DNA of 64,000 bases from an uncultured Bacteroidales bacterium. GTDB lineage: Bacteria > Bacteroidota > Bacteroidia > Bacteroidales > Muribaculaceae. The DNA is taken from contig CADAFP010000006.1 of NCBI GenBank assembly GCA_902787185.1, forward strand, positions 1-64,000, given 5' to 3'. The notes below the pieces were generated by a model. The model was given only the letters and a program-made list of their open reading frames with translations. It was not told where the DNA came from and did not search any database. The position numbers were made by a program, and so were the translations under genes. Position 1 is the first letter of the stretch; the number at the start of each line of letters is the position of its first letter. Shown here piece after piece: positions 1-64,000 of this stretch.

Positions 1-930
1 GAGTACTGCCCGCGCCAGATTGAGTTCAACCGCCTAAACCTCACTTACACCGTGATGAGCAAGCGCAAACTGCTGCAACTCGTCAAGGAAGGCCTCGTGG
101 CAGGTTGGGACGACCCCCGTATGCCGACGCTGTGCGGCCTGCGCCGCCGCGGCTACACGCCCCAGGCCATCAAGAACTTTATCGAAGACATCGGTTACAC
201 CAAATATGAGGCCCTGAACGACATCGGCCTGCTGGAGCACAACATCCGCGAGGAACTCAACCACCACGCCAACCGCGTGAGTGCTGTGCTGAATCCTGTC
301 AAGGTCGTCATCACCAACTATCCCGAGGACAAGGTGGAGATGATGGAGATGGACAACAATCCCGAACAGGAGAACGCTGGCAAGCACCAGATGCCCTTCT
401 CACGCGAGATTTACATTGAGCGTGACGACTTTATGGAGGAGCCCCCAAAGAAATTCTTCCGCCTCACGCCGGGCAAGGAGGTGCGTCTCAAAGGTGCATA
501 TATCATCATGTGCACCGGCTGCACCAAGGATGCCGACGGCAACGTGACCGAGATCCAATGCACCTATGACCCTGACACGCTGAGCGGTAGCGCTGGTAGT
601 CAGCGCAAGGTAAAGGGCACCCTGCACTGGGTAAGCGCCCGCCACTGCGTGGATGCCGAGGTAAGGCTCTATGACCGCCTGTTCGCCGTCGAGAACCCGA
701 GTGCCGATACCGAACACGACTTCCGCGAGCTGCTCAACCCCGACTCATTGCGCGTTCTGCCCAATGCCAAGATTGAGCCGTTCCTCGCCGAGACCGCTAA
801 GGTGGGCGACACCTTCCAGTTCCAACGCATCGGCTACTTCTGCGTTGATCCCGACACCACCGAGGGCCATCTGGTGTTCAACCGCACCATCGGCCTCAAG
901 GACAGTTGGGCCAAGCAGCAAGCCAAGTAA
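1..930 (+). CDS. glnS: Glutaminyl-tRNA synthetase, C-terminal part (cut by window edge)
   Basis: The reading frame is open from base 1 and gives 309 residues before the stop, so the 5' part of the gene lies outside the window. It begins in the core of a class I synthetase: RLNLTYTVMSKRK holds VMSKR (residues 18-22), the GlnRS form of the KMSKS ATP-binding loop, preceded by the typical EFNRLNL segment. The next stretch (DDPRMPTLCGLRRRGYTP) is the conserved GlnRS/GluRS signature, and residues from about 110 to the end form the two beta-barrel anticodon-binding domain. The enzyme charges tRNA-Gln with glutamine in the cytoplasm. The ATG at 52 is internal and is not the start. A hairpin terminator follows. 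Confidence 0.96.
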   Translation, partial: EYCPRQIEFNRLNLTYTVMSKRKLLQLVKEGLVAGWDDPRMPTLCGLRRRGYTPQAIKNFIEDIGYTKYEALNDIGLLEHNIREELNHHANRVSAVLNPVKVVITNYPEDKVEMMEMDNNPEQENAGKHQMPFSREIYIERDDFMEEPPKKFFRLTPGKEVRLKGAYIIMCTGCTKDADGNVTEIQCTYDPDTLSGSAGSQRKVKGTLHWVSARHCVDAEVRLYDRLFAVENPSADTEHDFRELLNPDSLRVLPNAKIEPFLAETAKVGDTFQFQRIGYFCVDPDTTEGHLVFNRTIGLKDSWAKQQAK

Positions 931-963
931 CGCTACCCTACAGCGTCTACTCTAATAAAACAT

Positions 964-1008
964 GAAGCCGTTAAGAGCAAATCTTAGCGGCTTCGTATTA
1001 TTATTTTG
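964..1008 (+). terminator. Terminator after glnS
   Basis: GAAGCCG (964-970) pairs with CGGCTTC (988-994), extended by TTAAGA/TCTTAG, and is followed by a T-rich tract. It also lies just past the stop of the convergent lipoprotein gene. Confidence 0.7.
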
Positions 1009-1022
1009 GGTAGTGCCGTCCA

Positions 1023-2018
1023 CTATGGCCACCGCTGATCGAGGATGAGGTTGAACTCACCCTCTGCACCACAACCCACAACATAGGGACGATAATAAAC
1101 CATCACACCCTCATTAACGACGGCACAACCGTCGGCAAGGTCTATCAGTTGTTGCCCAGTATAATTATACACTTCAAGGTCAGCATTCCTCTCTTGTTTG
1201 CCCTTGACAAAAGCGTCTCGCAAGCACTTGCACACTCGCGCATATCCATATTTCTCTACCAGGTCGGCAGTGGTGAGACGTTTACCGGTCTTCTTGTTCA
1301 CCGTGAAGTAGTCGGCCCAACTGGGGCAGCCGTTAGAGCCATTGTAGTCAAAACTGAACTCGATGATGTAACTCGCCCAGTCGCCTTGGTCATATATCTT
1401 ATGGGCAACGATGCACACCCGCGCTTCAGGGAGATTAAAAGTGGCAGAATCAACCTTAAATTGGCTGTTCTTCTGCGTGAACTGGTCAAAAATCCGTTTG
1501 GCACGATTCAGGATGTCCTGTGAACTATGCGGAGCATACCCCTTGCGCAGGGCAAGACCCTTTTTCAAATCCTCGAGTTCTTCATTGTACATGAAACTCT
1601 GGGTGAGCAACGTGTCAATCCCAAGTTCCACCTGACGGAAATCCGCCTCACTCGGGAAGTCCTTGTCAACATACAAACCCAACATGCAGCGATATCGAGC
1701 CGGCTCGTCATAGCCATCCTTATACCATGTCGCTTCCAGTTCCTGGCTCAGGACGCCATCATCGCCTTCCAACTCGGGCACCCGGCAATCATAATAATAG
1801 TTGGTATAACCATCTTTGTCCTTATCACCTTCAATCCGGTTCATGCCGATAAACAATTGCAGCCAAGAGCCTTGGGTGACTCTTTCAGAGTCATACCCCA
1901 TAACATTCTCATTCTCCATGGTATGCACATTGCTCACCGTTTTAGCCACATTGTTTTTACAGCCATTCAGCATCAATGCAGCGACAATCATCGTCTTAAG
2001 TAAAAAAACTGTTCTCAT
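1023..2018 (-). CDS. Putative lipoprotein with DUF3298/RsiV-like C-terminal domain
   Basis: 331 residues. The N-terminus has a hydrophobic segment ending in LNGC (Cys20), a lipobox, so the product is probably an exported lipoprotein. The C-terminal third reads YFTVNKKTGKRLTTADL, then EGVMVYYRPYVVGCGAEG, which is the pattern of the DUF3298 domain seen in RsiV-type and other cell-envelope proteins (strand, K-T-G turn, then a pocket of aromatic residues). The middle (about residues 60-200) is not recognised. The gene stands alone, convergent with glnS and divergent from the threonylcarbamoyl-AMP synthase gene. No clear TAnnTTTG box is seen upstream; the nearest candidate, near 2053-2060, is weak. 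Function unknown. Confidence 0.75.
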   Translation of the reverse strand: MRTVFLLKTMIVAALMLNGCKNNVAKTVSNVHTMENENVMGYDSERVTQGSWLQLFIGMNRIEGDKDKDGYTNYYYDCRVPELEGDDGVLSQELEATWYKDGYDEPARYRCMLGLYVDKDFPSEADFRQVELGIDTLLTQSFMYNEELEDLKKGLALRKGYAPHSSQDILNRAKRIFDQFTQKNSQFKVDSATFNLPEARVCIVAHKIYDQGDWASYIIEFSFDYNGSNGCPSWADYFTVNKKTGKRLTTADLVEKYGYARVCKCLRDAFVKGKQERNADLEVYNYTGQQLIDLADGCAVVNEGVMVYYRPYVVGCGAEGEFNLILDQRWP

Positions 2019-2257
2019 ATCCTATTATACCCCGCTAATTGGTAAGTGTCACTGCAAAGTTCATGAGAAATCGGGACTTCTACAAATTATAGCATCACTT
2101 TCTTCACACAAATTTCCACATACACCCAACACAACACCCGTCCCCTCAAACAACACCGCCACACCATTTCCAAAGTGACGCGTCCAAAGCCGTCCTCAAG
2201 CAGTAACAATTAAGCAAAAAGTCATGCCGCAGTGTTGCAGGTGTTATTTCTTTCCAT

Positions 2258-2265
2258 TATCTTTG
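2258..2265 (+). promoter_or_regulatory. TAnnTTTG promoter for tsaC
   Basis: TATCTTTG, the Bacteroidota -7 box, lies 19 bases before the ATG; a TTG at 2234-2236 is at about the right distance for the -33 element. Confidence 0.75.
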
Positions 2266-2284
2266 CAGATTACAAACAAACGAA

Positions 2285-2887
2285 ATGAAACCGACTAAGG
2301 AACAGATACAGAAAAATAGAGCGCAGATGGATGCCGATATCGCCCAATGCCTGAAGGTGTTGAGTGAGGGCGGACTCATCCTCTACCCTACCGACACGGT
2401 GTGGGGCATCGGTTGTGATGCCACCAATGCCGATGCCGTCAAACGCATCTATCAACTCAAGCAGCGCGACGACAGCAAAGCGCTCATCGTGCTCCTCGAC
2501 AATGTAGAGCACTTGGACCACTATGTGGTGGATGTGCCCATGATTGCCCGCGAACTGATTGACGTGGCCGTCAAGCCCTTGACCATCATCTACGAGGGGG
2601 CTTACAACCTGGCGTCCAACGCATTGGGGGCCGAAGACAGCGTGGGCATACGCATCCCCAATGATGAGTTTTGCCACAGGCTCTGCGAGCGTTTTGGCAA
2701 ACCTGTCGTCTCCACTTCGGCCAACGTTAGCGGCCATTCCACGGCCCGCACCTTCGCCGACATTGAGGGTGCGATTGTCGATGGGGTGGATTATGCCGTT
2801 GAATACCGTCGTGATGACCATACGGCCCACCAGCCGTCCAACATCATCCAGCTGAAACGCGACGGGACTTTTAAGATTATACGTTAA
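2285..2887 (+). CDS. tsaC: L-threonylcarbamoyladenylate synthase (Sua5/YciO/YrdC family)
   Basis: 200 residues, the length of the single-domain TsaC/YrdC form rather than full-length Sua5. ILYPTDTVWGIGCDA (about residues 31-45) is the family's nucleotide/threonine-binding motif, and VSTSANVSG (about 140-148) is the conserved SxTSAN loop. The enzyme makes threonylcarbamoyl-AMP from threonine, bicarbonate and ATP; TsaBD transfers it to A37 of ANN-reading tRNAs. The ATG is set by the -7 box just upstream. The stop is 12 bases before the sugar-transferase gene, so the two are probably co-transcribed, although no functional link is evident. Confidence 0.93.
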   Translation: MKPTKEQIQKNRAQMDADIAQCLKVLSEGGLILYPTDTVWGIGCDATNADAVKRIYQLKQRDDSKALIVLLDNVEHLDHYVVDVPMIARELIDVAVKPLTIIYEGAYNLASNALGAEDSVGIRIPNDEFCHRLCERFGKPVVSTSANVSGHSTARTFADIEGAIVDGVDYAVEYRRDDHTAHQPSNIIQLKRDGTFKIIR

Positions 2888-2899
2888 AGTTATAATAAC

Positions 2900-4336
2900 A
2901 TGAGAATCAGGTTAGACCTCAACAACAAGGCTCACCGCCAGCGCATCAAGTATGTGGTTGGCGACTACGTGATGTCTAACCTCGCCTGGTTCCTTTTCAA
3001 CTGTGTCAGGTGGCTGGCTGGCACCGTTGTCGGCTGGCCTTACCTTGTGAGCTACCTCAAGAGTGACATGGTATTGCTGGGACAGTTGTTCTTCCCGCTG
3101 CTGATGATGGTCACCTATGCCTTCAGCGGATACTACAACAACGTGTGCCGCAAGTCACGCATCCAGGAACTGCTCACCACCTTTGCCAGCTCAGGCATCA
3201 ACACGCTGCTCATCTTCTTCATGGCGCTCATCAACGACGTCATCGGCGTGCGCAGTGCCGACTACAAGATGATTCTGATCTTGTGGGCATTGATTTTCGG
3301 CCTTGTCTATCTGGTAAGGGCCATCATCACCAACATCGCCTCGCGGCAAATCAAGTCCCGCAAGTGGACCTTCCCGACGCTCATCATCGGTAGCGGCTCG
3401 GCAGCGGTGGCATTTGCCAACAAGCTGAACAGCAAACGCCAGTTCTCAGGCCACGACATCAAGGGATTTGTCAACATCCCGGGTGAGAATCCCGTCAAGG
3501 GCAACCCGTTGCCTCTCTATGAGCTTGATGAGGTCAAGGAGGTGTGTGAGCAGCTTGGCATCTGGGAGCTCATCGTGGTGCCGTCGCGCGAAGACACCCA
3601 CCGCACCATGGAAGCCATCAACAAGCTCTTCCATATAGGCTTGCCCATCTTGATTTCGCCCGAGTATTTCAACAAGATGCAGACTCCGGTGACCATCTCT
3701 GACCTCTACGGCGAGCCATTGGTCAACATTTCGCGCAGCAGCATGAGCGACAGCGGCAAGAACATCAAGCGTGCGATGGACATCGTCATTTCGCTTGTCG
3801 CACTCGTTGCCCTGCTGCCCGTGTTTGCCATCGTCGCCCTCATCATCAAGAGGACCAGCCCTGGCCCCATTTTCTACTTGCAAGAACGCATCGGGTTACA
3901 CAATAAGCCCTTCCAAATCATCAAGTTCCGCTCGATGGTACAGAACGCCGAGCAGGCCGGAAAGCCGCAACTGTCGTCGGACGATGACCCGCGCATCACC
4001 CCCTTTGGACGGTTCATGCGCAAGTACCGCATCGACGAGTTGCCCCAGTTCTGGAACGTCCTCAAGGGCGAGATGTCGCTTGTGGGACCACGGCCCGAAC
4101 GCAAGTTCTACATCGACCAGATTATTCCTTTCGTGCCCGCTTACGCCCTGCTGCATCAGGTGCGCCCAGGCATCACGTCGATGGGCATGGTCAAGTTCGG
4201 CTATGCCAAGAATCTTGACGAGATGCTGGAACGAGTGAAGTATGACTTGATGTATCTGAACAACGCTTCGTTGATCAACGACTTGAAGATTCTCATTTAC
4301 ACCATTAAAATTGTCTTCACCGGACGCGGAATGTGA
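2900..4336 (+). CDS. Polyprenyl-phosphate sugar-1-phosphate transferase (WbaP/WcaJ type)
   Basis: 478 residues with the full three-part layout of the family: about five membrane helices (residues 20-140), a cytoplasmic Rossmann-like domain (about 150-260, starting LIIGSGSAAVAFA), and a C-terminal bacterial sugar transferase domain from about residue 288. That domain has its re-entrant helix (VISLVALVALLPVFAIVAL), SPGPIFY, the FRSM element, then DELPQFWNV and the catalytic GPRPER box. The enzyme moves a sugar-1-phosphate from a nucleotide sugar to undecaprenyl phosphate at the inner membrane, the first step of capsule, exopolysaccharide or glycoprotein-glycan synthesis. No glycan cluster surrounds it, so the sugar and the pathway cannot be told. 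It overlaps the next gene at TGATG. Confidence 0.92.
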   Translation: MRIRLDLNNKAHRQRIKYVVGDYVMSNLAWFLFNCVRWLAGTVVGWPYLVSYLKSDMVLLGQLFFPLLMMVTYAFSGYYNNVCRKSRIQELLTTFASSGINTLLIFFMALINDVIGVRSADYKMILILWALIFGLVYLVRAIITNIASRQIKSRKWTFPTLIIGSGSAAVAFANKLNSKRQFSGHDIKGFVNIPGENPVKGNPLPLYELDEVKEVCEQLGIWELIVVPSREDTHRTMEAINKLFHIGLPILISPEYFNKMQTPVTISDLYGEPLVNISRSSMSDSGKNIKRAMDIVISLVALVALLPVFAIVALIIKRTSPGPIFYLQERIGLHNKPFQIIKFRSMVQNAEQAGKPQLSSDDDPRITPFGRFMRKYRIDELPQFWNVLKGEMSLVGPRPERKFYIDQIIPFVPAYALLHQVRPGITSMGMVKFGYAKNLDEMLERVKYDLMYLNNASLINDLKILIYTIKIVFTGRGM

Positions 4337-6180
4337 TGAACCTGCAAGCAGAGAAACAGCGTCAATCCAAAAACGCCAGCAATCCCGCCAACGATGGGGT
4401 CAACTGGTGGATCAAGCTATTGTTATGGCGCGAGAAGCATGTTCCCGAAAAGACCTTTGTGGTGATGCTCGCCCTCGTGGTAGGTATCACTGCTGGACTG
4501 GCCGCCGTGTTGCTCAAGACGCTCATCACACTCATCGCCGACTTCCTCACCAGCCGTTTCATTACCGATCAGGGTAACCTGCTCTATCTCGTTTTCCCTG
4601 CTATCGGCATCGCGCTGGCAAGCATGTATGTCTATTACATCGCCCGCGAACCCATCTCGCATGGTGTCACACGCGTGCTTTATGCCCTGGCGCTGAAGAA
4701 GAGCCGTCTCAAGATTCACAACATGTACTCATCGCTCATCGCTTCGTCGTTGACCATCGGTTTCGGTGGTTCGGTCGGAGCCGAGGGTCCTATCGTGTTC
4801 ACTGGTGCCGCCATCGGCAGCAATTTGGGACAGGCCTTCCGGCTCTCGCCGCAGACGTTGGCCATGCTGGTGGCATGCGGTGCCGCTGCTGGTATCGCCG
4901 GCATCTTCAAGGCTCCCATTGCAGGCATGTTGTTCACTATCGAAGTGCTCATGCTCGACCTCACGGCGGGTGCCGCCATCCCGTTGATTGTGTCATCGGT
5001 GGCGGGTGCTACCGTGGCCTACGTCTTCACGGGATACAACGTCGAGTTCTTTTTCTCGCAGAGCGAACCGTTCTACGCCTCACGCATCCCCTTCGTGGTG
5101 CTGCTGGGCGTCTTCTGCGGCTTTGTCTCGCTCTATTTCATCACGCTTATCGACCGCATCGAGGCCCGATTCAAGCGGCTGCGCAACCGCTGGCTGCGCT
5201 TTGCCGTGGGCGGCATCACGTTGAGCATCCTCATCTTCCTCATGCCCCCGCTCTATGGTGAAGGTTTCGAGGGTGTGACGCGTCTCATCAGCGGTGACGT
5301 GACGGGCATCTTCAACAACAGCCTGTTCTACGGCTACCGCGACAATGTGGTGGCTGTGCTGCTGTTCCTTTTTGCCCTGGGTGCCTTCAAGGTATTTGCC
5401 ACGGCGGCCACTAACGGCGGTGGCGGCGTGGGTGGAACTTTCGCGCCCTCGCTGTTTGTGGGTTGCATGGCGGGCGTCTTTTTCGCCTACCTGTTCAATC
5501 ACTTGGGATTTATCGACCCCGAGACGCCGTTGAGCATCAAGAACTTTGCTCTCATGGGCATGGCGGGTGTCATGGCTGGCGTCATGCATGCCCCGATGAT
5601 GGCTATCTTCCTTACCGCCGAGATGACGGGCGGCTATGAGTTGTTCCTGCCCTTGCTCATCGTGTCAGCCAGCAGCTACGGCATCTGCCGCATCTTCACC
5701 CCCTACGGCATCTATGCCCGCCGTCTTGCCAAGCGCGGCGAGCTGCTCACGCACCAAAAGGACCGCTCCGTGCTCACCCTGTTAAAGATGGACAGCGTCA
5801 TCGAGAAGGACTTCTCCATTGTCCACCCCGAAATGAGCCTCAAGGACATGGTGGACACCATTGCCCAAAGCCACCGCAACCTCTTCCCCGTCACTGACGA
5901 TGACGGCAAACTCATCGGCGTGGTTCAGCTCGACGACATCCGCAACATCATGTTCCGTCCCGACCTGTACCGGCGGATGCAGGTCAACCGCTTCATGGCC
6001 ATTCCGCCCGCCAAGGTGGTCGTGGGCACCCCTATGGAAAAAGTGATGAAGACCTTTGACGACACCGGGGCCTGGAACCTCCCCGTCATCGACGAGGAAG
6101 GCAAGTATGTGGGTTTCGTCTCCAAGAGCAAAATCTTCAACAGCTACCGCCAGGTGCTCAAGCACTACACCTACGACTAA
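4336..6180 (+). CDS. CLC-type chloride channel/exchanger with CBS pair
   Basis: 614 residues from ATG 4336, which shares its A with the previous stop (TGATG); GTG 4333 is possible. The membrane part carries GGSVGAEGPIVF (with the gating glutamate of the GxEGP motif) and GGVGGTFAPSLFVG (the GxFxP motif), both forming the anion pathway of CLC proteins. Residues about 488-610 form two CBS domains, which in this family often bind adenine nucleotides and gate the pore. It should move chloride, alone or in exchange for protons, across the inner membrane. Position directly behind the sugar transferase suggests co-transcription. Confidence 0.93.
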   Translation: MNLQAEKQRQSKNASNPANDGVNWWIKLLLWREKHVPEKTFVVMLALVVGITAGLAAVLLKTLITLIADFLTSRFITDQGNLLYLVFPAIGIALASMYVYYIAREPISHGVTRVLYALALKKSRLKIHNMYSSLIASSLTIGFGGSVGAEGPIVFTGAAIGSNLGQAFRLSPQTLAMLVACGAAAGIAGIFKAPIAGMLFTIEVLMLDLTAGAAIPLIVSSVAGATVAYVFTGYNVEFFFSQSEPFYASRIPFVVLLGVFCGFVSLYFITLIDRIEARFKRLRNRWLRFAVGGITLSILIFLMPPLYGEGFEGVTRLISGDVTGIFNNSLFYGYRDNVVAVLLFLFALGAFKVFATAATNGGGGVGGTFAPSLFVGCMAGVFFAYLFNHLGFIDPETPLSIKNFALMGMAGVMAGVMHAPMMAIFLTAEMTGGYELFLPLLIVSASSYGICRIFTPYGIYARRLAKRGELLTHQKDRSVLTLLKMDSVIEKDFSIVHPEMSLKDMVDTIAQSHRNLFPVTDDDGKLIGVVQLDDIRNIMFRPDLYRRMQVNRFMAIPPAKVVVGTPMEKVMKTFDDTGAWNLPVIDEEGKYVGFVSKSKIFNSYRQVLKHYTYD

Positions 6181-6202
6181 AACGTTCCTAACGACAATAA
6201 AA

Positions 6203-6240
6203 ACCAGGCTATCCAGCTTGGGCTTTAACAACAAAAAACC
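6203..6240 (+). repeat. Truncated copy of the 6241/6418/8953 palindromic repeat
   Basis: Carries only the left edge of the unit (AGGCTATCCAG followed by GGCTTTAACAACAA) and then breaks into the full copy at 6241. It suggests repeated rearrangement at this place. Confidence 0.6.
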
Positions 6241-6367
6241 AGGCTATCCAGTTGGACTTTAACGACAAGAAAGACAAGAAAGACAATTTTCTTGACATCC
6301 TATTGACAAAAATGTCAGTCGGGATGTTCTATTTGTTTTTCTTGTCTTTCTTGTCTTCCTAAACCAC
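6241..6367. repeat. Palindromic intergenic repeat, copy 1
   Basis: A ~125-bp unit built as nested inverted repeats: outer arms GACAAGAAAGACAAG and CTTGTCTTTCTTGTC, middle arms ACATCC/GGATGT, inner arms TGACA/TGTCA around AAAA. The whole could fold as one long hairpin in DNA or RNA. No coding capacity. Near-identical copies lie at 6418 and 8953. The 429-bp gap 6181-6609 contains nothing else that I recognise. Confidence 0.9.
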
Positions 6368-6417
6368 AATTAGCGGCAAATTCTCGTTAGTTGGCAGTGA
6401 GGAAAGACAAGAAAATC

Positions 6418-6547
6418 AGGCTATCCAGCTTGAGTTTTAACGACAAGAAAGACAAGAAAGACAATTTTCTTGACATCCTATTGACAAAAATGTAAGTCGG
6501 GATGTTCTATTTGTTTTTCTTGTCTTTCTTGTCTTCCTAAACCACCT
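6418..6547. repeat. Palindromic intergenic repeat, copy 2
   Basis: Differs from copy 1 at very few positions over ~125 bp, including one change (TGTAAG for TGTCAG) that weakens the inner palindrome. Similarity to copy 3 continues beyond the palindrome, up to ATGGTTGTTTGAAA at 6588-6601. Confidence 0.9.
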
Positions 6548-6609
6548 CAATGATATTTTTTGTTTGTTTTGGATGTTCTTTGTCGTCATGGTTGTTTGAA
6601 ATACAGTCG

Positions 6610-8676
6610 TTAGTTGCTGGTGAGGATGGATTGGACGATGATATTGATGTCACTGATGTTGACCGAGCCGTCACCGTTCACGTCCATCGACGAGTCGCCC
6701 TTGCCGCTCAGGATGTCGTTCACCACATTGTTGAGGTCACTGATGTTCACCACACCGTCGCCGTTCACGTCACACACATCTGTGTGAACATCAATACCCA
6801 CGATATGGATAAACTTCTTCCACTTCTCGGCTGTTTTATATGCGTCCTCCGACCCTTTCGGCACAAACAGCGTTGCATTGGTGTAAGTCATCTCATCAAA
6901 ACCGTCAACAATAGTATTCCATATGATTTCCTCAGCGCCATTCGACAAAATGTATCTGTATGGTTCTTCTTCACTTCCCCTAAGCAGCGGTGGAACAGTT
7001 GCAAGACAGGTTATTGATGTTAAATTGCTGCATCTATAGAAAGGGTATTCTTCAATTGTCTTCATACCTTTTCCGATAGTGACTCTTTCAAGACCACTAC
7101 AACAGGAAAAAGCATAAGAACCTAACATAATAACAGAGTCTGGAATCACAATCTCGGTAAGTCCCTCACAACCGCCAAAAGCCCTTCCGCCAATATACCT
7201 CAACGACTTCGGAAAAGAAACACTTATAAGGCCAGAGCAATCATGATCTATATTATCATCACCGAAAGCATTCTCACTGATGCTATAGGTTCCCTCGCGA
7301 ATGACGAGTTCTGTTTTAGCAGGCATTGCACCCAAGTAATGATAAGCGGCCTTGCCAATATACAACAATCCATCTGGTTGGCTATTGTACCAAGGAGTAC
7401 CCATAAAAGTGGCATAACGCCCTGTTCGATAATCAGTTCCGCTTACAATCTTTATATTGTCCGGTATCTGAATGTTCACTAATTGCTCACAGCTAGAAAA
7501 AGCCAAATCGCCAATAAACTCTACCGAATCTCCAATAATGACAGATGTCAGTTGCTTGCAATGGGCAAAAGCCCAGCCTTCAAGAATCTTGACAGAATTA
7601 GGTATTACCACATTTATTAAGCCCGTATTATTGAAAGAGCTTCTAATCTCTGTAACACTGTTCGGAATGTCGATACTTGTCAGATTGGAGCAGTGGGCAA
7701 ATGCCGATTTATCAATAATTTTAACTGAATTTGGAATGGTGATCTCAGTTAGGTTTACACAATCACAGAATGCCGCTCTTCCTATTGTCAAGACTGAACT
7801 TGGTATGACTGTATTCATGCATCCTACCACTAATGTATTGGTTGCGGTTTCGATAATGGCGTTGCAATTGTTGCGGGAATCATAATGCGTGTTGGCAGCA
7901 CTCACTTTCACGGATTGCAAATCACGACATCCCGTAAAACACTCCTTTCCCATTTTAATGATTGACGCAGGTATGGTAAGATTAAAAAAGCCACAGTTAG
8001 CGAAAACTGAGTTTTGCAGAGTAATACTATTCGTCGAAGAAGAAAAGGAAAGATTTCTAAGACTTGAACAACCATAGAATGCTCCATCAGAAATGGTCTT
8101 GACTGACGCAGGGATTACAACCTCAGTCAGTTTCGTTTCATAGCAGAAATTGTTAGGTATAGTTTCAACATTGTTGCCGATTTCAACTTGTTCGACTTCT
8201 TTAAATGGAAATTCATTCCAACCATAACCATAATCAATTTCATTCTCAGCTTTATAGATGAGTTTTTTGATATGGCATCCAGTAAAGCCTCCAATCGAAT
8301 TTACTGATTTCCCGATTGTAAGCGTTGATAGATTTGAGCAGTTTTCAAACGCTGTACCAGTTATTTGCTGAACAGAGTCACCTATCACGACACTGGTAAT
8401 TGACGATTTACCACCAAAGCCACCCACTTGCTTCACAGTATAGGTCTTGCCATTATATGAAACCTTTTCGGGGATGACCAAATTGCTGATATAATCTTTG
8501 CAGTCAACCGCTATGGCAAATTCCTCAGTTGGATTTCCCCAGGCATCTTGATTACTTGTAAAGTAAAATATGTCATTATCTTCAATGATTTCAGTGGCAC
8601 TTGCTTGGCCAATGACAGCAAGCAAAGCCAAAAGTAGCAAGGTGGCTCGCAGGGGGATGGTTGTTGGTTGTTTCAT
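6610..8676 (-). CDS. BspA-type leucine-rich repeat surface protein with dockerin-like tail
   Basis: 688 residues. A signal peptide (residues 1-27, ending QASA) is followed by about twenty LRR_5/BspA repeats (roughly 60-610) with the recurring pattern IGDSV, FxxCSxLTxIxIPNSV. Residues 632-688 are two dockerin-like calcium loops (DVNGDGVVNISDLNNVV and DVNGDGSVNISDINIIV). Proteins of this class in Bacteroidales are exported and bind host or microbial surfaces; the ligand cannot be predicted. The gene is visibly richer in A/T than its neighbours and sits between direct copies of a palindromic repeat, so it may be a movable cassette. A TATCTTTG box lies about 170 bases upstream, leaving a long leader. 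Confidence 0.9.
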   Translation of the reverse strand: MKQPTTIPLRATLLLLALLAVIGQASATEIIEDNDIFYFTSNQDAWGNPTEEFAIAVDCKDYISNLVIPEKVSYNGKTYTVKQVGGFGGKSSITSVVIGDSVQQITGTAFENCSNLSTLTIGKSVNSIGGFTGCHIKKLIYKAENEIDYGYGWNEFPFKEVEQVEIGNNVETIPNNFCYETKLTEVVIPASVKTISDGAFYGCSSLRNLSFSSSTNSITLQNSVFANCGFFNLTIPASIIKMGKECFTGCRDLQSVKVSAANTHYDSRNNCNAIIETATNTLVVGCMNTVIPSSVLTIGRAAFCDCVNLTEITIPNSVKIIDKSAFAHCSNLTSIDIPNSVTEIRSSFNNTGLINVVIPNSVKILEGWAFAHCKQLTSVIIGDSVEFIGDLAFSSCEQLVNIQIPDNIKIVSGTDYRTGRYATFMGTPWYNSQPDGLLYIGKAAYHYLGAMPAKTELVIREGTYSISENAFGDDNIDHDCSGLISVSFPKSLRYIGGRAFGGCEGLTEIVIPDSVIMLGSYAFSCCSGLERVTIGKGMKTIEEYPFYRCSNLTSITCLATVPPLLRGSEEEPYRYILSNGAEEIIWNTIVDGFDEMTYTNATLFVPKGSEDAYKTAEKWKKFIHIVGIDVHTDVCDVNGDGVVNISDLNNVVNDILSGKGDSSMDVNGDGSVNISDINIIVQSILTSN

Positions 8677-8843
8677 ATGCGTGCTAGGTTGTTTTTGGTG
8701 TCGCGTTGGTCCCTCTCAACGGCGACGGGTAGTTATAAAACACGAAAACGTGGGGACATTGTCTACTTGACGTAAGCACGAAACGCTTTCCTTAATAAAA
8801 TGTCTGTCGTGGCCGACCTGCATAGTGTCAGCCTTGACAGATG

Positions 8844-8851
8844 CAAAGATA
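8844..8851 (-). promoter_or_regulatory. TAnnTTTG promoter for the LRR gene
   Basis: TATCTTTG on the minus strand, giving a ~165-nt untranslated leader. The gap 8677-9157 otherwise holds only this leader and repeat copy 3. Confidence 0.65.
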
Positions 8852-8952
8852 AGCCATTTTTCCCATTCCGCTATCAGTTTTCACACTTTTTCTCAATGCG
8901 AATTACACAAATTGAACTAATTTCACGAATTATGTAAAAAGAATTAGCGTGG

Positions 8953-9083
8953 GGTTTTAACGACAAGAAAGACAAAAAAGACAAAAAAGACAAAAAAGAC
9001 AAATTACTTGACATCCTGTTGACAAAATTGTCAGTCGGGATTTCCTTTTTGTTTTTCTTGTCTTTCTTGTCTTCCAAAACCAC
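8953..9083. repeat. Palindromic intergenic repeat, copy 3
   Basis: Same unit as at 6241 and 6418, with the left arm expanded by AAAAAAGAC-type steps (GACAAAAAAGACAAAAAAGA). The sequence after it, to 9140, also matches the flank of copy 2 and ends in the same ATGGTTGTTTGAAA. Confidence 0.85.
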
Positions 9084-9145
9084 TTTTTTGATAGTTATCG
9101 TGTTGTTTTGGTTGTTCATTATTGTTATGGTTGTTTGAAAAGTTG

Positions 9146-9153
9146 TATCTTTG
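9146..9153 (+). promoter_or_regulatory. TAnnTTTG promoter abutting the start codon of the C45-like hydrolase
   Basis: TATCTTTG with a TTG at 9123-9125 as -33 element. Only four bases (CGGT) separate the box from ATG 9158, so the transcript would be leaderless or nearly so. Confidence 0.7.
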
Positions 9154-9157
9154 CGGT

Positions 9158-10297
9158 ATGATGAGAAAGAGGATTTTGATAGCTATATTGGCGGTGTTGG
9201 GTGTGGCGATGGCCATTGACGCCTGCACGTCGGCGATTGTGAGTGGTAAATTGACGGCCAACGGACGGCCGCTGATGTGGAAAAACCGTGACACCAACGA
9301 CCTGAACAACCGCGTGGAGCGCATCCCGCGGCATGACGGGCTGATGGAGTTCGTCGCCCTGTTCGATGCCCGCGACCTGCAGGACACAGCAGCCTGGATG
9401 GGATTTAACGAGGCCGGATTCGCCATTATGAACACAGCGTCCTACAACCTGAACGGCAACGATGGCGTGAAGAATATGGACCGCGAGGGCGAGCTGATGC
9501 GCTACGCTCTAGAACGCTGCAAGACCGTGGACGACTTCGAGGGCTTGCTCAATACGCTGCCCAAGCCGCTGGGCGTGGAAGCCAACTTCGGTGTGATTGA
9601 CGCTCAGGGCAATGGTGCCTATTTTGAGACAGGTAACTACAAATATGTGAAATTTGACCTTGCTGACGCACAAGACGGCATCCTGATGCGCACCAACTAC
9701 AGCTATAGCGGCGTGAAAGACAAGGGCATGGGCTACGTGCGCGAGAAGAACGAGAAAACGTTGCTCAAGCCGCATATCGCTGCCCAGGACATCACCCCGG
9801 CAGTGTTTACCGAGGAGTTGTCACGCACCTTCTACAACGCCCAGCTGGGCAAGGACTTCACCCGCAGCGGTGACGCGTGGATTGTGGATCAGGACTTTAT
9901 CCCGCGCCGCATCTCAACGGCCAGCGTGGTCATCGAGGGCATCGTGCCCGGCGAGAACCCGTTGCTGACGACAATGTGGATTGCATTGGGCTATCCCCCC
10001 TGCGCCGAGGTCTATGCCGTGTGGGTGGGAGAAGATGGTGTGGCTCCCGAACTGACGGGCACCACCGACGAGAACCACTCGGTGCAATGCGACAAGGTGA
10101 ACAAGCGCAAGGAAGAGGTCTTTCCCGTCGTGCGTGGCAACGGCAAGCAGTACCTGAACCTGTCGAAACTCTACAACAACGAGGGCACGGGCTACTGCCA
10201 GACGCTGACGCTGAAGAACAAGCAGGCCTACAAACGCGGCTATGAGGAGATTGCCCGCCGCCGCGCGATGTACAACAAGGGGAAAAAGAGGAAATAG
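9158..10297 (+). CDS. C45-type Ntn hydrolase / acyltransferase-like protein, exported
   Basis: 379 residues from ATG 9158 (ATG 9161 is equally possible; the frame runs further upstream but over the promoter). A signal peptide ends at about residue 22, directly before Cys23 in ACTSAIVSG; this N-terminal Cys, with GRPLMWKNRDT just behind it, is the layout of linear-amide C-N hydrolases of the C45 (acyl-CoA:6-APA acyltransferase) and choloylglycine hydrolase superfamily, where the Cys is nucleophile after processing. NFGVIDAQGNGAYFETG (about residues 145-161) is the second family block. It should cleave or transfer an amide-linked acyl group in the periplasm; the substrate is unknown. Its stop codon runs straight into a 7-bp tandem repeat. 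Confidence 0.85.
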   Translation: MMRKRILIAILAVLGVAMAIDACTSAIVSGKLTANGRPLMWKNRDTNDLNNRVERIPRHDGLMEFVALFDARDLQDTAAWMGFNEAGFAIMNTASYNLNGNDGVKNMDREGELMRYALERCKTVDDFEGLLNTLPKPLGVEANFGVIDAQGNGAYFETGNYKYVKFDLADAQDGILMRTNYSYSGVKDKGMGYVREKNEKTLLKPHIAAQDITPAVFTEELSRTFYNAQLGKDFTRSGDAWIVDQDFIPRRISTASVVIEGIVPGENPLLTTMWIALGYPPCAEVYAVWVGEDGVAPELTGTTDENHSVQCDKVNKRKEEVFPVVRGNGKQYLNLSKLYNNEGTGYCQTLTLKNKQAYKRGYEEIARRRAMYNKGKKRK

Positions 10298-10298
10298 G

Positions 10299-10347
10299 TG
10301 TTAGGCTTTAGGCTTTAGGTGTTAGGCTTTAGGTGTTAGGTTTTAGG
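10299..10347 (+). repeat. Seven tandem copies of a 7-bp repeat (NNTTAGG)
   Basis: Units TGTTAGG, CTTTAGG, CTTTAGG, TGTTAGG, CTTTAGG, TGTTAGG, TTTTAGG begin two bases after the TAG stop of the hydrolase. The last G is the first base of the possible GTG start of the next gene. Confidence 0.9.
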
Positions 10348-10817
10348 TGATTATTCCGAATTGCAATATTTCACCAGGGGAATATATGCGGCAGTTGGGC
10401 AGCATATTTTTTGGGGAGAACTGGCTGTGGATGGTGGCCCCGCTGGCAGTGTGCGGTGTGTTCGCCTACTGGATTGACGTGCGGTTCATCTTCGTGGCGT
10501 TCATGACACTGCTGGTACTCATGCCTATGATTCTCGCACTGCTTTACATCTATTACGGGCTGTCACCCGAAGCCCGCTGGTCCATCATGGAAAAAACGGC
10601 GACACTTGACGAGGATGGCATCACACTGAAATTCACCGACGAGAGGATGAAAACGCACGCCATCCGCTGGGATGACGTGCGCTATATCATCGAGAACAAT
10701 GATGTGGTGATGCTGATGCTCAAGGGCAGCCGTTACCGCTGCCTGATGCTCCCTGCATCAGCTGTAGATCCAGACGTCGCGCAGGCGTTCAGGCAATTCA
10801 CTGCGCAGGCTCATTAA
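10347..10817 (+). CDS. Small membrane protein, YcxB-like
   Basis: 156 residues if started at GTG 10347; ATG 10386 (143 residues, with AGGGGA just upstream) is a good alternative. Two membrane helices (WLWMVAPLAVCGVFAYWI and IFVAFMTLLVLMPMILALLYIYY) are followed by a soluble beta domain, about residues 80-150, reading DEDGITLKF then IRWDDVRYIIENNDVVMLML, the pattern of the YcxB-like C-terminal domain. Function unknown. The last 60 bases overlap, tail to tail, the end of the HU/SPOR gene on the other strand. The GTG start would make the 7-bp repeat array part of its control region. Confidence 0.65.
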   Translation: MIIPNCNISPGEYMRQLGSIFFGENWLWMVAPLAVCGVFAYWIDVRFIFVAFMTLLVLMPMILALLYIYYGLSPEARWSIMEKTATLDEDGITLKFTDERMKTHAIRWDDVRYIIENNDVVMLMLKGSRYRCLMLPASAVDPDVAQAFRQFTAQAH

Positions 10818-11696
10818 CTGGCTGTAATCGTCGCTGCTGGCGACATATACACACATCATTCCCTTATAATCCAGAATCTTCATGTAAGGCACCAGGTCGG
10901 CATGGGCAGCCTTGAAGGCGTCAAGTTCCTGCTGGTTGCGCAGGGTGGCTACCACCATGCGGTACTTGCCAGAGGTGTTACCCACGCTGGCAATACCGGG
11001 ATAGTTATCGACGCGGGTGATACCCGTGTTCACAACGCCCTGCTGCACAGTGGGTGCCAACTGCTGAGGCTGCGGTGCCGTCACAGTAGGCGCCATGCTT
11101 GCCGTGTTATGGTTACGGTCAACGATGATGGGCGTCGAGAGCACGATGCCAAGGCCTATCAGCACGGCTACCGAAGCGGCGATGCGGGCGGCCTTGCGCG
11201 AGAACAGGTTGCGGCCAGCAGGAACGACAACGGCAGGCTGCTCTTGCGTTTCTTGCTGGGCCAGCTCACTCTCGAGCATCGACACCGTCTTGACCTTCAT
11301 GTCGGTGAGACCGAAATAGGCGTCGGTGGCATGGTCAATCGGCATAAACTCGATATATCTACCCTCGTTGCGGCGGAAGTATCCCAAACGTCCCATTGAC
11401 ACCTCGCCATCGGTCGCCAACTGCTGCCTGAAGGTGGTGACACTGTCACCGATAAAGCGCATCGCCGCGTCGAAGGTCAAGCCCTCACGACGCACCAGCG
11501 ACTGCGCCAGCAAGCCATCGTTGTGAACGACACTGGCATTAAAGCCAACGGTACGGCGCGGGCGCTCATACACGCACGAAGCGTCGTCGCTGTAACGCGC
11601 GGCACTGTAATTGGCGATGAACGCACCCCAACCGGGAATCACCACGCAATCGTGGCGAGTCACCAAGTATTCTATATGTTCGATAATTGAAAACAT
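10758..11696 (-). CDS. HU-CCDC81 and SPOR domain membrane protein
   Basis: 312 residues from ATG 11696. Residues 1-125 (IEYLVTRHDCVVIPGWGAFIA onwards) match the paired HU-like fold (HU-CCDC81_bac) known from Bacteroidota proteins; a membrane helix (IAASVAVLIGLGIVLSTPII) and a linker follow, and the last 75 residues (YRMVVATLRNQQELDAF to VWIYS) form a SPOR domain, which binds denuded peptidoglycan glycan strands. Such proteins are thought to link cytoplasmic factors to the cell wall, possibly at division sites. An in-frame ATG 72 bases upstream is ruled out because the promoter lies between it and the conserved N-terminus. Confidence 0.85.
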   Translation of the reverse strand: MFSIIEHIEYLVTRHDCVVIPGWGAFIANYSAARYSDDASCVYERPRRTVGFNASVVHNDGLLAQSLVRREGLTFDAAMRFIGDSVTTFRQQLATDGEVSMGRLGYFRRNEGRYIEFMPIDHATDAYFGLTDMKVKTVSMLESELAQQETQEQPAVVVPAGRNLFSRKAARIAASVAVLIGLGIVLSTPIIVDRNHNTASMAPTVTAPQPQQLAPTVQQGVVNTGITRVDNYPGIASVGNTSGKYRMVVATLRNQQELDAFKAAHADLVPYMKILDYKGMMCVYVASSDDYSQLMSLRSELPERLRDVWIYS

Positions 11697-11700
11697 CAAG

Positions 11701-11708
11701 CAAAGGTA
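11701..11708 (-). promoter_or_regulatory. TAnnTTTG promoter abutting the HU/SPOR start codon
   Basis: TACCTTTG on the minus strand, with four bases (CTTG) before ATG 11696, the same spacing as at 9146-9158. Leaderless or near-leaderless transcription is predicted. Confidence 0.7.
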
Positions 11709-11824
11709 CTGCGAATGGCGGCACCCACAAAATTTTATCCCTAAAAAAATCAAAAAAGTTATCAACAAACAAACCGTGTATCAAAAAATGTGTTTAAAAG
11801 CATTTCGGGTTATAATTATTTTTC

Positions 11825-11832
11825 TACCTTTG
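11825..11832 (+). promoter_or_regulatory. TAnnTTTG promoter for the PCMD/beta-barrel operon
   Basis: TACCTTTG 27 bases before ATG 11860; probably drives the four genes up to 15920. Confidence 0.7.
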
Positions 11833-11859
11833 CGGGTTTGAAAACAGAACTGACTAAAA

Positions 11860-13035
11860 ATGATTCAAAGATATAACAAGCCACGACGCGTTTTCACCAA
11901 CGTCTTGCTCGCCATTGCCGTGATGTTGTTAAACACCTCTTGCTTTGGTGACGAGCCCGACGGTTGCGAGGCCGACATAGAGACCATTACGCTCCATGTG
12001 ACCGACCCGGGGCATTTCTTCTTCCAGATGACCGATTCGCTGCAGACGGTTTTCTCGACCGACAGCGTCATCACTTTTGCCGTGCGCGGCGATGCCGACG
12101 TGAGTGCGCTGTCGCCCGTGCTGACCTTGTCGGCAGGCGCCACCGTCACTCCGGCAAGCGGCAGCACCCATGACTTCAGTTCTGGGCCTGTCACCTATAC
12201 TGTCACGTCACAGGACGGCAAGTGGAAGCGCGTTTACCGCGTGCATGTGGTACCCACCGCCATCACCGTTGCCGACACGTTACGCTTTGACTTTGAGCAC
12301 TACGAACTGGAGCCCTCCAACAAGAGCTACTACATCTGGCACAACACCCTTGCCGACGGCTCGCTGGGCAACGACTGGGCAAGCGCCAACACCGGCTACC
12401 GCATCTCGATGGGCTCGGCACGTCCCGAGGACTACCCCACCACGCCGCTCATCGATGGGTATGACGGCGCTGCCGTGTGTCTGCGCACCAGCGACACTGG
12501 TCCGTTCGGCCGAATGGCCAACAAGCGCCTTGCTGCAGGCAATATGTTCCTGGGCACCTTCGACATCAGGATTGCGATGAGCGACCACCTGCACGCCACC
12601 CGTTTCGGCATCCCGTTTGCCAGCCATCCCGACCGCTTCACGGGTTACTACACCTATGAGCCGGGGCAGACCGTGCAGGACTTCTACGGCAACCCGATTC
12701 AAGGCCGTACCGACTCGGCCTCGGTCTATGCCGTGTTCTACCGCAACCACGATGCCGCAGGCAATGAAATCGTGCTCTACGGCGACAACATCCTGTCCAG
12801 CGATCAGATAGTCGCAATTGCCAATATGGGCTATGTCAAGCCCACCACGACATGGACGGCTTGGGACGTGAAATTCAACTACCGTGAGGAGGTGGATGAG
12901 GAGCTGCTGGCCAATTACGGCTACAGCCTCGCCATCGTGTTCTCATCAAGTGCCGACGGTGGCGACTTCATTGGCGCCATCGGCAGCCGATTGTGTGTGG
13001 ACAAAGTGCGCATCATGTGCAGTCACAAGGAGTAA
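11860..13035 (+). CDS. PCMD-domain surface lipoprotein
   Basis: 391 residues. The signal segment ends at LLNTSC (about Cys28), a lipobox. Residues about 40-132 look like a DUF5018-type Ig-like module (VRGDADVSALSPVLTLSAGATV, then VYRVHVVP), and from about 142 the sequence is a PCMD (putative carbohydrate metabolism) domain: LRFDFEHYEL, GYDGAAVCLRT, then FLGTFDIRI. PCMD proteins of Bacteroidales are surface beta-sandwich proteins thought to bind glycans. First gene of a run with 20-50 base gaps, all of outer-surface type, which suggests a joint role in binding or import of a carbohydrate. Confidence 0.82.
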   Translation: MIQRYNKPRRVFTNVLLAIAVMLLNTSCFGDEPDGCEADIETITLHVTDPGHFFFQMTDSLQTVFSTDSVITFAVRGDADVSALSPVLTLSAGATVTPASGSTHDFSSGPVTYTVTSQDGKWKRVYRVHVVPTAITVADTLRFDFEHYELEPSNKSYYIWHNTLADGSLGNDWASANTGYRISMGSARPEDYPTTPLIDGYDGAAVCLRTSDTGPFGRMANKRLAAGNMFLGTFDIRIAMSDHLHATRFGIPFASHPDRFTGYYTYEPGQTVQDFYGNPIQGRTDSASVYAVFYRNHDAAGNEIVLYGDNILSSDQIVAIANMGYVKPTTTWTAWDVKFNYREEVDEELLANYGYSLAIVFSSSADGGDFIGAIGSRLCVDKVRIMCSHKE

Positions 13036-13057
13036 CAAAAAAAACAGACTCAACGTA

Positions 13058-13810
13058 ATGACAATGAAGCAAATATTAGCCCTGGCACTGTTCGTTGCCC
13101 TCACATCGGCGGGCATGAATGGCGGTATCCTCGACAAACTCAGCATCGACGCACGCCTGGGTTACATCGTTGGCGGCATGTTGCCCACCCATCTGGACAA
13201 CAAGATCCGCCACATCAACAACTTCGATTTGGGATTGAACTTTGCCGTGTCGATCGAGGCCGACATGCCGCTCAACACCCGCTGGGGCCTGCATTCGGGA
13301 CTCCGCTATGAGCTTGACGGCATGGACGTTGACAGCCGCGTCAAGAACTACGATATCGAGGTCGTCAGGGGCAGCGAGTCGCTCGACGGCATCTTCAACG
13401 GCAACGTGCGCATCAAGAGCACCCAACGACGCATCACCCTGCCCATTCAGGCCAACTATTACTGCAGCCCCCAACTGCAGTTGCGCGGAGGCGTCTTCCT
13501 GGGCTGGCTCACCAACAGGCGTTTCTGGGGATGGGCCTATGACGGCTACCTGCGCGAGGGGACACCCGTGGGACCCAAAATCGAGATGGGACGCGAGCCC
13601 GGCGAACGCGGCGACTTTGACTTTGACAAAGACATGCGCCACATGCAGTGGGGCATTGATGCCGGAGTGGACTGGCACTTCCATCCACGTTGGGGTATGT
13701 TTGCCGAACTGACCTACGGCCTGAGCGGCCTGTTCAAGAGCGGCTTCCACTCGGTGGAGACTCTGCGCCCGATGTACGGCACATTGGGCGTTATGTACCG
13801 ATTCAAGTAA
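13058..13810 (+). CDS. Outer-membrane beta-barrel protein (PorT-like)
   Basis: 250 residues from ATG 13058 (ATG 13064 also possible); the frame is open further upstream but only as an overlap with the preceding gene. A signal peptide is followed by alternating amphipathic strands (LSIDARLGYIVGG, ALHSGLRYEL-like and GMFAELTYGLSGLF) and a final YGTLGVMYRFK, whose terminal aromatic strand is typical of outer-membrane barrels. The size agrees with an eight-stranded barrel. It stands between two PCMD proteins and may anchor or serve them. Exact function unknown. Confidence 0.75.
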   Translation: MTMKQILALALFVALTSAGMNGGILDKLSIDARLGYIVGGMLPTHLDNKIRHINNFDLGLNFAVSIEADMPLNTRWGLHSGLRYELDGMDVDSRVKNYDIEVVRGSESLDGIFNGNVRIKSTQRRITLPIQANYYCSPQLQLRGGVFLGWLTNRRFWGWAYDGYLREGTPVGPKIEMGREPGERGDFDFDKDMRHMQWGIDAGVDWHFHPRWGMFAELTYGLSGLFKSGFHSVETLRPMYGTLGVMYRFK

Positions 13811-13849
13811 ATAATTCAAAATAATCACCATCTTTTATTACAAAACAAA

Positions 13850-15331
13850 ATGAAGAAAACTTTCACTACCTTATGCATGGCATTGCTGGCTGTGCTGGCA
13901 ATGAATGCCGAGACTTACAGAGGCCTAATCGTTGTAACCCGCAATGGGCAGGATTACCCCAAGAATGTCACTGTCACCGCTACCGAAGGCGAGAACGGCC
14001 TCTATTATTTCAAGTTAGAAGTACCCATGTTCGGCACAATGGAGATGTTTGACGTGCCTGCCGATACCCAAAATGGTATCACCGTCTTCAGTGCTGTTCG
14101 CGATGTATCAACGGCGTTCGGCAACATGCGTACCACCCTGTTTGCCCGCGTCACCGACGGCATGATGGCCGCCAATGTGGCTATTCCCTCTTACAACACC
14201 ACCATGTGGTTCAATACTGTGGGCGACCACTTCCAGCTGCCCAACAGCGACATGGAGTCCTGGACCAACGACCTTGGCGAGCCCGACCGCTGGCACGGCT
14301 TCAAGAGCGCCGACGGCACCTATGCCGGCATTTCGTCAGGCCTTGTCAAGCTTGAGCAGAGCGATGATGTTCGCAGCGGTGCCACGGGCCACAGTGCAGT
14401 GATGACTGCCAACTCGCTTATCGGCATCGTTGCTAATGGCACCATGACCAATGGCCAGCTCATAGCCAACTCGATGAGCGCAACCAGCACCGACAACCAT
14501 GCCGAGATGGACAAGGCTAAAGGCACCGACGAATTCTACATGCCTCTGTATGCCAAGCCTGACAAATTTAACGTGTGGTTGAAGTACACCCCGGGCACTG
14601 CCAATGCCAACTACAAGGCCAACGTGAGCGTGAAGACTTTTGACGGCACTTACTATCAGGAGCCTACCGACAAGACTTACACCAACCTGTCGGGCAGCAT
14701 CGTCGGTGGTCAGATTCCCGCTGGCGACTGGACCCAGTACTCGTTCCCCTTTGACTACGACAGCTATGCCGCCAACAATGCCTCCAGCGAGGCCATCTTC
14801 GTCACCTTTTCGACCAATGGCACCCCCGGAGAGGGCAGCAAGAACGATGCCCTCTATGTTGACGATATCCAGTTGGTTTACCTCGCCTCGATGACCGACC
14901 TGCGCTATCAGGGCACAACCATCAGCGGTTGGAATCCTGCCGTGAAGTCCTACAACATGGATTTCACCGCCGTTCCCAACCTCGATGACTTCACTGCCGA
15001 CATCACCGGTGCCAGTGCCGTCCTCACCAAGACGATGGAGCAGAATGCCGACGGCACCTACCGCATCGCCATCAGCGTCGTGTCAGGCGACCTGCAGACG
15101 GCCTCATGCTATCTCATCAATGCTACCGTGACGGCTCCCGAGATTAACCTGGGCGATGTCGATGATGACGGCAGCATCAACATTGCCGACATCACCACCC
15201 TGATTGACTACATCCTCACCGGAGATGTTCCCCACATCAATATGCTGAACGCCGACGTGGATATGGACGGCGTGCTGGGCATTGCCGATGTCACCAAGAT
15301 TACCGACTATTTGCTCAAGGGTTCTTTCTGA
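13850..15331 (+). CDS. Calycin-like / PCMD protein with dockerin-like tail
   Basis: 493 residues: signal peptide (1-20), a calycin-like barrel (about 22-120, YRGLIVVTRNGQDYP onward), a PCMD-like beta-sandwich (about 128-345, with DSMESW-type start and DDIQLVY end), a short Ig-like module (345-425) and two dockerin-like loops (about 435-493: GDVDDDGSINIADITTLI and DVDMDGVLGIADVTKI). Dockerin loops bind calcium; in this order they are common C-terminal tails of secreted proteins even without known cohesins. It shares domain types with the first and last genes of the operon. Confidence 0.8.
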   Translation: MKKTFTTLCMALLAVLAMNAETYRGLIVVTRNGQDYPKNVTVTATEGENGLYYFKLEVPMFGTMEMFDVPADTQNGITVFSAVRDVSTAFGNMRTTLFARVTDGMMAANVAIPSYNTTMWFNTVGDHFQLPNSDMESWTNDLGEPDRWHGFKSADGTYAGISSGLVKLEQSDDVRSGATGHSAVMTANSLIGIVANGTMTNGQLIANSMSATSTDNHAEMDKAKGTDEFYMPLYAKPDKFNVWLKYTPGTANANYKANVSVKTFDGTYYQEPTDKTYTNLSGSIVGGQIPAGDWTQYSFPFDYDSYAANNASSEAIFVTFSTNGTPGEGSKNDALYVDDIQLVYLASMTDLRYQGTTISGWNPAVKSYNMDFTAVPNLDDFTADITGASAVLTKTMEQNADGTYRIAISVVSGDLQTASCYLINATVTAPEINLGDVDDDGSINIADITTLIDYILTGDVPHINMLNADVDMDGVLGIADVTKITDYLLKGSF

Positions 15332-15380
15332 ACCAACCACTTGACAGAAAAGTAATTCAACAATACAACGAAAAACAACA

Positions 15381-15920
15381 ATGAAGAAGTTTTTATCATT
15401 TATTGCAGCTGCAAGTTGCGTCATGGCACTGAGTGCCACCAATTACATGTGCCACCTCAAGGTCACCGTCAACGGTACCGTGTCGGAGCAGGACGAGGTT
15501 CTGGTCGAGGTGAACAAGAACGGCGAAGGCTATGACCTGAGCCTCAATAATTTCTGCCTTGTATCCGAGGGCAACTATCTTCCTGTTGGCAACATCGCCG
15601 TTAGCGGCGTGCAAGGCGTTGACGAGTATGGCTACACCACCATCACCATCAACCAGCCCATCAACATCACCGCTGGCAATGATCCCAAGTACAGTGAGAG
15701 TGACTGGTTAGGCCCCCTGCTGGGTGAAGTGCCCATCGACCTTACTGCACGATTCACCGACAGCGCCATGAGTGCCAACATCGACATCGAGATGCCCGGC
15801 ATGTTGATTGGTGTATCCATCTTTGGTGTCGCTCCCGTGCTCAAGGGCGATGTCAACAATGACAATGCTGTGAACATCAGCGACATCAACTCTGTCATCG
15901 ACATTATCCTCAAGAACTGA
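15381..15920 (+). CDS. Calycin-like protein with half dockerin
   Basis: 179 residues: signal peptide (1-19), a calycin-like beta-barrel (about 22-150), then a single dockerin-like loop (GDVNNDNAVNISDINSVI) instead of the usual two. It resembles the N-terminal and C-terminal parts of the preceding 493-residue protein without the PCMD core, so the two may be related by duplication and loss. Last gene of the run; a strong terminator follows 36 bases on. Confidence 0.75.
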   Translation: MKKFLSFIAAASCVMALSATNYMCHLKVTVNGTVSEQDEVLVEVNKNGEGYDLSLNNFCLVSEGNYLPVGNIAVSGVQGVDEYGYTTITINQPINITAGNDPKYSESDWLGPLLGEVPIDLTARFTDSAMSANIDIEMPGMLIGVSIFGVAPVLKGDVNNDNAVNISDINSVIDIILKN

Positions 15921-15956
15921 TGACATATAGGTAAAGATTAATCCATAACGATTACT

Positions 15957-15992
15957 GGCGGCGACTGATTGAATCAATCGCCGCCGTTTTTT
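15957..15992 (+). terminator. Terminator of the PCMD operon
   Basis: GGCGGCGA (15957-15964) pairs with TCGCCGCC (15978-15985), extended by TGATT/AATCA, then six T at 15987-15992. Confidence 0.9.
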
Positions 15993-16015
15993 ATTGGAAT
16001 TTGCAGAATAATCCT

Positions 16016-16023
16016 TATATTTG
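16016..16023 (+). promoter_or_regulatory. TAnnTTTG promoter for the PIG-L gene
   Basis: TATATTTG, 28 bases before ATG 16052. Confidence 0.65.
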
Positions 16024-16051
16024 TGGTCTTGAAGTAACCAACAAACAATAG

Positions 16052-16816
16052 ATGATGAACAGACGAGAAATGATCAAGAAGACGGGTGCGGCAGCCGTGG
16101 GCGCCACGATTCTGGGACTGCCCGTGGGCGCCCAAGCCCAAAATAACGGTAACAACAGCACGACACCGCGCAAGCGGCTCAAGGTGCTCGCCATCGGGGC
16201 ACACCCCGACGACCCTGAGACCTGCTGCGGCGGAACCATGTGTCTGCTCGCCGATGCAGGGCATGACGTGGTGTGCGTCTATCTCACGCGCGGCGAGGCC
16301 GGCATCCCCGGCAAGAGCCACAGCGAGGCAGCAGCCATCCGCGTTGTGGAGAGCGAGAACGCCTGCAAGGTGACCGGGGCACGCCATATCTTTATGAGTC
16401 AAGTGGACGGGAACACCGAGGTGAATCTTGAGCGCTATAAGGAAATGCGCGAACTCATCGACCGCGAGAATCCTGACATCGTCATGACCCACTGGCCACT
16501 TGACGGCCACCGCGACCACGCCCTGTGCGGCATCCTCGTGATGGATGCTTGGCGACGGCTGGAGCGTCGCTTCAAGTTGTACTACTTCGAGGCCATGTCG
16601 GGTACACAGAGCCAAATGTTCCACCCCACTCACTGGGTCAACATCGAGCCGGTGCTGGAACGCAAGCATGAGGCTTGCAACTGCCACGTGAGCCAGCACA
16701 TGGAGGACATTTACCACTGGCATAAGACGATGGAGCACTTCCGCGGCCTTGAGTGCCGCTGTGAAGCCGCCGAAGCCTTTGTCCAGCACAGCGATGCCCT
16801 CCCCACCCTGCCTTGA
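16052..16816 (+). CDS. PIG-L family zinc deacetylase with Tat-like signal
   Basis: 254 residues. The N-terminus NRREMIKKTGAAAVG has a twin arginine and a weakly hydrophobic segment ending PVGAQA, a Tat-type signal, so export in folded form is likely. AIGAHPDDPE (about residues 48-57) is the family's zinc and catalytic AHPDD box, and HWPLDGHRDH (about 149-158) supplies the further metal histidine. PIG-L enzymes remove N-acetyl groups from GlcNAc-type substrates, such as GlcNAc-PI, mycothiol precursors or glycans. Neither the substrate nor a pathway is shown by the neighbours. Confidence 0.88.
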   Translation: MMNRREMIKKTGAAAVGATILGLPVGAQAQNNGNNSTTPRKRLKVLAIGAHPDDPETCCGGTMCLLADAGHDVVCVYLTRGEAGIPGKSHSEAAAIRVVESENACKVTGARHIFMSQVDGNTEVNLERYKEMRELIDRENPDIVMTHWPLDGHRDHALCGILVMDAWRRLERRFKLYYFEAMSGTQSQMFHPTHWVNIEPVLERKHEACNCHVSQHMEDIYHWHKTMEHFRGLECRCEAAEAFVQHSDALPTLP

Positions 16817-16830
16817 CGCATGCATCAATG

Positions 16831-16877
16831 ACACAGCCCTCGTGGTGTAATAAGCTACACGACGAGGGCTGTGTTGT
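16831..16877. terminator. Bidirectional terminator between convergent genes
   Basis: Arms 16831-16849 and 16856-16874 (ACACAGCCCTCGT core) pair over 19 bases with one mismatch; they lie between the PIG-L gene and the beta-barrel gene, which end towards each other. Confidence 0.8.
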
Positions 16878-16895
16878 TGTTAGAGCGGATTTACA

Positions 16896-18701
16896 TCAGA
16901 AGTTGAGGCTCAGGCCGGCCATCACGCCGATGCGCTGTGCACCCATACCGTAGAGGATGTCGTAGCGGCGGTTCAACAAGTTGTGCGCCTGTGCCCAGAT
17001 GGCGAACCTGCTGTTGACGCGGTAATTAACGCCAGCATGCAAATCGATGGCATCGTCCATATCCACAAACTCATATTTGTCGTTCAGGTAAAACAACGCC
17101 ATGCGGCCGCCACGGTATTCAAGGCCGACATTGACCGACAAGGGCTTCCAGGGGGTCACCTTCAGGTCAATATTGGATACCGTCGATGCACGGTCCACGT
17201 CCAATTTATAGCCGTTATAGTGCTTGTCGGTGACAAACAGCTCATTGTCATGGGGGGCATACTTCACTGAAGCCTTTGCCTCAATCAGTGAGCGGAACTT
17301 GTAGTTCACCTCGGCATTGACGTAATAGCCACGACTATCCATAACGTGATAGGTGCTCATCATACCTGCCAGCAGCGCATGGTCGATATACTCGCTGCGG
17401 TAGCAGATACCGGGCTGCTTTTTAACCACTGCATAGCCAAGCGACACCTTGGCGCTCAAGCCCTGGAAAGGCCCGATTTTGATACCGGCCTCGGCATCGA
17501 GCGGCATATAGATGCTTCCGTACATGAGCATCGGGCTGTCGTAGCGGTGGTTGGCAAAATGGGGAGGCACGCGGTAGCCCAGCAGCTTGCCGCCCAGCGC
17601 GTTGGCAAACACGGTAAAGCCATCAACGAGGGCCAGGTTGAAGCGCACGTTGGGCGACAGGCGGAATTTGGGACCATCGCTGAAGCTGATGTGGCCATTC
17701 AAGCCCAACTGCAACTTGTACATGTCACCCTTGACAGTGAAGGTGGGAGAAACGGTAATCAAGCCGACATCGTCCTTGAGGTCATCGACCATGTAGGACC
17801 TCGCCTTGGTGCCGCGGTTGAGATACTCGCCCTTAAGGGTTAATCCAGCCGAGAGCAAGTCATTGATGCCATAGTCACCAGAGAGGGTGAAGATACCCCA
17901 GTTGTCATGGACACCTTTCTTATAAATTTCACTGAACGACTTGTCGTAGGCGGCATGGCCATACAGGGCACTAATACCGTACTGCAAGGGATTGTCATGG
18001 ATTTTAAGTATGCCATTCCATCCTGCCCTGACGGTAAAGTCATAGAAGGTCTGCTTCTCTTTATCCCAATCGCAATAGGGCCGCAAGGGATAACTTTCGG
18101 GCGAGACATACATTCGGTCATCGGTTTTCCAGCCACCATAATAATTGTAGCTGTCCACATGACCTTTCACACCCATCGAGAAGGTACCGCGGTCAAACAC
18201 CTTGCTGTAATCCACACCCAAGGTGTTGTCGTTGAACTTCTGCTTGAGGCGGTTCTGGCTATCGGTTATCAACTTGCTGGAGTTCCTGCCGTCCCATGTG
18301 CTGTTGTGGTTGATCCACACCCCTAATTTCTCGCGTTCCTGATTGAGGATGCGGTAGCCGAAGTCTAACCGGAAATTGGCCTGTGAGCCCACGCCCACGT
18401 CAAGGTAACCCCGCTTGTTGCTGAAGTTGTGCGCCGTGCGGTAACCGTAGGGCAAGAGCGTGGGGATGTCGGCAGGCACCTCGATGGGTGCCATCAAGTC
18501 GCTGTATCCAAGGTTGGTCTTGGGCTGTGTATTGTCCAGCGTCTTCACCTTGGGGAGCTGGTTTTTCTTCACCGCCTTCTTCTGCAGCGGCTCGATGTCC
18601 TTCTCCAGGGTGATTTCCTTGTTTAAGTTCGTGTTGTCCTGGGCGTAAACGGTAGTGAGCGTGAACGCAGCCAACAATATGGTGAAATAAATCTTTTTCA
18701 T
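16896..18701 (-). CDS. TonB-dependent-receptor-like outer-membrane barrel without plug
   Basis: 601 residues. Signal peptide ending VYAQ, a charged linker (residues 22-75), the conserved LPYGYRTAHNFSNKRGYLDVG segment, then amphipathic beta-strands to the end. The last strand ends GVMAGLSLNF, the C-terminal aromatic signal for outer-membrane insertion. Barrel size is near that of TonB-dependent receptors, but I see no plug domain or TonB box, so it may not be a canonical transporter. It follows the long TPR protein by 22 bases on the same strand, a pairing that suggests one complex. Confidence 0.78.
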   Translation of the reverse strand: MKKIYFTILLAAFTLTTVYAQDNTNLNKEITLEKDIEPLQKKAVKKNQLPKVKTLDNTQPKTNLGYSDLMAPIEVPADIPTLLPYGYRTAHNFSNKRGYLDVGVGSQANFRLDFGYRILNQEREKLGVWINHNSTWDGRNSSKLITDSQNRLKQKFNDNTLGVDYSKVFDRGTFSMGVKGHVDSYNYYGGWKTDDRMYVSPESYPLRPYCDWDKEKQTFYDFTVRAGWNGILKIHDNPLQYGISALYGHAAYDKSFSEIYKKGVHDNWGIFTLSGDYGINDLLSAGLTLKGEYLNRGTKARSYMVDDLKDDVGLITVSPTFTVKGDMYKLQLGLNGHISFSDGPKFRLSPNVRFNLALVDGFTVFANALGGKLLGYRVPPHFANHRYDSPMLMYGSIYMPLDAEAGIKIGPFQGLSAKVSLGYAVVKKQPGICYRSEYIDHALLAGMMSTYHVMDSRGYYVNAEVNYKFRSLIEAKASVKYAPHDNELFVTDKHYNGYKLDVDRASTVSNIDLKVTPWKPLSVNVGLEYRGGRMALFYLNDKYEFVDMDDAIDLHAGVNYRVNSRFAIWAQAHNLLNRRYDILYGMGAQRIGVMAGLSLNF

Positions 18702-18723
18702 ATATTAGTTCGTCTTGATGTTA

Positions 18724-21700
18724 TCATTTGCTTTTCTTGTTGCCCTTCTTCTTACCGTTGTCGGTGCTGGCGTTGGAAGTGTTTGACGACTTGCCACCGC
18801 TCCACTTGTTCAGGCGGGAGTCAATCTCGTTGAAGATTTCCTTTTCCTTGCCCGGATAGTTGCTCTTGAGGCTCTGCAGGTATTCCTTGGCCTGAGACAC
18901 ATTTCCTTGCTTGTAATAGACATCAGCCAGGGTGAGGAAGCTCTTTGCCAGCCAGTAGGTGTGCGATGTTCCCTTGTCAATGAGCGCATTGATGGTCTGC
19001 TCGGCGCCCTTGAAGTTGCCCAGTTCATACTGCATGCGCGAGAGCTCGTAGGAAGCCTGAGCGCCATACTCGTTGCTGGGATCCTTGGCCAATTCGTTGA
19101 GGGCGGCCTCGGCGTCCTTGGTATTGCCCACCTGGGCGAACGACAAGGCACGGTCGAGTTTCACCTCACGCTCCTCGTTGGAGGTCAAGCCACCCCTGTT
19201 GAGCAGGATTCCGGCAATGTTCTGCACCTCGCCCCACTTGCCCATCTTCTTGGCGATGCGCATCGCACCGATTTGTGCCAGCGTGCGGTTGTCGTCGCTG
19301 GTAGCCCTCTCGGCCAGGTCCTTATAGCTCTGGAGCGCCTCGTCGAGCTTGCCCTGACGGGACAGGATGTCGCAGCGAATGGCGATGGCATCCTGGGCAT
19401 AGGAGGCGTCGCCACCGGCCTTGAGTGCCTCATCAAGCGCGGCCATCGCATCGTTGTAATTACCCTTTGCGTAATGATAGCGTGCGATATAATACTGTGC
19501 CTTGGCGGCATAGGCTCCATTAGGATAGTTCTGCAAGTATTGCTGCATCTTGTCAATGCTGGGACGGTCGCTGATGGCGGTCTTCTCGGCAGCCTCAAAG
19601 GTGAGACGTTCGGCCTCGTTGACATCGATCTGGGGCGCGTTGGGCACGCTGCTCAAGAACTTGCTGAACTCGCCAAGCTGTCCCTTGTCGGCAAAGATGA
19701 GTTTCATATCCTCGGCTGCTGCCTGTGCCTCGGCGCTGGTGGGATACTGACGGATTACCTTCTTGTAGGCTTCAATGGCGTCATCCTCCTTGCCGATGGT
19801 CTTATTGACAAGGGCCGTCTGCAACAGACCCTTGCGTGCCGACACGCTCTTGGGATAGCTCTTGAGCAGTCCGGCATAGGTCTCCAGAGCCTCGTTATAG
19901 CGGGAGAGCAATGCCTGGGCATTACCCTTCTCGAGCAAGGCCTGCGGGGCAAGGTCACTCTTGGGGAAAGCCTTGACAAGGGCATCCATCTGGGTGATTT
20001 CCTCGCTGTAATTCTTGTTGAGGCCCATCATAATGCCCTTCTGATACATCGAGTAGTCCCCGCTATTGTTCTTGTCCATCTTGGCCGCCTGGTCGTAGGT
20101 GTGCTGCGCCCCAGCAAAGTCGCGGGCATAATACTGGGTGTCACCGATGCGGTTATAAGCATCGGCCATCAGGTCCGGACTCAGCATCTTGCTCTCGATG
20201 GCGTTACGGAAAGCGGTGCGTGCCTCGGCATATTGTTTCTGGCCGAAGAGACTGTAGCCCAAGTTATACTGCGCGATGCCGTAGTTGTCATCGCTCCTAT
20301 TGACTTGCTTGACATATTCCTGCTGGTTGCGCGCTGCCTCCTTGTAGTTGCCGGCACGGTATTGCGCCTCGGCAAGCCACAGGCGGCTCTCGTTGAGGGC
20401 GGTCTTGTCATAGTTGCCCACGGCGATGGCCTGCTTGAAGTAGTCGGCAGCCTCGTCGTTGCGGTTGTTGGCAAGCGACTGGACACCCAGGTTATAAAGC
20501 ACCTTCTGCTTAGCGGTGAGCACCTTAGCACCAGGGCTCTTGATGCGGTTGATGCTCGTCAGGGCACGCTTGTAATCGGTAGTGCCGGTGTAAGCATCCA
20601 CCAGATAACCTTCCACATTATCTTTATAGCGTGAATTGGGATACTCATTGAGGAAGTCCTCAAACAGGTCAATACTCTTATCAAACGGCGTGCGTGCGCC
20701 CTTGCTCAACCCGACAGCGTAATTGTAGTAGGCCGTCTCCTTGACACTGCGGTCACAGTCCATCGTGGCAGCCTGCTGGAAAGCCATATTGGCGCCGTTG
20801 AGGTCACCCAATTGGCGCTTGGCCTGACCCAGGTAGAGGTAGGCGCTCTGCGTCAGGGCGTCAGCGCCGTCGGTGACGTGGAGCATGTCGTTGACCACCT
20901 CCCTGTAGTTGCCGTCACGGTACTCGAGCACACCCATAGTGTAAGCGGCGGTGCGGAAAGGCTCACCCTCGGGGTTATCGAGGTAACGCCTCAGATAGGT
21001 GCGTGCCTGAGCGTCATTGCCCAAATGGTAGTAACTCTCACCGACAAGGCGGTTGAGCTCGGCATCAAAGTAGTCGTTCTGCCCCATCTCGAGCAGCGAC
21101 TTGCCCTGATTGATGACATCATTAAAACGCTTGTCGTTATAGGCAATCTGGGTGAGGTAATACTGGGACTGGAAGCCCAACTCGCTGGCCTGAGGGATGG
21201 CACCAAACTCCGCCTTAGCAGCATTGTAGTCGCCACGGGCATAGTCCAGATAGGCCTTGTAGAAGTCGCTGGCACCGCTATAGCGTGGGCTCTTTTCCAG
21301 CTCATAATACAAGCGCTCGGCCTCGCGGTAATCCGCCATGCGCAGGTAGCAATAAGCGCGGCGGTACATTAAGTCCTCATCAGAGTTCTTGTCCAGCGCG
21401 CGGTTGCGTACGAGCGAGTAACTGAGCAACGCACTCTCCCACTGACCACGGTAAAAGTAGAAATTGCCGATCTTCATCTGCGCTTCCATCGCCAGCGGAG
21501 AGCCCGGATAGCGCTGGATGAAACGCTGCAGAGCCTTCAGGCTCGACTCCTCGCCCCGCTCAAACCGGCTCAAGGCGATATAATAATCGGCCTGTTCACG
21601 CATTGAGGCGTCACAAGGCAACTGGCCGACGTGCTCCAACTGGTCGATGGCACCCACATAGTTGTGAGACTCATACATGAGCAAGCCGCGCTCGAGATAG

Positions 21701-21795
21701 CCGGCGGCCTCGCTACTCATCACGCCGGGCTGGGCTACCGCCAATGCGGGAGCCACAACAAGCGCCGACACTAAGACTTTCTTGATTTTCTTCAT
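18724..21795 (-). CDS. Large periplasmic TPR protein
   Basis: 1023 residues from ATG 21795; an in-frame ATG 27 bases upstream gives MENDNTEKY before the signal peptide and is less likely. Signal peptide MKKIKKVLVSALVVAPALAVA, then repeated TPR/Sel1-like units nearly to the end (for example AYYNYAVGLSKG, AQYNLGYSLFGQKQYAEAR, AQYYIARYHYAKGNYNDA). The last 40 residues are a low-complexity Ser/Asn/Lys tail. TPR solenoids are protein-binding scaffolds; export and the downstream outer-membrane barrel suggest a periplasmic assembly or motor-like role. No catalytic domain is visible. Confidence 0.88.
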   Translation of the reverse strand: MKKIKKVLVSALVVAPALAVAQPGVMSSEAAGYLERGLLMYESHNYVGAIDQLEHVGQLPCDASMREQADYYIALSRFERGEESSLKALQRFIQRYPGSPLAMEAQMKIGNFYFYRGQWESALLSYSLVRNRALDKNSDEDLMYRRAYCYLRMADYREAERLYYELEKSPRYSGASDFYKAYLDYARGDYNAAKAEFGAIPQASELGFQSQYYLTQIAYNDKRFNDVINQGKSLLEMGQNDYFDAELNRLVGESYYHLGNDAQARTYLRRYLDNPEGEPFRTAAYTMGVLEYRDGNYREVVNDMLHVTDGADALTQSAYLYLGQAKRQLGDLNGANMAFQQAATMDCDRSVKETAYYNYAVGLSKGARTPFDKSIDLFEDFLNEYPNSRYKDNVEGYLVDAYTGTTDYKRALTSINRIKSPGAKVLTAKQKVLYNLGVQSLANNRNDEAADYFKQAIAVGNYDKTALNESRLWLAEAQYRAGNYKEAARNQQEYVKQVNRSDDNYGIAQYNLGYSLFGQKQYAEARTAFRNAIESKMLSPDLMADAYNRIGDTQYYARDFAGAQHTYDQAAKMDKNNSGDYSMYQKGIMMGLNKNYSEEITQMDALVKAFPKSDLAPQALLEKGNAQALLSRYNEALETYAGLLKSYPKSVSARKGLLQTALVNKTIGKEDDAIEAYKKVIRQYPTSAEAQAAAEDMKLIFADKGQLGEFSKFLSSVPNAPQIDVNEAERLTFEAAEKTAISDRPSIDKMQQYLQNYPNGAYAAKAQYYIARYHYAKGNYNDAMAALDEALKAGGDASYAQDAIAIRCDILSRQGKLDEALQSYKDLAERATSDDNRTLAQIGAMRIAKKMGKWGEVQNIAGILLNRGGLTSNEEREVKLDRALSFAQVGNTKDAEAALNELAKDPSNEYGAQASYELSRMQYELGNFKGAEQTINALIDKGTSHTYWLAKSFLTLADVYYKQGNVSQAKEYLQSLKSNYPGKEKEIFNEIDSRLNKWSGGKSSNTSNASTDNGKKKGNKKSK

Positions 21796-21882
21796 ATATT
21801 TTTCGGTGTTATCATTTTCCACAGAGTGTCCGCGTCATCACCCGCAGCGGGGCAAAACACGGCTTCACATGAATATTAACTG

Positions 21883-21890
21883 CAAATGTA
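21883..21890 (-). promoter_or_regulatory. TAnnTTTG promoter for the TPR/barrel operon
   Basis: TACATTTG on the minus strand, about 87 bases before ATG 21795. Confidence 0.65.
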
Positions 21891-22004
21891 GCGATAAATT
21901 GCCAAACAATAGTAACCCGACATCTAAAATATTCCTAAAAAACTCTCGTTTCAATAAAATGCAAGAAAAAAGGGCAACTATTTTGCTATAATTCAAAAAA
22001 TAAC

Positions 22005-22012
22005 TACCTTTG
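22005..22012 (+). promoter_or_regulatory. TAnnTTTG promoter for the PpiD-like gene
   Basis: TACCTTTG, about 61 bases before ATG 22074. Confidence 0.7.
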
Positions 22013-22073
22013 CGTGTTTATTTGGCGAAAAGCCTTAAAATTGAGAGAAATAACGTAATATAAATAATTGTAA

Positions 22074-24155
22074 ATGGCTACTTTAGAGAAAATTAGACAG
22101 CAAAAGATGTGGCTCGCCATCGTGATTGGTGGTGCATTGCTCGCATTCATTATCGAGGTCGGAGTAGAGGCCATCGGCCGCTCCGCTGGAAAGAGTGTTG
22201 CCGCCAAAGTCGGCAAAGAGAAGATTGACATTATGGAGTTCTCGCGCCGCGTGGAACAAGATGCTGCCAGAGATCAGCAGAATCAGCAGCAGTATGACGC
22301 TGCTCAGCGCCAGCAGAAAGTTCTTGACGAGATGATCGGCGAGAAGTTGCTCGGCCAAGAGTACGACAAGCTGGGCATCTATGTCACTGATGACGAGATC
22401 AGTGAGCTGATGATCGGCAAGAACCCCACTCCCGCCGTTCAGCAATTCGCTCAGCAGGCTGGTGCCAAGTCTCCTGCCGAGTTGTTTGACTTCATCTCCA
22501 ACCCCGGCAAGCAGGGCGTGTCTGAAGCCAGTGTTGCCGAGTTGCGCAACGAGTGGAACAGGGTGCAGAACGACGTTGTAAAACAATATAAGCTCTATAA
22601 GCTGCAGAACCTCATCGCAGGCTGTATGCAGGCTAACGACCTGGAGCGCGCTCAAATGAGCGAGGAGGAATCATTGACCAATGTCACCCTCTTTGCTAAG
22701 CAGGATTTCTCAACGCTTCCCGACGACCAGTTCCCCGTTAGTGACGAGGAGATTAAGGCTGAATGGGAGAAGCACAAGGCTATGTTCAAGAACGACGAGG
22801 AGAACAGGGCAATCCACTACATTGCCGTTGACATCGTTCCCAATGCTGAGGACATCGCTGCCGCCAACAAGATTGCCAACGCCGCCTATGTTGCCCTGCA
22901 GAAGGGTCGTGGCATTGACTCGGTACGTCTGCTCGGTACTGTACAAATCGACACCGCCAAGGTGATCAAGAGCGATATGCCCGCCAGCGTACGTGACCTG
23001 TTTGCCGGCGCTGAAATCGGCGCAGTTCACCGCGACAGCACCGTGAACAACCACCACGTGATGTACAAGCTCATCAACAAGCAGACGAGCCTTGACTCGG
23101 TAGAGGTTGCCTTTGTTGTTGTGAATGGTGACCGCAAGACCCAGCAGTCCGTTATCGAACAGCTCAACTCTGGCAAGACCATCGACGAGGTGAAGAAGGC
23201 CTTCCCCCAGAAGCTTGAAGTTACCGACAAGTCATGGCAGCGTGTTTATCAGTTGCCCGACTCGATGAAGGCTAAGATTGGCAACGCTACCCCGGGCGTT
23301 TACTTCGCTTACGTTGCCCACGACAAGGCTGCCCAGTTGGTAAAGGTTACCGACAAGAAGGCTCCCAAGTTGTTCTACACCGTTGCTACCGTGACCTATG
23401 ACGCATACGCCAGCACCAAGACCAGCGAGGACCTGCGCGACAAGTTCCAGCAGTTCCTGAACAAGAACAACACGGTGAAGGCCTTTGAGGAGAACGCCGC
23501 TAAGGAAGGTTACAATGCTGTCGAGGCTGTTATCACCCCGAACACTCCCCAGCTGGGAGGAAACCAGTATGGCTATGGCGGCATCAAGGATTCCCGCAAG
23601 GCCATCAAGTGGGCGTTTGACAACAAGAAGGGTGATGTGTCACCTATCTTCAGCGACAACAACAATGTGCTGATTGCCGTTGCCGTCGATGACATCTACG
23701 AGGAAGGCTACCTGCCCTACACCGTTCCCCAAGTGAAGGAAATGCTCACCATTCGCGTGCGCAATGCCAAGAAGGGTGAGGCTCTCATCAAGAAGCTGCA
23801 GGGCAAGGCCAACAGCGTTGAGGCTTATGCTCAGCTGATGAACGCTAAGACCGACACTGTAGACGCAATGTTTGCCCTGAACGGCAACCACAAGCTGGGT
23901 CAGGACTACGGTATCATGGCCCGCATGGCCGTTGCTAAGCCCGGTCAGCTGATGGGTCCCTGGAAGGGTAAAAACGCCGTATTCGTTTATCAGGTGCTCC
24001 GTCAGGAGAAGTCAGAGCGCAAGCCCACCAAGGAAGAGCTTGACAAGCGTTATGCTCAGAACCGTGGTGCTCAGATCTTCGCAAATCCCAATGCCATAAC
24101 CGAGATTCTGTCGAAGGTTAACAAGGTGAAGAAGAGCATCATCGACTTCTATTGA
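22074..24155 (+). CDS. PpiD-like membrane-anchored chaperone (SurA-N/parvulin family)
   Basis: 693 residues. One N-terminal membrane helix (MWLAIVIGGALLAFIIEVGVEA) anchors a large periplasmic part, the PpiD layout. Residues about 45-175 form the SurA-type N-terminal chaperone domain (KIDIMEFSRRVEQDA, VLDEMIGEKLLGQEY, VTDDEISELMIGKNP). Two parvulin-like regions follow (about 345-450 and 480-570, the second with GGIKDSRKAIKWAFDN), but I do not see a good HILV-type active-site motif, so PPIase activity may be lost. Expected role: helping secreted proteins fold as they leave SecYEG. A strong terminator ends the unit. Confidence 0.88.
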   Translation: MATLEKIRQQKMWLAIVIGGALLAFIIEVGVEAIGRSAGKSVAAKVGKEKIDIMEFSRRVEQDAARDQQNQQQYDAAQRQQKVLDEMIGEKLLGQEYDKLGIYVTDDEISELMIGKNPTPAVQQFAQQAGAKSPAELFDFISNPGKQGVSEASVAELRNEWNRVQNDVVKQYKLYKLQNLIAGCMQANDLERAQMSEEESLTNVTLFAKQDFSTLPDDQFPVSDEEIKAEWEKHKAMFKNDEENRAIHYIAVDIVPNAEDIAAANKIANAAYVALQKGRGIDSVRLLGTVQIDTAKVIKSDMPASVRDLFAGAEIGAVHRDSTVNNHHVMYKLINKQTSLDSVEVAFVVVNGDRKTQQSVIEQLNSGKTIDEVKKAFPQKLEVTDKSWQRVYQLPDSMKAKIGNATPGVYFAYVAHDKAAQLVKVTDKKAPKLFYTVATVTYDAYASTKTSEDLRDKFQQFLNKNNTVKAFEENAAKEGYNAVEAVITPNTPQLGGNQYGYGGIKDSRKAIKWAFDNKKGDVSPIFSDNNNVLIAVAVDDIYEEGYLPYTVPQVKEMLTIRVRNAKKGEALIKKLQGKANSVEAYAQLMNAKTDTVDAMFALNGNHKLGQDYGIMARMAVAKPGQLMGPWKGKNAVFVYQVLRQEKSERKPTKEELDKRYAQNRGAQIFANPNAITEILSKVNKVKKSIIDFY

Positions 24156-24186
24156 TAATCACGCTATAAAAGCGACAGAACAATAT

Positions 24187-24225
24187 CAAGTCCCGCAGGC
24201 AACGAGCCCGCGGGACTTGTTTTTA
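24187..24225 (+). terminator. Terminator after ppiD-like gene
   Basis: Perfect 10-bp stem CAAGTCCCGC/GCGGGACTTG (24187-24196, 24210-24219) followed by five T. Confidence 0.92.
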
Positions 24226-24279
24226 AATGAAAAAAGCATTTTTATCAGTTCAAAAGCGGCCTATCTCAAAAAAAAGGCC

Positions 24280-24287
24280 TAACTTTG
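24280..24287 (+). promoter_or_regulatory. TAnnTTTG promoter for sufE
   Basis: TAACTTTG, 29 bases before ATG 24317. Confidence 0.6.
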
Positions 24288-24316
24288 GAAGTTAAACCAA
24301 AAACATCAACATTTCA

Positions 24317-24751
24317 ATGTCAACAATCAACGAGCGACAAGACGAAATCATTGAGGAATTTGAAGGTCTGGACGATTGGATGGACCGCTACAGCGTCATC
24401 ATCGACATGGGCAACGCCATGCCCGCTCTCGACGAGCAGTACAAGACGGCCGACAACCTGATTGACGGTTGCCAGAGCCGCGTGTGGCTGCAGGCCGACT
24501 GCATCGACGGCAAGATGCGGCTGCAAGCCGACAGCGACGCCATCATCGTCAAGGGCATCATCTCGATGCTCGTGCGCGTGCTCGACGGTGCCACGCCCCA
24601 AGAGGTGCTCGATGCCGACCTCTACTTCATCGAGCGCATCGGCCTGCGCGAACACCTCTCGCCCACCCGCAGCAACGGCCTGCTGGCGATGATCAAGCAG
24701 GTGCGCGCATACGCCATTGCGTTCCAGGCGCGTGAGCACAGCGGCTGTTGA
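24317..24751 (+). CDS. sufE: SufE family sulfur-transfer protein
   Basis: 144 residues, the usual SufE length. The conserved DGCQSRVW segment contains Cys52, the sulfur acceptor that takes persulfide from the cysteine desulfurase SufS and passes it to the SufBCD scaffold during Fe-S cluster assembly. FIERIGLREHLSPTRSNGL is the other family block. No other suf genes are in the window, so it stands apart from its usual operon. The POT gene begins 56 bases on. Confidence 0.93.
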   Translation: MSTINERQDEIIEEFEGLDDWMDRYSVIIDMGNAMPALDEQYKTADNLIDGCQSRVWLQADCIDGKMRLQADSDAIIVKGIISMLVRVLDGATPQEVLDADLYFIERIGLREHLSPTRSNGLLAMIKQVRAYAIAFQAREHSGC

Positions 24752-24807
24752 GAAAAATAACAATAACACATTATTAATAATTAACCAATCAAAAACCAAA
24801 CGAAGTT

Positions 24808-26373
24808 ATGTTTAAAAAACATCCCAAGGGTCTAATCCCTGCCGCGTTGAGCAACATGGGCGAACGCTTCGGCTACTACATCATGGCCGCCGTGCTGTCG
24901 TTGTTCCTGTGCTCAAAATTCGGTTTGGCCGATGACAAAGCGGCCCTGATTTACTCAATTTTCCTGGCTGCCATTTACATCTTGAGTCTGGTGGGCGGTA
25001 TCATCGCCGACCGCACACAGAACTACAAGGGCACCATTATGACCGGTATCATCATCATGGCACTGGGTTATGCCGCTCTTGCTATTCCCATTACCGCCAC
25101 TGCTGGCACGATGACAATGCTGCTCGTGCTCACCTGTGTGGCACTGATTATGATTGCCTTTGGTAACGGTCTGTTCAAAGGTAACCTGCAGGCCATTGTG
25201 GGACAGATGTATGACGACATGGAAGCTGATGCTGCCGCCGCTGGCAAGTCTGAAGATGAGCTTAAGGCCTTGAAGGGTCGCCGCGACGCCGGTTTCCAGA
25301 TTTTCTACGTGTTCATCAACATCGGTGGCTTGTTGGCTCCGTTTATCGCCCCCTTCCTGCGTAAGTGGTGGCTGGGCCGTCACGGCTTCACCTATGTTGC
25401 CGAGCTGCCCGCCCTGTGCCACAAGTACATCGACGGCACTATCCCTGCCGACCAGATGACCAACCTGCAGACCTATCTCACCCAGGCAGGCGTTGCCGGT
25501 GGTGCTTCTCCCGAAGCATGCCAGAGCTACCTCGAGGTGTTCAACCAGGGTGTTCACTTTGCCTTCATCGCATCGGTCATCGCCATGCTGATCTCGCTGA
25601 GCATCTTTATTGCTAAGCGCGGCCTCTTCCCCACTCCTGGCAAGAAGACCGCTGCCGCTTCGGTTGAACTGACTCCCGAGGAGAAGAGATCAATGGCCAA
25701 GGAGCTCCGTCAGCGACTGTATGCCTTGTTTGCAGTGCTTGGCGTTGTGATCTTCTTCTGGTTCTCGTTCCACCAGAACGGTGTCACGCTGTCGTTCTTC
25801 GCCCGTGACTTCGTCAAGAGTGATCAGTTGCCCGCCGAGTTGTGGCAAGCCGTGAACCCGTTCTTCGTGATTTTCCTCACGCCGATCATCATGCTGATCT
25901 TCGGTGCCCTGAGCAAACGCGGTAAGGAAATCTCCACCCCGCGCAAGATCGCTTACGGTATGTGCATCGCCGGTATGGCTTATCTGTTCCTGGCCATCTA
26001 CTCCTACGCCGCAGGTTATCCCTCGGGTAACGAGTTCAAGCTGCTCGATGCAGGTTCCAAGGTGGGCATGAAGGCCGGATGGTGGGTAATGATTGTTACC
26101 TACTTCCTGCTGACCGTCGCCGAGTTGTTCATCTCGCCGCTGGGCCTGTCCTTCGTGTCCAAGGTTGCTCCCAAGACCATGCTCGGCCTGTGCCAAGGTC
26201 TGTGGCTGGGTACCACAGCCGTTGGTAACATTCTGTTGCCCATCGGTACCATCATGTACAACAATATGCCGTTGTGGCAGTGCTGGGGCGTCTTCATCAT
26301 CGTCTGCCTGATTTCGATGGGTGTCATGCTCGCCATGGTTAAGTGGCTCGAGCGCGTTACCAGCGACAAATAA
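24808..26373 (+). CDS. POT/PTR family peptide transporter, first paralogue
   Basis: 521 residues with 12-14 membrane helices. The N-terminal NMGERFGYYIM and the RRDAGFQIFYVFINIGG block mark the proton-coupled oligopeptide transporter (PTR2) family, which imports di- and tripeptides with protons. In the canonical ExxERF motif the first glutamate is Asn here; the same change is in the next gene, so it is a subfamily trait rather than an error. A hydrophilic insert at about residues 140-160 (DMEADAAAAGKSEDELKAL) is absent from the second paralogue. The neighbourhood (second POT gene, PepT) points to peptide nutrition. Confidence 0.92.
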   Translation: MFKKHPKGLIPAALSNMGERFGYYIMAAVLSLFLCSKFGLADDKAALIYSIFLAAIYILSLVGGIIADRTQNYKGTIMTGIIIMALGYAALAIPITATAGTMTMLLVLTCVALIMIAFGNGLFKGNLQAIVGQMYDDMEADAAAAGKSEDELKALKGRRDAGFQIFYVFINIGGLLAPFIAPFLRKWWLGRHGFTYVAELPALCHKYIDGTIPADQMTNLQTYLTQAGVAGGASPEACQSYLEVFNQGVHFAFIASVIAMLISLSIFIAKRGLFPTPGKKTAAASVELTPEEKRSMAKELRQRLYALFAVLGVVIFFWFSFHQNGVTLSFFARDFVKSDQLPAELWQAVNPFFVIFLTPIIMLIFGALSKRGKEISTPRKIAYGMCIAGMAYLFLAIYSYAAGYPSGNEFKLLDAGSKVGMKAGWWVMIVTYFLLTVAELFISPLGLSFVSKVAPKTMLGLCQGLWLGTTAVGNILLPIGTIMYNNMPLWQCWGVFIIVCLISMGVMLAMVKWLERVTSDK

Positions 26374-26404
26374 TCCCGCACGCATTACACATTATTAATT
26401 AATA

Positions 26405-26449
26405 AGAGAATCTAGAGAATATAGAACAACTATATTTTCTAGATTCTCT
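26405..26449 (+). terminator. Long A/T-rich hairpin between the two POT genes
   Basis: 20-base arms 26405-26424 and 26430-26449 pair with a single G-U, loop AACAA; only 21 bases remain before the next ATG. No clear T-run follows, so it may act as an RNA-processing or partial-termination site rather than a simple terminator. Confidence 0.6.
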
Positions 26450-26470
26450 CAAATAAAAAGACATTGAATT

Positions 26471-28003
26471 ATGTTTGAAAACCAACCTAAAGGACTTTTC
26501 GCGTTGGCATTGGCCAACACGGGCGAGCGCTTCGGCTACTACACGATGATTGCCGTGTTCGCCCTCTTCCTGAGGTCAAACTTCGGTTTCGACCCCAAAT
26601 GGGCCGGGGAAATCTATGGTGACTTCCTCATGCTCGTGTACTTCCTGCCGATTGTCGGCGGTTACCTTGCCGACAAATTCGGTTATGGCAAGATGGTGAC
26701 CATCGGTATCATCATCATGTTCCTGGGATACCTGCTGCTGTCGGTACCGCTGGGCGGGCAGACCGTAGCCATCGTCGCCATGCTGATGGCCTTGCTGCTC
26801 ATCAGCTTGGGCACAGGTCTGTTCAAGGGCAACCTGCAGGTGATGGTGGGCAACCTCTATGACGACCCGCGCTATGCCAACCAGCGTGACGCCGGTTTCT
26901 CGTTGTTCTACATGGCCATCAACATCGGTGCGTTGTTCGCCCCGACCGCTGCCGTCAAGGTTACCGAATACGCCCAAACCCATCTGGGTTACACCGCTCC
27001 CGGCGAGGCCTATCACTTCGCCTTTATGGTGGCCTGTGCGTCGCTGGTGCTCTCAATCGCCATCTACTACCTGACCCGCAGCACCTTCCGCCACACCGAG
27101 GAGACAGGCAAGAAAGCCAAAGCCGCTGCTGCAGCTGCCGAGCCCGAGTTAAGCAAGGAGGAGACCAAGCAGCGCATCGTGGCACTGTTGCTCGTGTTCG
27201 CTGTGGTTATCTTCTTCTGGATGGCCTTCCACCAGAACGGCCTGTCACTGACCTACTTTGCCGACGAGTTTACCGCCAAGACCGCTTCGGGCGTGCACAC
27301 CATGCCGTTCGACGTCATCAACCTGGTGATGCTCATCCTCATCGTGTATGCCGGTTTCTCGCTGTTCGAGAGCAAGACGGGCAAGGGTAAAGGCATTTCA
27401 GCGCTCATTATCCTCGCCGCCCTGGCTGTGCTGGGTTACAAGTACACCCGCGCCACGGGCACCATCGACATCTCGGCCCCGATTTTCCAGCAGTTCAACC
27501 CGTTCTATGTGGTGGCTTTGACGCCTGTGTCGATGGCCATCTTCACCTACCTGGCCAACAAGGGCAAAGAGCCCTCGGCCCCCCGCAAGATTGCCTACGG
27601 TATGCTTGTGGCAGGCGCTGCCTTCTTTATCATGCTGTTTGCTTCCCAAGGCTTAAACACGCCCAACGAGCAGGCCGCACTGGCCGAGAGTGGCCAACTT
27701 GGTGCACTCGTTTCGCCCTACTGGCTCATTTCGACCTACTTGGTGCTGACCTTTGGCGAGTTGCTGCTCTCCCCGATGGGCATCTCCTTCGTCAGCAAGG
27801 TGGCTCCTCCCAAGTACAAGGGCCTGATGATGGGTGGCTGGTTTGGTGCCACCGCCATTGGCAACAAGTTGGTGAGCGTCGGTGGTTACCTGTGGGGTGA
27901 CCTGCCCCTGTGGATCGTGTGGACTGTGTTTATCGCAGTCTGCCTCGCAGCCGCCATCTTCATGTTCGCCATGATGAAGCGCCTCGAGAAAGTCGCCAAG
28001 TAA
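26471..28003 (+). CDS. POT/PTR family peptide transporter, second paralogue
   Basis: 510 residues, clearly homologous to the upstream transporter along the whole length: NTGERFGYYTM, ADKFGYGKMVTIGIIIMF, GTGLFKGNLQVMVGN, QRDAGFSLFYMAINIGALFAP and the C-terminal FGELLLSPMGISFVSKVAPP. As in its neighbour, Asn replaces the first Glu of ExxERF. The paralogues differ in the central linker, which here is Ala/Lys-rich (KKAKAAAAAAEPELSKEE). Tandem duplication with divergence suggests different peptide preferences. A large hairpin terminator follows. Confidence 0.92.
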   Translation: MFENQPKGLFALALANTGERFGYYTMIAVFALFLRSNFGFDPKWAGEIYGDFLMLVYFLPIVGGYLADKFGYGKMVTIGIIIMFLGYLLLSVPLGGQTVAIVAMLMALLLISLGTGLFKGNLQVMVGNLYDDPRYANQRDAGFSLFYMAINIGALFAPTAAVKVTEYAQTHLGYTAPGEAYHFAFMVACASLVLSIAIYYLTRSTFRHTEETGKKAKAAAAAAEPELSKEETKQRIVALLLVFAVVIFFWMAFHQNGLSLTYFADEFTAKTASGVHTMPFDVINLVMLILIVYAGFSLFESKTGKGKGISALIILAALAVLGYKYTRATGTIDISAPIFQQFNPFYVVALTPVSMAIFTYLANKGKEPSAPRKIAYGMLVAGAAFFIMLFASQGLNTPNEQAALAESGQLGALVSPYWLISTYLVLTFGELLLSPMGISFVSKVAPPKYKGLMMGGWFGATAIGNKLVSVGGYLWGDLPLWIVWTVFIAVCLAAAIFMFAMMKRLEKVAK

Positions 28004-28010
28004 CCAACAC

Positions 28011-28100
28011 AGCGAGCCAGAGGCTCGCAATACCTCGACAACCGTGACGGCATGTCGCGGCAGGCATGTCGGAGTATTGCGAGCCTCTGGCTCGCTTTTT
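28011..28100 (+). terminator. Large palindromic terminator with self-palindromic arms
   Basis: Perfect 23-bp arms at 28011-28033 and 28074-28096, then five T. Each arm is itself a palindrome (GCGAGCCAGAGGCTCGC and GCGAGCCTCTGGCTCGC), so the region can fold as one long stem or two short hairpins. The loop adds TCGACA/TGTCGG pairing. Confidence 0.85.
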
Positions 28101-28153
28101 GCGTGCAAGTATTAAAAAACAGGCGTGGTGAGGTGCAACTGATAATTTTTCAC

Positions 28154-28161
28154 TATATTTG
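28154..28161 (+). promoter_or_regulatory. TAnnTTTG promoter for pepT
   Basis: TATATTTG, about 44 bases before ATG 28206. Confidence 0.65.
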
Positions 28162-28205
28162 CAGGTTGAAATAGAACTAACCATTAACAACAAGAACATA
28201 TCGCT

Positions 28206-29426
28206 ATGACAACGAAATTAGTTGACCGATTTTTGAAGTATGTGAAGTTCGACACCCAGAGTGACGAGCTCACCAACCTGACGCCCTCTACCCCTGGTCA
28301 GATGGTGTTTGCCAAGGAGTTGGAGAAGGAATTGCACGCTATGGGCCTGAGCGACATCTCGCTCGATGACAACGGATATCTGTTCGCTACCTTGCCCGCC
28401 AACACCGACAAGGCCGTGCCCACCGTCGGCTTCATCGCCCACATGGACACCGCCCCCGACATGAGCGGCCATGACGTGAAGCCCCGCATCGTCAAGTATG
28501 AAGGCGAGCCCATCGTGCTGAGCGAGGAGCCCCGCATCGTGCTCGACGCCGCCCAATTCCCCGAAATGAACGACTACAAGGGCCAGGACTTCATCGTCAC
28601 CAGCGGTGACACCCTGCTCGGTGCCGATGACAAGGCCGGTATTGCCGAGATTCTGACGGCTATCGAGTGGTTGCAGGAGCACCCCGAGGTGAAGCACGGC
28701 AACATCCGTGTGGGCTTTAACCCCGACGAGGAAATCGGCCTGGGAGCACATCACTTTGATGTGGAGAAATTCGGCTGTGATTGGGCCTACACCATGGACG
28801 GCGGTGCCGTCGGCGAACTGGAGTATGAGAACTTCAATGCCGCCAGCGCCAAGATCACATTTAAGGGCCTGAACGTGCATCCCGGAGCCGCCAAGCACAA
28901 GATGCTGAACTCGATGCGCGTCGCCTTGCAGTTCGCCACGATGCTGCCTCGCTGGGAGACGCCCGAGCACACCGAGGGTTACGAGGGTTTCTACCACCTC
29001 ATCCACATGGAAGGCGGTGTTGAGCAGACTACTCTGAACTACATCATCCGCGACCACGACCGCGACCGCTTTGAGAGCCGCAAGCGCGAGATTGAGCACC
29101 TGTGCCGCAAGATCAACTGCGAGTTCCCCGACTGCGCCACCTGCGAGATCAAGGACCAGTACTACAACATGCGTGAGAAAATCGAGCCGGTGATGAACAT
29201 CATCGACATCGCTAAGCAGGCCATGGAGAATGCCGGAGTCACCCCCAAGGTGCAACCCATCCGTGGCGGTACTGACGGCGCACAGCTCTCGTTCAAGAAC
29301 CTGCCCTGCCCCAACATCTTTGCAGGCGGCATGAACATGCATGGACGCTTTGAGTACGTGCCCATTCCCTCGATGGAGAAGGCGATGATGACCATTGTGG
29401 AAATATGCAAGTTGGTCGCACAATAA
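28206..29426 (+). CDS. pepT: Peptidase T (tripeptide aminopeptidase)
   Basis: 406 residues, the family length. M20-type dizinc peptidase: HMDTAPD (about residues 79-85) holds the first metal histidine and its aspartate, GADDKAG (about 140-146) the bridging aspartate, [12 protein letters not shown] (about 175-186) the catalytic Glu pair, and GTDGAQLS near the C-terminus the last metal site region. The enzyme removes the N-terminal residue of tripeptides in the cytoplasm. Its place right after two peptide importers suggests uptake followed by hydrolysis, though it has its own promoter. Confidence 0.95.
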
Positions 29427-29491
29427 ACCCATAACCGAAGAAGCGAGCGCAAAAAACCGCAAAATTATTTGGCTGGTATCGAAAAAAGCTA

Positions 29492-29499
29492 TACCTTTG
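29492..29499 (+). promoter_or_regulatory. TAnnTTTG promoter for tRNA-Lys
   Basis: TACCTTTG, 16 bases before the mature tRNA 5' end. Confidence 0.7.
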
Positions 29500-29515
29500 C
29501 ACCGCTTTTTACGGA

Positions 29516-29588
29516 GATTCGCTAGCTCAGCAGGTAGAGCACATCCCTTTTAAGGATGGGGTCGTGGGTTCGAGCCCCACGCGAATCA
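29516..29588 (+). tRNA. tRNA-Lys(UUU)
   Basis: A 73-nt cloverleaf: acceptor GATTCGC/GCGAATC with discriminator A, D arm GCTCAGCAGGTAGAGC, anticodon stem CATCC/GGATG around loop CTTTTAA (anticodon TTT), T arm GTGGGTTCGAGCCCCAC. The 3' CCA is not encoded. Its 3' end is the integration site of the adjacent mobile element; the original downstream terminator now lies 6.4 kb away at 35988. Confidence 0.97.
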
Positions 29589-29589
29589 C
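29576..29589 (+). repeat. attL core (3' end of tRNA-Lys)
   Basis: CCCACGCGAATCAC, identical to 35965-35978. It covers the T-arm and acceptor 3' strand of the tRNA, the usual site for tyrosine recombinases. Confidence 0.9.
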
Positions 29590-29590
29590 A

Positions 29591-29611
29591 ATGACGGGTA
29601 ATCGCCCGTCA
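29591..29611 (+). other. Hairpin directly 3' of tRNA-Lys, supplied by the element
   Basis: ATGACGGG/CCCGTCAT with a 5-base loop and no T-run. It may guide 3' processing of the tRNA now that the native terminator has been displaced. Confidence 0.5.
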
Positions 29612-29669
29612 TTAGCCATAATACGCTAATAATGCGATAGTACCAAAAATTACCATGGATTACAAAAAA

Positions 29670-29690
29670 GAGTACTTTTTTAGTACTTTT
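29670..29690 (+). repeat. Left arm-type integrase site (two AGTACTTTT units)
   Basis: A 21-bp sequence with AGTACTTTT twice, 11 bp apart; a third AGTACT follows at 29699. The same 21 bp, one mismatch, is at 35895-35915, near the other end. Placement about 80 bp inside attL and 50 bp inside attR fits integrase arm sites. Confidence 0.7.
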
Positions 29691-29703
29691 CCGAAAAAAG
29701 TAC

Positions 29704-29711
29704 TATCTTTG
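29704..29711 (+). promoter_or_regulatory. TAnnTTTG promoter for the integrase
   Basis: TATCTTTG 27 bases before ATG 29739 and overlapping the arm-site region, so integrase binding could repress its own gene. Confidence 0.7.
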
Positions 29712-29738
29712 CATCATCAACCGAAAAACGATTCTATT

Positions 29739-31037
29739 ATGGCAAGTGTAAGATTTGAATTATCAGTGAAAGGTGGTAGCGATAATGACCGCCCAGAGTT
29801 GAGGGTTTGGCTACGTTATGGCACACCACAAAAGAGGATTAGTTGCAGGTCTGGCCTCTACGGATTCCGCGACTACTGGAGTGAGAAAAAGCAGACCCAC
29901 GGCACGAGGTTAGTTAATCCGTTATTCCTCGCCGAAGTCGTGGAAGTAAACAAGAAACTGGCCACACTCAAAACCGAAGTAGAGACCGCCGTAGCGAACA
30001 CACCGACAAGCGATATTTGCCGCCCGTGGCTCGCTCAAATAGTCGAGGATGTATTGCACCCAACCAAGAAAGAGAAAGAGCCGCAAGACACGCCCAAAAC
30101 GCTAATGCAAGCGTTTTGGGACTTCATAGAGGCAGCACCGAAAAGGATTCAGCCAAAGAGCGGCAGGCCTATTTGCGCCGCCCGTCTCAATCACTACAAG
30201 CAGACATTAAAGATTCTGGAGGCCATGGGTGCAGATGGCGTGACGATTGAACGCACCGACAAGGCCTTTTTTGATTCATTTGTCCGCTATATGTATGCCA
30301 ATGGCTACAAGCATAACACGATATTTACCCGCGTCAAGTGCATTAAATCGGTCATCAATTCTCTACCGATGGCCGAGCGGGTTAATTGTGAGTTCGTGGA
30401 GGCTAAGAAGTGCGCGGCAGTGATGGAAGATATTGATAACTGCTACCTCGATGAGAGAGAGCTGCAATCTCTGGCCGACCTCGACCTTAGTAGTCATGCC
30501 TATCTTGACAAGGTGCGTGACCAGTTCCTACTACTGGCGTGGACTGGTTGCCGATATAGCGACCTATGCAAGTTGTCAAGGATGTACATCATCAAGGAAG
30601 ATGGAGAGGACTGTTTCAAGTTCGAGCAGCAAAAAACGGCTGCAAAAGTGGTCATCCCTATCTTGCCGCCGATTGTGCCGATACTGGAGAAGTACGACTA
30701 TCAACCGCCGCGGCCTATCAGTAACCAGAGATTTAACGACTACATTAAGCAGGTGGCGCAGATGGCAGGCCTCGACGATGAGGTGGCCGTGACCCATACG
30801 CAGCAAAAGGATGACTTCACGATAGGCCGCGTCGAGACGCGAAGACCCAAGTGGCAGGCCGTCACCGCCCACACCGCCCGCAGGTCATTTGCTACGAATA
30901 TGTATAAGCGAGGCTACCCCTCACTGGCTATCATGGCCATAACTGGCCACAAGACCGAGAAGTCATTCTTAACCTACATCAAGGTAAGCCAAGCAGAGAA
31001 CGCCACACTATTAAAGAAACAATTCATTTGGCGATGA
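29739..31037 (+). CDS. int: Tyrosine recombinase / integrase
   Basis: 432 residues from ATG 29739 (MASVRFELSVKGG); an in-frame ATG at 29655 is upstream of the promoter and is rejected. N-terminal arm-binding domain (residues 1-110), SAM-like core-binding domain (about 125-230), and catalytic domain with WTGCRYSDL (catalytic Arg), HTARRSF (HxxR) and GHKTEKSFLTYIKVS (the nucleophile Tyr). It resembles integrases of Bacteroidales mobile elements. It inserts the element into the tRNA-Lys 3' end through the CCCACGCGAATCAC core. The next gene begins within its stop codon (ATGA). Confidence 0.95.
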   Translation: MASVRFELSVKGGSDNDRPELRVWLRYGTPQKRISCRSGLYGFRDYWSEKKQTHGTRLVNPLFLAEVVEVNKKLATLKTEVETAVANTPTSDICRPWLAQIVEDVLHPTKKEKEPQDTPKTLMQAFWDFIEAAPKRIQPKSGRPICAARLNHYKQTLKILEAMGADGVTIERTDKAFFDSFVRYMYANGYKHNTIFTRVKCIKSVINSLPMAERVNCEFVEAKKCAAVMEDIDNCYLDERELQSLADLDLSSHAYLDKVRDQFLLLAWTGCRYSDLCKLSRMYIIKEDGEDCFKFEQQKTAAKVVIPILPPIVPILEKYDYQPPRPISNQRFNDYIKQVAQMAGLDDEVAVTHTQQKDDFTIGRVETRRPKWQAVTAHTARRSFATNMYKRGYPSLAIMAITGHKTEKSFLTYIKVSQAENATLLKKQFIWR

Positions 31038-31717
31038 TGAGAACAAATGACATTACCGATTTAATCTACAATTTGCGTGACATTCGGCAGTATTGGTTTG
31101 GGGCAGAGACACCAAATATAAGTGAATTGATATGTCAAGCAGATTACACACTTTCGCGAGTAGGCGATTTCATTGATTATGTGAAAGGCAGTTGTGTCCG
31201 TGAAGTGATAGATGAATTAGACAAGGAAATGCTTGAATATTGTAGGGCATATTCTGCACTTATTAGCGTTGAGCAGAAGTTTGATGTGTCCGGGGAGGCA
31301 GACAAGGAGACACTTTTTAGGATATTGCATAGTATCGTTGAGTGGAGTGAGTGGATTAAAAAGTTATCTGGATTCTATAATCAAGACACCCCAGAGCGAG
31401 CCAAAACCGACATGGATATTAGGAGCTGTTTGTTAGTTCAAGATGACAAGAAAGATGACTTACTGAAAGAATTGCATTTACTTATTGACGGGCAAAAGGG
31501 TAAATTTGTAGCCATTGTGATTCTTGTATGTGTGGAGATGGGATTGATGGGAAAACCGACGTTTGGAGTGCTTAAAGCGGAGTTTGGCAATATTGGTAAT
31601 CCAAGTGGGTTTAATAACCAGTACAAACGAATCAAAGAAACCAATGATAGGAATAGTTGGAAAACCGAGATAGACGGGATTAAGTCACATTTTATTTCCT
31701 TTTTGGAGAAGATTTGA
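31034..31717 (+). CDS. Unknown protein co-transcribed with integrase
   Basis: 227 residues from ATG 31034, which overlaps the integrase stop as ATGA (ATG 31037 is also possible). Not recognised as a named family. Residues 1-110 are charged and helical; the C-terminal ~90 residues (DDLLKELHLLIDGQKGKF, then GKPTFGVLKAEFGNIGN, FNNQYKRIKE) look like a small independent domain of the kind found in other Bacteroidales mobile-element proteins. The gene is clearly more A/T-rich than those around it and may be a cargo gene, for instance for defence or regulation; that is speculation. Confidence 0.75.
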   Translation: MMRTNDITDLIYNLRDIRQYWFGAETPNISELICQADYTLSRVGDFIDYVKGSCVREVIDELDKEMLEYCRAYSALISVEQKFDVSGEADKETLFRILHSIVEWSEWIKKLSGFYNQDTPERAKTDMDIRSCLLVQDDKKDDLLKELHLLIDGQKGKFVAIVILVCVEMGLMGKPTFGVLKAEFGNIGNPSGFNNQYKRIKETNDRNSWKTEIDGIKSHFISFLEKI

Positions 31718-31742
31718 TAGCGTGAAATAGTTTTTAATAGCC

Positions 31743-31828
31743 GACTATTACTGACTATTACAAAAATTTTACGGACTATAACACCCTCTACTACCTTTGC
31801 CGCCGACAACGAAGTCAGCGGCATTTTT
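31743..31828 (+). promoter_or_regulatory. Control region before the excisionase-like gene
   Basis: Three GACTAT(T/A)AC repeats (31743, 31753, 31774), spaced 10 and 21 bases so that they face the same side of the helix, precede a TACCTTTG box (31792-31799). TGCCGC (31798-31803) pairs with GCGGCA (31818-31823) and five T follow: transcripts coming through from the integrase could end here, while transcripts starting at the box lack the left arm and would escape. Confidence 0.65.
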
Positions 31829-31859
31829 ACGCCTCGACGGGAAGTGTCATTCAAACAGT

Positions 31860-32156
31860 ATGGCAAACATAGGAACACCCAGAACGCAGGTAGTCATGGA
31901 CTACGACGATGTAACACGGATGATAGATGAAATGGCCGACAAGGTTGTAGCCAGATTGCAGCAGGTCACGCCGCCCGCGAGCAACGATGACAAGACGATG
32001 ATGACACCTAAAGAGGTGCGCTCAATCTTCGGCGTGACCGACAAGACATTGCACGTCTGGAACAAGACGGGATTTTTGCCTAGAGTGAGGATAGGTGGCG
32101 TGGTGCGCTACCGTCGTGAGGATGTGGAACGCGCAGCGCAAGTCAAGGGCAAGTGA
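31860..32156 (+). CDS. Excisionase-like HTH_17 (MerR-type) DNA-binding protein
   Basis: 98 residues from ATG 31860; earlier in-frame starts lie in the promoter/hairpin. The C-terminal half, TPKEVRSIFGVTDKTLHVW then GGVVRYRREDVERAA, is a winged HTH of the HTH_17/excisionase type. Such proteins direct excision (Xis) or control early genes of integrated elements. It overlaps the next gene by one base (TGATG). Whether it is Xis or an activator for the downstream replication block cannot be told. Confidence 0.82.
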   Translation: MANIGTPRTQVVMDYDDVTRMIDEMADKVVARLQQVTPPASNDDKTMMTPKEVRSIFGVTDKTLHVWNKTGFLPRVRIGGVVRYRREDVERAAQVKGK

Positions 32157-32908
32157 TGGCAAGACAAGAGAGGCAGCGTGCAGTCGGATGGCGGGATGAG
32201 ACACCCATTTACATCAACTTTCCAATATCCATGTTTAGAAAACTAGATGGAGACAGTCTTGACGTAAAAGATTTCAAGAAGTTGGTGGATGCAATTATCG
32301 ACTTTGGGATTGCGTCACGATACATCAATGAGTGTGGCGTGAATCACAGTTCAAGGTACTACTACGAAGATGTGTTCACACGGGTACTGGAACGAATGGG
32401 GATAACCGTCAATATGGATATTGGTCAATTCTTTTCATTCCATATCCAATCCAAGATTAAGCAAGCCAGAAAGACCGATGGCGAGGTCTTTTGCGGCATG
32501 AATAAGTCATTGCTTTTTCACTATCTTAATGAGGATGTGAGCGACTTTGAGTGTGTGCAATTCTTGTGCTATTGCGCTATCCGTTCAATTTTAGGGAGTG
32601 CGTGGATAGACCACCAGAGGCCAGTTATCAAGCGTATCACATGGGAGTTTATCTTGTCAAGGATGGCAGGCAACACCAAGCGTGAGCCAGTGGAAAAGTT
32701 GCCTAAATTCATCCGTCACTATTCCAGTAAGAGACACCGCTCGAAACTTCGCAAGGCCATAACGAATAAATGGCCAGTGCAAATTGACGGGAGGCAGAGA
32801 GGCCGTGGCGGTGCGTTCTACATGATAGGTGATTCAATGCCTATTGCCGAGGCCGTGGCTTTATATCTGGAACGTCGAGGCCGTGGAAAAGGCTCGAAAC
32901 ATGGGTAG
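32156..32908 (+). CDS. Candidate replication initiator (unrecognised family)
   Basis: 250 residues from ATG 32156 (GTG 32153 possible). I do not recognise the family. A helical N-terminal part (residues 25-150) is followed by KRITWEFILSRMAG and a basic stretch (SSKRHRSKLRKAI) leading to VQIDGRQRGRGGAFYMIG, which could be a helix plus beta-wing of a DNA-binding fold. The reason for calling it an initiator is position: it ends four bases before an array of five iterons, as in rep-ori cassettes of plasmids and satellites. The C-terminus is very basic (RRGRGKGSKHG). Confidence 0.5.
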   Translation: MARQERQRAVGWRDETPIYINFPISMFRKLDGDSLDVKDFKKLVDAIIDFGIASRYINECGVNHSSRYYYEDVFTRVLERMGITVNMDIGQFFSFHIQSKIKQARKTDGEVFCGMNKSLLFHYLNEDVSDFECVQFLCYCAIRSILGSAWIDHQRPVIKRITWEFILSRMAGNTKREPVEKLPKFIRHYSSKRHRSKLRKAITNKWPVQIDGRQRGRGGAFYMIGDSMPIAEAVALYLERRGRGKGSKHG

Positions 32909-32911
32909 TTT

Positions 32912-33067
32912 TATTTATGTGGAACAAAAAGAAACACCGTTCCACATAAATAAGGTTTGCGTACCACATAAATAGAAAAAGTCCCACATAAATAATGAAT
33001 AAGGCAAAAGAAAGAAAAGTTCCACATAAACAACAAAACTACTACCGTAGTAAAAGAAAGAAAAGAT
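32912..33067. other. Iteron array, probable replication origin
   Basis: Five copies of GTNCCACATAAA(T/C)A: one inverted (32912-32925) and four direct (32939, 32961, 32981, 33019), spaced about 20-22 bp or double that. A TACTA-CCG-TAGTA palindrome (33040-33052), two AAAAGAAAGAAAAG tracts and a highly A/T-rich stretch follow. This is the layout of an iteron-controlled origin with an unwinding region. The rest of the 397-bp gap to 33305 holds the GCTAACGC repeats. Confidence 0.75.
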
Positions 33068-33151
33068 TATAAACAACAACAGTAGAAGAAGTGAAGAAGA
33101 AAAACCGCCCACTCTTGTTTTTGGTTGAACACATGGCCTATTGTCATGGCT

Positions 33152-33221
33152 CGCTACGCTCACTATTCGCTAACGCTCATTTGCCCGCTAACGCGGTGGA
33201 GTTGTTTAACGGCTAACGCCG
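33152..33221. repeat. GCTAACGC hairpin cluster next to the iterons
   Basis: CGCTAACGC occurs at 33168, CCGCTAACGCGG at 33185-33196 and CGGCTAACGCCG at 33210-33221, with a degenerate copy at 33152. The last two are small hairpins with the same TAAC loop. Possible primosome or nickase sites; no proof. Confidence 0.55.
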
Positions 33222-33305
33222 TGGGATGAGGTGGAGGATTGGAGTGTCGGTGTAGTGTCCCAGATTGAGAGAGGCCGCGGCGATGACAAACACGATTCAA
33301 AGTAC

Positions 33306-33575
33306 ATGATGACTTACAACATAACGGATGACGATTTGAGAGGATTCTGCAAGTGGTTTGGGGAGTGGCACGGATTCGAGGCCGTGGCCGCGTCAGTGAT
33401 GACTACTTGCATGACTGGTTACTTCAAGACTTACACCAGAGAGGCCGAGAAGATTCTGGCGCGGTGCGTGAGGCTTGACCTACTGGCAGAGGCCGACGGC
33501 AAAGTCACTTTCATCCGCGACGCGGTGCAGTCCAAGAGCAATGCAATGATAAACCAGAGAGACGATGACAACTGA
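33306..33575 (+). CDS. Small hypothetical protein before rusA
   Basis: 89 residues from ATG 33306; a GTG at 33231 would add 25 residues. Not recognised. The C-terminal half (REAEKILARCVRLDLLAEADGKVTFI-like) could be a last helix and wing of a winged-helix fold. It overlaps rusA by 11 bases and so is probably translated with it. Encoded in a typical early-gene position of an element, but no function can be given. Confidence 0.55.
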   Translation: MMTYNITDDDLRGFCKWFGEWHGFEAVAASVMTTCMTGYFKTYTREAEKILARCVRLDLLAEADGKVTFIRDAVQSKSNAMINQRDDDN

Positions 33576-34005
33576 AACGATATACGGGCAGATAGTCGCA
33601 AAGGCCAACAATTACCAAGCAGTGCCAGACGGCAGCGGAGGCCGACGTATCATCAAGAACGCCAAAATACGCGCCTATGAGCGCAAGTTTGCCTCACAAT
33701 GCACGATATATTGCGGGATGGGGATTTCTACACCTTTCCGTCTTTACGCTCATATCTGGCAAAAGGATGAGCGGTGCGACCTCGACAACAGTCTTAAGAC
33801 CCTGCTTGACTGCTTGCAGTCGGTCGGCGCGGTCACGGATGACAAGTTATGTGTCGAGATAGTTGCAAAGAAAGGCATAGACAAGGCAAGTCCCAGAGTG
33901 GAGTTTGCCATAGAAGAGATAAACAAGCAATTATCGCTCTTTGACTTGCGGGAGTTGTACTTGCAAGCCAGAGGGCAGAACAACATCAATAAGACCAGAA
34001 AATGA
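33565..34005 (+). CDS. rusA: RusA-family Holliday junction resolvase
   Basis: 146 residues. KANNYQAVP near the N-terminus and CDLDNSLKTLLDCLQ followed by VTDDKLCVEIVAKKG match the RusA fold; the aspartates in DLDN and DDK are the metal-binding catalytic residues. RusA enzymes cut four-way junctions and occur mainly in phages and their satellites, where they resolve replication or packaging intermediates. The stop overlaps the next start as ATGA. Confidence 0.85.
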   Translation: MTTETIYGQIVAKANNYQAVPDGSGGRRIIKNAKIRAYERKFASQCTIYCGMGISTPFRLYAHIWQKDERCDLDNSLKTLLDCLQSVGAVTDDKLCVEIVAKKGIDKASPRVEFAIEEINKQLSLFDLRELYLQARGQNNINKTRK

Positions 34006-34493
34006 ACAACGAGAATCTAAAGAAAGGCTCGCGGACAAGATTCCGTAGCGGCGAGGTAGCGGCGAGAAATGGTAAAAAGGGAGGTTTGGCTAACGGCAAG
34101 AGGCGCAGGGACAAGAGGGAACTATATAAGATACTCAAAGACCTGCTTGCGCTGCCGATGACGGATGTAACGGGCAATCCCGTCACGTCACCAATAACGG
34201 GCAATCCAATGTCTATAATGGAGGCTATGGCCATGACCACTATCCAAAAGGCTATCAAGGGCAGTGTGCAACACATTCGCCTCATTATTGACGTAATGGG
34301 ATGGAAAGCACCCCAGAGGGTTGATGCTACGGTCATCAATGAGACCGACACAAGAACAATAGACGAAATGACGCGCGAACTACGGAGGCTCACGCGCCGT
34401 GATGCGCTACTGCTTGACGATAAGCAGGCACGGCAATTAGATGAGATTCTGGATGTCTTATATCCAGTGGCAGAGGGTGGTAGTGCCTATTAG
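34002..34493 (+). CDS. KGG/DUF5681-like protein, possible terminase small subunit
   Basis: 163 residues. The N-terminus FRSGEVAARNGKKGG then GKRRRDKRELYKILKDLL is the basic KGG-type start of DUF5681-like phage proteins; IMEAMAMTTIQKAIKGSVQHI and IIDVMGWKAPQ complete the usual core. Such proteins are encoded beside large terminases in many phages and are often called small terminase subunits. Here no large subunit is present, which is the situation in phage satellites that redirect a helper's packaging machine. The terminase assignment is inference. Confidence 0.65.
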   Translation: MNNENLKKGSRTRFRSGEVAARNGKKGGLANGKRRRDKRELYKILKDLLALPMTDVTGNPVTSPITGNPMSIMEAMAMTTIQKAIKGSVQHIRLIIDVMGWKAPQRVDATVINETDTRTIDEMTRELRRLTRRDALLLDDKQARQLDEILDVLYPVAEGGSAY

Positions 34494-34525
34494 GCACTGT
34501 TTGGTTAGTGATAGTACTTTCTGTC

Positions 34526-34771
34526 TCATGGTGCAGTCGGCTCAATGTGAATCATCCCGCCACAATGGGGACAAGTGATGAAGTTCCCGCGAGGCTCAAA
34601 CAGTTCGCCCACGGACACGCCCAGAGCCGATGCAATCTTTTCCAGAGTTCGCAGGGATGGGTTAGAGTTTTCTGCCAGTTGTTGGGACAGTGCGCCCTCA
34701 CTGATACCAATTTGAGCGGCCAGAGCCTTAGCGGTCATGCCTTTTTCTTTCAAGATGTCTTTTACTCGCAT
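34526..34771 (-). CDS. XRE-family repressor
   Basis: 81 residues on the minus strand. Residues 12-60 form a Cro/cI-type HTH (TAKALAAQIGISEGALSQQL), followed by SVGELFEPRG and a short tail with CPHCGG, a possible half zinc knuckle. It is transcribed away from the WYL_2 gene across a 206-bp region with palindromic operators, the usual arrangement of a master repressor. It may keep the right-hand genes silent until induction. Confidence 0.85.
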   Translation of the reverse strand: MRVKDILKEKGMTAKALAAQIGISEGALSQQLAENSNPSLRTLEKIASALGVSVGELFEPRGNFITCPHCGGMIHIEPTAP

Positions 34772-34977
34772 AGTCTAGAATTTTAATATAACTGAATTAC
34801 CAATATATGGGCAAAGATAGCAAAAATTATGCCTTAACGTAATTATCAATCATTAAATATAGTTAAAACGTAACTTTTTAGGTTGATTTATTGGTCTATT
34901 AGTTTAGTTGGCACTAAATTTGCATATCTAAAAATGAAGTTACAACTAAATTATTGACAATCTAAAAAGATACGACT
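34772..34977. promoter_or_regulatory. Divergent control region of the element
   Basis: Contains TATCTTTG on the minus strand (34812-34819) for the repressor and TAAATTTG on the plus strand (34915-34922) for the WYL_2 gene. Operator-like palindromes: AGTTA-AAACG-TAACT (34861-34875), TTTAGT-TGGC-ACTAAA (34903-34918, overlapping the plus-strand -7 box) and AGTT-AC-AACT (34938-34947). The shared AGTTA/TAACT half-site suggests repressor binding. Confidence 0.65.
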
Positions 34978-35307
34978 ATGAGTACCGAGAGAAAAAACAA
35001 GTTAAGCAAGGTCATGAATCTGGCATGGCAGTTTGTTAAGCGCAACGGCCTTTCGATGAGCGAGGCTCTGGTTATTGCATGGCGCAATGTGAAGTTAGTT
35101 TCATCCATGCGTCGCGGCATAGTAAGGTTTTACTTCCGCAAGGTGGATGGCACAATCCGCGAGGCCTACGGCACACTGGTAGAGCGTTTGTTGCCTGCCA
35201 CTAACGGCAGCGGCCGCAAGGCTAACGACACGGTGCAGACCTACTTCGACACCGAACGCCAAGAGTATAGATGTTTCAAAAAGGCTAATTTGGCCGCAAT
35301 TCAATAA
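34978..35307 (+). CDS. WYL_2 / Sm-like SH3-fold protein (DUF2693-like)
   Basis: 109 residues. Residues about 44-109 (GIVRFYFRKVDGTIREAYGTL, ending YRCFKKANLAAI) match the small SH3-like barrel domain named WYL_2 that is frequent in Bacteroidales phages and mobile elements. The N-terminal 40 residues are helical. Possibly a nucleic-acid-binding regulator of the element. It is the first gene controlled by the repressor region. Confidence 0.7.
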   Translation: MSTERKNKLSKVMNLAWQFVKRNGLSMSEALVIAWRNVKLVSSMRRGIVRFYFRKVDGTIREAYGTLVERLLPATNGSGRKANDTVQTYFDTERQEYRCFKKANLAAIQ

Positions 35308-35368
35308 CGATATTAACCGTCGATGGCGTGGCGGGACTACCGCCACCCTCGACACAATCTACAACGAT

Positions 35369-35632
35369 ATGAATACACTACAATTAGGAGGCAAAAAGAC
35401 TTTGCCCGTCAGTGACACAACCGCAAAGATAACGCAGGCTATGGTTATGTTTGCCGAGGCTATGGCTCTATTTACCGAGGCCTACGATGATGACGGACTG
35501 GAAACGATAGGCGCAAGTGACTTTACAAAAGTCAGTGGCCACTATACCGACTTGATGGATGAGATAGGCCGCGTATTAGGGCAGAGGGTAGCCTATACCG
35601 CCGCGGCTATTGATGACTTAAAGGGACTGTGA
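35369..35632 (+). CDS. Small hypothetical protein
   Basis: 87 residues, no recognised family. Mostly helical and acidic (MVMFAEAMALFTEAYDDDG, then YTDLMDEIGRVLG). It follows the WYL_2 gene by 61 bases and ends before a hairpin terminator, so it is the last protein gene of the element. Confidence 0.6.
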   Translation: MNTLQLGGKKTLPVSDTTAKITQAMVMFAEAMALFTEAYDDDGLETIGASDFTKVSGHYTDLMDEIGRVLGQRVAYTAAAIDDLKGL

Positions 35633-35655
35633 GCGACTGCAACCCCAGAGGATGA

Positions 35656-35691
35656 GTGACCGTGTGGATGAGCCATGCGGTCACTTGTTTT
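35656..35691 (+). terminator. Terminator of the right-hand element operon
   Basis: GTGACCG (35656-35662) and CGGTCAC (35678-35684) with TTGTTTT after it. Confidence 0.75.
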
Positions 35692-35711
35692 GTACTTCCG
35701 CGAAATATGCC

Positions 35712-35719
35712 TATCTTTG
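35712..35719 (+). promoter_or_regulatory. TAnnTTTG promoter of the candidate small RNA
   Basis: TATCTTTG with TTTG at 35689-35692 as -33 element, 19 bp apart; no start codon follows in a useful frame. Confidence 0.65.
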
Positions 35720-35723
35720 CCGT

Positions 35724-35805
35724 CGATTCACGCTTGCCACCTCTGGCAGCATAGAATCTTTTTCGGTTTGGCTGACGTTCCAGTGATGGAGTGTCAGCCT
35801 TTTTT
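35724..35805 (+). ncRNA. Candidate small RNA of the mobile element
   Basis: About 80 nt between a complete promoter and an intrinsic terminator. It would contain a TGCCA/TGGCA hairpin (around 35735-35750), a U-rich single-stranded stretch, and the terminator stem GGCTGAC/GTCAGCC (35770-35776, 35793-35799) followed by six T. No open frame of useful length. The transcription start is estimated from the -7 box. A regulator of the element or of a helper phage is possible. Confidence 0.55.
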
Positions 35806-35879
35806 GAATTCTCGAGCGACCTAGGAAATCCCATGCGGTTGGAGACCGGCTAGGAATTCTCGAGCGACCTAGGAAATCC
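35806..35879 (+). repeat. Two perfect 26-bp direct repeats near the right end
   Basis: Copies at 35806-35831 and 35854-35879, 22 bp apart. Each contains three six-base palindromes (GAATTC, CTCGAG, CCTAGG) close together. They lie between the small-RNA terminator and the right arm site. Could be a packaging, partition or initiator site. Confidence 0.85.
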
Positions 35880-35894
35880 ACAAAAAAACAATTC

Positions 35895-35915
35895 GAGTAC
35901 TTTATTAGTACTTTT
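35895..35915 (+). repeat. Right arm-type integrase site
   Basis: Twenty of 21 bases as at 29670-29690, same orientation, with AGTACTTT twice. Confidence 0.7.
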
Positions 35916-35964
35916 TTGGTGACGTATAGTTGTAACTGCTTGATAATCAGTATTAGGTTGTAAT

Positions 35965-35978
35965 CCCACGCGAATCAC
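35965..35978 (+). repeat. attR core
   Basis: CCCACGCGAATCAC, the second copy of the tRNA-Lys 3' end sequence, not followed or preceded by other tRNA sequence. Confidence 0.9.
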
Positions 35979-35987
35979 TTAAAAATC

Positions 35988-36031
35988 ATTAGGGCGCGGC
36001 TGTCGTTTGACAACCGCGCCCTAATTGTTTT
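35988..36031. terminator. Bidirectional terminator, originally of tRNA-Lys
   Basis: ATTAGGGCGCGG (35988-35999) pairs with CCGCGCCCTAAT (36014-36025), extended by TGTC/GACA. T-rich tracts flank it on both strands. It serves the CotH gene on the minus strand and, before integration, will have served tRNA-Lys on the plus strand. Confidence 0.85.
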
Positions 36032-36047
36032 ATCTTTACCCTTGGGG

Positions 36048-37775
36048 TTAGGTCAGGATAATGCCAATGACTGTATTGACGTCGGTAATGTTGACCACAC
36101 CGTCACCATTCACGTCGGCATCCTCATTGTAATCACCCTTGAAGATGCTGTCGATAACGGCATTAACGTCACTGATGTTGACCACGCCGTCCTTGTTCAC
36201 GTCACCTCTCAGACCAGGATCGGGATCACCAACGCGAGTTCCGATGACAAACTCGTCCATATAAGCCATGCGGCGACGGATCCAGTCCTCAACATACACC
36301 ATTTCATTGCTCAGGTCAAGCGTTTTCCCTGCCAAGTCAGAGTCTTTGCTCCAACGGCCCTCTTCACGCGCAGCTGCGCCACTGTTCTCGAGTTCGTCGA
36401 TGGCAGCCTTGTAGCGGTTCACGAGGCTGTCGGTGTTCAGCACGGTCTCGCGCAGTTTATAGTAGCGGCGATTGACGTCATTGCGCCATTCCTCAACATC
36501 CATCATGTCGGCCATGGGGATGTGCATCATCCACTCTGTCACCTGACGCTCGGGCTTAACCATGCTGGGGATATTGGCACCGGGGGCATAGTTTGCACCC
36601 AAGCAGATGTCAAGGTCCCAAGGTACCATGGTGAGCCTGTGGTTATCCTGCGTGTCATAGCAAGCATAGTAGATGTTCTTGCTCTCGTTATCGAGTGCCT
36701 GAATCGTTGCCACAAAGATATAGTAATCCATCATGACGGGCAGGTCAAAGTAGTAGCCCATACTGTCGACACGCAGTTTCAGCTCACTGGTGTCGGCACG
36801 ATAGGCGAACCACACAGCCTCCTCCATGGCGGTCCAATTCACTCGATTGGTCTCTTCGTTGTCGGGGTACTTGAGCTCAAAGCCGTCCCAATAGGTTTTA
36901 CCCTTCTCACGTTTTAACGGATCACTCATCTTGGTGGTGTTAGTGCGGGAATTGGCAAACCAGAGCACACCATGGAATTCACTGTTTTCCTCGTCATAAC
37001 GCTCGAGCTTGAGCTGCTTGCGGTCGATGGGCTCGCACATGTTGTAGATACCATGATAGGCGCCATTCAAGACCACCTCGACCATCTGTCCACGCGAACC
37101 GTTGCGCACGTTATTCAACGTGTCGGCATACCAGGGCTTACGGGCGAAGTCGAGCCACAAGTCAGTGCTGACGCGATTGCGCACGCGCAGGAAGTCCATC
37201 TGACCAGCGTCAAGGATCCAGGAATTGTCGTTGCGCAGGCCGAAGAAGCGACGGTTGCACTTGGTGCTGTCGTCATTGACAAACTTGATGCGGTAGTTGC
37301 GCTTGTGCTTACCGTCCACATTGGTCGCGCCGCCACGCCATTTGAGCTTTGCCATCAAGGGCTCGGCATAGGCCGAGTCGGGCTCGTTGACCCTGACGGT
37401 ACCATAGTTGTAAGAGTAACCGAAGTCACCGTCCAACTCAACGATGGGCAACCAGGTGAAGGTGATGTACCCCGAGACGAGCTCCTGTCCCATGTAGGCC
37501 GTGACGGAGTAATTCTTGCCACCTGCCACGCGCGAGAATACATAATTGCCGCCGTTGGCAACAGCAGCGCCTTCGATAACCAGTGTTCTCACATTCTCGT
37601 CATAGTCCACATTAGCCGAAAAATCCTGGCCGAAATAGGACTGAGGAATGCTGCATAACCAAATGTGGTTGAGGGTGTCTTGCACGGCACGGTGACCGCC
37701 GATGGTGATGTTCTGAGCCCAGCAACCCATGCCGACCATCAGACACGCCATCAAAGAGAGTAATTGTTTATTCAT
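36048..37775 (-). CDS. CotH-kinase domain protein, secreted, dockerin-like tail
   Basis: 575 residues: signal peptide ending CWAQ, a beta-rich N-terminal part (about 22-120), and a CotH domain (about 135-480) with FGLRNDNSWILDAG, FLRVRNRVSTDLW, GAYHGIYNMCEPIDRKQL and the MVPWDLDICLG block whose DLD is the metal-binding motif. Two dockerin-like loops end the protein (GDVNKDGVVNISDVNAVI, DVNGDGVVNITDVNTVI). CotH proteins are atypical protein kinases of spore coat and secreted proteins; the substrate here is unknown. Its promoter (TATCTTTG) lies near 37822. Confidence 0.88.
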   Translation of the reverse strand: MNKQLLSLMACLMVGMGCWAQNITIGGHRAVQDTLNHIWLCSIPQSYFGQDFSANVDYDENVRTLVIEGAAVANGGNYVFSRVAGGKNYSVTAYMGQELVSGYITFTWLPIVELDGDFGYSYNYGTVRVNEPDSAYAEPLMAKLKWRGGATNVDGKHKRNYRIKFVNDDSTKCNRRFFGLRNDNSWILDAGQMDFLRVRNRVSTDLWLDFARKPWYADTLNNVRNGSRGQMVEVVLNGAYHGIYNMCEPIDRKQLKLERYDEENSEFHGVLWFANSRTNTTKMSDPLKREKGKTYWDGFELKYPDNEETNRVNWTAMEEAVWFAYRADTSELKLRVDSMGYYFDLPVMMDYYIFVATIQALDNESKNIYYACYDTQDNHRLTMVPWDLDICLGANYAPGANIPSMVKPERQVTEWMMHIPMADMMDVEEWRNDVNRRYYKLRETVLNTDSLVNRYKAAIDELENSGAAAREEGRWSKDSDLAGKTLDLSNEMVYVEDWIRRRMAYMDEFVIGTRVGDPDPGLRGDVNKDGVVNISDVNAVIDSIFKGDYNEDADVNGDGVVNITDVNTVIGIILT

Positions 37776-37821
37776 TTCGTAATTACCTGAATTAGTGATA
37801 TAATACGTATATTTTAGGCCG

Positions 37822-37829
37822 CAAAGATA
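37822..37829 (-). promoter_or_regulatory. TAnnTTTG promoter for the CotH gene
   Basis: TATCTTTG on the minus strand, about 47 bases before the ATG. The 251-bp divergent gap also holds the nnr promoter and A/T-rich tracts. Confidence 0.65.
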
Positions 37830-37979
37830 ATAAAAAAGTCGCTAACGTGCCGCCTTAGAGATATTATTTTCGATAATATTTTCAACAACCAAGGCACAGC
37901 GGCAACGGGTCTTCAATCTTTTTAAAAAAAATTTCTCCAGTTTTTTTTGATTTTTACCTTCTATCATCCAAAAAAGAAG

Positions 37980-37987
37980 TAACTTTG
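37980..37987 (+). promoter_or_regulatory. TAnnTTTG promoter for nnr
   Basis: TAACTTTG, 39 bases before ATG 38027; the in-frame start at 37985 overlaps it and is rejected. Confidence 0.6.
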
Positions 37988-38026
37988 CTAACTCTAACGA
38001 CAAAAGTTGAAAACCACCCGATAGCA

Positions 38027-39550
38027 ATGAAGATATTTACCAACGACGGCCTGCGGCGGATAGGCGACCGCACTGTGGAAAAAGAGGATATTACGATGCT
38101 TGACCTCATCGAGAGGGCTGCATCGGCTGTGTCCTATGAACTCATCTCGCGCTGGAGAACCTCTAAGCGCTTTGTCATCTTTGCCGGCCCTGGCGACAAC
38201 GGAGCCGACGCGCTTGCTGTCGCCCGCATGATGTATGAACAGGGCTATCGACCCGAGGTCTATCTGTTCAATATCAAGTCGGCCCAATTGTCTCCCTGCT
38301 GTCTCGCCAACCGTGACCGCTTCCTGGAGACCATTGGAGAAGACGATGTGGACTTCATCGAGGTAATCCAAAACTTCACCCCGCCGGCACTCGACGAGAA
38401 CGACGTGGTGGTGGATGGACTGTTCGGCAACGGACTGCGCACGCCGCTCAGGGGCGGCTACACCGCACTGGTGCAGTACATCAACACCAGCGGTGCCTAT
38501 GTCGTGTCGATCGACATTCCTTCGGGCATGTTCGGCGAGTGGAACATGGGCAATGACCGCCGCAACATCATCCGCGCCAACCTGACGCTTACCTACAACA
38601 GCAAGCGCCTCGCCTTCTATTTCTCGGAGAATGCCGAGTTTGTCGGCGAGTGCAAGGTGCTGGACATTGAACTGGACCCCGAGGGCATCGCCATGACGCC
38701 CACCGACTATTACCTCATCGAACGCGACGATGTGCACGAGCTGATACGCCCGCGCGACCCTTTCAGCAACAAGTATGACCACGGTACGGTGCTGCTCATC
38801 GCCGGCAGCTACGGCATGATGGGTGCCGCCGTGCTGGCAGCCCGCGGTGCCCTGCGCACCGGTGCCGGGCTGGTAACCGTTCACGCCCCACGTTGTGGCT
38901 TCCAGGTGCTGCAAACCGCTGTCCCTGAGGCGCTGTTTGAGCCCGACCGCAACGAGATTATGACGTCGTCCATCGACCTGCGCCACACCTACAGCGTGGT
39001 GGCTCTGGGCCCTGGCATCGGCTACAACGACGAGACGCTCGAGGCCGTTCACCAGTTCATCATGAACTTCAAACGTCCCTGCCTGCTCGACGCCGACGCG
39101 CTGACCTGCATTTCGCGCCGTCCCATGCTGCTGCGCAGCATCCCGCCCCGCTCAATCATCACGCCTCACGCTATTGAGTTTGACCGCCTCTTCGGCGAGC
39201 ACAACACCGACGAGGAACGCCTCAAAAAGGCCATCGACGTGTCTAAGCTCTACAATATCACCATCGTTCTCAAGGGCCACTACACGATGACCGTTCGCCC
39301 CGACAGCAAGATTTATGTCAACAGCAGCGGCAATGCCGGCATGGCCACTCCAGGCAGCGGCGACGTGCTCACGGGCGTCATCTCGGCGCTCATCGCCCAA
39401 AATTACCCCGCCGACTGGTCTGTCGTGCTCGGCGTGTACATTCACGGTTTGGCAGGTGACCTGGCAGCCCAAATCCACGGCACCTACGGCATGGTGGCAT
39501 CCGACATCGTCGATAACCTAGGCAAGGCCATCATGGAAGTGATGAAATAA
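38027..39550 (+). CDS. nnr: Bifunctional NAD(P)H-hydrate epimerase/dehydratase
   Basis: 507 residues from ATG 38027. The N-terminal YjeF_N epimerase domain (about 1-215) has FAGPGDNGADALAVAR and DGLFGNGL; the C-terminal ribokinase-like dehydratase domain (about 225-505) has AGSYGMMGAAVLAARGAL, VVALGPGIG, LLDADAL and the catalytic PGSGDVLTG. Together they repair hydrated NADH and NADPH (epimerisation of R to S, then ADP-dependent dehydration). Full length and both active sites appear intact. A perfect palindromic terminator follows. Confidence 0.95.
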   Translation: MKIFTNDGLRRIGDRTVEKEDITMLDLIERAASAVSYELISRWRTSKRFVIFAGPGDNGADALAVARMMYEQGYRPEVYLFNIKSAQLSPCCLANRDRFLETIGEDDVDFIEVIQNFTPPALDENDVVVDGLFGNGLRTPLRGGYTALVQYINTSGAYVVSIDIPSGMFGEWNMGNDRRNIIRANLTLTYNSKRLAFYFSENAEFVGECKVLDIELDPEGIAMTPTDYYLIERDDVHELIRPRDPFSNKYDHGTVLLIAGSYGMMGAAVLAARGALRTGAGLVTVHAPRCGFQVLQTAVPEALFEPDRNEIMTSSIDLRHTYSVVALGPGIGYNDETLEAVHQFIMNFKRPCLLDADALTCISRRPMLLRSIPPRSIITPHAIEFDRLFGEHNTDEERLKKAIDVSKLYNITIVLKGHYTMTVRPDSKIYVNSSGNAGMATPGSGDVLTGVISALIAQNYPADWSVVLGVYIHGLAGDLAAQIHGTYGMVASDIVDNLGKAIMEVMK

Positions 39551-39578
39551 AGGTAAAATTTACCATTAAGAAATATGA

Positions 39579-39614
39579 TTTGAGGCTGATAATCAATTGA
39601 TTATCAGCCTCAAA
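39579..39614. terminator. Perfect 36-bp palindrome between nnr and tRNA-Leu
   Basis: The two halves are exact reverse complements around AATT. It lies between convergent genes, ends four bases before the tRNA-Leu 3' end, and probably stops transcription in both directions. Confidence 0.8.
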
Positions 39615-39617
39615 CAG

Positions 39618-39702
39618 TACCTGAAGTGGGACTTGAACCCACACGGCCGCAATGGCCAAGGGATTTTAAGTCCCTCGTGTCTACCGATTCCACCATTCAG
39701 GC
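39618..39702 (-). tRNA. tRNA-Leu(UAA)
   Basis: An 85-nt class II tRNA on the minus strand: acceptor GCCTGAA/TTCAGGT with discriminator A, anticodon loop CTTAAAA (anticodon TAA) on stem GGGA/TCCC, a long variable arm (TTGGCCATTGCGGCC region) and T arm GTGGGTTCAAGTCCCAC. Confidence 0.95.
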
Positions 39703-39723
39703 TTGCGGTTGTAGATTCGGGTG

Positions 39724-39731
39724 CAAAGATA
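39724..39731 (-). promoter_or_regulatory. TAnnTTTG promoter for tRNA-Leu
   Basis: TATCTTTG on the minus strand, 21 bases before the tRNA 5' end. From here to 39880 I see only a CGCTAAG-type short repeat (39829-39851) and no gene. Confidence 0.65.
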
Positions 39732-39880
39732 GTGCTTTTTGGCAAATGAGAGACTCATTTTGCCATTTTTTTTATTTCACCACCCTTTTCCCCCATGTTT
39801 ACCCCATGATTACCTCACAATTTCACCACGCTAAGGCGCGAAGACGCTAAGATTTATTAATGGCATCCGCCCTCAAACTT

Positions 39881-39964
39881 TTCACTGTTAACTATTAACT
39901 GTTCACTGTTAACTATTAACTATTCACTGTTAACTATTAACTATTCACTGTTAACTGTTAACTG
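39881..39964 (-). repeat. Four 21-bp tandem units made of 7-bp repeats
   Basis: Four units of TTCACTG TTAACTR TTAACTR with period 21 (39881, 39902, 39923, 39944), that is twelve heptamers. On the minus strand they start two bases after the TAA stop of the BrkB gene, as ACAGTTA-type heptamers. Confidence 0.9.
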
Positions 39965-39965
39965 T

Positions 39966-41285
39966 TTAGACGAGTGCGAGCAGGGGGATGTCATCAACGG
40001 TCTGCTGTTGCTGCTTGCGCAACTTGGTGAGGCCCTCGAGCACAGGAGCAAAACGGGTGTCGGCCTTGACGATGAAGTTAGAGGAGCCGACAGTAGTAAG
40101 GGCATTGAGGGCGGTGTTGACGGTCAGGTCGTCGGGGTCATAGGCGGGCTGATAGCCCACTTCAGCTTTGGCATCGACGCTGCTGATGGCAGTGAGCAAT
40201 CCAGCACGCTGCAAGCGCTCGAGGATGTCCTTGGCCAGTGATGCCGGAACGTCATAGGCGGTAATGAGTTCTTTTGCCGTGAGCGGTGCCTCACGCTGCT
40301 TGAAACGCTTGGCAGCAAAGGCGAGCACGGCGATGGCCAAGTCGTTGGCGTAGGCTTGAGAAATGTCCTTGACGTGATCGCTGAAGGAGAATCGGTCAAA
40401 ATTCTGCCAAGCATAGGTCAGCACCACACCCGACAGGGCGATGAGCCACGACAGCTGGAGCCATACCAGTAACAGCGGCAAGAAGGCAAAACTGCCGTAG
40501 ATGGCATTGTACTTGGAGACATAGACCTGTCCCGTGACGAAGAGCCACTGAACGAGCTGGAATGTGGTGCCGCACAGTATGCCCGCAAACAGGGATGCCT
40601 TGAAGCTCACCCGGGTGTTGGGCACGAGATAATAGGCGGCGGTGAAGATAATCCAGGCAATGACGGTGGGCGTGAACGCCAGCAGACGGTGGGCCACGGG
40701 CGACAGCCGGTTGCCGGCAAACACGTGCTGCACCGCATCGCTCATGAAGATGGAGATGCCCGCCGAGCACAGCATGAGTAGCGGCAGTAGCAGGAACAAG
40801 GCGCTATAGTCGGTGAACTTGCGCTGCAACGACCGCTTGGCGGTGATGCCCCACACATGGTTGAAGGTGTCCTCGACATTGCTCATCAGCGAGAGGAGCG
40901 TCCACAACAGGAACACGACGCCGATGCCGATGAAAATGCCTTGGGATGCCTGAGCGAGGTAGTTGTCCACATAGGTCAACGCCGTCTCCAGAGCCTGCTG
41001 CTGTGACGGGAAGTAGCGGAACAACTCGTTCTGCATCAGGTTCTGGAAGCCGAAGCCGCGGGCGATGGCGAAAAGCATTGCCAGGGCGGGGACTATGGCA
41101 AGCACTGTGCTGTAGGTGAGCGAGCCAGCACGTATCTGCAAATCACGGTCGAGGAACGAGCGGACGCTCAAGTTAACAATTTTCACCGCACGCACCGACA
41201 ACAGCGTGCGCGAATCATTCCACACGCCACTGACGCAATAACGGACATTGCGCATCACGCGTTGCCAGACGCTTTCTCTTGCCAC
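39966..41285 (-). CDS. YihY/BrkB family inner-membrane protein
   Basis: 439 residues. Six predicted membrane helices between about 50 and 310 carry the family pattern: IRAGSLTYSTVLAIVPAL near the start, FIGIGVVFLLWTLLSLMSNVE, and YGSFAFLPLLLVWLQLSW. The C-terminal ~110 residues (KQREAPLTAKELITAYDVPASLAKDILERL) look like an added winged-helix domain. The family was once called ribonuclease BN by mistake and is now regarded as membrane transport or envelope proteins of unknown substrate. Confidence 0.88.
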   Translation of the reverse strand: MARESVWQRVMRNVRYCVSGVWNDSRTLLSVRAVKIVNLSVRSFLDRDLQIRAGSLTYSTVLAIVPALAMLFAIARGFGFQNLMQNELFRYFPSQQQALETALTYVDNYLAQASQGIFIGIGVVFLLWTLLSLMSNVEDTFNHVWGITAKRSLQRKFTDYSALFLLLPLLMLCSAGISIFMSDAVQHVFAGNRLSPVAHRLLAFTPTVIAWIIFTAAYYLVPNTRVSFKASLFAGILCGTTFQLVQWLFVTGQVYVSKYNAIYGSFAFLPLLLVWLQLSWLIALSGVVLTYAWQNFDRFSFSDHVKDISQAYANDLAIAVLAFAAKRFKQREAPLTAKELITAYDVPASLAKDILERLQRAGLLTAISSVDAKAEVGYQPAYDPDDLTVNTALNALTTVGSSNFIVKADTRFAPVLEGLTKLRKQQQQTVDDIPLLALV

Positions 41286-41317
41286 TTTCCCTTCCAGTTT
41301 ACTCTCACGTTAAGGCA

Positions 41318-41325
41318 CAAAGCTA
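41318..41325 (-). promoter_or_regulatory. TAnnTTTG promoter for the BrkB gene
   Basis: TAGCTTTG on the minus strand, about 33 bases before the ATG. Confidence 0.55.
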
Positions 41326-41472
41326 AACCCTACCTTTCTTTAATTTTCGCACTATGCGCGAGAAATCAAAGATAAACACACCACATATTATATAATATAT
41401 GATTATTTGGCCGTTAAGCCAATTCAAAAAATCGTCTTTGCGACTTAGCGTGGAATTTATAGCAACACCTCA

Positions 41473-42048
41473 TCAAAGGCTATCAAGTGTCTCGCTGATC
41501 GACTCAAAGATGCCGTCGATGCTGCCCAAGCCGTTGATAGCGCGGTACTTGCCCTGCTGCTCATAGTAGGCCTTGAGGGGTGAGGTCTGGTTGTGATAGA
41601 CCTCCAGGCGCTTGCGTGCGGTCTCCTCGTTGTCGTCAGCACGGCCGCTCATCTGTCCACGCAGCAAGATGCGCTTGATGAGTTCCTCCTCGGGGACCTC
41701 GAGGCCCACCACGGCGTCAATCTTCGTGCCGCGGTCGGCAAGCAGTTGCTCTAAGGCCTCGGCCTGAGGAATGGTGCGGGGGAAACCGTCAAAGATGACG
41801 CCCTCGCGCGCATTTACCTTGTTCTCGTCGAGAACCTGTGCCAGGATGTCGATGATGAGTTCGTCAGGAACGAGCTGCCCCTGGTCGATGTAGCCCTTGG
41901 CTGTCTTTCCCAGTTCGGTGCCGCGGCGGATGTTGTCGCGCAGCACGTCGCCAGTAGAAATGTGGAACAGCTTATAATGTTCAATGATTTTATCGCTCTG
42001 GGTGCCCTTGCCTGAGCCCGGCGCACCAAAAATAACAATGTTCAGCAT
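41473..42048 (-). CDS. adk: Adenylate kinase
   Basis: 191 residues, the short-LID form. The P-loop GAPGSGKGT is at residues 8-16, GDVLRDNI (about 33-40) and FDGFPRTIPQA (about 86-96) are the AMP-binding blocks, and the LID reads GRADDNEETARKRL, without zinc-binding cysteines. The enzyme interconverts ATP plus AMP and two ADP. It lies 33 bases after hpt on the same strand, so purine salvage and nucleotide balance genes share a transcript. Confidence 0.96.
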   Translation of the reverse strand: MLNIVIFGAPGSGKGTQSDKIIEHYKLFHISTGDVLRDNIRRGTELGKTAKGYIDQGQLVPDELIIDILAQVLDENKVNAREGVIFDGFPRTIPQAEALEQLLADRGTKIDAVVGLEVPEEELIKRILLRGQMSGRADDNEETARKRLEVYHNQTSPLKAYYEQQGKYRAINGLGSIDGIFESISETLDSL

Positions 42049-42081
42049 ATCGTTAACTTATTAAATATCATATACTTGTGG

Positions 42082-42624
42082 TTAATCTTTCTTGAGTACA
42101 TAGATGTCGGGCAAGTTGCGAGCCAAGCCGTCAAGGTCAAGGCCATAGCCCAGGATGAACTTATTAGGAATCTCAAAGCCCACATATTCGGGGGCAGAGC
42201 CTATCTTGAGGGCCTCGGGCTTGAAGAGCAGCGAGACCATCTTGACCGACTTGGGATTATGCTTATCAAGTTCCTCCCTTAGCTGGGTAGCGGTGACGCC
42301 ACTGTCGATAATGTCCTCCACGATGAGGACATCGCGGCCAGTAAGGTCCTCGGTGAGGCCCATGACCTGCTTGACCTGGCCCGTCGAGGACATGCCCTCA
42401 TAGGACTTGAAGCGCACAAAGGTGATCTCGGCGTCATGCAGGTCGCAGGCGCGGAACAGGTCGGCCGCAAAAATAAAGGAACCGTTGAGCACACACAGGA
42501 ACAAAGGGGCCATGCCCTCGTAGTCCCGTTTGATCTCGGCAGCGAGGCTCTGAACCCGCGCTGCAATATCGTCACGCTTGATATAAGGCTCAAACGTCAA
42601 GCCCTGATAAGTTACTTCTTCCAT
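42082..42624 (-). CDS. hpt: Hypoxanthine phosphoribosyltransferase
   Basis: 180 residues from ATG 42624; the frame stays open upstream through the promoter repeats but those residues are not part of the protein. VLNGSFIFAADL (about residues 46-57) and VLIVEDIIDSGVTA (about 99-112, the PRPP loop) identify a type I PRTase of the Hpt group, with KMVSLLFKPEAL and PNKFILGYGLD as further family blocks. It salvages hypoxanthine or guanine to IMP or GMP. It is followed by adk and preceded by three tandem promoter units. Confidence 0.95.
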   Translation of the reverse strand: MEEVTYQGLTFEPYIKRDDIAARVQSLAAEIKRDYEGMAPLFLCVLNGSFIFAADLFRACDLHDAEITFVRFKSYEGMSSTGQVKQVMGLTEDLTGRDVLIVEDIIDSGVTATQLREELDKHNPKSVKMVSLLFKPEALKIGSAPEYVGFEIPNKFILGYGLDLDGLARNLPDIYVLKKD

Positions 42625-42646
42625 GAGTATTAATGATTCCAAAGTG

Positions 42647-42842
42647 CAAAGGTAGTGCAAGCCGAACACAATGGCAAATTTTATTTGAACATTGTTGAGG
42701 CGCAGCCTACCCTTCGCCGCAGGCAAAGGTAGTGCAAGCCGAACACAATGGCAAATTTTATTTGAACATTGTTGAGGCGCAGCCTATCCTTCGCCGCAGG
42801 CAAAGGTAGTGCAAGCCGAACACAATGGCAAATTTTATTTGG
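42647..42842 (-). promoter_or_regulatory. Tandemly repeated hpt promoter (77-bp units, 2.5 copies)
   Basis: Units at 42647-42723, 42724-42800 and a partial one from 42801 are nearly identical (one clear C/T change near 42710/42787). Each contains TACCTTTG on the minus strand with an upstream TTG at promoter spacing, so hpt has up to three promoters in a row. Confidence 0.8.
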
Positions 42843-42854
42843 CAAATTTCATTG

Positions 42855-42991
42855 TAGGGCTTCGCCTTGGCAAGGCCGGAAACGCCCAGTGATTGACGAC
42901 AGGCGGCCACGCCAAGGCGAGGCCCTATTACACGCGATTGACGTCATACCCCGTAATTGACGACACGCGGCCACGCTAAGGCAAGGCCCTA
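42855..42991. repeat. REP-like palindromic repeats, three copies
   Basis: A 24-bp unit of the form TAGGGC-TCGCCTTGGC-GGCCG is at 42855-42878 (plus) and, inverted, at 42904-42927 and 42968-42991. The latter two are in direct order with ATTGACGACA before each (period 64). A fourth copy is at 50589. The gap 42992-43056 holds nothing recognised. Confidence 0.8.
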
Positions 42992-43056
42992 CGGATTGTC
43001 GGTGTAAAATAATTTTAAAAAAATGGGTTGATGTTGTGGGATTTACAAATAATGTG

Positions 43057-43064
43057 TACCTTTG
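43057..43064 (+). promoter_or_regulatory. TAnnTTTG promoter of the leader/giant surface protein gene
   Basis: TACCTTTG with TTG at 43034-43036. The gene's ATG is 285 bases downstream, leaving a long leader. Confidence 0.7.
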
Positions 43065-43114
43065 CGCCTCGAAAAGGTTTATGGCTTTCTTTTGAGAGTC
43101 TTAATAGCTAAGAA

Positions 43115-43180
43115 ATGAACAAGTTAGGTTATGAGGTGAGACATTTTGTCTTGTGGTCACTTGGGCAAGAACCAAAGTGA
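43115..43180 (+). CDS. Possible 21-residue leader peptide
   Basis: ATG 43115 to TGA 43178 encodes MNKLGYEVRHFVLWSLGQEP plus Lys. It lies wholly in the leader of the 2383-residue gene, and its stop codon falls inside the left arm of the following terminator stem. No strong bias for one amino acid is seen, so a simple amino-acid-sensing attenuator is not indicated. May be an accidental open frame. Confidence 0.35.
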   Translation: MNKLGYEVRHFVLWSLGQEPK

Positions 43181-43205
43181 CAAAGGCGGATGCGTCACTT
43201 TTTTT
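43156..43205 (+). promoter_or_regulatory. Two-state attenuator in the leader
   Basis: Segment B (CCAAAGTGAC, 43172-43181) can pair either with segment A (GTCACTTGGG, 43156-43165, one mismatch, 6-base loop) or with segment C (GTCACTT, 43194-43200), which is followed by T7-8. B:C is a terminator, A:B would prevent it. Further small hairpins lie upstream (CTCGAAAAG/CTTTTGAG and AGACA/TGTCT). Confidence 0.55.
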
Positions 43206-43349
43206 ATGGCATGAAACCATTAGTTATCTCCTCCCCGCCTGCCACTCCCGTCATAAGGAGTACTGGCTGCGTGATTGATTTGTAAAACAAACTTGAGTGA
43301 ATTGACTATCATCATTTATTTATATATCATTAATTAATTCTTATTTTTT

Positions 43350-46300
43350 ATGAAAAAATTACTAACCTTTTTCATGGTTGCCCTGCTGACCTTTGGCGTC
43401 GGCTGGGCAGCAGAAGTGACGTTTAGCGCTTCCTCTGATTTAGGCAGTGTGACAACGAATGGCACTACATCAACCGGAGACCATGTCACTAAAGATGGAA
43501 TTACCGTTACATCATCGAATGGTGTAATGGGTAATGGACAGAATTATCGTGTCTATCAGAATGGCACATTGACTGTAGCGTCCACTGCAGGAAATATCTC
43601 AAAAATTGAAATGACATTTACTGCAAGTGGCACGAGCAATAACGGACCGAGTAAATTGTCTGCTTCCGGATATACTTATAGTGGATACGTAGGAACATGG
43701 CAAGGAACTGCTGCAACAACAGTAGTATTTAATGCTACAGCCCAAGCAAGAATTACACAGATTGTGGTAACCGTTGATGGTGGTGGCACTACTACTGTTG
43801 ATGCCCCGACGATTTCACCTGAATCAGGCGATTTTCTGAGTTCGTTGCAAGTGTCTATCAGTCATCCCGATGCTGATCACATCTATTACACCACTAATGG
43901 CGATGAACCCACTACGTCATCGACGGAGTACTCTGGTTCCTTTACCATCAACCAGACGACGACCGTCAAGGCCATCGCCGAGAAGGATGGCGTTACCAGT
44001 ACTGTAGCCAGCGCTACCTATACCAAGACAGGCGTTGCTAATATTGCTGAAGCTTTGACCGTGGCACAAGGTTCCCAATTCACCTTTACGGGCAGTGCTG
44101 TTGTGACCTATCAGACTGGCCGATATGTCTGGATTCGCGACAACAGTGGCAGCGGTCTGATTTATCGCAAGTCTGGCGAAACCAGCACCCTTAACAACGG
44201 TGACATCCTGGACGCCAACTGGTCGGCTACTAATACCACCTACAACTCGGTTCCCGAGTTCTCCAATCCGACAGGTGTTGCCTCGAGCAGCAACGGCGGC
44301 ACTGTTGCCCCCTTTGATAAGACTTCGACGGGAGTTACAAGTGCTAATGTCAATGAATTTGTATCCTTTAGCAATGTGACCCCGGCTTGGGACAGCGACT
44401 TAGGTTATTCCTATGTTACTATTAACAACAATAAGGTTTACTTCAGGAATACTTTCTTCAGTTACATCAATAATGGATTGGTCGCTACCTCTGGCAACAC
44501 ATATAATATCGAAGGCATTGTCTATACTCAGAACAATCAAGTCTTCGTCTATATGACCAAGGTCACTGCTGTCTCACCGACACTGACAGCTAACCCCACG
44601 TCGCTGACCATCAACGACAGTGGCACGGGCAACACCTTCACTGTAGAGGGTTCCAACTTGGGTGGTGATAATGCGGGCGTGACGCATACCAACTCTGATT
44701 TTTCTATCTCGCTATCGGCAACGACAGGTGACACCTATGCTGGTAACAACTATCAGGGCTTCACCCCCGCCAACGGCTCACTTAGCGGTACCGTAGCTAT
44801 GAGTTACAATGGCCGTGATTTGAGCGCCTCTGATGTCGTGACCATTGCCAACAACGTCGCCAGCACCACTGAGGCTGTTGACTATGTGGCTGATCTGTAC
44901 ATTGTTACCGATAACGGAGTGACTAATGATTGGCACTTTGATGGCACCTATGGCGAGCACATGACCTATGACAATGGCGTCTATACCGCCAGCTTTACCG
45001 CTGAGAATCCCACCACCTTTATCCTGTTTGCCAGGAAGTTGGGTGATGGCGTAACATGGAACACCCGCTATGTGTTCGGTCCCAGCAGTGGTGGTGACTG
45101 GTGGTTGCCCGCAAGCGGTAACGGCAACGGTACCATCGACCTTAACACCAGCCATCCCATCAGGATTCAGGATGCCGGCACCTACATCATCACCATCAAT
45201 GCCAACGCAGGCACCTTCACCATCACCAAGGAGGTAGCGAATGAGGGCGACTTCGTGCTGGTAACCGATGCCACCGACCTTGAAGCAGGCAATGAGGTGA
45301 TTATTGTCAACAGTGGTACCGCCGGTGATACTGCCGCCCGCACCATGGGTGAAAGAAGGGCCAACAACTACTATGGTACCGGTGTTACTGTTTCGAATAC
45401 ACTGAAGGTCACCCCGACTAATGATACACAGATCTTCACACTTGAGCGAGGCACTGGCGGCTTCTATTTCAAGACCTCAGATGACCTGTACCTGAATAGT
45501 ATGGGCTCAGGTAACAACAATAACCTTCAGACTAAGGGAAAAGATGCTAATGGTACAGGAACCAGTCTTGCCGTCATCTCGATTGACAGCAACAATAAGG
45601 CATCAATTGTGTTCCAAGGTTCAGGTTCCCGCCAGACTTTGAGGTATAACGCGAACAATGGTGGTGCAAGTACAAATACTGACATCTTCTCGTGCTACCA
45701 ATCTGCTACCAATCAGGCAGATGTCTATATCTATCAGCGCACAGCAAGCGTCCAGGAGCCTGAAATCACGGTTAATCCCACCTCGCTTGATCTGGTAATT
45801 CCCGCTGGCGCAAGTTCCATGAGCGGTACCGTGACCGTTACCGAGACCAACACTTCTGGCACGACAAGCGTCAGCGTCGATGGTGACCACTTCATCGCCT
45901 CGCTGAACAACGGCGAGCTCAACGTGACCTATGACGGCACAGCCACCCAGGCCAACCCTGACCAGGCCACTATCACCCTGACCAACGGCACTGCCACCGC
46001 TACTGTTACCGTGACGGGTTATAAGGAGCCACTGACCGTGACCATCACCCCTGCTGACGGCCACACCTTCCAGGGCAGCACCGTTTCCGGTCTCATCGAA
46101 TCAAACGTTACTGGTGCAACCATCGAGTACAGTTTCGACGGCATCAACTGGCAGACCTACGATCCCGACGAGGGCTTCACCGCCACCGTCAGCAGCGTGG
46201 GAGGCACCGTTACCGTCTATGCCCGTGCAACCTTTAACGGCGAGACCGCCAATGCCCAGGCCACCTATACCCGCATTGCACAATCAACGACATGTACCGC

Positions 46301-49300
46301 CGACATCGTGTTTGCACCCCAAACCAACAATGGCGAGATGAGTCAGTGGAGCACTTTTATAACTCACATTGGCGAGGGTCTTGATTATTTGTCAGGAGGC
46401 TCAGTGGCTAAACTGTGGACCAATACCGCTTACAATGCCATGAGGTTTGGTAGCGGTAGCTACACTGGAGAGTTGAATCTTACTCTTGACTTGTCAAAGT
46501 TTGAGGGTGGTGCTTGTAAGTTGACCAAGGTGACCATCAATGCCGCCCGCTATGGCTCAGATGGCGATAATTGCCATTTGAAGGTTTCGACCGATGTTAA
46601 TACTACCGGTGTGACCTTGCCCATCACTAATGACCAGACGGCTTTTGCCGACTACGTCTTTAACTTTGACGGCAGCGAGATCACAACGCTCACCATCGAG
46701 AACACCTCGACAAGTAATGGTCGCGTGTATGTTCACTCCATCACGCTGGAGTACAGTTGCGGTTCCACTGTAGAGGCTCCCGTAATCACTCCCGCAAGTG
46801 GCACCTACTACGAGGGCCAGACTGTTGAGATTACCGCCGAGAGCGGTGCAACCATCTATTACACCACCGACGGCAGCGAACCCACGACAAGCAGCGCCCA
46901 GTATAACGGCAGCTTCAATGTGCCCTATGTAGCCGGCGGCAGCACGACCGTCAAAGCCATTGCCGTGGTTACCGAGCACGACGAGGAGATCATCAGTGAG
47001 GTAGCCAGCGAGACCTACGAGTGGGGCATTCCCACCGTGACCATCAATCCTGGCACTCACAACACCAACGCCACGAGCGTGACGGTGACACTGACCGGCA
47101 ATCCCGATGGAGCCACCATCTATTACACCACCGACGGCAGCACGCCCAGTGCCCAGAACGGCACCGAGTATGACGGCCCCTTCAGTGTTGATCTCGATGA
47201 GATTGGCGACGAGGTTACCGTCAAAGCCATTGCCGTTTACAACGGTCAGGGCGGTACCGTGGCCTCAGCCACTTATACCCGCGTTGAAAAGATGATCGAG
47301 GTGAACACTCCGTTCTTCTCGCCGTTGCAGAACAATACCTACTACGGCAATCAGACGCTTGTAATTGGTTGCACGACGCCCAATGCCGAAATCTATTATG
47401 AGATTATCGAGGCAAGCGGCAGCACTGCTCCCAATGCCAACAGCGTACCCGACCCGACGAAGTCTTCTAACTTCTACGAGGGCACTCCTTACCAGATGAC
47501 CGTGGGCAACAGCTATTATGTGAAGGCTATTGCTTACATCGGCAACTACGTGAGCACTATTGCCGAGGGTTGGTACACGATCGAGGCAGCGCCCACGACG
47601 CAATACACCTACGCCACGCTGAAGGACTTTAACGACAACTGCCCCACTGGCGTTACCGCCCATCTGTTGAACCCCGTTCAGGTGGTTTACCACTCGACCT
47701 ACACCAACAACGGTGAATTTGCCGAGTTCTGCTATCTGCGCGACAATACCGACTATGCTTGTGTTTACTTCGGCAAGCGTGACAACAACGGCTACACCAT
47801 CTTCAATATGGGAGACTGGATTGACGGTAGTCAGATTGCCGGTGTGACCAACATTTGGGAACGCAACTTCCACATCCAGTTGGGTACTGGCGATCACGAG
47901 GTGACCAGTTGGCCCAGCCAGGCTATCGGCTGGAGCGAAATCCTGCCCGAGGATATGACCAACGACGTCATCATCGCCGGCACTGCCGATGGCGATAATG
48001 TTTGGGGCCACTACGTGCACCTGCGCAACACGAGGTTGAGCGGCGTGACCGATTACAGTGACAACGATCCCAAGCATACCGGTCTGATCAATGACGGCAC
48101 CGCCAATGCCCAGTATTATGACAAGTTCTACCGCTGGAGCGCTGGCACCTGCTCTTATAACGGCCACAACGACCAGATTAATTGCCTGGGCGACTACGAT
48201 CAGGACTTCTTCACCACCAAGCAGAATGCAGGTGCTACCTTCGACGTATATGGCGTAATCGACTACTACAGCCTGTACACGCCGCCGTTCGAGGTATGTC
48301 CCATCGACTTCCTGTGGACTTACAAGCCCGTGATCAATCCCACCACGACGACATCCTATGTACCCGTGACTGTGGATATTACCGCCACCCAACCCGAATG
48401 GGCCGCCGAGGATGTGGTGATTTACTACAAGACCGATGACATGGAGGAATGGGCTGTTTACACGGAACCGATTACCGTTAACAGCACCACCACCGTCCAA
48501 GCCTATGCCGAGGTGCTCGCCGAGAAGACCGACGGCACGAACTACAATGATTATGTACGTTCCGAGATTGTGACCGAGACTTATACCATCGAGGGTATTG
48601 AGGATCCGACCATCAGTCCCGAAAGCTGCATCATCCCGGTTGTTACCGGTCTTGAGACTCAGATTGTCACCATTACTGACCACAACGATCCCGAAAGCGG
48701 CGCTGTGACCACCTACACTGTTAATGGTGTTGAATACACAATCGAGGCTGGCCAAAGCGTCAACATTACCGTGAGCGAAACCACCACGGTAACTGCTGTC
48801 AGCTCCATCGTTAAGGACGGACACACCATGTATAGCAACGAGGCATCTGAGACCTACACGTTTGCACGTTCTAACGGTATCGAGTACAACTTGCTGAAGA
48901 CCGCTCCCGTTGTGGGCAACATCTATGTGATTGTCAGCAAGGCTGCCAACATGGGTATGAGCAACACCCAGAACGATGCCAACCGTGGCGCGGTCGGTGT
49001 GCTGTTCAAGGAGAACACCAACAAGGAGACCGTCTATGGTAACGACGACATCGCCCAGTTCGTTCTTGAGCAGGTATCGGAAAACCGTTACTACTTCAAG
49101 AGCCTGACCGGTGACGGTGGTTACCTGTGTGTTGAGACCAACGAATTTGCTAACCTGGTTACCACCCCGACACACGATGCCAGCGGCTATGACGTTGCCA
49201 CTGTGACCATAGGTGGAAACAACAGCAATGTTGACCTGAGCTATCCTGCCACCATCACCTTCACCTATGAGGGCAAGGTGCGCACGATGCGCTACTACGC

Positions 49301-50501
49301 TAACAACCGCACGTTCTCGACCTATACCGACGGCAACCTGAATGAGCCGGTATTCCTCTATGGAGCACAGGTTACCCCGCTGCACGTCATCGAGCGTGAC
49401 TTCCCGACCAGCCAGACCGAGCAGATCACCGTGAGTGACCGTCTGATCGGTGTTTGGGCTGCAAAGAACATCCTCTGGGCCAAGGACCAGAACTATGCTT
49501 CGATCGACGCCACCAGCAAGCGCGATGACCAGCTGGACTACGTGAGGGAGAAAGCCAACTTCAAGAAGGCGAACAAGTCCTTCCAGTCTGACGAATGGGA
49601 GCAGAGCAACTGGGTTATGCTCGACTTCACCAACACGGGTGTTGATCCCAGCCAGTATGTTGGCTATGAGTTTGACAACAACTCGGTTGTTGGCTACTAT
49701 GTCGATGACAAGAACTACACGATCAAGCTGTTGCCTAACAGGCTTCCTGTAAAGGATAAGGCCATGCAAGGTTACCCGGGCTACAACAATGATCCTATCG
49801 ACATCGACGATGTTCACAACGTGAACCACTATGTGTCCAGCAACTTCTATGAGCCCAACCTCAACTGGGGCAGCAACAACGGCTTCTGGTATGAGGGCTC
49901 GTACAACGGACAGAGTCTCGACACTTGTATCTTCTTCATGAACCCGAAGATTTGTGAGATTGCTCAGGTTTGGGCCGTTTGGAACGCTGCTAAGAGTGAG
50001 TTTACCATCTATGAGCGTGAAGGCTCAGTCATCAACGGCTACGGTCTTGATGGTGCCTTTGCCATGAGCGAAGATCTGTGGCAATACAACCGTCGTGACA
50101 ACGCCAGCGACTTGACCGAGGAACAGGCCTACGGTTCTGTTCAGCAGTACCTCAAGGACGACGCTTACTACATGTTCCATGTGGCCATCATGAGGGATAA
50201 CTACAATTATGGCCACCGCAAGACTGCCAGCCAGCCTTCGGGCAAGCGTAATGCTTCAGCCATGGATTCTGACGCCAAGAGCAACTCCATCCAGGTTTAC
50301 CCGCTTGACCTCTCTGAGAAGAATGCCAAGGAGCCTCCCACGGGCATCCGTGAGATTCTTGACCTGAGCAGCAAGACTGTGGAGAGCGTACGCTACTACA
50401 ACATCCTGGGCATGGAGAGCAAAGAGCCGTTCGAGGGTATCAATATCATTGTCACCCGCTACACCGACGGCACGATCTCGAGCGCCAAGGTGCTGAGGTA
50501 A
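43350..50501 (+). CDS. Giant secreted multidomain protein, chitobiase-C repeats, T9SS-like tail
   Basis: 2383 residues. Signal peptide (1-20); a beta-rich N-terminal domain (about 22-145); chitobiase/beta-hexosaminidase C-terminal-type modules (IYYTTNGDEPTTSS at about 175; IYYTTDGSEPTTSS at about 1170; IYYTTDGSTPS at about 1255); OB-fold-like domains (ALTVAQGSQFTFTGSAVV at about 230 and a related one from about 1420); BACON-like or Ig-like modules (around 410 and 800). The last ~60 residues (ESVRYYNILGMESKEPF to SSAKVLR) resemble the C-terminal signal for type IX secretion or surface sorting. No catalytic domain is recognised. Probably a surface adhesin or matrix protein. It is the only gene of its unit. 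Confidence 0.85.
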   Translation: MKKLLTFFMVALLTFGVGWAAEVTFSASSDLGSVTTNGTTSTGDHVTKDGITVTSSNGVMGNGQNYRVYQNGTLTVASTAGNISKIEMTFTASGTSNNGPSKLSASGYTYSGYVGTWQGTAATTVVFNATAQARITQIVVTVDGGGTTTVDAPTISPESGDFLSSLQVSISHPDADHIYYTTNGDEPTTSSTEYSGSFTINQTTTVKAIAEKDGVTSTVASATYTKTGVANIAEALTVAQGSQFTFTGSAVVTYQTGRYVWIRDNSGSGLIYRKSGETSTLNNGDILDANWSATNTTYNSVPEFSNPTGVASSSNGGTVAPFDKTSTGVTSANVNEFVSFSNVTPAWDSDLGYSYVTINNNKVYFRNTFFSYINNGLVATSGNTYNIEGIVYTQNNQVFVYMTKVTAVSPTLTANPTSLTINDSGTGNTFTVEGSNLGGDNAGVTHTNSDFSISLSATTGDTYAGNNYQGFTPANGSLSGTVAMSYNGRDLSASDVVTIANNVASTTEAVDYVADLYIVTDNGVTNDWHFDGTYGEHMTYDNGVYTASFTAENPTTFILFARKLGDGVTWNTRYVFGPSSGGDWWLPASGNGNGTIDLNTSHPIRIQDAGTYIITINANAGTFTITKEVANEGDFVLVTDATDLEAGNEVIIVNSGTAGDTAARTMGERRANNYYGTGVTVSNTLKVTPTNDTQIFTLERGTGGFYFKTSDDLYLNSMGSGNNNNLQTKGKDANGTGTSLAVISIDSNNKASIVFQGSGSRQTLRYNANNGGASTNTDIFSCYQSATNQADVYIYQRTASVQEPEITVNPTSLDLVIPAGASSMSGTVTVTETNTSGTTSVSVDGDHFIASLNNGELNVTYDGTATQANPDQATITLTNGTATATVTVTGYKEPLTVTITPADGHTFQGSTVSGLIESNVTGATIEYSFDGINWQTYDPDEGFTATVSSVGGTVTVYARATFNGETANAQATYTRIAQSTTCTADIVFAPQTNNGEMSQWSTFITHIGEGLDYLSGGSVAKLWTNTAYNAMRFGSGSYTGELNLTLDLSKFEGGACKLTKVTINAARYGSDGDNCHLKVSTDVNTTGVTLPITNDQTAFADYVFNFDGSEITTLTIENTSTSNGRVYVHSITLEYSCGSTVEAPVITPASGTYYEGQTVEITAESGATIYYTTDGSEPTTSSAQYNGSFNVPYVAGGSTTVKAIAVVTEHDEEIISEVASETYEWGIPTVTINPGTHNTNATSVTVTLTGNPDGATIYYTTDGSTPSAQNGTEYDGPFSVDLDEIGDEVTVKAIAVYNGQGGTVASATYTRVEKMIEVNTPFFSPLQNNTYYGNQTLVIGCTTPNAEIYYEIIEASGSTAPNANSVPDPTKSSNFYEGTPYQMTVGNSYYVKAIAYIGNYVSTIAEGWYTIEAAPTTQYTYATLKDFNDNCPTGVTAHLLNPVQVVYHSTYTNNGEFAEFCYLRDNTDYACVYFGKRDNNGYTIFNMGDWIDGSQIAGVTNIWERNFHIQLGTGDHEVTSWPSQAIGWSEILPEDMTNDVIIAGTADGDNVWGHYVHLRNTRLSGVTDYSDNDPKHTGLINDGTANAQYYDKFYRWSAGTCSYNGHNDQINCLGDYDQDFFTTKQNAGATFDVYGVIDYYSLYTPPFEVCPIDFLWTYKPVINPTTTTSYVPVTVDITATQPEWAAEDVVIYYKTDDMEEWAVYTEPITVNSTTTVQAYAEVLAEKTDGTNYNDYVRSEIVTETYTIEGIEDPTISPESCIIPVVTGLETQIVTITDHNDPESGAVTTYTVNGVEYTIEAGQSVNITVSETTTVTAVSSIVKDGHTMYSNEASETYTFARSNGIEYNLLKTAPVVGNIYVIVSKAANMGMSNTQNDANRGAVGVLFKENTNKETVYGNDDIAQFVLEQVSENRYYFKSLTGDGGYLCVETNEFANLVTTPTHDASGYDVATVTIGGNNSNVDLSYPATITFTYEGKVRTMRYYANNRTFSTYTDGNLNEPVFLYGAQVTPLHVIERDFPTSQTEQITVSDRLIGVWAAKNILWAKDQNYASIDATSKRDDQLDYVREKANFKKANKSFQSDEWEQSNWVMLDFTNTGVDPSQYVGYEFDNNSVVGYYVDDKNYTIKLLPNRLPVKDKAMQGYPGYNNDPIDIDDVHNVNHYVSSNFYEPNLNWGSNNGFWYEGSYNGQSLDTCIFFMNPKICEIAQVWAVWNAAKSEFTIYEREGSVINGYGLDGAFAMSEDLWQYNRRDNASDLTEEQAYGSVQQYLKDDAYYMFHVAIMRDNYNYGHRKTASQPSGKRNASAMDSDAKSNSIQVYPLDLSEKNAKEPPTGIREILDLSSKTVESVRYYNILGMESKEPFEGINIIVTRYTDGTISSAKVLR

Positions 50502-50533
50502 TCCATTAGCTTTAAGCTACAATTAGTGATAAT

Positions 50534-50571
50534 CAGGCACCTGCCGCAAATTGGCAGGTGCCTGCTTTTTT
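50534..50571 (+). terminator. Terminator of the giant gene
   Basis: Perfect 12-bp stem CAGGCACCTGCC/GGCAGGTGCCTG (50534-50545, 50553-50564) and a run of six T. Confidence 0.93.
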
Positions 50572-50588
50572 ATTGGTGCTGCCGCACA

Positions 50589-50612
50589 CTAGGGCCTCGC
50601 CTTGGCGTGGCC
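50589..50612 (+). repeat. REP-like repeat, fourth copy
   Basis: TAGGGCCTCGCCTTGGCGTG then GCCG, the same unit as at 42855 and the inverse of 42904. Confidence 0.75.
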
Positions 50613-50795
50613 GAGGGTGGGTCATTATTCAACGGCAAGAACGGCGATGTGCCATAATTCGGACTTTGTAATATAACCGTGCTAACGCACAGGAAAACCT
50701 GTGCAAACTGAAGGCAAACGAGCTTGCTCGATTTGCTGAAGTGCCGCCAAGCTTCGGAAAATTAGTCAAATTTATAAATTAAAATTTAAATCTTT

Positions 50796-51073
50796 AGTGT
50801 CCAGGGAAAATGCATCAAAGTTGTTAGCGGTTCGGAGAACCGATTTCATTGGGAAAGACCATGCAAGAACCTCTTCGAGGTTCGCAGCTTGATCCCTGAA
50901 CGGGTTGGGAACGTGCCTCGAAGAGGAACTTTATGACTTTCAGGCATTTTGCTATGGCTGAAGTTCGTCTTCGACGCACTTGACAGTCATCAGGCCCCAT
51001 TATGGGAAACAGCAGTTGATAATCTTATTTACAATGCTTTGATGGCGTGTGCGCATTTTTTACCGGACACCCT
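50796..51073. mobile_element. Possible MITE or internally deleted insertion sequence
   Basis: A 278-bp stretch with imperfect terminal inverted repeats, left AGTGTCCAGGGAAAATGC and right (reversed) AGGGTGTCCGGTAAAAAATGC. Inside lies another inverted pair (AACCTCTTCGAGG and CCTCGAAGAGG). No transposase reading frame remains. The ends recall IS4-like elements of Bacteroidota, but no clear target duplication is seen. The rest of the 50502-51261 gap has two terminators and a REP unit only. Confidence 0.5.
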
Positions 51074-51181
51074 AATTATTTAATTTATTTCCCGCTGGGC
51101 GGGCGGTTATGTTGAACATAGTTGATTGATGACACACCGCCCTACCACACCCCAACCCATGACATACCGTCTTGACACATC

Positions 51182-51213
51182 AAGGGCCGCACGGGTTGAA
51201 GCGTGCGGCCCTT
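51182..51213. terminator. Hairpin after the SusC operon
   Basis: AAGGGCCGCACG (51182-51193) with CGTGCGGCCCTT (51202-51213), a perfect 12-bp stem. It lies downstream of the minus-strand operon; the T-run is weak on both strands. Confidence 0.65.
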
Positions 51214-51261
51214 GGCCTTTATTGGTTCAGGTCATCGACGGGATGACCTTTTCGGGATCGA

Positions 51262-51804
51262 TTACTCGTCGGCAGCAAAGCCAGTGTAGCGGTAACCGCT
51301 TACCTTGTAAACAGTACCAGCCGGCAGATAATTTGCCAAGATGTAATCATCGCTGAAGCTGACAAAGTACTCGATATAGTCGGCCTTCATTCCGCTGGGT
51401 GTCATAGCTCCGTCCTTAACGATCTTACCGCCAGTGATCGAAACTGTAGCGCCACCATAGTCGCTGGGACCGAACAGGTTCTCGCCATCAGAAGTGCTGA
51501 AGGTAAGGTTAGCGGGATCAACTTTTACTTCCACCTGATAGGGGAAATAGTAGCACATTTCGTCAATGATAAACATCTTGTCGCTCACATTGGCAGCAGT
51601 GTTGCATGTGAGGATGTTATAAACGCCATCTCCGAAGACATCGGGATCGAGGACTTCGCCGTCAGCATCAAGCGCTGCAACAGAGATGTGCCACTCGCCG
51701 GCGGTCTCGACGGTTGCAGTGTTCTCAATCTCCTCTTTCTCGCATGATGTGAATGCCACCAGCACACCCACCAGCATCAGTATTGAATATAATGTCTTTT
51801 TCAT
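51262..51804 (-). CDS. Putative lipid-binding (calycin-like) lipoprotein of the PUL
   Basis: 180 residues from ATG 51804. Lipobox at FTSC (about Cys20). The rest is a beta-rich barrel beginning AGEWHISVAALDADGEV, the start typical of the Bacteroidota Lipid_bd (PF12888-type) lipoproteins that often close SusCD operons. Ends with YKVSGYRYTGF. It is the last of four genes transcribed together and is probably held at the cell surface near the SusCD complex. Ligand unknown. Confidence 0.72.
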   Translation of the reverse strand: MKKTLYSILMLVGVLVAFTSCEKEEIENTATVETAGEWHISVAALDADGEVLDPDVFGDGVYNILTCNTAANVSDKMFIIDEMCYYFPYQVEVKVDPANLTFSTSDGENLFGPSDYGGATVSITGGKIVKDGAMTPSGMKADYIEYFVSFSDDYILANYLPAGTVYKVSGYRYTGFAADE

Positions 51805-51833
51805 AATCATATTCTCAATTAAAGGGTTCCTAA

Positions 51834-52613
51834 TTAATCTGAAACACGATTCAAAACAATTCTCATCGTGACTGCTCCTTCAGCGTAGGATGCGAAGTAG
51901 CTGATGACACCACTCTCTTCATCAAATGATGCATCATCAATATAGTCGAGGGCATCGCCCCATGCATCGATGTGACTGCTGATCAAGTCTATGTTGCCTT
52001 CGTTGTCAAGACTCACATAGCCTGTCATGCATCCCAATGCACTACCGTATTGAGCGCGGAATCCACGAACTTGGTCATACCAACCACCTAAGAGGTCGTT
52101 TACTGAGTAGAAGCCGGGAGCGAGCTTAGTAAACTTGATGCCCGTGCACTGACTTGTGTAGCCATAGTTAGCAGCATAAGCCGAGAAAGGATTCTGTGCA
52201 GCGCCATACAGCGAAGCACTCATATCGGTCTCATAGGTGCCACCCATATCTAACGTCACCTCGGGGTCACAAACGCAAATCGTCCTTGTCACTGATGCCA
52301 TATAGCCATCGGTGCCAGCAGCCGAATAAGTGACATAGTAGAAGCCCATCGTGTTGGGATCCACCTCGTCGACACCAGTGACAATGATCTTATCAGTAAC
52401 ATCTATAGAATTACCGGTATTCTTGTCAAAAAGAACCCCTGTGCATCCAGGGTCAACAAATGCAGTACCCACAGGGACAATCATAAACTCGTCCCCTACC
52501 ATCTTAAGGTCAGGATAATAGGTGATGTCGGTCAATCCCTCGGTATCCTTATCACACGAGGCTAACGACAGAGCCACCAAGGCACCTATTGCTAAATATT
52601 TAAAAATCTTCAT
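51834..52613 (-). CDS. DUF5012 / BT_2262-like surface lipoprotein
   Basis: 259 residues. Lipobox LASC (about Cys20). Residues about 30-115 form an Ig-like DUF5012 module (GDEFMIVPVGTAFVDPGC, then TVTRTICVCD) and residues about 120-259 a beta-rich C-terminal domain (GGTYETDMSASLYG, AQYGSALGCMTGYVSL). In Bacteroidales such proteins take the place of SusE/F-type surface glycan-binding proteins beside SusCD. Third gene of the operon, 38 bases after susD. Confidence 0.78.
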   Translation of the reverse strand: MKIFKYLAIGALVALSLASCDKDTEGLTDITYYPDLKMVGDEFMIVPVGTAFVDPGCTGVLFDKNTGNSIDVTDKIIVTGVDEVDPNTMGFYYVTYSAAGTDGYMASVTRTICVCDPEVTLDMGGTYETDMSASLYGAAQNPFSAYAANYGYTSQCTGIKFTKLAPGFYSVNDLLGGWYDQVRGFRAQYGSALGCMTGYVSLDNEGNIDLISSHIDAWGDALDYIDDASFDEESGVISYFASYAEGAVTMRIVLNRVSD

Positions 52614-52651
52614 AATCTTATTTTTCTTTTTAAGAATTAACCATTTTAGCG

Positions 52652-54130
52652 TTACTTAGCCCAGAATACAGGAGCGCTATCACCAGGATATGCGGGCGAG
52701 TTCTGGTTGCGGTTAGCCGATGATTCAGCATAGGGGAAACGCTGCAGAATTGTAGTTACCGAGGTATTGCAATCGATAGGCTTATACAACGTGCCGGGGA
52801 CATAAATGTCAGGATTGTAAGCATCGCTCGCCACATTGTAAATCTGAGCACCGGTAACGCTGCCCATAGCGGGATAACCCAGACGACGCAACTCGCACCA
52901 GCTCTCAAAGCTGTTGTAACCCGAGAGGTCAATCCACTTCTGGATACCGATGGTACGCTTGTAGTTGTTCACGTCAAGGGGATAGGCAATGAGAGCTGCA
53001 TCAGCGCCAGTCACGCCAGCGTTGGCAAACGAAGCCTCAATAGCCTTGCGGTAGTAAGCCTGCGCCTGACCGGCATTGCCGTTCTTGGCATAGTACTCAG
53101 CGATGTAGAAGTTCACATCCGAGGTACTGATCAGGACAACGGGGTCATCATAGTGGGCGTTGGGACGGCACCAGTAGCTTGACTTATACTGATTGGTGGT
53201 GCTGAAGTTGGTGCCGCTGACGCTACCCTGATACTCACCATCGCTGTTGGGATTGAAGTAGGCCTGCAATCGGGCGTCGCCATAGGCGTCCATGGTCTTG
53301 AGCAATGCAAGGTTCAGAACGATGTTCTGCTGCGATGCGCCATAGCTGGCAAAAGCATCCTCCATGAAGAAGGGGTTAGCGTGTCCGGCCTCGTTGCTCC
53401 AGCAATCGGCAAACTCGACGTTGCTGGTGGGGAAGTTACCCTCGGCAATGAGTGCGCCAATCTGGGCATTCACGTCCTTAACACCGCTCTCACGGGTGAG
53501 GATGCGGAGCTTCAGGGCGTTGGCAAACTGGATCCAACTTGCTGCACTGGCATTGGGGAACAAGAGGCTCGTGGCCACCTGGTCGGTAGCGCTGGCCTTG
53601 GCCAGTGCCTCGTCGAGTTCGGCAAGAATGCCGTCATAGATCACCTGGCCATCATCATACTCGGGAGTGAGATAGTCCAGATTCTGAGCCTGGGTGTAAG
53701 GCACCTCACCATAGCAGTCCACGAGCACCTGATAGGTGAAGGCGCGCAGTGTGGTGGCAGCCAGATAAGTGCCCCAATCCTCCTCGGCCTCGGCCAACTG
53801 GCGGATGGTCTTGATGTTGTTCAGCACACGGGTGTTGAGCTGCGTGTAGGTGCTACTCGAGCGCGTGGGACTCATCTTGAACTGGCTATAGTCCAGATAG
53901 TTGCTGGTACCAAAGTACTGTGCATAGTGCTGGGTGAAATAGCCACTCACAGTGCGCAGGAAGTCACCATAGCTGTGAGCGATATTGAGCTCAGCGGCAG
54001 GCAGCATCATGCTGGAAGTCATATTCTCCTGAGAGGGAGAGTTGGGATCCTGGTTGATGTCCAGATAATCATCACAGGACGTCAGTGACAATCCAAGAAC
54101 CAGAAGACTTGCAAAAAATATCTTTTTCAT
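52652..54130 (-). CDS. SusD/RagB-like nutrient-binding lipoprotein (SusD-like_2 group)
   Basis: 492 residues from ATG 54130. Lipobox LTSC, followed by DDYLDINQDPNSPS, the signature of the SusD-like_2 group. The helical TPR-like body runs through LGTYLAATTLRAFTYQVLVDCYGEVPYTQA and ends with VQRFPYAESSANRNQ-type residues. SusD binds oligosaccharides (or peptides) on the cell surface and closes over its SusC channel. It lies 22 bases after the susC gene, so the two form one complex. Confidence 0.93.
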   Translation of the reverse strand: MKKIFFASLLVLGLSLTSCDDYLDINQDPNSPSQENMTSSMMLPAAELNIAHSYGDFLRTVSGYFTQHYAQYFGTSNYLDYSQFKMSPTRSSSTYTQLNTRVLNNIKTIRQLAEAEEDWGTYLAATTLRAFTYQVLVDCYGEVPYTQAQNLDYLTPEYDDGQVIYDGILAELDEALAKASATDQVATSLLFPNASAASWIQFANALKLRILTRESGVKDVNAQIGALIAEGNFPTSNVEFADCWSNEAGHANPFFMEDAFASYGASQQNIVLNLALLKTMDAYGDARLQAYFNPNSDGEYQGSVSGTNFSTTNQYKSSYWCRPNAHYDDPVVLISTSDVNFYIAEYYAKNGNAGQAQAYYRKAIEASFANAGVTGADAALIAYPLDVNNYKRTIGIQKWIDLSGYNSFESWCELRRLGYPAMGSVTGAQIYNVASDAYNPDIYVPGTLYKPIDCNTSVTTILQRFPYAESSANRNQNSPAYPGDSAPVFWAK

Positions 54131-54152
54131 AATCTTTCTCCTCATTAATTAA

Positions 54153-57100
54153 TTAGTACTTAATGGTCAGGTTCAAACCATAAACGCGGCACGACGGGTT
54201 GGAGTAGAGCTCACCGAAGTTACCAGCGAGGTCGGTACCGGTAGTCGTGGTCTCGGGATCAACGTAGTAGTTGTCCTTAGCAGTCCATACGAACAGGTTG
54301 TTACCGAATACGGTCAGAGCGACATTGCTCAGCTTGGCAGCGTTAACCCACTTCTTGGGCAGTTCCCAAGTGAGGCTCAGGTTGCGCAGCTTGGTGAACG
54401 TGCGGTCAAGCAGATAGGCCTCGCCGCCGTGACCCCAACCATAATCGTTGAAGTAGTCCTGATAGCTGCTATTGGTAACATAGATGGGCGTGGTGTTCTC
54501 ACTATAAGTGCCATCACCATTAGCAACAACACTGTTGGGGATGATGAACGGACGACGCTGGTTGTAGCTCGTCACGATGCCGTTACCGGTAAACTGCATC
54601 AAGTTCTTGGTGCGGGAGAACATGTGGCCACCATAGCGGATATCCAGAGCTGCGCTCAGCGTGAAGCCATAAGCGCTGATCGAGGTGGTGACACCACCAG
54701 TCCACTTATTGTTCATGTCCTTGCCAGTGTCCAAAACCTCGGTGCTGAGCACGGGCTGGCCTGCTGAATCCACAACGGGATGAACGATGCCCTCGTCATC
54801 GGTATAGGTCTCGGTCAGATAGGTGTAGTAGGAACCCATGGGCTTGCCTTCCTCGGCATACATGTAAACAGCATCGTTACCAGCCGAGAAGCTATAGATG
54901 GTCACCTTGCCACCCTCAAGGCTCTCGGGCATCGAGAGCACCTTGTTGCGGTTGATGGCAATGTTGAAGCCCAGATCCCAACGGAAGTTGTTCAGCAGCA
55001 CGGGGGTCGTGTTAACGAGCAACTCGATACCACGGTTGCGCACCTTACCGAAGTTGGTCACAACGCTGGTATAACCGGTTGCCGGGTCAACGGGCAGGGT
55101 AAAGATCTGGTCCTTGGTGGTACGGGTATAATAGGTAGCGTCGATGCCCAAGCGGCTGTTGAAGAACTGGAGGTTCAAACCAGCCTCAAACTCGGTCGTC
55201 ATCTCAGGCTTCAGATTGCTGGAACCAGCGGTGGTCGATGCCTGGAATGCGTTGATACCGTTGAACGGGAACGTCAGGTCGGTGCCGCTGTAGTAACCGT
55301 AGGCGAAACCTTGAACGAAGCGCGGGTTAACCATGTAGGGATCGGCGTCGTTACCGGTGCGACCGTAAGCCAGACGGGCCTTACCGAAGTTCAGGATGCT
55401 ATTCTGGGGAATCAAGCGGGTGAAAATCCAGCTCAAGGTTGCGCCAGGATAGAAGAAGCTGTTGGCATTGATGGGCAGGGTGGATGACCACTCGTTGCGG
55501 CCCGTGAGGTTCAGGAACAGCATGTCGTCCCAACCCAGGGTGATATCACCGAACAGGGCCACCTGGCGGCGCTTGGTCTGCGACTCGCTAATAGTGGTCT
55601 TGGTGGCACCGTTACTCAGATCCCAGAAACCGGTCTCGAAGGTCAGACCGTTGGTCTGGCCCACCATCGAGGTGTAATAACGCTCATTGAGGTTCACACC
55701 TGCAATAGCGGCCAAGCTCAACTTGTTGTCAATGAAGTTTCTTGTATAGTCAGCCAGGAAGTCGTGGTTCAACTCATAGCGGCGGCCATAAGCCGAATAC
55801 ACATAGCCCTCCTGATTCATGTGGCTGGGAGCGTAGCCAAAGTCATCGTTGATGAGAGCATCATCAAGGGCAATTTCGGGCTCACCGATCTTGCGGTCAA
55901 AGTCGGTGTAGTCAAAGCCGAAGCGGTAGGTGAAGGTCAGGTCATTGATCGGAGAGATGTCGGCCTGGATCTTGCCATGCATCTGCTTGGAGTCAACGTG
56001 GTTGTAGTTGTTCTCGATAGCCCAGTAGGGGTTGGTGATGCCGTAGGGGGTGAAGTAAGCCTCGGGGGTAAAGAACGCACTGCTGGTGTTCTTCATATCC
56101 ACGATGTTCACGTCACGAGGCATCTCCAGCAGACCGTCGATCATTGACGTACCCTGATAGCTTCCCACCATGTCGTTCTCAGACTTAGCGTAGCTGACAC
56201 TTGAGGTGAGTTTCAACCAATCGGTGGCCTCAAATCCGCTACGGAAGTCGAAGGTGTGACGGGTGTAGGTATCCTTGTCATAAGGGAGGATACCATCATC
56301 GCCCAGGTAGTTATAGGACAGGTAATAATTCACCTTCTTGTCATTGGAAACGCCGCTGAAAGCTACACTGTGGTTGTGTGACCAACCAATGTCGAAGAAG
56401 TCGCGAACGTTGTTCTTCTTGGCAATGTAGTCGTGAATCAGCTGCTGATGGTTCCAGATGGGACCATAAATCTGGCGGCTGCCGTCAAGGGCGGGACCCC
56501 ACGAACCGTTCTCAATGAAGGTCTGGGTACCGTTCCAACCCTGGCCCCAACCGTTCTGCATCTTGGGCAGCAGTGAGATCTGGCGGGCCTGGAGGCTACC
56601 GTTGTACTCAATCGAGAAGTTCTTGCCTTCACCCATGGCACCCTGCTTGGTGGTCACGATGATGACACCGTTGGCGGCACGGCTACCATACAATGCGGTA
56701 GCGGCGGCGCCCTTCAGCACGGTCATGCTCTGGATGTCGTTGGGCGAGATGCTGGCGATACCACCGGCGGCCTGGGCGTGACCCTGACCGGTCAGCGTAG
56801 TGCTCTGCAAGGGCACACCGTCAACAACGTACAGCGGCTGGTTGCTACCGTTGATGGAGCTGAAACCACGGATGATAACCGAGTTAGCAGCACCGGGGTC
56901 GCTTGAGGTGTTCTGCACCTGCAGACCGGCCACCTTACCGCTCAGCGAACTCATCGCCTCACCGGTGTGTGCTCCGGTAATGTCCTCGGCCTTCACCTGT
57001 TGGGCGGCATAACCGAGCGACTTCTGCTTACGGGTAATACCCATGGCGGTGACTACCACCTCTTCGAGGGTGGTGTTGTCCTCCTCGAGGGCTACCGTTA

Positions 57101-57362
57101 AATAACTCTTGACGCCAACGACCTGGGACTTGTAGCCCACGCAGCTAATCTTGAGCTGCGTGACATTGTCGTTGACAGTCACTGTAAATTCACCATTAAG
57201 GTCGGTGGCAGTACCCTGCGATGAGCCGACAGCCTGAACGGTGGCACCGATCAGCGGTTCATTGTCAACAGCACTGACGACTTTACCATTAATGGTCTTG
57301 TTGGCCCATGCACTCATCGTGATGAGGCATATAGCCATCAGAGTTGATAAAAGTCTCTTCAT
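54153..57362 (-). CDS. SusC/RagA TonB-dependent transporter, first pair
   Basis: 1069 residues: signal peptide, N-terminal carboxypeptidase-D-like domain (about 23-100, IGATVQAVGSSQGTATD), TonB box region (EEVVVTAMGI), plug domain (about 115-230, with GAAATALYGSRAANGVIIVTT), then the 22-stranded barrel ending YGLNLTIKY. It imports oligomers across the outer membrane with energy from TonB. Operon: SusC, SusD, DUF5012 and lipid-binding protein. A promoter at 57958 leaves a leader of almost 600 nt. Confidence 0.95.
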   Translation of the reverse strand: MKRLLSTLMAICLITMSAWANKTINGKVVSAVDNEPLIGATVQAVGSSQGTATDLNGEFTVTVNDNVTQLKISCVGYKSQVVGVKSYLTVALEEDNTTLEEVVVTAMGITRKQKSLGYAAQQVKAEDITGAHTGEAMSSLSGKVAGLQVQNTSSDPGAANSVIIRGFSSINGSNQPLYVVDGVPLQSTTLTGQGHAQAAGGIASISPNDIQSMTVLKGAAATALYGSRAANGVIIVTTKQGAMGEGKNFSIEYNGSLQARQISLLPKMQNGWGQGWNGTQTFIENGSWGPALDGSRQIYGPIWNHQQLIHDYIAKKNNVRDFFDIGWSHNHSVAFSGVSNDKKVNYYLSYNYLGDDGILPYDKDTYTRHTFDFRSGFEATDWLKLTSSVSYAKSENDMVGSYQGTSMIDGLLEMPRDVNIVDMKNTSSAFFTPEAYFTPYGITNPYWAIENNYNHVDSKQMHGKIQADISPINDLTFTYRFGFDYTDFDRKIGEPEIALDDALINDDFGYAPSHMNQEGYVYSAYGRRYELNHDFLADYTRNFIDNKLSLAAIAGVNLNERYYTSMVGQTNGLTFETGFWDLSNGATKTTISESQTKRRQVALFGDITLGWDDMLFLNLTGRNEWSSTLPINANSFFYPGATLSWIFTRLIPQNSILNFGKARLAYGRTGNDADPYMVNPRFVQGFAYGYYSGTDLTFPFNGINAFQASTTAGSSNLKPEMTTEFEAGLNLQFFNSRLGIDATYYTRTTKDQIFTLPVDPATGYTSVVTNFGKVRNRGIELLVNTTPVLLNNFRWDLGFNIAINRNKVLSMPESLEGGKVTIYSFSAGNDAVYMYAEEGKPMGSYYTYLTETYTDDEGIVHPVVDSAGQPVLSTEVLDTGKDMNNKWTGGVTTSISAYGFTLSAALDIRYGGHMFSRTKNLMQFTGNGIVTSYNQRRPFIIPNSVVANGDGTYSENTTPIYVTNSSYQDYFNDYGWGHGGEAYLLDRTFTKLRNLSLTWELPKKWVNAAKLSNVALTVFGNNLFVWTAKDNYYVDPETTTTGTDLAGNFGELYSNPSCRVYGLNLTIKY

Positions 57363-57957
57363 ACAGTAAACAATTAATTAACTCATTGACACAACCCGGC
57401 GAGCGCCAACCCGGTTTTGCCAATTACAAGTTGTTGATTAATTTTAAATTGTTGTGAGACAGTAAGTGCGCTCTGCTTACTGATTTTTATATAGTTTTTG
57501 TTTGGTTGCCATGCTTCACCCTCACCTACCCATGCAACAATAGCGGCACCACACCATGTGGCGCCCCCACAATCGCGATGATCATGGTACAGAAGCCTTG
57601 AGTTGAGGCGCCCGCCTTGGGACAGTCCGCTGTGGCGGCGCTCGACGGCATCAGTTGCCGATATGTAAAGTTTCTTCAGCATTAGAAATCCCGTTCAGAT
57701 AAAAAAACGTGAGTGGATACTTAGATAGCGTTGAGAAATCAGCCCTGACCTCTATAAAAGGGCTTGTCGGCACAAACCTCCATTCTCATTGACGCTCTCG
57801 TGGATTCTACCAACTACAACATCCTTTTTAACAGGCACCCCTCAAGCCAAACGATATGTCTTGAGTTTGGTTTTATGCCAGTTACAATACTCCAGGTGGT
57901 GATTTGAGAGCTACTGAGCAAGTATCCAAAAGTCACGTATTCAAATCGAACACGCTG
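57363..57957 (-). other. Very long leader of the first SusC operon
   Basis: About 590 nt between the TATCTTTG box (57958-57965) and the SusC ATG, on the minus strand. It contains an AGCCC/GGGCT hairpin and a 99-codon open frame (57682 to 57383, starting MLKKLYISATDAVERR) that I do not recognise and that ends 20 bases before susC. The leader may carry RNA regulation or a small upstream gene. It is the only content of the 57363-58135 gap apart from the promoter and the terminator at 58076. Confidence 0.55.
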
Positions 57958-57965
57958 CAAAGATA
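57958..57965 (-). promoter_or_regulatory. TAnnTTTG promoter of the first SusC operon
   Basis: TATCTTTG on the minus strand. Confidence 0.65.
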
Positions 57966-58075
57966 AACATTTTTTTAGAAAACAATGCCTTTTGAGAAAA
58001 AATTCAACAGAAAAATACATTTTACCATACCAATGTTAATTAATTCCCCTCATTCAGGCACCCCCTAAGCGAAAA

Positions 58076-58107
58076 GAGGTGCGGCCTCCACACGAAGACC
58101 GCACCTC
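58076..58107 (-). terminator. Terminator of the second SusCD operon
   Basis: GAGGTGCGG (58076-58084) with CCGCACCTC (58099-58107), followed by TTTTC on the minus strand. Confidence 0.85.
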
Positions 58108-58135
58108 AGTGCTAAATCAGTAAGCAATCACCTCA

Positions 58136-59611
58136 TCATTTGGGGAAGGTTTCTGCCCAACCCTCGGTCTGGGTTACACCCCAGTTGGCGTTAATCTCGC
58201 TCTCGGGAATCGGGTAAACGAGATTGCTGATGTCGTAATTGTTGTAACGGAATGCGATGTTGGGAGCATTGTAAGCCTCAACCTGTGCGGGATCACCCCA
58301 ACGACGGAGGTCCCACAGACGCAGACCTTCCTGGAAGAGCTCGCGGGCGCGCTCGTCCTTCAAGAAGGCATACAGGCCAGCGGCATCAGCGGGCAGGTCG
58401 TTCACGCCGGTGATGGCCAGGTTACGCTTGGCAACAACGAGCAGAGCCTGCTGAGCAGCATTCAGATCATTGAGCTTGAGGTTGGCCTCGGCGAGAATCA
58501 GGAACATCTCGGGAGCGTTAACCAGATAGTTGGTAGCGTAAGCAGGATTCTTTGAGCTGTAGTGCGAGAACTTACCACCGGCATAAACGGGAACCGTTGC
58601 AGACGAGTTAGAAGCCATATCCATGATGGAACGGCGAACATCCTGGTCACCATACATGGCCTGCAGCTTGGGGCTGGGCGAGAAGTTATAGGTGGTCCAC
58701 AGGGTACCGCAGGAGTTAGCACTCCAGTTGTTGCTCGGGTTGATGTCGAGATAGAAGTAGCTCTCGGTGTTGGAGCTGCCACCGTTGTACAGGCTGTGGT
58801 AACCGTCGGCGGTGTAGGTCAGCGAGGCAACACCACCGTCGGCAATAGCCTCGGCAGCATAGGTCTTGGCATCCTGCCAGTTCTCCATGTACAGGCTCAC
58901 GCGTGCGAGCAGACCCTCGACAGCGGCAACGTTCATGTAGCACTTGTCGCCACGGTCGCCACCGGCCTTTTCAAAGTGCTCGAGCGATCTCTTCAGGTCT
59001 CTAACAATCTGGTCGTAGCACTGGCCCACGGTGGAGCGCTCTACATGAGTCAGAGCAGCGATGGGCTCTTCAGAGATGACGATACCGGGCTTGTCTGAGT
59101 AGTCACGGCCGTTCACCTTGATCTGGTGGCCATAGACGTTGGTCATGTACAGGTAAGCGTAGGCACGAAGGGCATAGGCCTCGGCCATGCACTGGTCAAG
59201 CGTCAGCTTGTCGGTCTCGGTAGCATCGGCATAAATCTCGTTACCAGCCTTGATGATGCGTGACGAGTAGTCAGCCACCTTGTAACCATACTCCCAAATG
59301 AAATCCAGATAGTTGTCGGTGGTGGTTACCGAGTAACGGTAAATGCCGTCCCAGTGACCGGTCAGGTTGTTCCAGTAGCTCAAGTCGGTGGGAATGTCAC
59401 CAATCATGGTAGCATAGTTACCGGCTGCATAGCGCTCAAACAGGGCATTGTAGGCACCCGTCAATGCGATAGACACATTCTTGGCGCTGTTCAAGCCGCC
59501 ATCCACGTCGATGCCCCTGTAGTAATCGGTGTCGAGAAAGCTGTCTCCACAACCTGTCATGCCCACACACAATGCTGCGGCAAGCAGACCTTTAAAAATA
59601 TATTGTTTCAT
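58136..59611 (-). CDS. SusD/RagB-like nutrient-binding lipoprotein, second pair
   Basis: 491 residues from ATG 59611 (an in-frame ATG 6 bases upstream exists). Lipobox MTGC, then GDSFLDTDYYRGID, helical TPR-type body (AEAYALRAYAYLYMTNVYG) and C-terminal FLKDERARELFQEGLRLWDLRRWG, the canonical SusD_RagB end. It binds the glycan together with the SusC encoded 52 bases upstream. Sequence differs strongly from the other SusD here, which belongs to another subgroup, so the two pairs probably take different ligands. Confidence 0.95.
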   Translation of the reverse strand: MKQYIFKGLLAAALCVGMTGCGDSFLDTDYYRGIDVDGGLNSAKNVSIALTGAYNALFERYAAGNYATMIGDIPTDLSYWNNLTGHWDGIYRYSVTTTDNYLDFIWEYGYKVADYSSRIIKAGNEIYADATETDKLTLDQCMAEAYALRAYAYLYMTNVYGHQIKVNGRDYSDKPGIVISEEPIAALTHVERSTVGQCYDQIVRDLKRSLEHFEKAGGDRGDKCYMNVAAVEGLLARVSLYMENWQDAKTYAAEAIADGGVASLTYTADGYHSLYNGGSSNTESYFYLDINPSNNWSANSCGTLWTTYNFSPSPKLQAMYGDQDVRRSIMDMASNSSATVPVYAGGKFSHYSSKNPAYATNYLVNAPEMFLILAEANLKLNDLNAAQQALLVVAKRNLAITGVNDLPADAAGLYAFLKDERARELFQEGLRLWDLRRWGDPAQVEAYNAPNIAFRYNNYDISNLVYPIPESEINANWGVTQTEGWAETFPK

Positions 59612-59663
59612 AATCATTATATCTTATTTAATCTATTAGAATTTAAGTCGCTGTGAATTAAGA

Positions 59664-62657
59664 TTAGAAGGTAACTTGGAGACCAGCCATCAGCGTGGTG
59701 TTGGCGGGATACTGCCATGCGATCTGACCACTGGCGAAGGTCTCGGGATTGTAACCTACGAAGTCCTTAGCGGTCCAGGTGTACAGGTTGTCAGCCGACA
59801 GATAGATGCGAACCTTCTCCATATAAGCCTTGCTGGTGAGCAGGCTGGGCAGCGTGTAACCAATCTGGATATTGCTCAACTTCAGATAGTTGCCGCTCAT
59901 CAAGAAGCGGGTCGAACGCTCGGTTGACTTGTTGGGGTCACCATAGAGGAACTGAGGATACTTAGCATTGGGATTCTCGGGAGTCCAAGAATTCTCAGCA
60001 ACGGTTACGAGAGGCGTGCGGCCTGCCATACCCCAACCGGTGAACTTGGCGCCAGTGTCAAACACCTTGCCGCCCATACGGTAGTTGAAGGCGAGGCTTG
60101 CATCGAAGCCCTTCCAGCGGAAGTTAGTACCGAAACCACCGAGAACCTTAGGCTCGGCAGCGCCTACATAGCGCTTGGCAGCTGCATTGTAGTCGCTGGT
60201 GGTCTCATCACCCTCCTCATTGAGGTACCACAGCGGCTTACCGTTGGTAGCGTCAACGCCGGCCCACTCCTTCATGTAGAACTGGGTAACGGGGTGACCG
60301 GGCTCAACGATGCTCCAGGCGCCCTCGAGAGGCTCGTCGGTTGCGAGCTCGAGCACTCTGTTCTGGTTGAAGGTCATGTTGGCATAAGCCGTCCAGTTGA
60401 TGTCACGGTTGCTGATGATACCGGCATTGATACCGACCTCGACACCGCGGTTGCGCATCTTACCGATGTTCTGCATAACAGAAGTCATACCCGTAGTCCT
60501 TGACAGGGGCACCTCCATCAGCATGTCGGTAGTTACTTCGTTATAGAAGTCGAGGGTCAAGTGCAGACGGTGGATGAATGACAGGTCAACACCAACGTCA
60601 AACTTGTTAGAGGTCTCCCAAGTCAGGTTGCGGTTGCTGATCGAACCGGGAACCATACCCGAGGTGCCATGGTAGTTGCTACCGGCAGTGTAGAAACCGC
60701 GGGCTGCATACCAACCGATATCCTGGTTACCCACGGTACCGTAAGATACACGCAGCATACCATTGGTCAGGACGTTGTTCTCTTTCCAGAAGGGCTCGGC
60801 AGTGAAGCGCCACTTGGCACCTACCGACCAGAAGTTACCCCAGCGCTTGTCAGCACCGAATACCGACGAACCGTCGTGACGGAAGGCAAACGAAGCGTAG
60901 TACCTGTTGTCGAAATCATAGTGTGCATCCAGGAAGTAGGAAGCAATGCGAGCCTCGCTCTTGTTGTACTCAGAGTCGTTCCAGGCACCGCAGGTGGACA
61001 TGTCGCGCATGCCGGAGTCGGCAAACGGGAAGTCATAACCACTGTAGTAGTCATACCAGTAATCCTTGCGTACGCTCTCCTGACCCAGCATCAAGCCGAG
61101 GTTGTGGAGCTCGTTGAAGGTGTAGTTCCAGCCCAGCAGGTTGGTCCAGGTGATGGTCTTGGTCTCAGAGTTGTACTGCTGACCGAGGCCGGGGTAGTCC
61201 ATACCCTGGGGGTTGTAAACTGCACTCCAGTAGTCATACTGACGCAGGTTGTAGATGTTCACACCGAGGGTGGTCTTGAAATAGATACCCTTGCCGAAAT
61301 CTACGCGCAAATACGGGGTCAGGTTGATGGTCGTGGTCTTGTTCTCGTTCATGTCACCCAGCTTGCTGTCTTGCAAAGCGAGGGGGTTGTACATATCAAC
61401 GTTGGCATAGGTGCCATCCTCGTTATAGAACGGGAGGAAGGGACGCATCGACGATACAGCAGCAACAATGGGGCTGGACATCGAACCGCTAGTGCTCTGC
61501 GAGAAACCGTTCTTCACAGCAAACGAGTAGGATGCCGTGGTACCGAAAGTGAAGGCTTTGAACTTGCTGTTGACGTTGGCACGGCCGCTATAGCGCTTGA
61601 AGTCCGAACCAATCACCAGACCCTCAGAGCTCAGGTAGCCGCCGCTCACATAGTAGCTGGTGCTACCGGTCTGGCCGCTCACGCTCAGGTTATAGTCCTG
61701 ATAGTAGCCCTTGCGAGTCACCTTGTCAATCCAGTCATAGCTCGACTTGCCGTCCCACTCCCAATACTCGGTCCAGTAGTCACGCCAGTACTCGGGGGTT
61801 TCGCCATTGACAGCGGCGGTACCGCTAGCTAACAATTCCATGGTCTGCTCAGCATTGGCAAACTTCATGTTGTTGTTGCCCACGGTCACAAAACCCTGCT
61901 TGATGTCGAGATTGATGTTGTGCTTGCCCTGCTTACCCTGCTTGGTGGTGATGACAATCACACCATTACCGGCACGCGAACCATAGATGGCAGTAGCGGC
62001 AGCATCCTTCAGCACCGTGACACTCTCAATGTCGTTGGGGTTGATGGAGGCCATGGGGTCCATCTGGTTGTTGTAGGTAGAGCTCATGGCATCGGCATCA
62101 GAGTTCACGGGGATACCATCGACTACATACAGAGGCTGGGTACCCGAGTTAAGAGAACCGCGGCCACGCACGTAGATGGAGCTCCAGGTACCGGGCATGC
62201 TGGTCGAGTTGTTCATCTGAACACCGGTAACAGAACCCTCGAGGGCCTTCACAAAGTTAACGTCAGCCTTCTTCTCAAGCACCGAACCGTCGAGCGTCGA
62301 GGCGGCACCAGTAAAGGCGGCACGCTTAACCGAACCATAACCGGTAACAACGACCTCGCTCAGCGTCTGGTCGTTAGCTTTCAGTCTGACAACCATGCCA
62401 TCCTGTACAGCTGCCTGCTGGGCCTCATAGCCCACGTAGGAAACGTTCACAGCCTTGACATTGTCAGGCAACACGATGGTGAAAGCACCATTGAAATCGG
62501 TGGCAGTACCCTTGGCTGCCCCAACAGCCTGAATGGTGGCTCCGATGAGGGGATCACCGTTGGCTGCATCTAACACATGCCCGCTAATTGTGCGGTCGGC
62601 ATAGGCCGAGAGTGCCATCAGGCACGTCGCAATAAGCAATAGAAAAACTTTTTTCAT
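59664..62657 (-). CDS. SusC/RagA TonB-dependent transporter, second pair
   Basis: 997 residues: signal peptide, carboxypeptidase-D-like domain (IGATIQAVGAAKGTATDFNG), SEVVVTGYGSVKRAAFTG TonB-box/plug start, plug with DAAATAIYGSRAGNGVIVITT, then the barrel ending TTLMAGLQVTF. It forms the outer-membrane channel under the SusD lid encoded downstream. The start is the ATG after a ~110-nt leader with a TAATTTTG box. The GH97 gene just upstream on the same strand gives the likely degradative partner. Confidence 0.96.
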   Translation of the reverse strand: MKKVFLLLIATCLMALSAYADRTISGHVLDAANGDPLIGATIQAVGAAKGTATDFNGAFTIVLPDNVKAVNVSYVGYEAQQAAVQDGMVVRLKANDQTLSEVVVTGYGSVKRAAFTGAASTLDGSVLEKKADVNFVKALEGSVTGVQMNNSTSMPGTWSSIYVRGRGSLNSGTQPLYVVDGIPVNSDADAMSSTYNNQMDPMASINPNDIESVTVLKDAAATAIYGSRAGNGVIVITTKQGKQGKHNINLDIKQGFVTVGNNNMKFANAEQTMELLASGTAAVNGETPEYWRDYWTEYWEWDGKSSYDWIDKVTRKGYYQDYNLSVSGQTGSTSYYVSGGYLSSEGLVIGSDFKRYSGRANVNSKFKAFTFGTTASYSFAVKNGFSQSTSGSMSSPIVAAVSSMRPFLPFYNEDGTYANVDMYNPLALQDSKLGDMNENKTTTINLTPYLRVDFGKGIYFKTTLGVNIYNLRQYDYWSAVYNPQGMDYPGLGQQYNSETKTITWTNLLGWNYTFNELHNLGLMLGQESVRKDYWYDYYSGYDFPFADSGMRDMSTCGAWNDSEYNKSEARIASYFLDAHYDFDNRYYASFAFRHDGSSVFGADKRWGNFWSVGAKWRFTAEPFWKENNVLTNGMLRVSYGTVGNQDIGWYAARGFYTAGSNYHGTSGMVPGSISNRNLTWETSNKFDVGVDLSFIHRLHLTLDFYNEVTTDMLMEVPLSRTTGMTSVMQNIGKMRNRGVEVGINAGIISNRDINWTAYANMTFNQNRVLELATDEPLEGAWSIVEPGHPVTQFYMKEWAGVDATNGKPLWYLNEEGDETTSDYNAAAKRYVGAAEPKVLGGFGTNFRWKGFDASLAFNYRMGGKVFDTGAKFTGWGMAGRTPLVTVAENSWTPENPNAKYPQFLYGDPNKSTERSTRFLMSGNYLKLSNIQIGYTLPSLLTSKAYMEKVRIYLSADNLYTWTAKDFVGYNPETFASGQIAWQYPANTTLMAGLQVTF

Positions 62658-62770
62658 AAAAATGATGTTTATTAATATTACAATTAGTTAAAAATGTGTT
62701 TTTACTATCAGTTACTGTAAGCTATCGACTGGTGTTCTTCTTTGGACGCAATCAATAAATTACAAGTATG

Positions 62771-62778
62771 CAAAATTA
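62771..62778 (-). promoter_or_regulatory. TAnnTTTG promoter of the second SusCD operon
   Basis: TAATTTTG on the minus strand. Between this and the GH97 terminator (62779-63107) I see only A/T-rich sequence and no gene. Confidence 0.55.
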
Positions 62779-63107
62779 GCCCAAAAATGTGAATTGGGCA
62801 AAACGAATGGAACACTTTAACTTTATGGCGGCATTTTCTATCTATTTGTCAAAAACAGCATTATTTTGAAAATATATAATAAATAAAATACTCATCTGTG
62901 CGCCAAACTACTAAAAGATAATAGGTTAAATCTGTTTTTGCCCATTCCGGCCCATCATGGTAAGTAAAAAATCAAAATGTTAAATACAACAGGATTTAAC
63001 AATCCCGTTTTAACAAATTCAGACCGTTCCACACGCCCTCCAGCTCTTAAAAACAGCCATTTTTAAAGGTTTCCTCAAGCAAAAGCCCCTCCGTTCGAGG
63101 ATAAAAA

Positions 63108-63151
63108 CAAGCAGGCACACCCACCTGTCTCGCGTGGAATGTGCCTGCTTG
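63108..63151 (-). terminator. Terminator after the GH97 gene
   Basis: CAAGCAGGCAC (63108-63118) with GTGCCTGCTTG (63141-63151), followed by five T on the minus strand. Confidence 0.88.
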
Positions 63152-63178
63152 AAATCAGTAATATCTAACTATCAACTC

Positions 63179-64000
63179 CTAATTCTTGATGATTTGGATG
63201 GCTGCACCGCCACCAGGCGCCAAGTGAAGATGCAGAACGCTGGTGTTGTCCACATCCAGGCGACGGATCGTCATCGGATAAGGATTAGTGCGGTAATCGG
63301 CATCAGGACCGTCCTCATAGATGATGGCCATGAAACGGCCGTCGGCAAGGAAGTCCAGCGCCAAATCCAGGTCGCGGGCCTCGGCGTCGGTCACACTGCC
63401 GATGTACCAGTTGTCGGTGCCACGCTCTTGACGGGCATAGGTCACATACCTGCCCATCGCGGCATGGGGCACGAGGGTGCGCTCCCAGTTGGTGGGGACG
63501 TCCTCGATAAACTTGAAGGCCGGCTGGTGCTCGTAGTTCTCAATCAGGTCGGCAGCCATGTGTCCCGGGCTGTAGATGACGATGTACTCGGCCAGCTGAT
63601 GGGCCAGCGTGTTCTGCGGGCGTGTGCCGGGCACCGCATCGTTGCGGTATTCAAAGATGCCGGGCGTGAAGTCCATCGGACCACCCAATCCGCGCGTGAA
63701 CGGCAGGATGCACTCGTGGTAAGGCGGATTGCCGCCACGGCGGTCAAACGCGTTGTACTCCTGACCGCGCATGCTCTCGGTGGCGATGAGGTTGGGCCAC
63801 GTGCGCTGGATGCCGCTGGGCATGGCGCCCTCGTGGTTGACAATCATCAGGTGGTAACGTGCGGCGGTCTCGATGACCTTGCGGAAGTGTTGCACACCCC
63901 ACTGTGAATGCTGCAATTCGCCGTTGTAGAAGTGGGAATTGACATATCCTGTCTTGACCGTGTTGATGCCCAGCGATTCGTACAGCTTGTAAGCATCCTC
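63179..64000 (-). CDS. Glycoside hydrolase family 97, C-terminal part (cut by window edge)
   Basis: 273 residues; the frame is open to base 64000, so the N-terminal beta-sandwich and most of the barrel lie outside. The first residues (DAYKLYESLGINTVKTGYV) and NHEGAMPSGIQRTWPNLIATESMRGQEYNAF are the end of the catalytic (beta/alpha)8 domain, with GGNPPYHECILPFTRGLGGPMDFTPG as family signature; the C-terminal ~90 residues form the beta-sandwich. GH97 enzymes are alpha-glucosidases (inverting) or alpha-galactosidases (retaining); the part visible does not settle which. It probably works on products imported by the adjacent SusCD pair. Confidence 0.9.
   Translation of the reverse strand, partial: EDAYKLYESLGINTVKTGYVNSHFYNGELQHSQWGVQHFRKVIETAARYHLMIVNHEGAMPSGIQRTWPNLIATESMRGQEYNAFDRRGGNPPYHECILPFTRGLGGPMDFTPGIFEYRNDAVPGTRPQNTLAHQLAEYIVIYSPGHMAADLIENYEHQPAFKFIEDVPTNWERTLVPHAAMGRYVTYARQERGTDNWYIGSVTDAEARDLDLALDFLADGRFMAIIYEDGPDADYRTNPYPMTIRRLDVDNTSVLHLHLAPGGGAAIQIIKN

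Follow-up and report, generated by a model that had tools for sequence, protein, structure and literature searches.

A 6.4-kb element in the tRNA-Lys gene of a Prevotella-like bacterium is probably a helper-dependent phage satellite

To our knowledge, most described phage satellites come from Proteobacteria and Firmicutes. The PICIs among them are about twice the size of the element described here (e1). Small integrative elements of Bacteroidales that have a tyrosine integrase include the NBU-type units of Bacteroides. NBU-type mobilizable units are named in PMC11389934, and the main text of PMC6092414, on Gram-negative and SaPI-type PICIs, has no occurrence of 'bacteroid'. The phage-inducible chromosomal minimalist islands (PICMIs) of Vibrionaceae are described in PMC10803314 as minimal int-alpA-prim phage satellites lacking TerS; one of them, PICMI115, is a 6,110 bp island with the gene order int-iolg-alpA-prim, and the authors state that no genome they examined had two or more PICMIs. 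Such a satellite in Bacteroidota was not met in the parts of the literature surveyed.

The window, a 64,000-nucleotide stretch of contig CADAFP010000006.1, comes from a Prevotella-like bacterium whose MAG is 81% complete. It holds a unit of 6,389 bp, e1 (29576-35978), integrated into a tRNA-Lys gene and bounded by a 14-bp copy of the 3′ end of that gene (Table 1). The att duplication proposed in the initial annotation is exact, with CCCACGCGAATCAC at both ends, while for 210 random stretches of 6.5 kb drawn from the window outside e1, the longest word in common with the tRNA region measured 8-10 bp. The element e1 is probably a helper-dependent phage satellite; our best reading has it built like PICMI and PICI elements, with a TerS and a RusA of its own.

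Table 1. Features of e1 and its target gene, in window coordinates
Feature	Position	Strand	Basis and remarks
tRNA-Lys(ttt), integration target	29516..29589	+	ARAGORN; intact after insertion
attL core, 14 bp CCCACGCGAATCAC	29576..29589		Exact repeat, second copy 35965-35978
Paired AGTACTTTT repeats, 11 bp apart, and inverted copy; probable integrase arm sites	29671..29705		Inferred
Tyrosine integrase, 432 aa	29739..31037	+	PF00589 7.9e-11, PF13102 1.1e-5
ORF2	31034..31717	+	Sequence; start possible at ATGA overlap with int
AlpA/Xis-like HTH_17 regulator	31860..32156	+	HTH_17 7e-9, phrog_66 excisionase-regulator 6e-10
Replication-initiator candidate, 250 aa	32156..32908	+	Position and iterons; overlaps stop of HTH gene
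Five iteron-like repeats CCACATAAA, candidate origin	32911..33033		Repeat search
89-aa protein	33306..33575	+	Match in L130, another small element of the genus, 7.6e-24
RusA-like Holliday-junction resolvase	33565..34005	+	PF05866 7.3e-10; phrog_140 1.5e-11
KGG protein, small terminase subunit (TerS) homologue	34002..34493	+	phrog_2412 1.9e-15; ATGA overlap with RusA
XRE/Cro-CI-type regulator, 81 aa, divergent from WYL_2	34526..34771	-	HTH_26 3.7e-13; HTH_3
WYL_2 / phrog_1086 protein	34978..35307	+	WYL_2 1.2e-22
87-aa protein	35369..35632	+	ORF
Two perfect 26-bp direct repeats	35806..35879		Sequence
Right end: arm-like repeats and attR core 35965-35978	35892..35978		Repeat search, relative comparison

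The same 11-bp pair as at the left arm sites recurs close to the right end of e1, and the relatives L082, L086, L088 and L089 have it at their left ends; it is missing from the left end of the relatives L081 and L083. The last 73-90 bp of the right end are conserved in all six relatives compared. Family searches recovered the integrase, the excisionase-like HTH protein and the RusA that had been annotated initially. The HTH gene is conserved in relatives; we set aside a small-terminase match of its product (phrog_57, only 7.4e-4) as a shared HTH. ORF2 occupies the position of the PICMI 'integrase overlapping gene' and has relatives in L081 (9.6e-34) and L126 (2.7e-28); it gave no convincing match in Pfam, PHROGs or NCBIfam, and may encode an excision helper. 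An XRE repressor with divergent operators had been proposed. The regulator itself stands, but the divergent region has imperfect repeats only, so the label 'operators' is unsupported. A match of the XRE protein to the conjugal-transfer regulator TrbA (8.6e-9) was set aside, since it scores 35.5 bits where the cut-off is 96. The WYL_2 protein shares 67% identity with one protein of a Bacteroides phage and one of an Elizabethkingia phage. As initially annotated, the ten e1 genes include no convincing structural, large-terminase, relaxase or conjugation family (Pfam, PHROGs, NCBIfam). No portal, capsid or capsid-remodelling gene was recognised in e1, and PADLOC found no convincing defence gene among the ten proteins (best 0.0086). 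An integrase in an att-bounded element without structural genes, by which phage satellites are recognised in general, is thus what e1 presents.

The rep-iteron unit called probable in the initial annotation divides in two. The iterons hold up: CCACATAAA occurs five times in the window, all at 32914-33030, against a mean of 0.44 in shuffles, and none of 100 shuffles reached five. By the same 9-mer rule such a cluster is absent from 7 of 8 other elements checked, and there are other clusters in L086 and e3. The rep remains a candidate called from position only, having no convincing match in Pfam, PHROGs or NCBIfam and a poor AlphaFold model (mean pLDDT 45.6). This replication slot is filled in relatives by DUF6291, DUF3987 and AAA_25/DUF6371 proteins.

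The KGG protein had been described as terminase-small-like. Its DUF5681 match is only 0.0017, below the Pfam cut-off, and a match to a head morphogenesis protein (phrog_241, 0.054) was too weak to keep. The terminase assignment is strengthened by phage relatives of the gene, which directly precede a large terminase (phrog_38) in all four checkable cases, and from this adjacency the KGG gene very probably encodes a small terminase. Three cases were left out of the count: L025 (2.2e-4, with one internal stop, within another protein), L026 (contig end before the next gene) and L013 (38% over 55 aa, followed by a gene that has no PHROG match). The AlphaFold model of the protein is poor (mean pLDDT 58.2).

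Two other elements are collinear with e1 (int, orf2, HTH, replication slot, RusA, TerS): e2, which shares the genome of e1 (7,561 bp, in tRNA-Arg ccg with a 17-bp att), and e3 from a same-genus MAG (7,243 bp, in tRNA-Arg cct with a 19-bp att). Their integrase and replication-slot genes differ from those of e1, and e1 and e2 are alignable only in RusA and KGG, at 80% DNA identity. For e1 against e2 and e3, dN/dS is 0.06-0.08 in RusA and 0.18-0.19 in TerS, at a dS near saturation (about 1.4); on these ratios both genes are under purifying selection. Between e2 and e3 the TerS value is 0.41, which points to weaker constraint there. The e1-type TerS was found in three copies, all within just 2 of the 101 genus genomes; elsewhere among 198 family genomes it is absent.

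Among 29 fetched same-genus loci of the same tRNA-Lys site, seven hold an element with an e1-type integrase (75-80% identical), and 14 are empty, with the right flank at most 0.7 kb from the tRNA. The integrase is found at no less than 75% identity in 10 of the 101 genus genomes, and all ten were read around it. This count includes G797, whose match lacks the first 107 residues and whose contig holds its tRNA-Lys. Nine of the ten same-genus elements (e1 included) are bounded at 5.0-6.4 kb, eight relatives in this range combining the same integrase with an exact att; L084 lacks an exact copy of the att, yet the usual right-flank gene is reached within 5 kb. We take the near-equal size of e1 and e4 (6,389 bp) and e5 (6,388 bp) to be coincidental, given that lengths among the other 14 bounded elements range over 5,001-7,561 bp. 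L043 (tRNA-Lys, Terminase_2 TerS, RusA, WYL_2) was not counted as bounded because its att copy was not found; L128 reaches a contig end, and its 13-bp repeats are not tied to a tRNA. The 'GGRKKGTPNK' proteins of e4 and e5 are not counted as TerS: they have no Pfam match, and the stretches read around their two phage relatives show no adjacent large terminase. None of the other nine same-genus same-integrase elements has a match to the RusA or KGG of e1-e3, and packaging genes are therefore not a fixed part of the lineage. Those scanned have DUF3987 or another replication-slot gene, and L081 carries a DUF5681 protein.

Such relatives, together with iterons and a rep candidate that suggest replication, would suit a small self-excising and self-replicating integrative element that moves otherwise (in trans via an origin of transfer, or by passive uptake) and acquired phage RusA and KGG by chance. 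We consider this unlikely, as no relaxase family was found in the ten e1 genes, RusA and TerS are kept together under selection beside unrelated integrases, and the minimal PICMIs without TerS are also phage satellites, so that TerS-less relatives are compatible with phage transfer. Far less probable still is a prophage remnant that kept lysogeny and early genes: RusA, WYL_2 and KGG are phage-type genes, and RusA lies amid early-type genes in one Bacteroides phage, but elements of the same bounded size class recur across many genomes, keeping their ends while their cores are swapped, reading frames are open at low dN/dS, two collinear elements share one genome, and none of the ten genomes carrying this integrase has a larger element with it. 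The initial annotation had considered a decayed fragment of a larger prophage or ICE; neither surrounds the integrase in the ten elements read, and such a fragment was rejected because the size class recurs, the ends are conserved and empty sites exist. As to the PICI trait of an attachment site that prophages do not use, no prophage was noticed after tRNA-Lys at the sites read in 31 of the 101 genus genomes, namely 30 loci, a few of them cut by contig ends, and G722.

The bounded unit, the empty sites and the TerS adjacency support the satellite-type interpretation made initially, in which helper dependence is what we infer. Having genes for integration, probable replication and the start of packaging but none for a shell, e1 probably spreads inside virions that other viruses make. 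A helper phage would trigger excision via the integrase and the HTH or ORF2 protein, and the initiator candidate and iterons would drive replication. RusA would resolve branched or concatemeric DNA, and TerS would bring the large terminase of the helper to e1 DNA for packaging into the particles of the helper, perhaps as a multimer because no capsid-remodelling gene was seen. No resident helper was seen, since the host genome (MAG 81% complete) has no confident large terminase: PF03237 and PF04466 found none, and a helper prophage was rejected because the one match is weak (2.1e-5) with neighbours not phage-like by eye. Among 14 control genomes, the same searches give matches in 6, 6 and 3. 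In viral_contigs nothing matched KGG, rep, RusA, the attR pattern or either of two integrase alignments, the pattern scans being narrow; a tblastn search of the phage collection found neither KGG nor rep, and no relatives of the element were found in virus collections.

L129, an element of the wider family, has a phage large terminase instead of the RusA/TerS pair. Queried against viral_contigs, this TerL matches contigs that look like phages; its identity to one virus-contig protein is 65%, and the genes that follow this protein look phage-like by eye. It is an evenly balanced proposal that these elements form an undescribed, widespread clade of phage satellites of about 5-7.6 kb in Bacteroidota, with a fixed int-orf2-AlpA-like HTH end and a swappable core, whose members captured different packaging pieces (TerS and RusA, DUF5681-type, or a whole large terminase) and would use different helpers. 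If so, a compact modular family in Prevotella-like bacteria, which are abundant in guts, would extend the satellite lifestyle to Bacteroidota, int-orf2-HTH with RusA-TerS would serve as marker genes for further satellites, and helper use would become testable in this group.

Against ICEs and IMEs, no relaxase or conjugation gene was recognised in e1, the sole trace being the sub-cut-off TrbA match. NBUs, as far as described, carry a mobilisation protein; none was recognised in e1, which has phage packaging-type genes. Strict PICMI membership fails on two points, as e1 lies in tRNA-Lys rather than beside fis and no primase family was found in it (DUF3987/DUF6371 are in relatives only). It further differs from the PICMIs described in its phylum, in the two collinear elements (e1, e2) of one genome, and in having RusA and a TerS homologue, neither of which is among the six PICMI115 genes (PMC10803314). 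Its architecture otherwise matches that of PICMI115 as given there: about 6 kb, an integrase, an ATGA-overlapping small gene, an AlpA-like HTH, a replication gene (a candidate in e1), no capsid genes, and a direct-repeat att of similar length. With the PICIs described in PMC6092414, e1 shares int, an AlpA/MerR-type regulator near it (HTH_17, phrog_66) and the optional terS (phrog_2412, TerL adjacency in phage relatives), and its iterons and initiator candidate may correspond to their replication module; it adds to these RusA and an XRE gene on the other strand.

The last 14 bases of the tRNA-Lys gene occur again in a second exact copy, making the integrated element (e1) a unit of 6,389 bp; 210 stretches of 6.5 kb taken at random from the window shared words of at most 10 bp with the tRNA region. 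We searched for the pepT-tRNA-Lys stretch in 101 genomes of the genus and fetched the best 30 loci, the window being one of them. Fourteen of the other 29 present an empty site, with the right flank of the window 49-684 bp past the tRNA gene, the locus with the farthest flank (L078) perhaps holding a remnant. In seven, tRNA-Lys is followed by an integrase that shares 75-80% identity with the e1 integrase, and eight are other or uninformative (different neighbours, contig ends, and a 7.7-kb island that retains a remnant of an integrase). Of the seven integrase loci, six are bounded by an exact copy of the 14-bp att (6,210, 5,520, 6,356, 5,995, 5,869 and 5,833 bp), and none was found in L084. 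Ten of the 101 genomes, the window's own among them, encode an integrase that shares 75% identity or more with the e1 integrase; two carriers beyond the seven are also bounded (L126, 19-bp att, 5,001 bp; L127, 14-bp att, 5,879 bp). The parts of e1 that align with six relatives include the integrase end, the region of the HTH gene and the final 73-90 bp; most of the remaining core does not align.

The 7.7-kb island (L085, G694:C1) has the same 14-bp att copy as its bounds, a mere remnant match to the e1-type integrase, and genes that by eye are glycosyltransferase-like; surface-sugar genes are apparently parked at this tRNA-Lys site.

We compared the ten genes of e1 with the Pfam, PHROGs and NCBIfam libraries. 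Matches were an integrase, an HTH_17/phrog_66 regulator, RusA, the phrog_2412 KGG protein, an XRE regulator and WYL_2/phrog_1086; four genes had no convincing match in these libraries. No structural, large-terminase, relaxase or conjugation family gave a convincing match, such matches being weak where they occurred. Paired AGTACTTT-type repeats with 11-bp spacing, putative integrase arm sites, lie close to the left and right ends; similar repeats are absent from two of six relatives. The window's only copies of CCACATAAA are five within 117 bp, downstream of the 250-aa replication candidate, and none of 100 shuffles reached five copies. Close to attR is a perfect 26-bp direct repeat, GAATTCTCGAGCGACCTAGGAAATCC, in two copies 48 bp apart, possibly a packaging signal or an integrase accessory site.

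The gene order of e1 (int, the small gene orf2, HTH, replication-slot gene, RusA, KGG) is common to two further elements. Element e2, on contig C35 of the same genome, lies between 17-bp copies of the end of tRNA-Arg(ccg) that are 7,561 bp apart; e3, in a same-genus MAG, is at tRNA-Arg(cct) with 19-bp att copies 7,243 bp apart. At E 1e-3, RusA and KGG are the sole alignable parts of e1 and e2 DNA (80%), besides one 19-bp word. The replication-slot genes are unlike: that of e1 has no convincing match, that of e2 has no Pfam match, and that of e3 is DUF6291. A Glycine-rich protein and an adjoining DUF6948 protein are inserted between RusA and KGG in e2 and e3.

A RusA search of 397 genomes matched 10, the window's own included, and led to elements in another genus of the family at tRNA-Leu (L041, 30-bp att, 6,389 bp) and tRNA-Arg (L042, 17-bp att, 6,388 bp). 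Their genes are int, a small orf, HTH, AAA_25, DUF6371, RusA and a KGG-like protein, by a family scan of L041, to which L042 is 91% identical there. The att-to-att lengths of e1, L041 and L042 are thus 6,389, 6,389 and 6,388 bp despite little sequence common to e1 and the other two. The remaining RusA loci read were L043 and five that were not classed as elements of this kind. L043 (G061:C7) has, close to a tRNA-Lys gene, a Terminase_2-type small terminase (TerS), RusA, an 820-aa protein and a WYL_2 protein that shares 77% identity with its e1 counterpart.

We read the KGG protein as a TerS homologue from its relatives' gene position. No function is listed for phrog_2412, and the literature searched did not link DUF5681 to small terminases. 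When 393 genomes of the order were searched with a profile, seven matches turned up in five genomes, two of the seven in the window's genome; 14 control genomes gave none. The next gene is a phrog_38 large terminase in L022, L023 and L024, and in L014, from the genome scan, it is a large terminase (Terminase_6C, phrog_38) followed by a portal gene. All four checkable relatives therefore occupy the small-terminase position, this count leaving out L026 (cut by a contig end) and L025 (a doubtful match). The e1-type TerS is present in two of 101 genus genomes, in three copies in total, and neither RusA nor KGG of e1-e3 matched any of nine same-integrase relatives. Both reading frames are open in e1, e2 and e3. 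For e1 against e2 and e3, dN/dS was 0.06-0.08 (RusA) and 0.18-0.19 (TerS), with dS near saturation; for e2 against e3 it was 0.14 and 0.41.

The WYL_2 protein shares 67% identity with proteins of a Bacteroides phage and an Elizabethkingia phage, and RusA had three matches (36-39% identity) in the phage collection. One of these three records, fecal contig MT835900 (L027), also has adjacent relatives of two further e2 genes and a relative of the e3 DUF6291 protein. No resident helper was found in the host genome (MAG 81% complete), where two Pfam large-terminase families had no match and the helper search gave one weak large-terminase match with neighbours that are not phage-like. The viral collections searched gave no relative of e1, so its transfer in phage particles stays putative.

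Similar bounded elements that begin with a more distant integrase (44-46%) lie at tRNA-Met, tRNA-Arg and tRNA-Cys, in a survey that leaves out 15 further weaker integrase places. Exact att copies were present in 17 of 20 elements examined, the exceptions being L043, L084 and L128. The large terminase of L129 (Terminase_3C, 7.9e-20; Terminase_3, 4.2e-11) has a 65% relative in virus contig L133, where the next genes are phage-like by eye; no portal or capsid gene was noticed in L129. Elements of the wider family thus hold different packaging genes, a large terminase here and TerS-type genes elsewhere; in the remaining elements the profile libraries covered part of the genes, so packaging genes may be present there as well. 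A recurring gene pair (211-226 aa and 120-137 aa) is found at different tRNAs in L083, L128, L130, L131 and L132. Each gene is related across the five (phmmer), with no convincing Pfam match where scanned, and the pair are candidates for helper interaction.

Coordinates and sites of features in the window and in related loci
Feature	Locus	Position	Site	Length	Remarks
tRNA-Lys(ttt) gene	window	29516-29589			integrase gene comes next
26-bp direct repeat	window	35806-35879			two copies
Second copy of tRNA-Lys end	window	35965-35978			exact, 14 bases
tRNA-Lys gene	L043	19176-19249			
Element	L129		tRNA-Met	6,660 bp	bounded, more distant integrase
Element	L130		tRNA-Met	6,446 bp	bounded, more distant integrase
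Element	L131		tRNA-Arg	6,373 bp	bounded, more distant integrase
Element	L132		tRNA-Cys	5,751 bp	bounded, more distant integrase
Large terminase	L129 (G754:C2)	6224-7483, reverse strand			element also with int, HTH, AAA_25, DUF6371
Glycine-rich/DUF6948 pair	L006 (e2)	6409-7230			
Glycine-rich/DUF6948 pair	L012 (e3)	9180-10004			
Relatives of the pair	L027	8613-9134			

In the papers found, titles and the openings of abstracts described no phage satellite of the e1 kind in Bacteroidetes or Prevotella, a SatelliteFinder listing being possible. A paper on a marine element (PMC12324425) mentions both phage satellites and Bacteroidota, and two reviews mention both phage-inducible chromosomal islands and Prevotella. 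The available text of PMC10924106 leaves satellites out of its analysis, and that of a review (PMC11389934) names satellites for several other groups and, for Bacteroides, NBUs only. As a satellite, e1 would excise and replicate upon entry of a helper, RusA would trim its branched DNA, and its TerS would recruit the large terminase of the helper. According to PMC6092414, the terS gene of SaPIs causes the island to be packaged preferentially. Element e1 is not a PICMI, as it does not lie at fis and no primase was recognised in it. PICMI115 (PMC10803314) is a satellite of 6,110 bp that has 17-bp repeats; a fraction of its particles contain an eight-copy multimer in full-size heads. The e1 order of int, small gene, AlpA-like HTH and replication gene matches that described there for PICMI115, the small gene having a possible start where its ATGA overlaps int.
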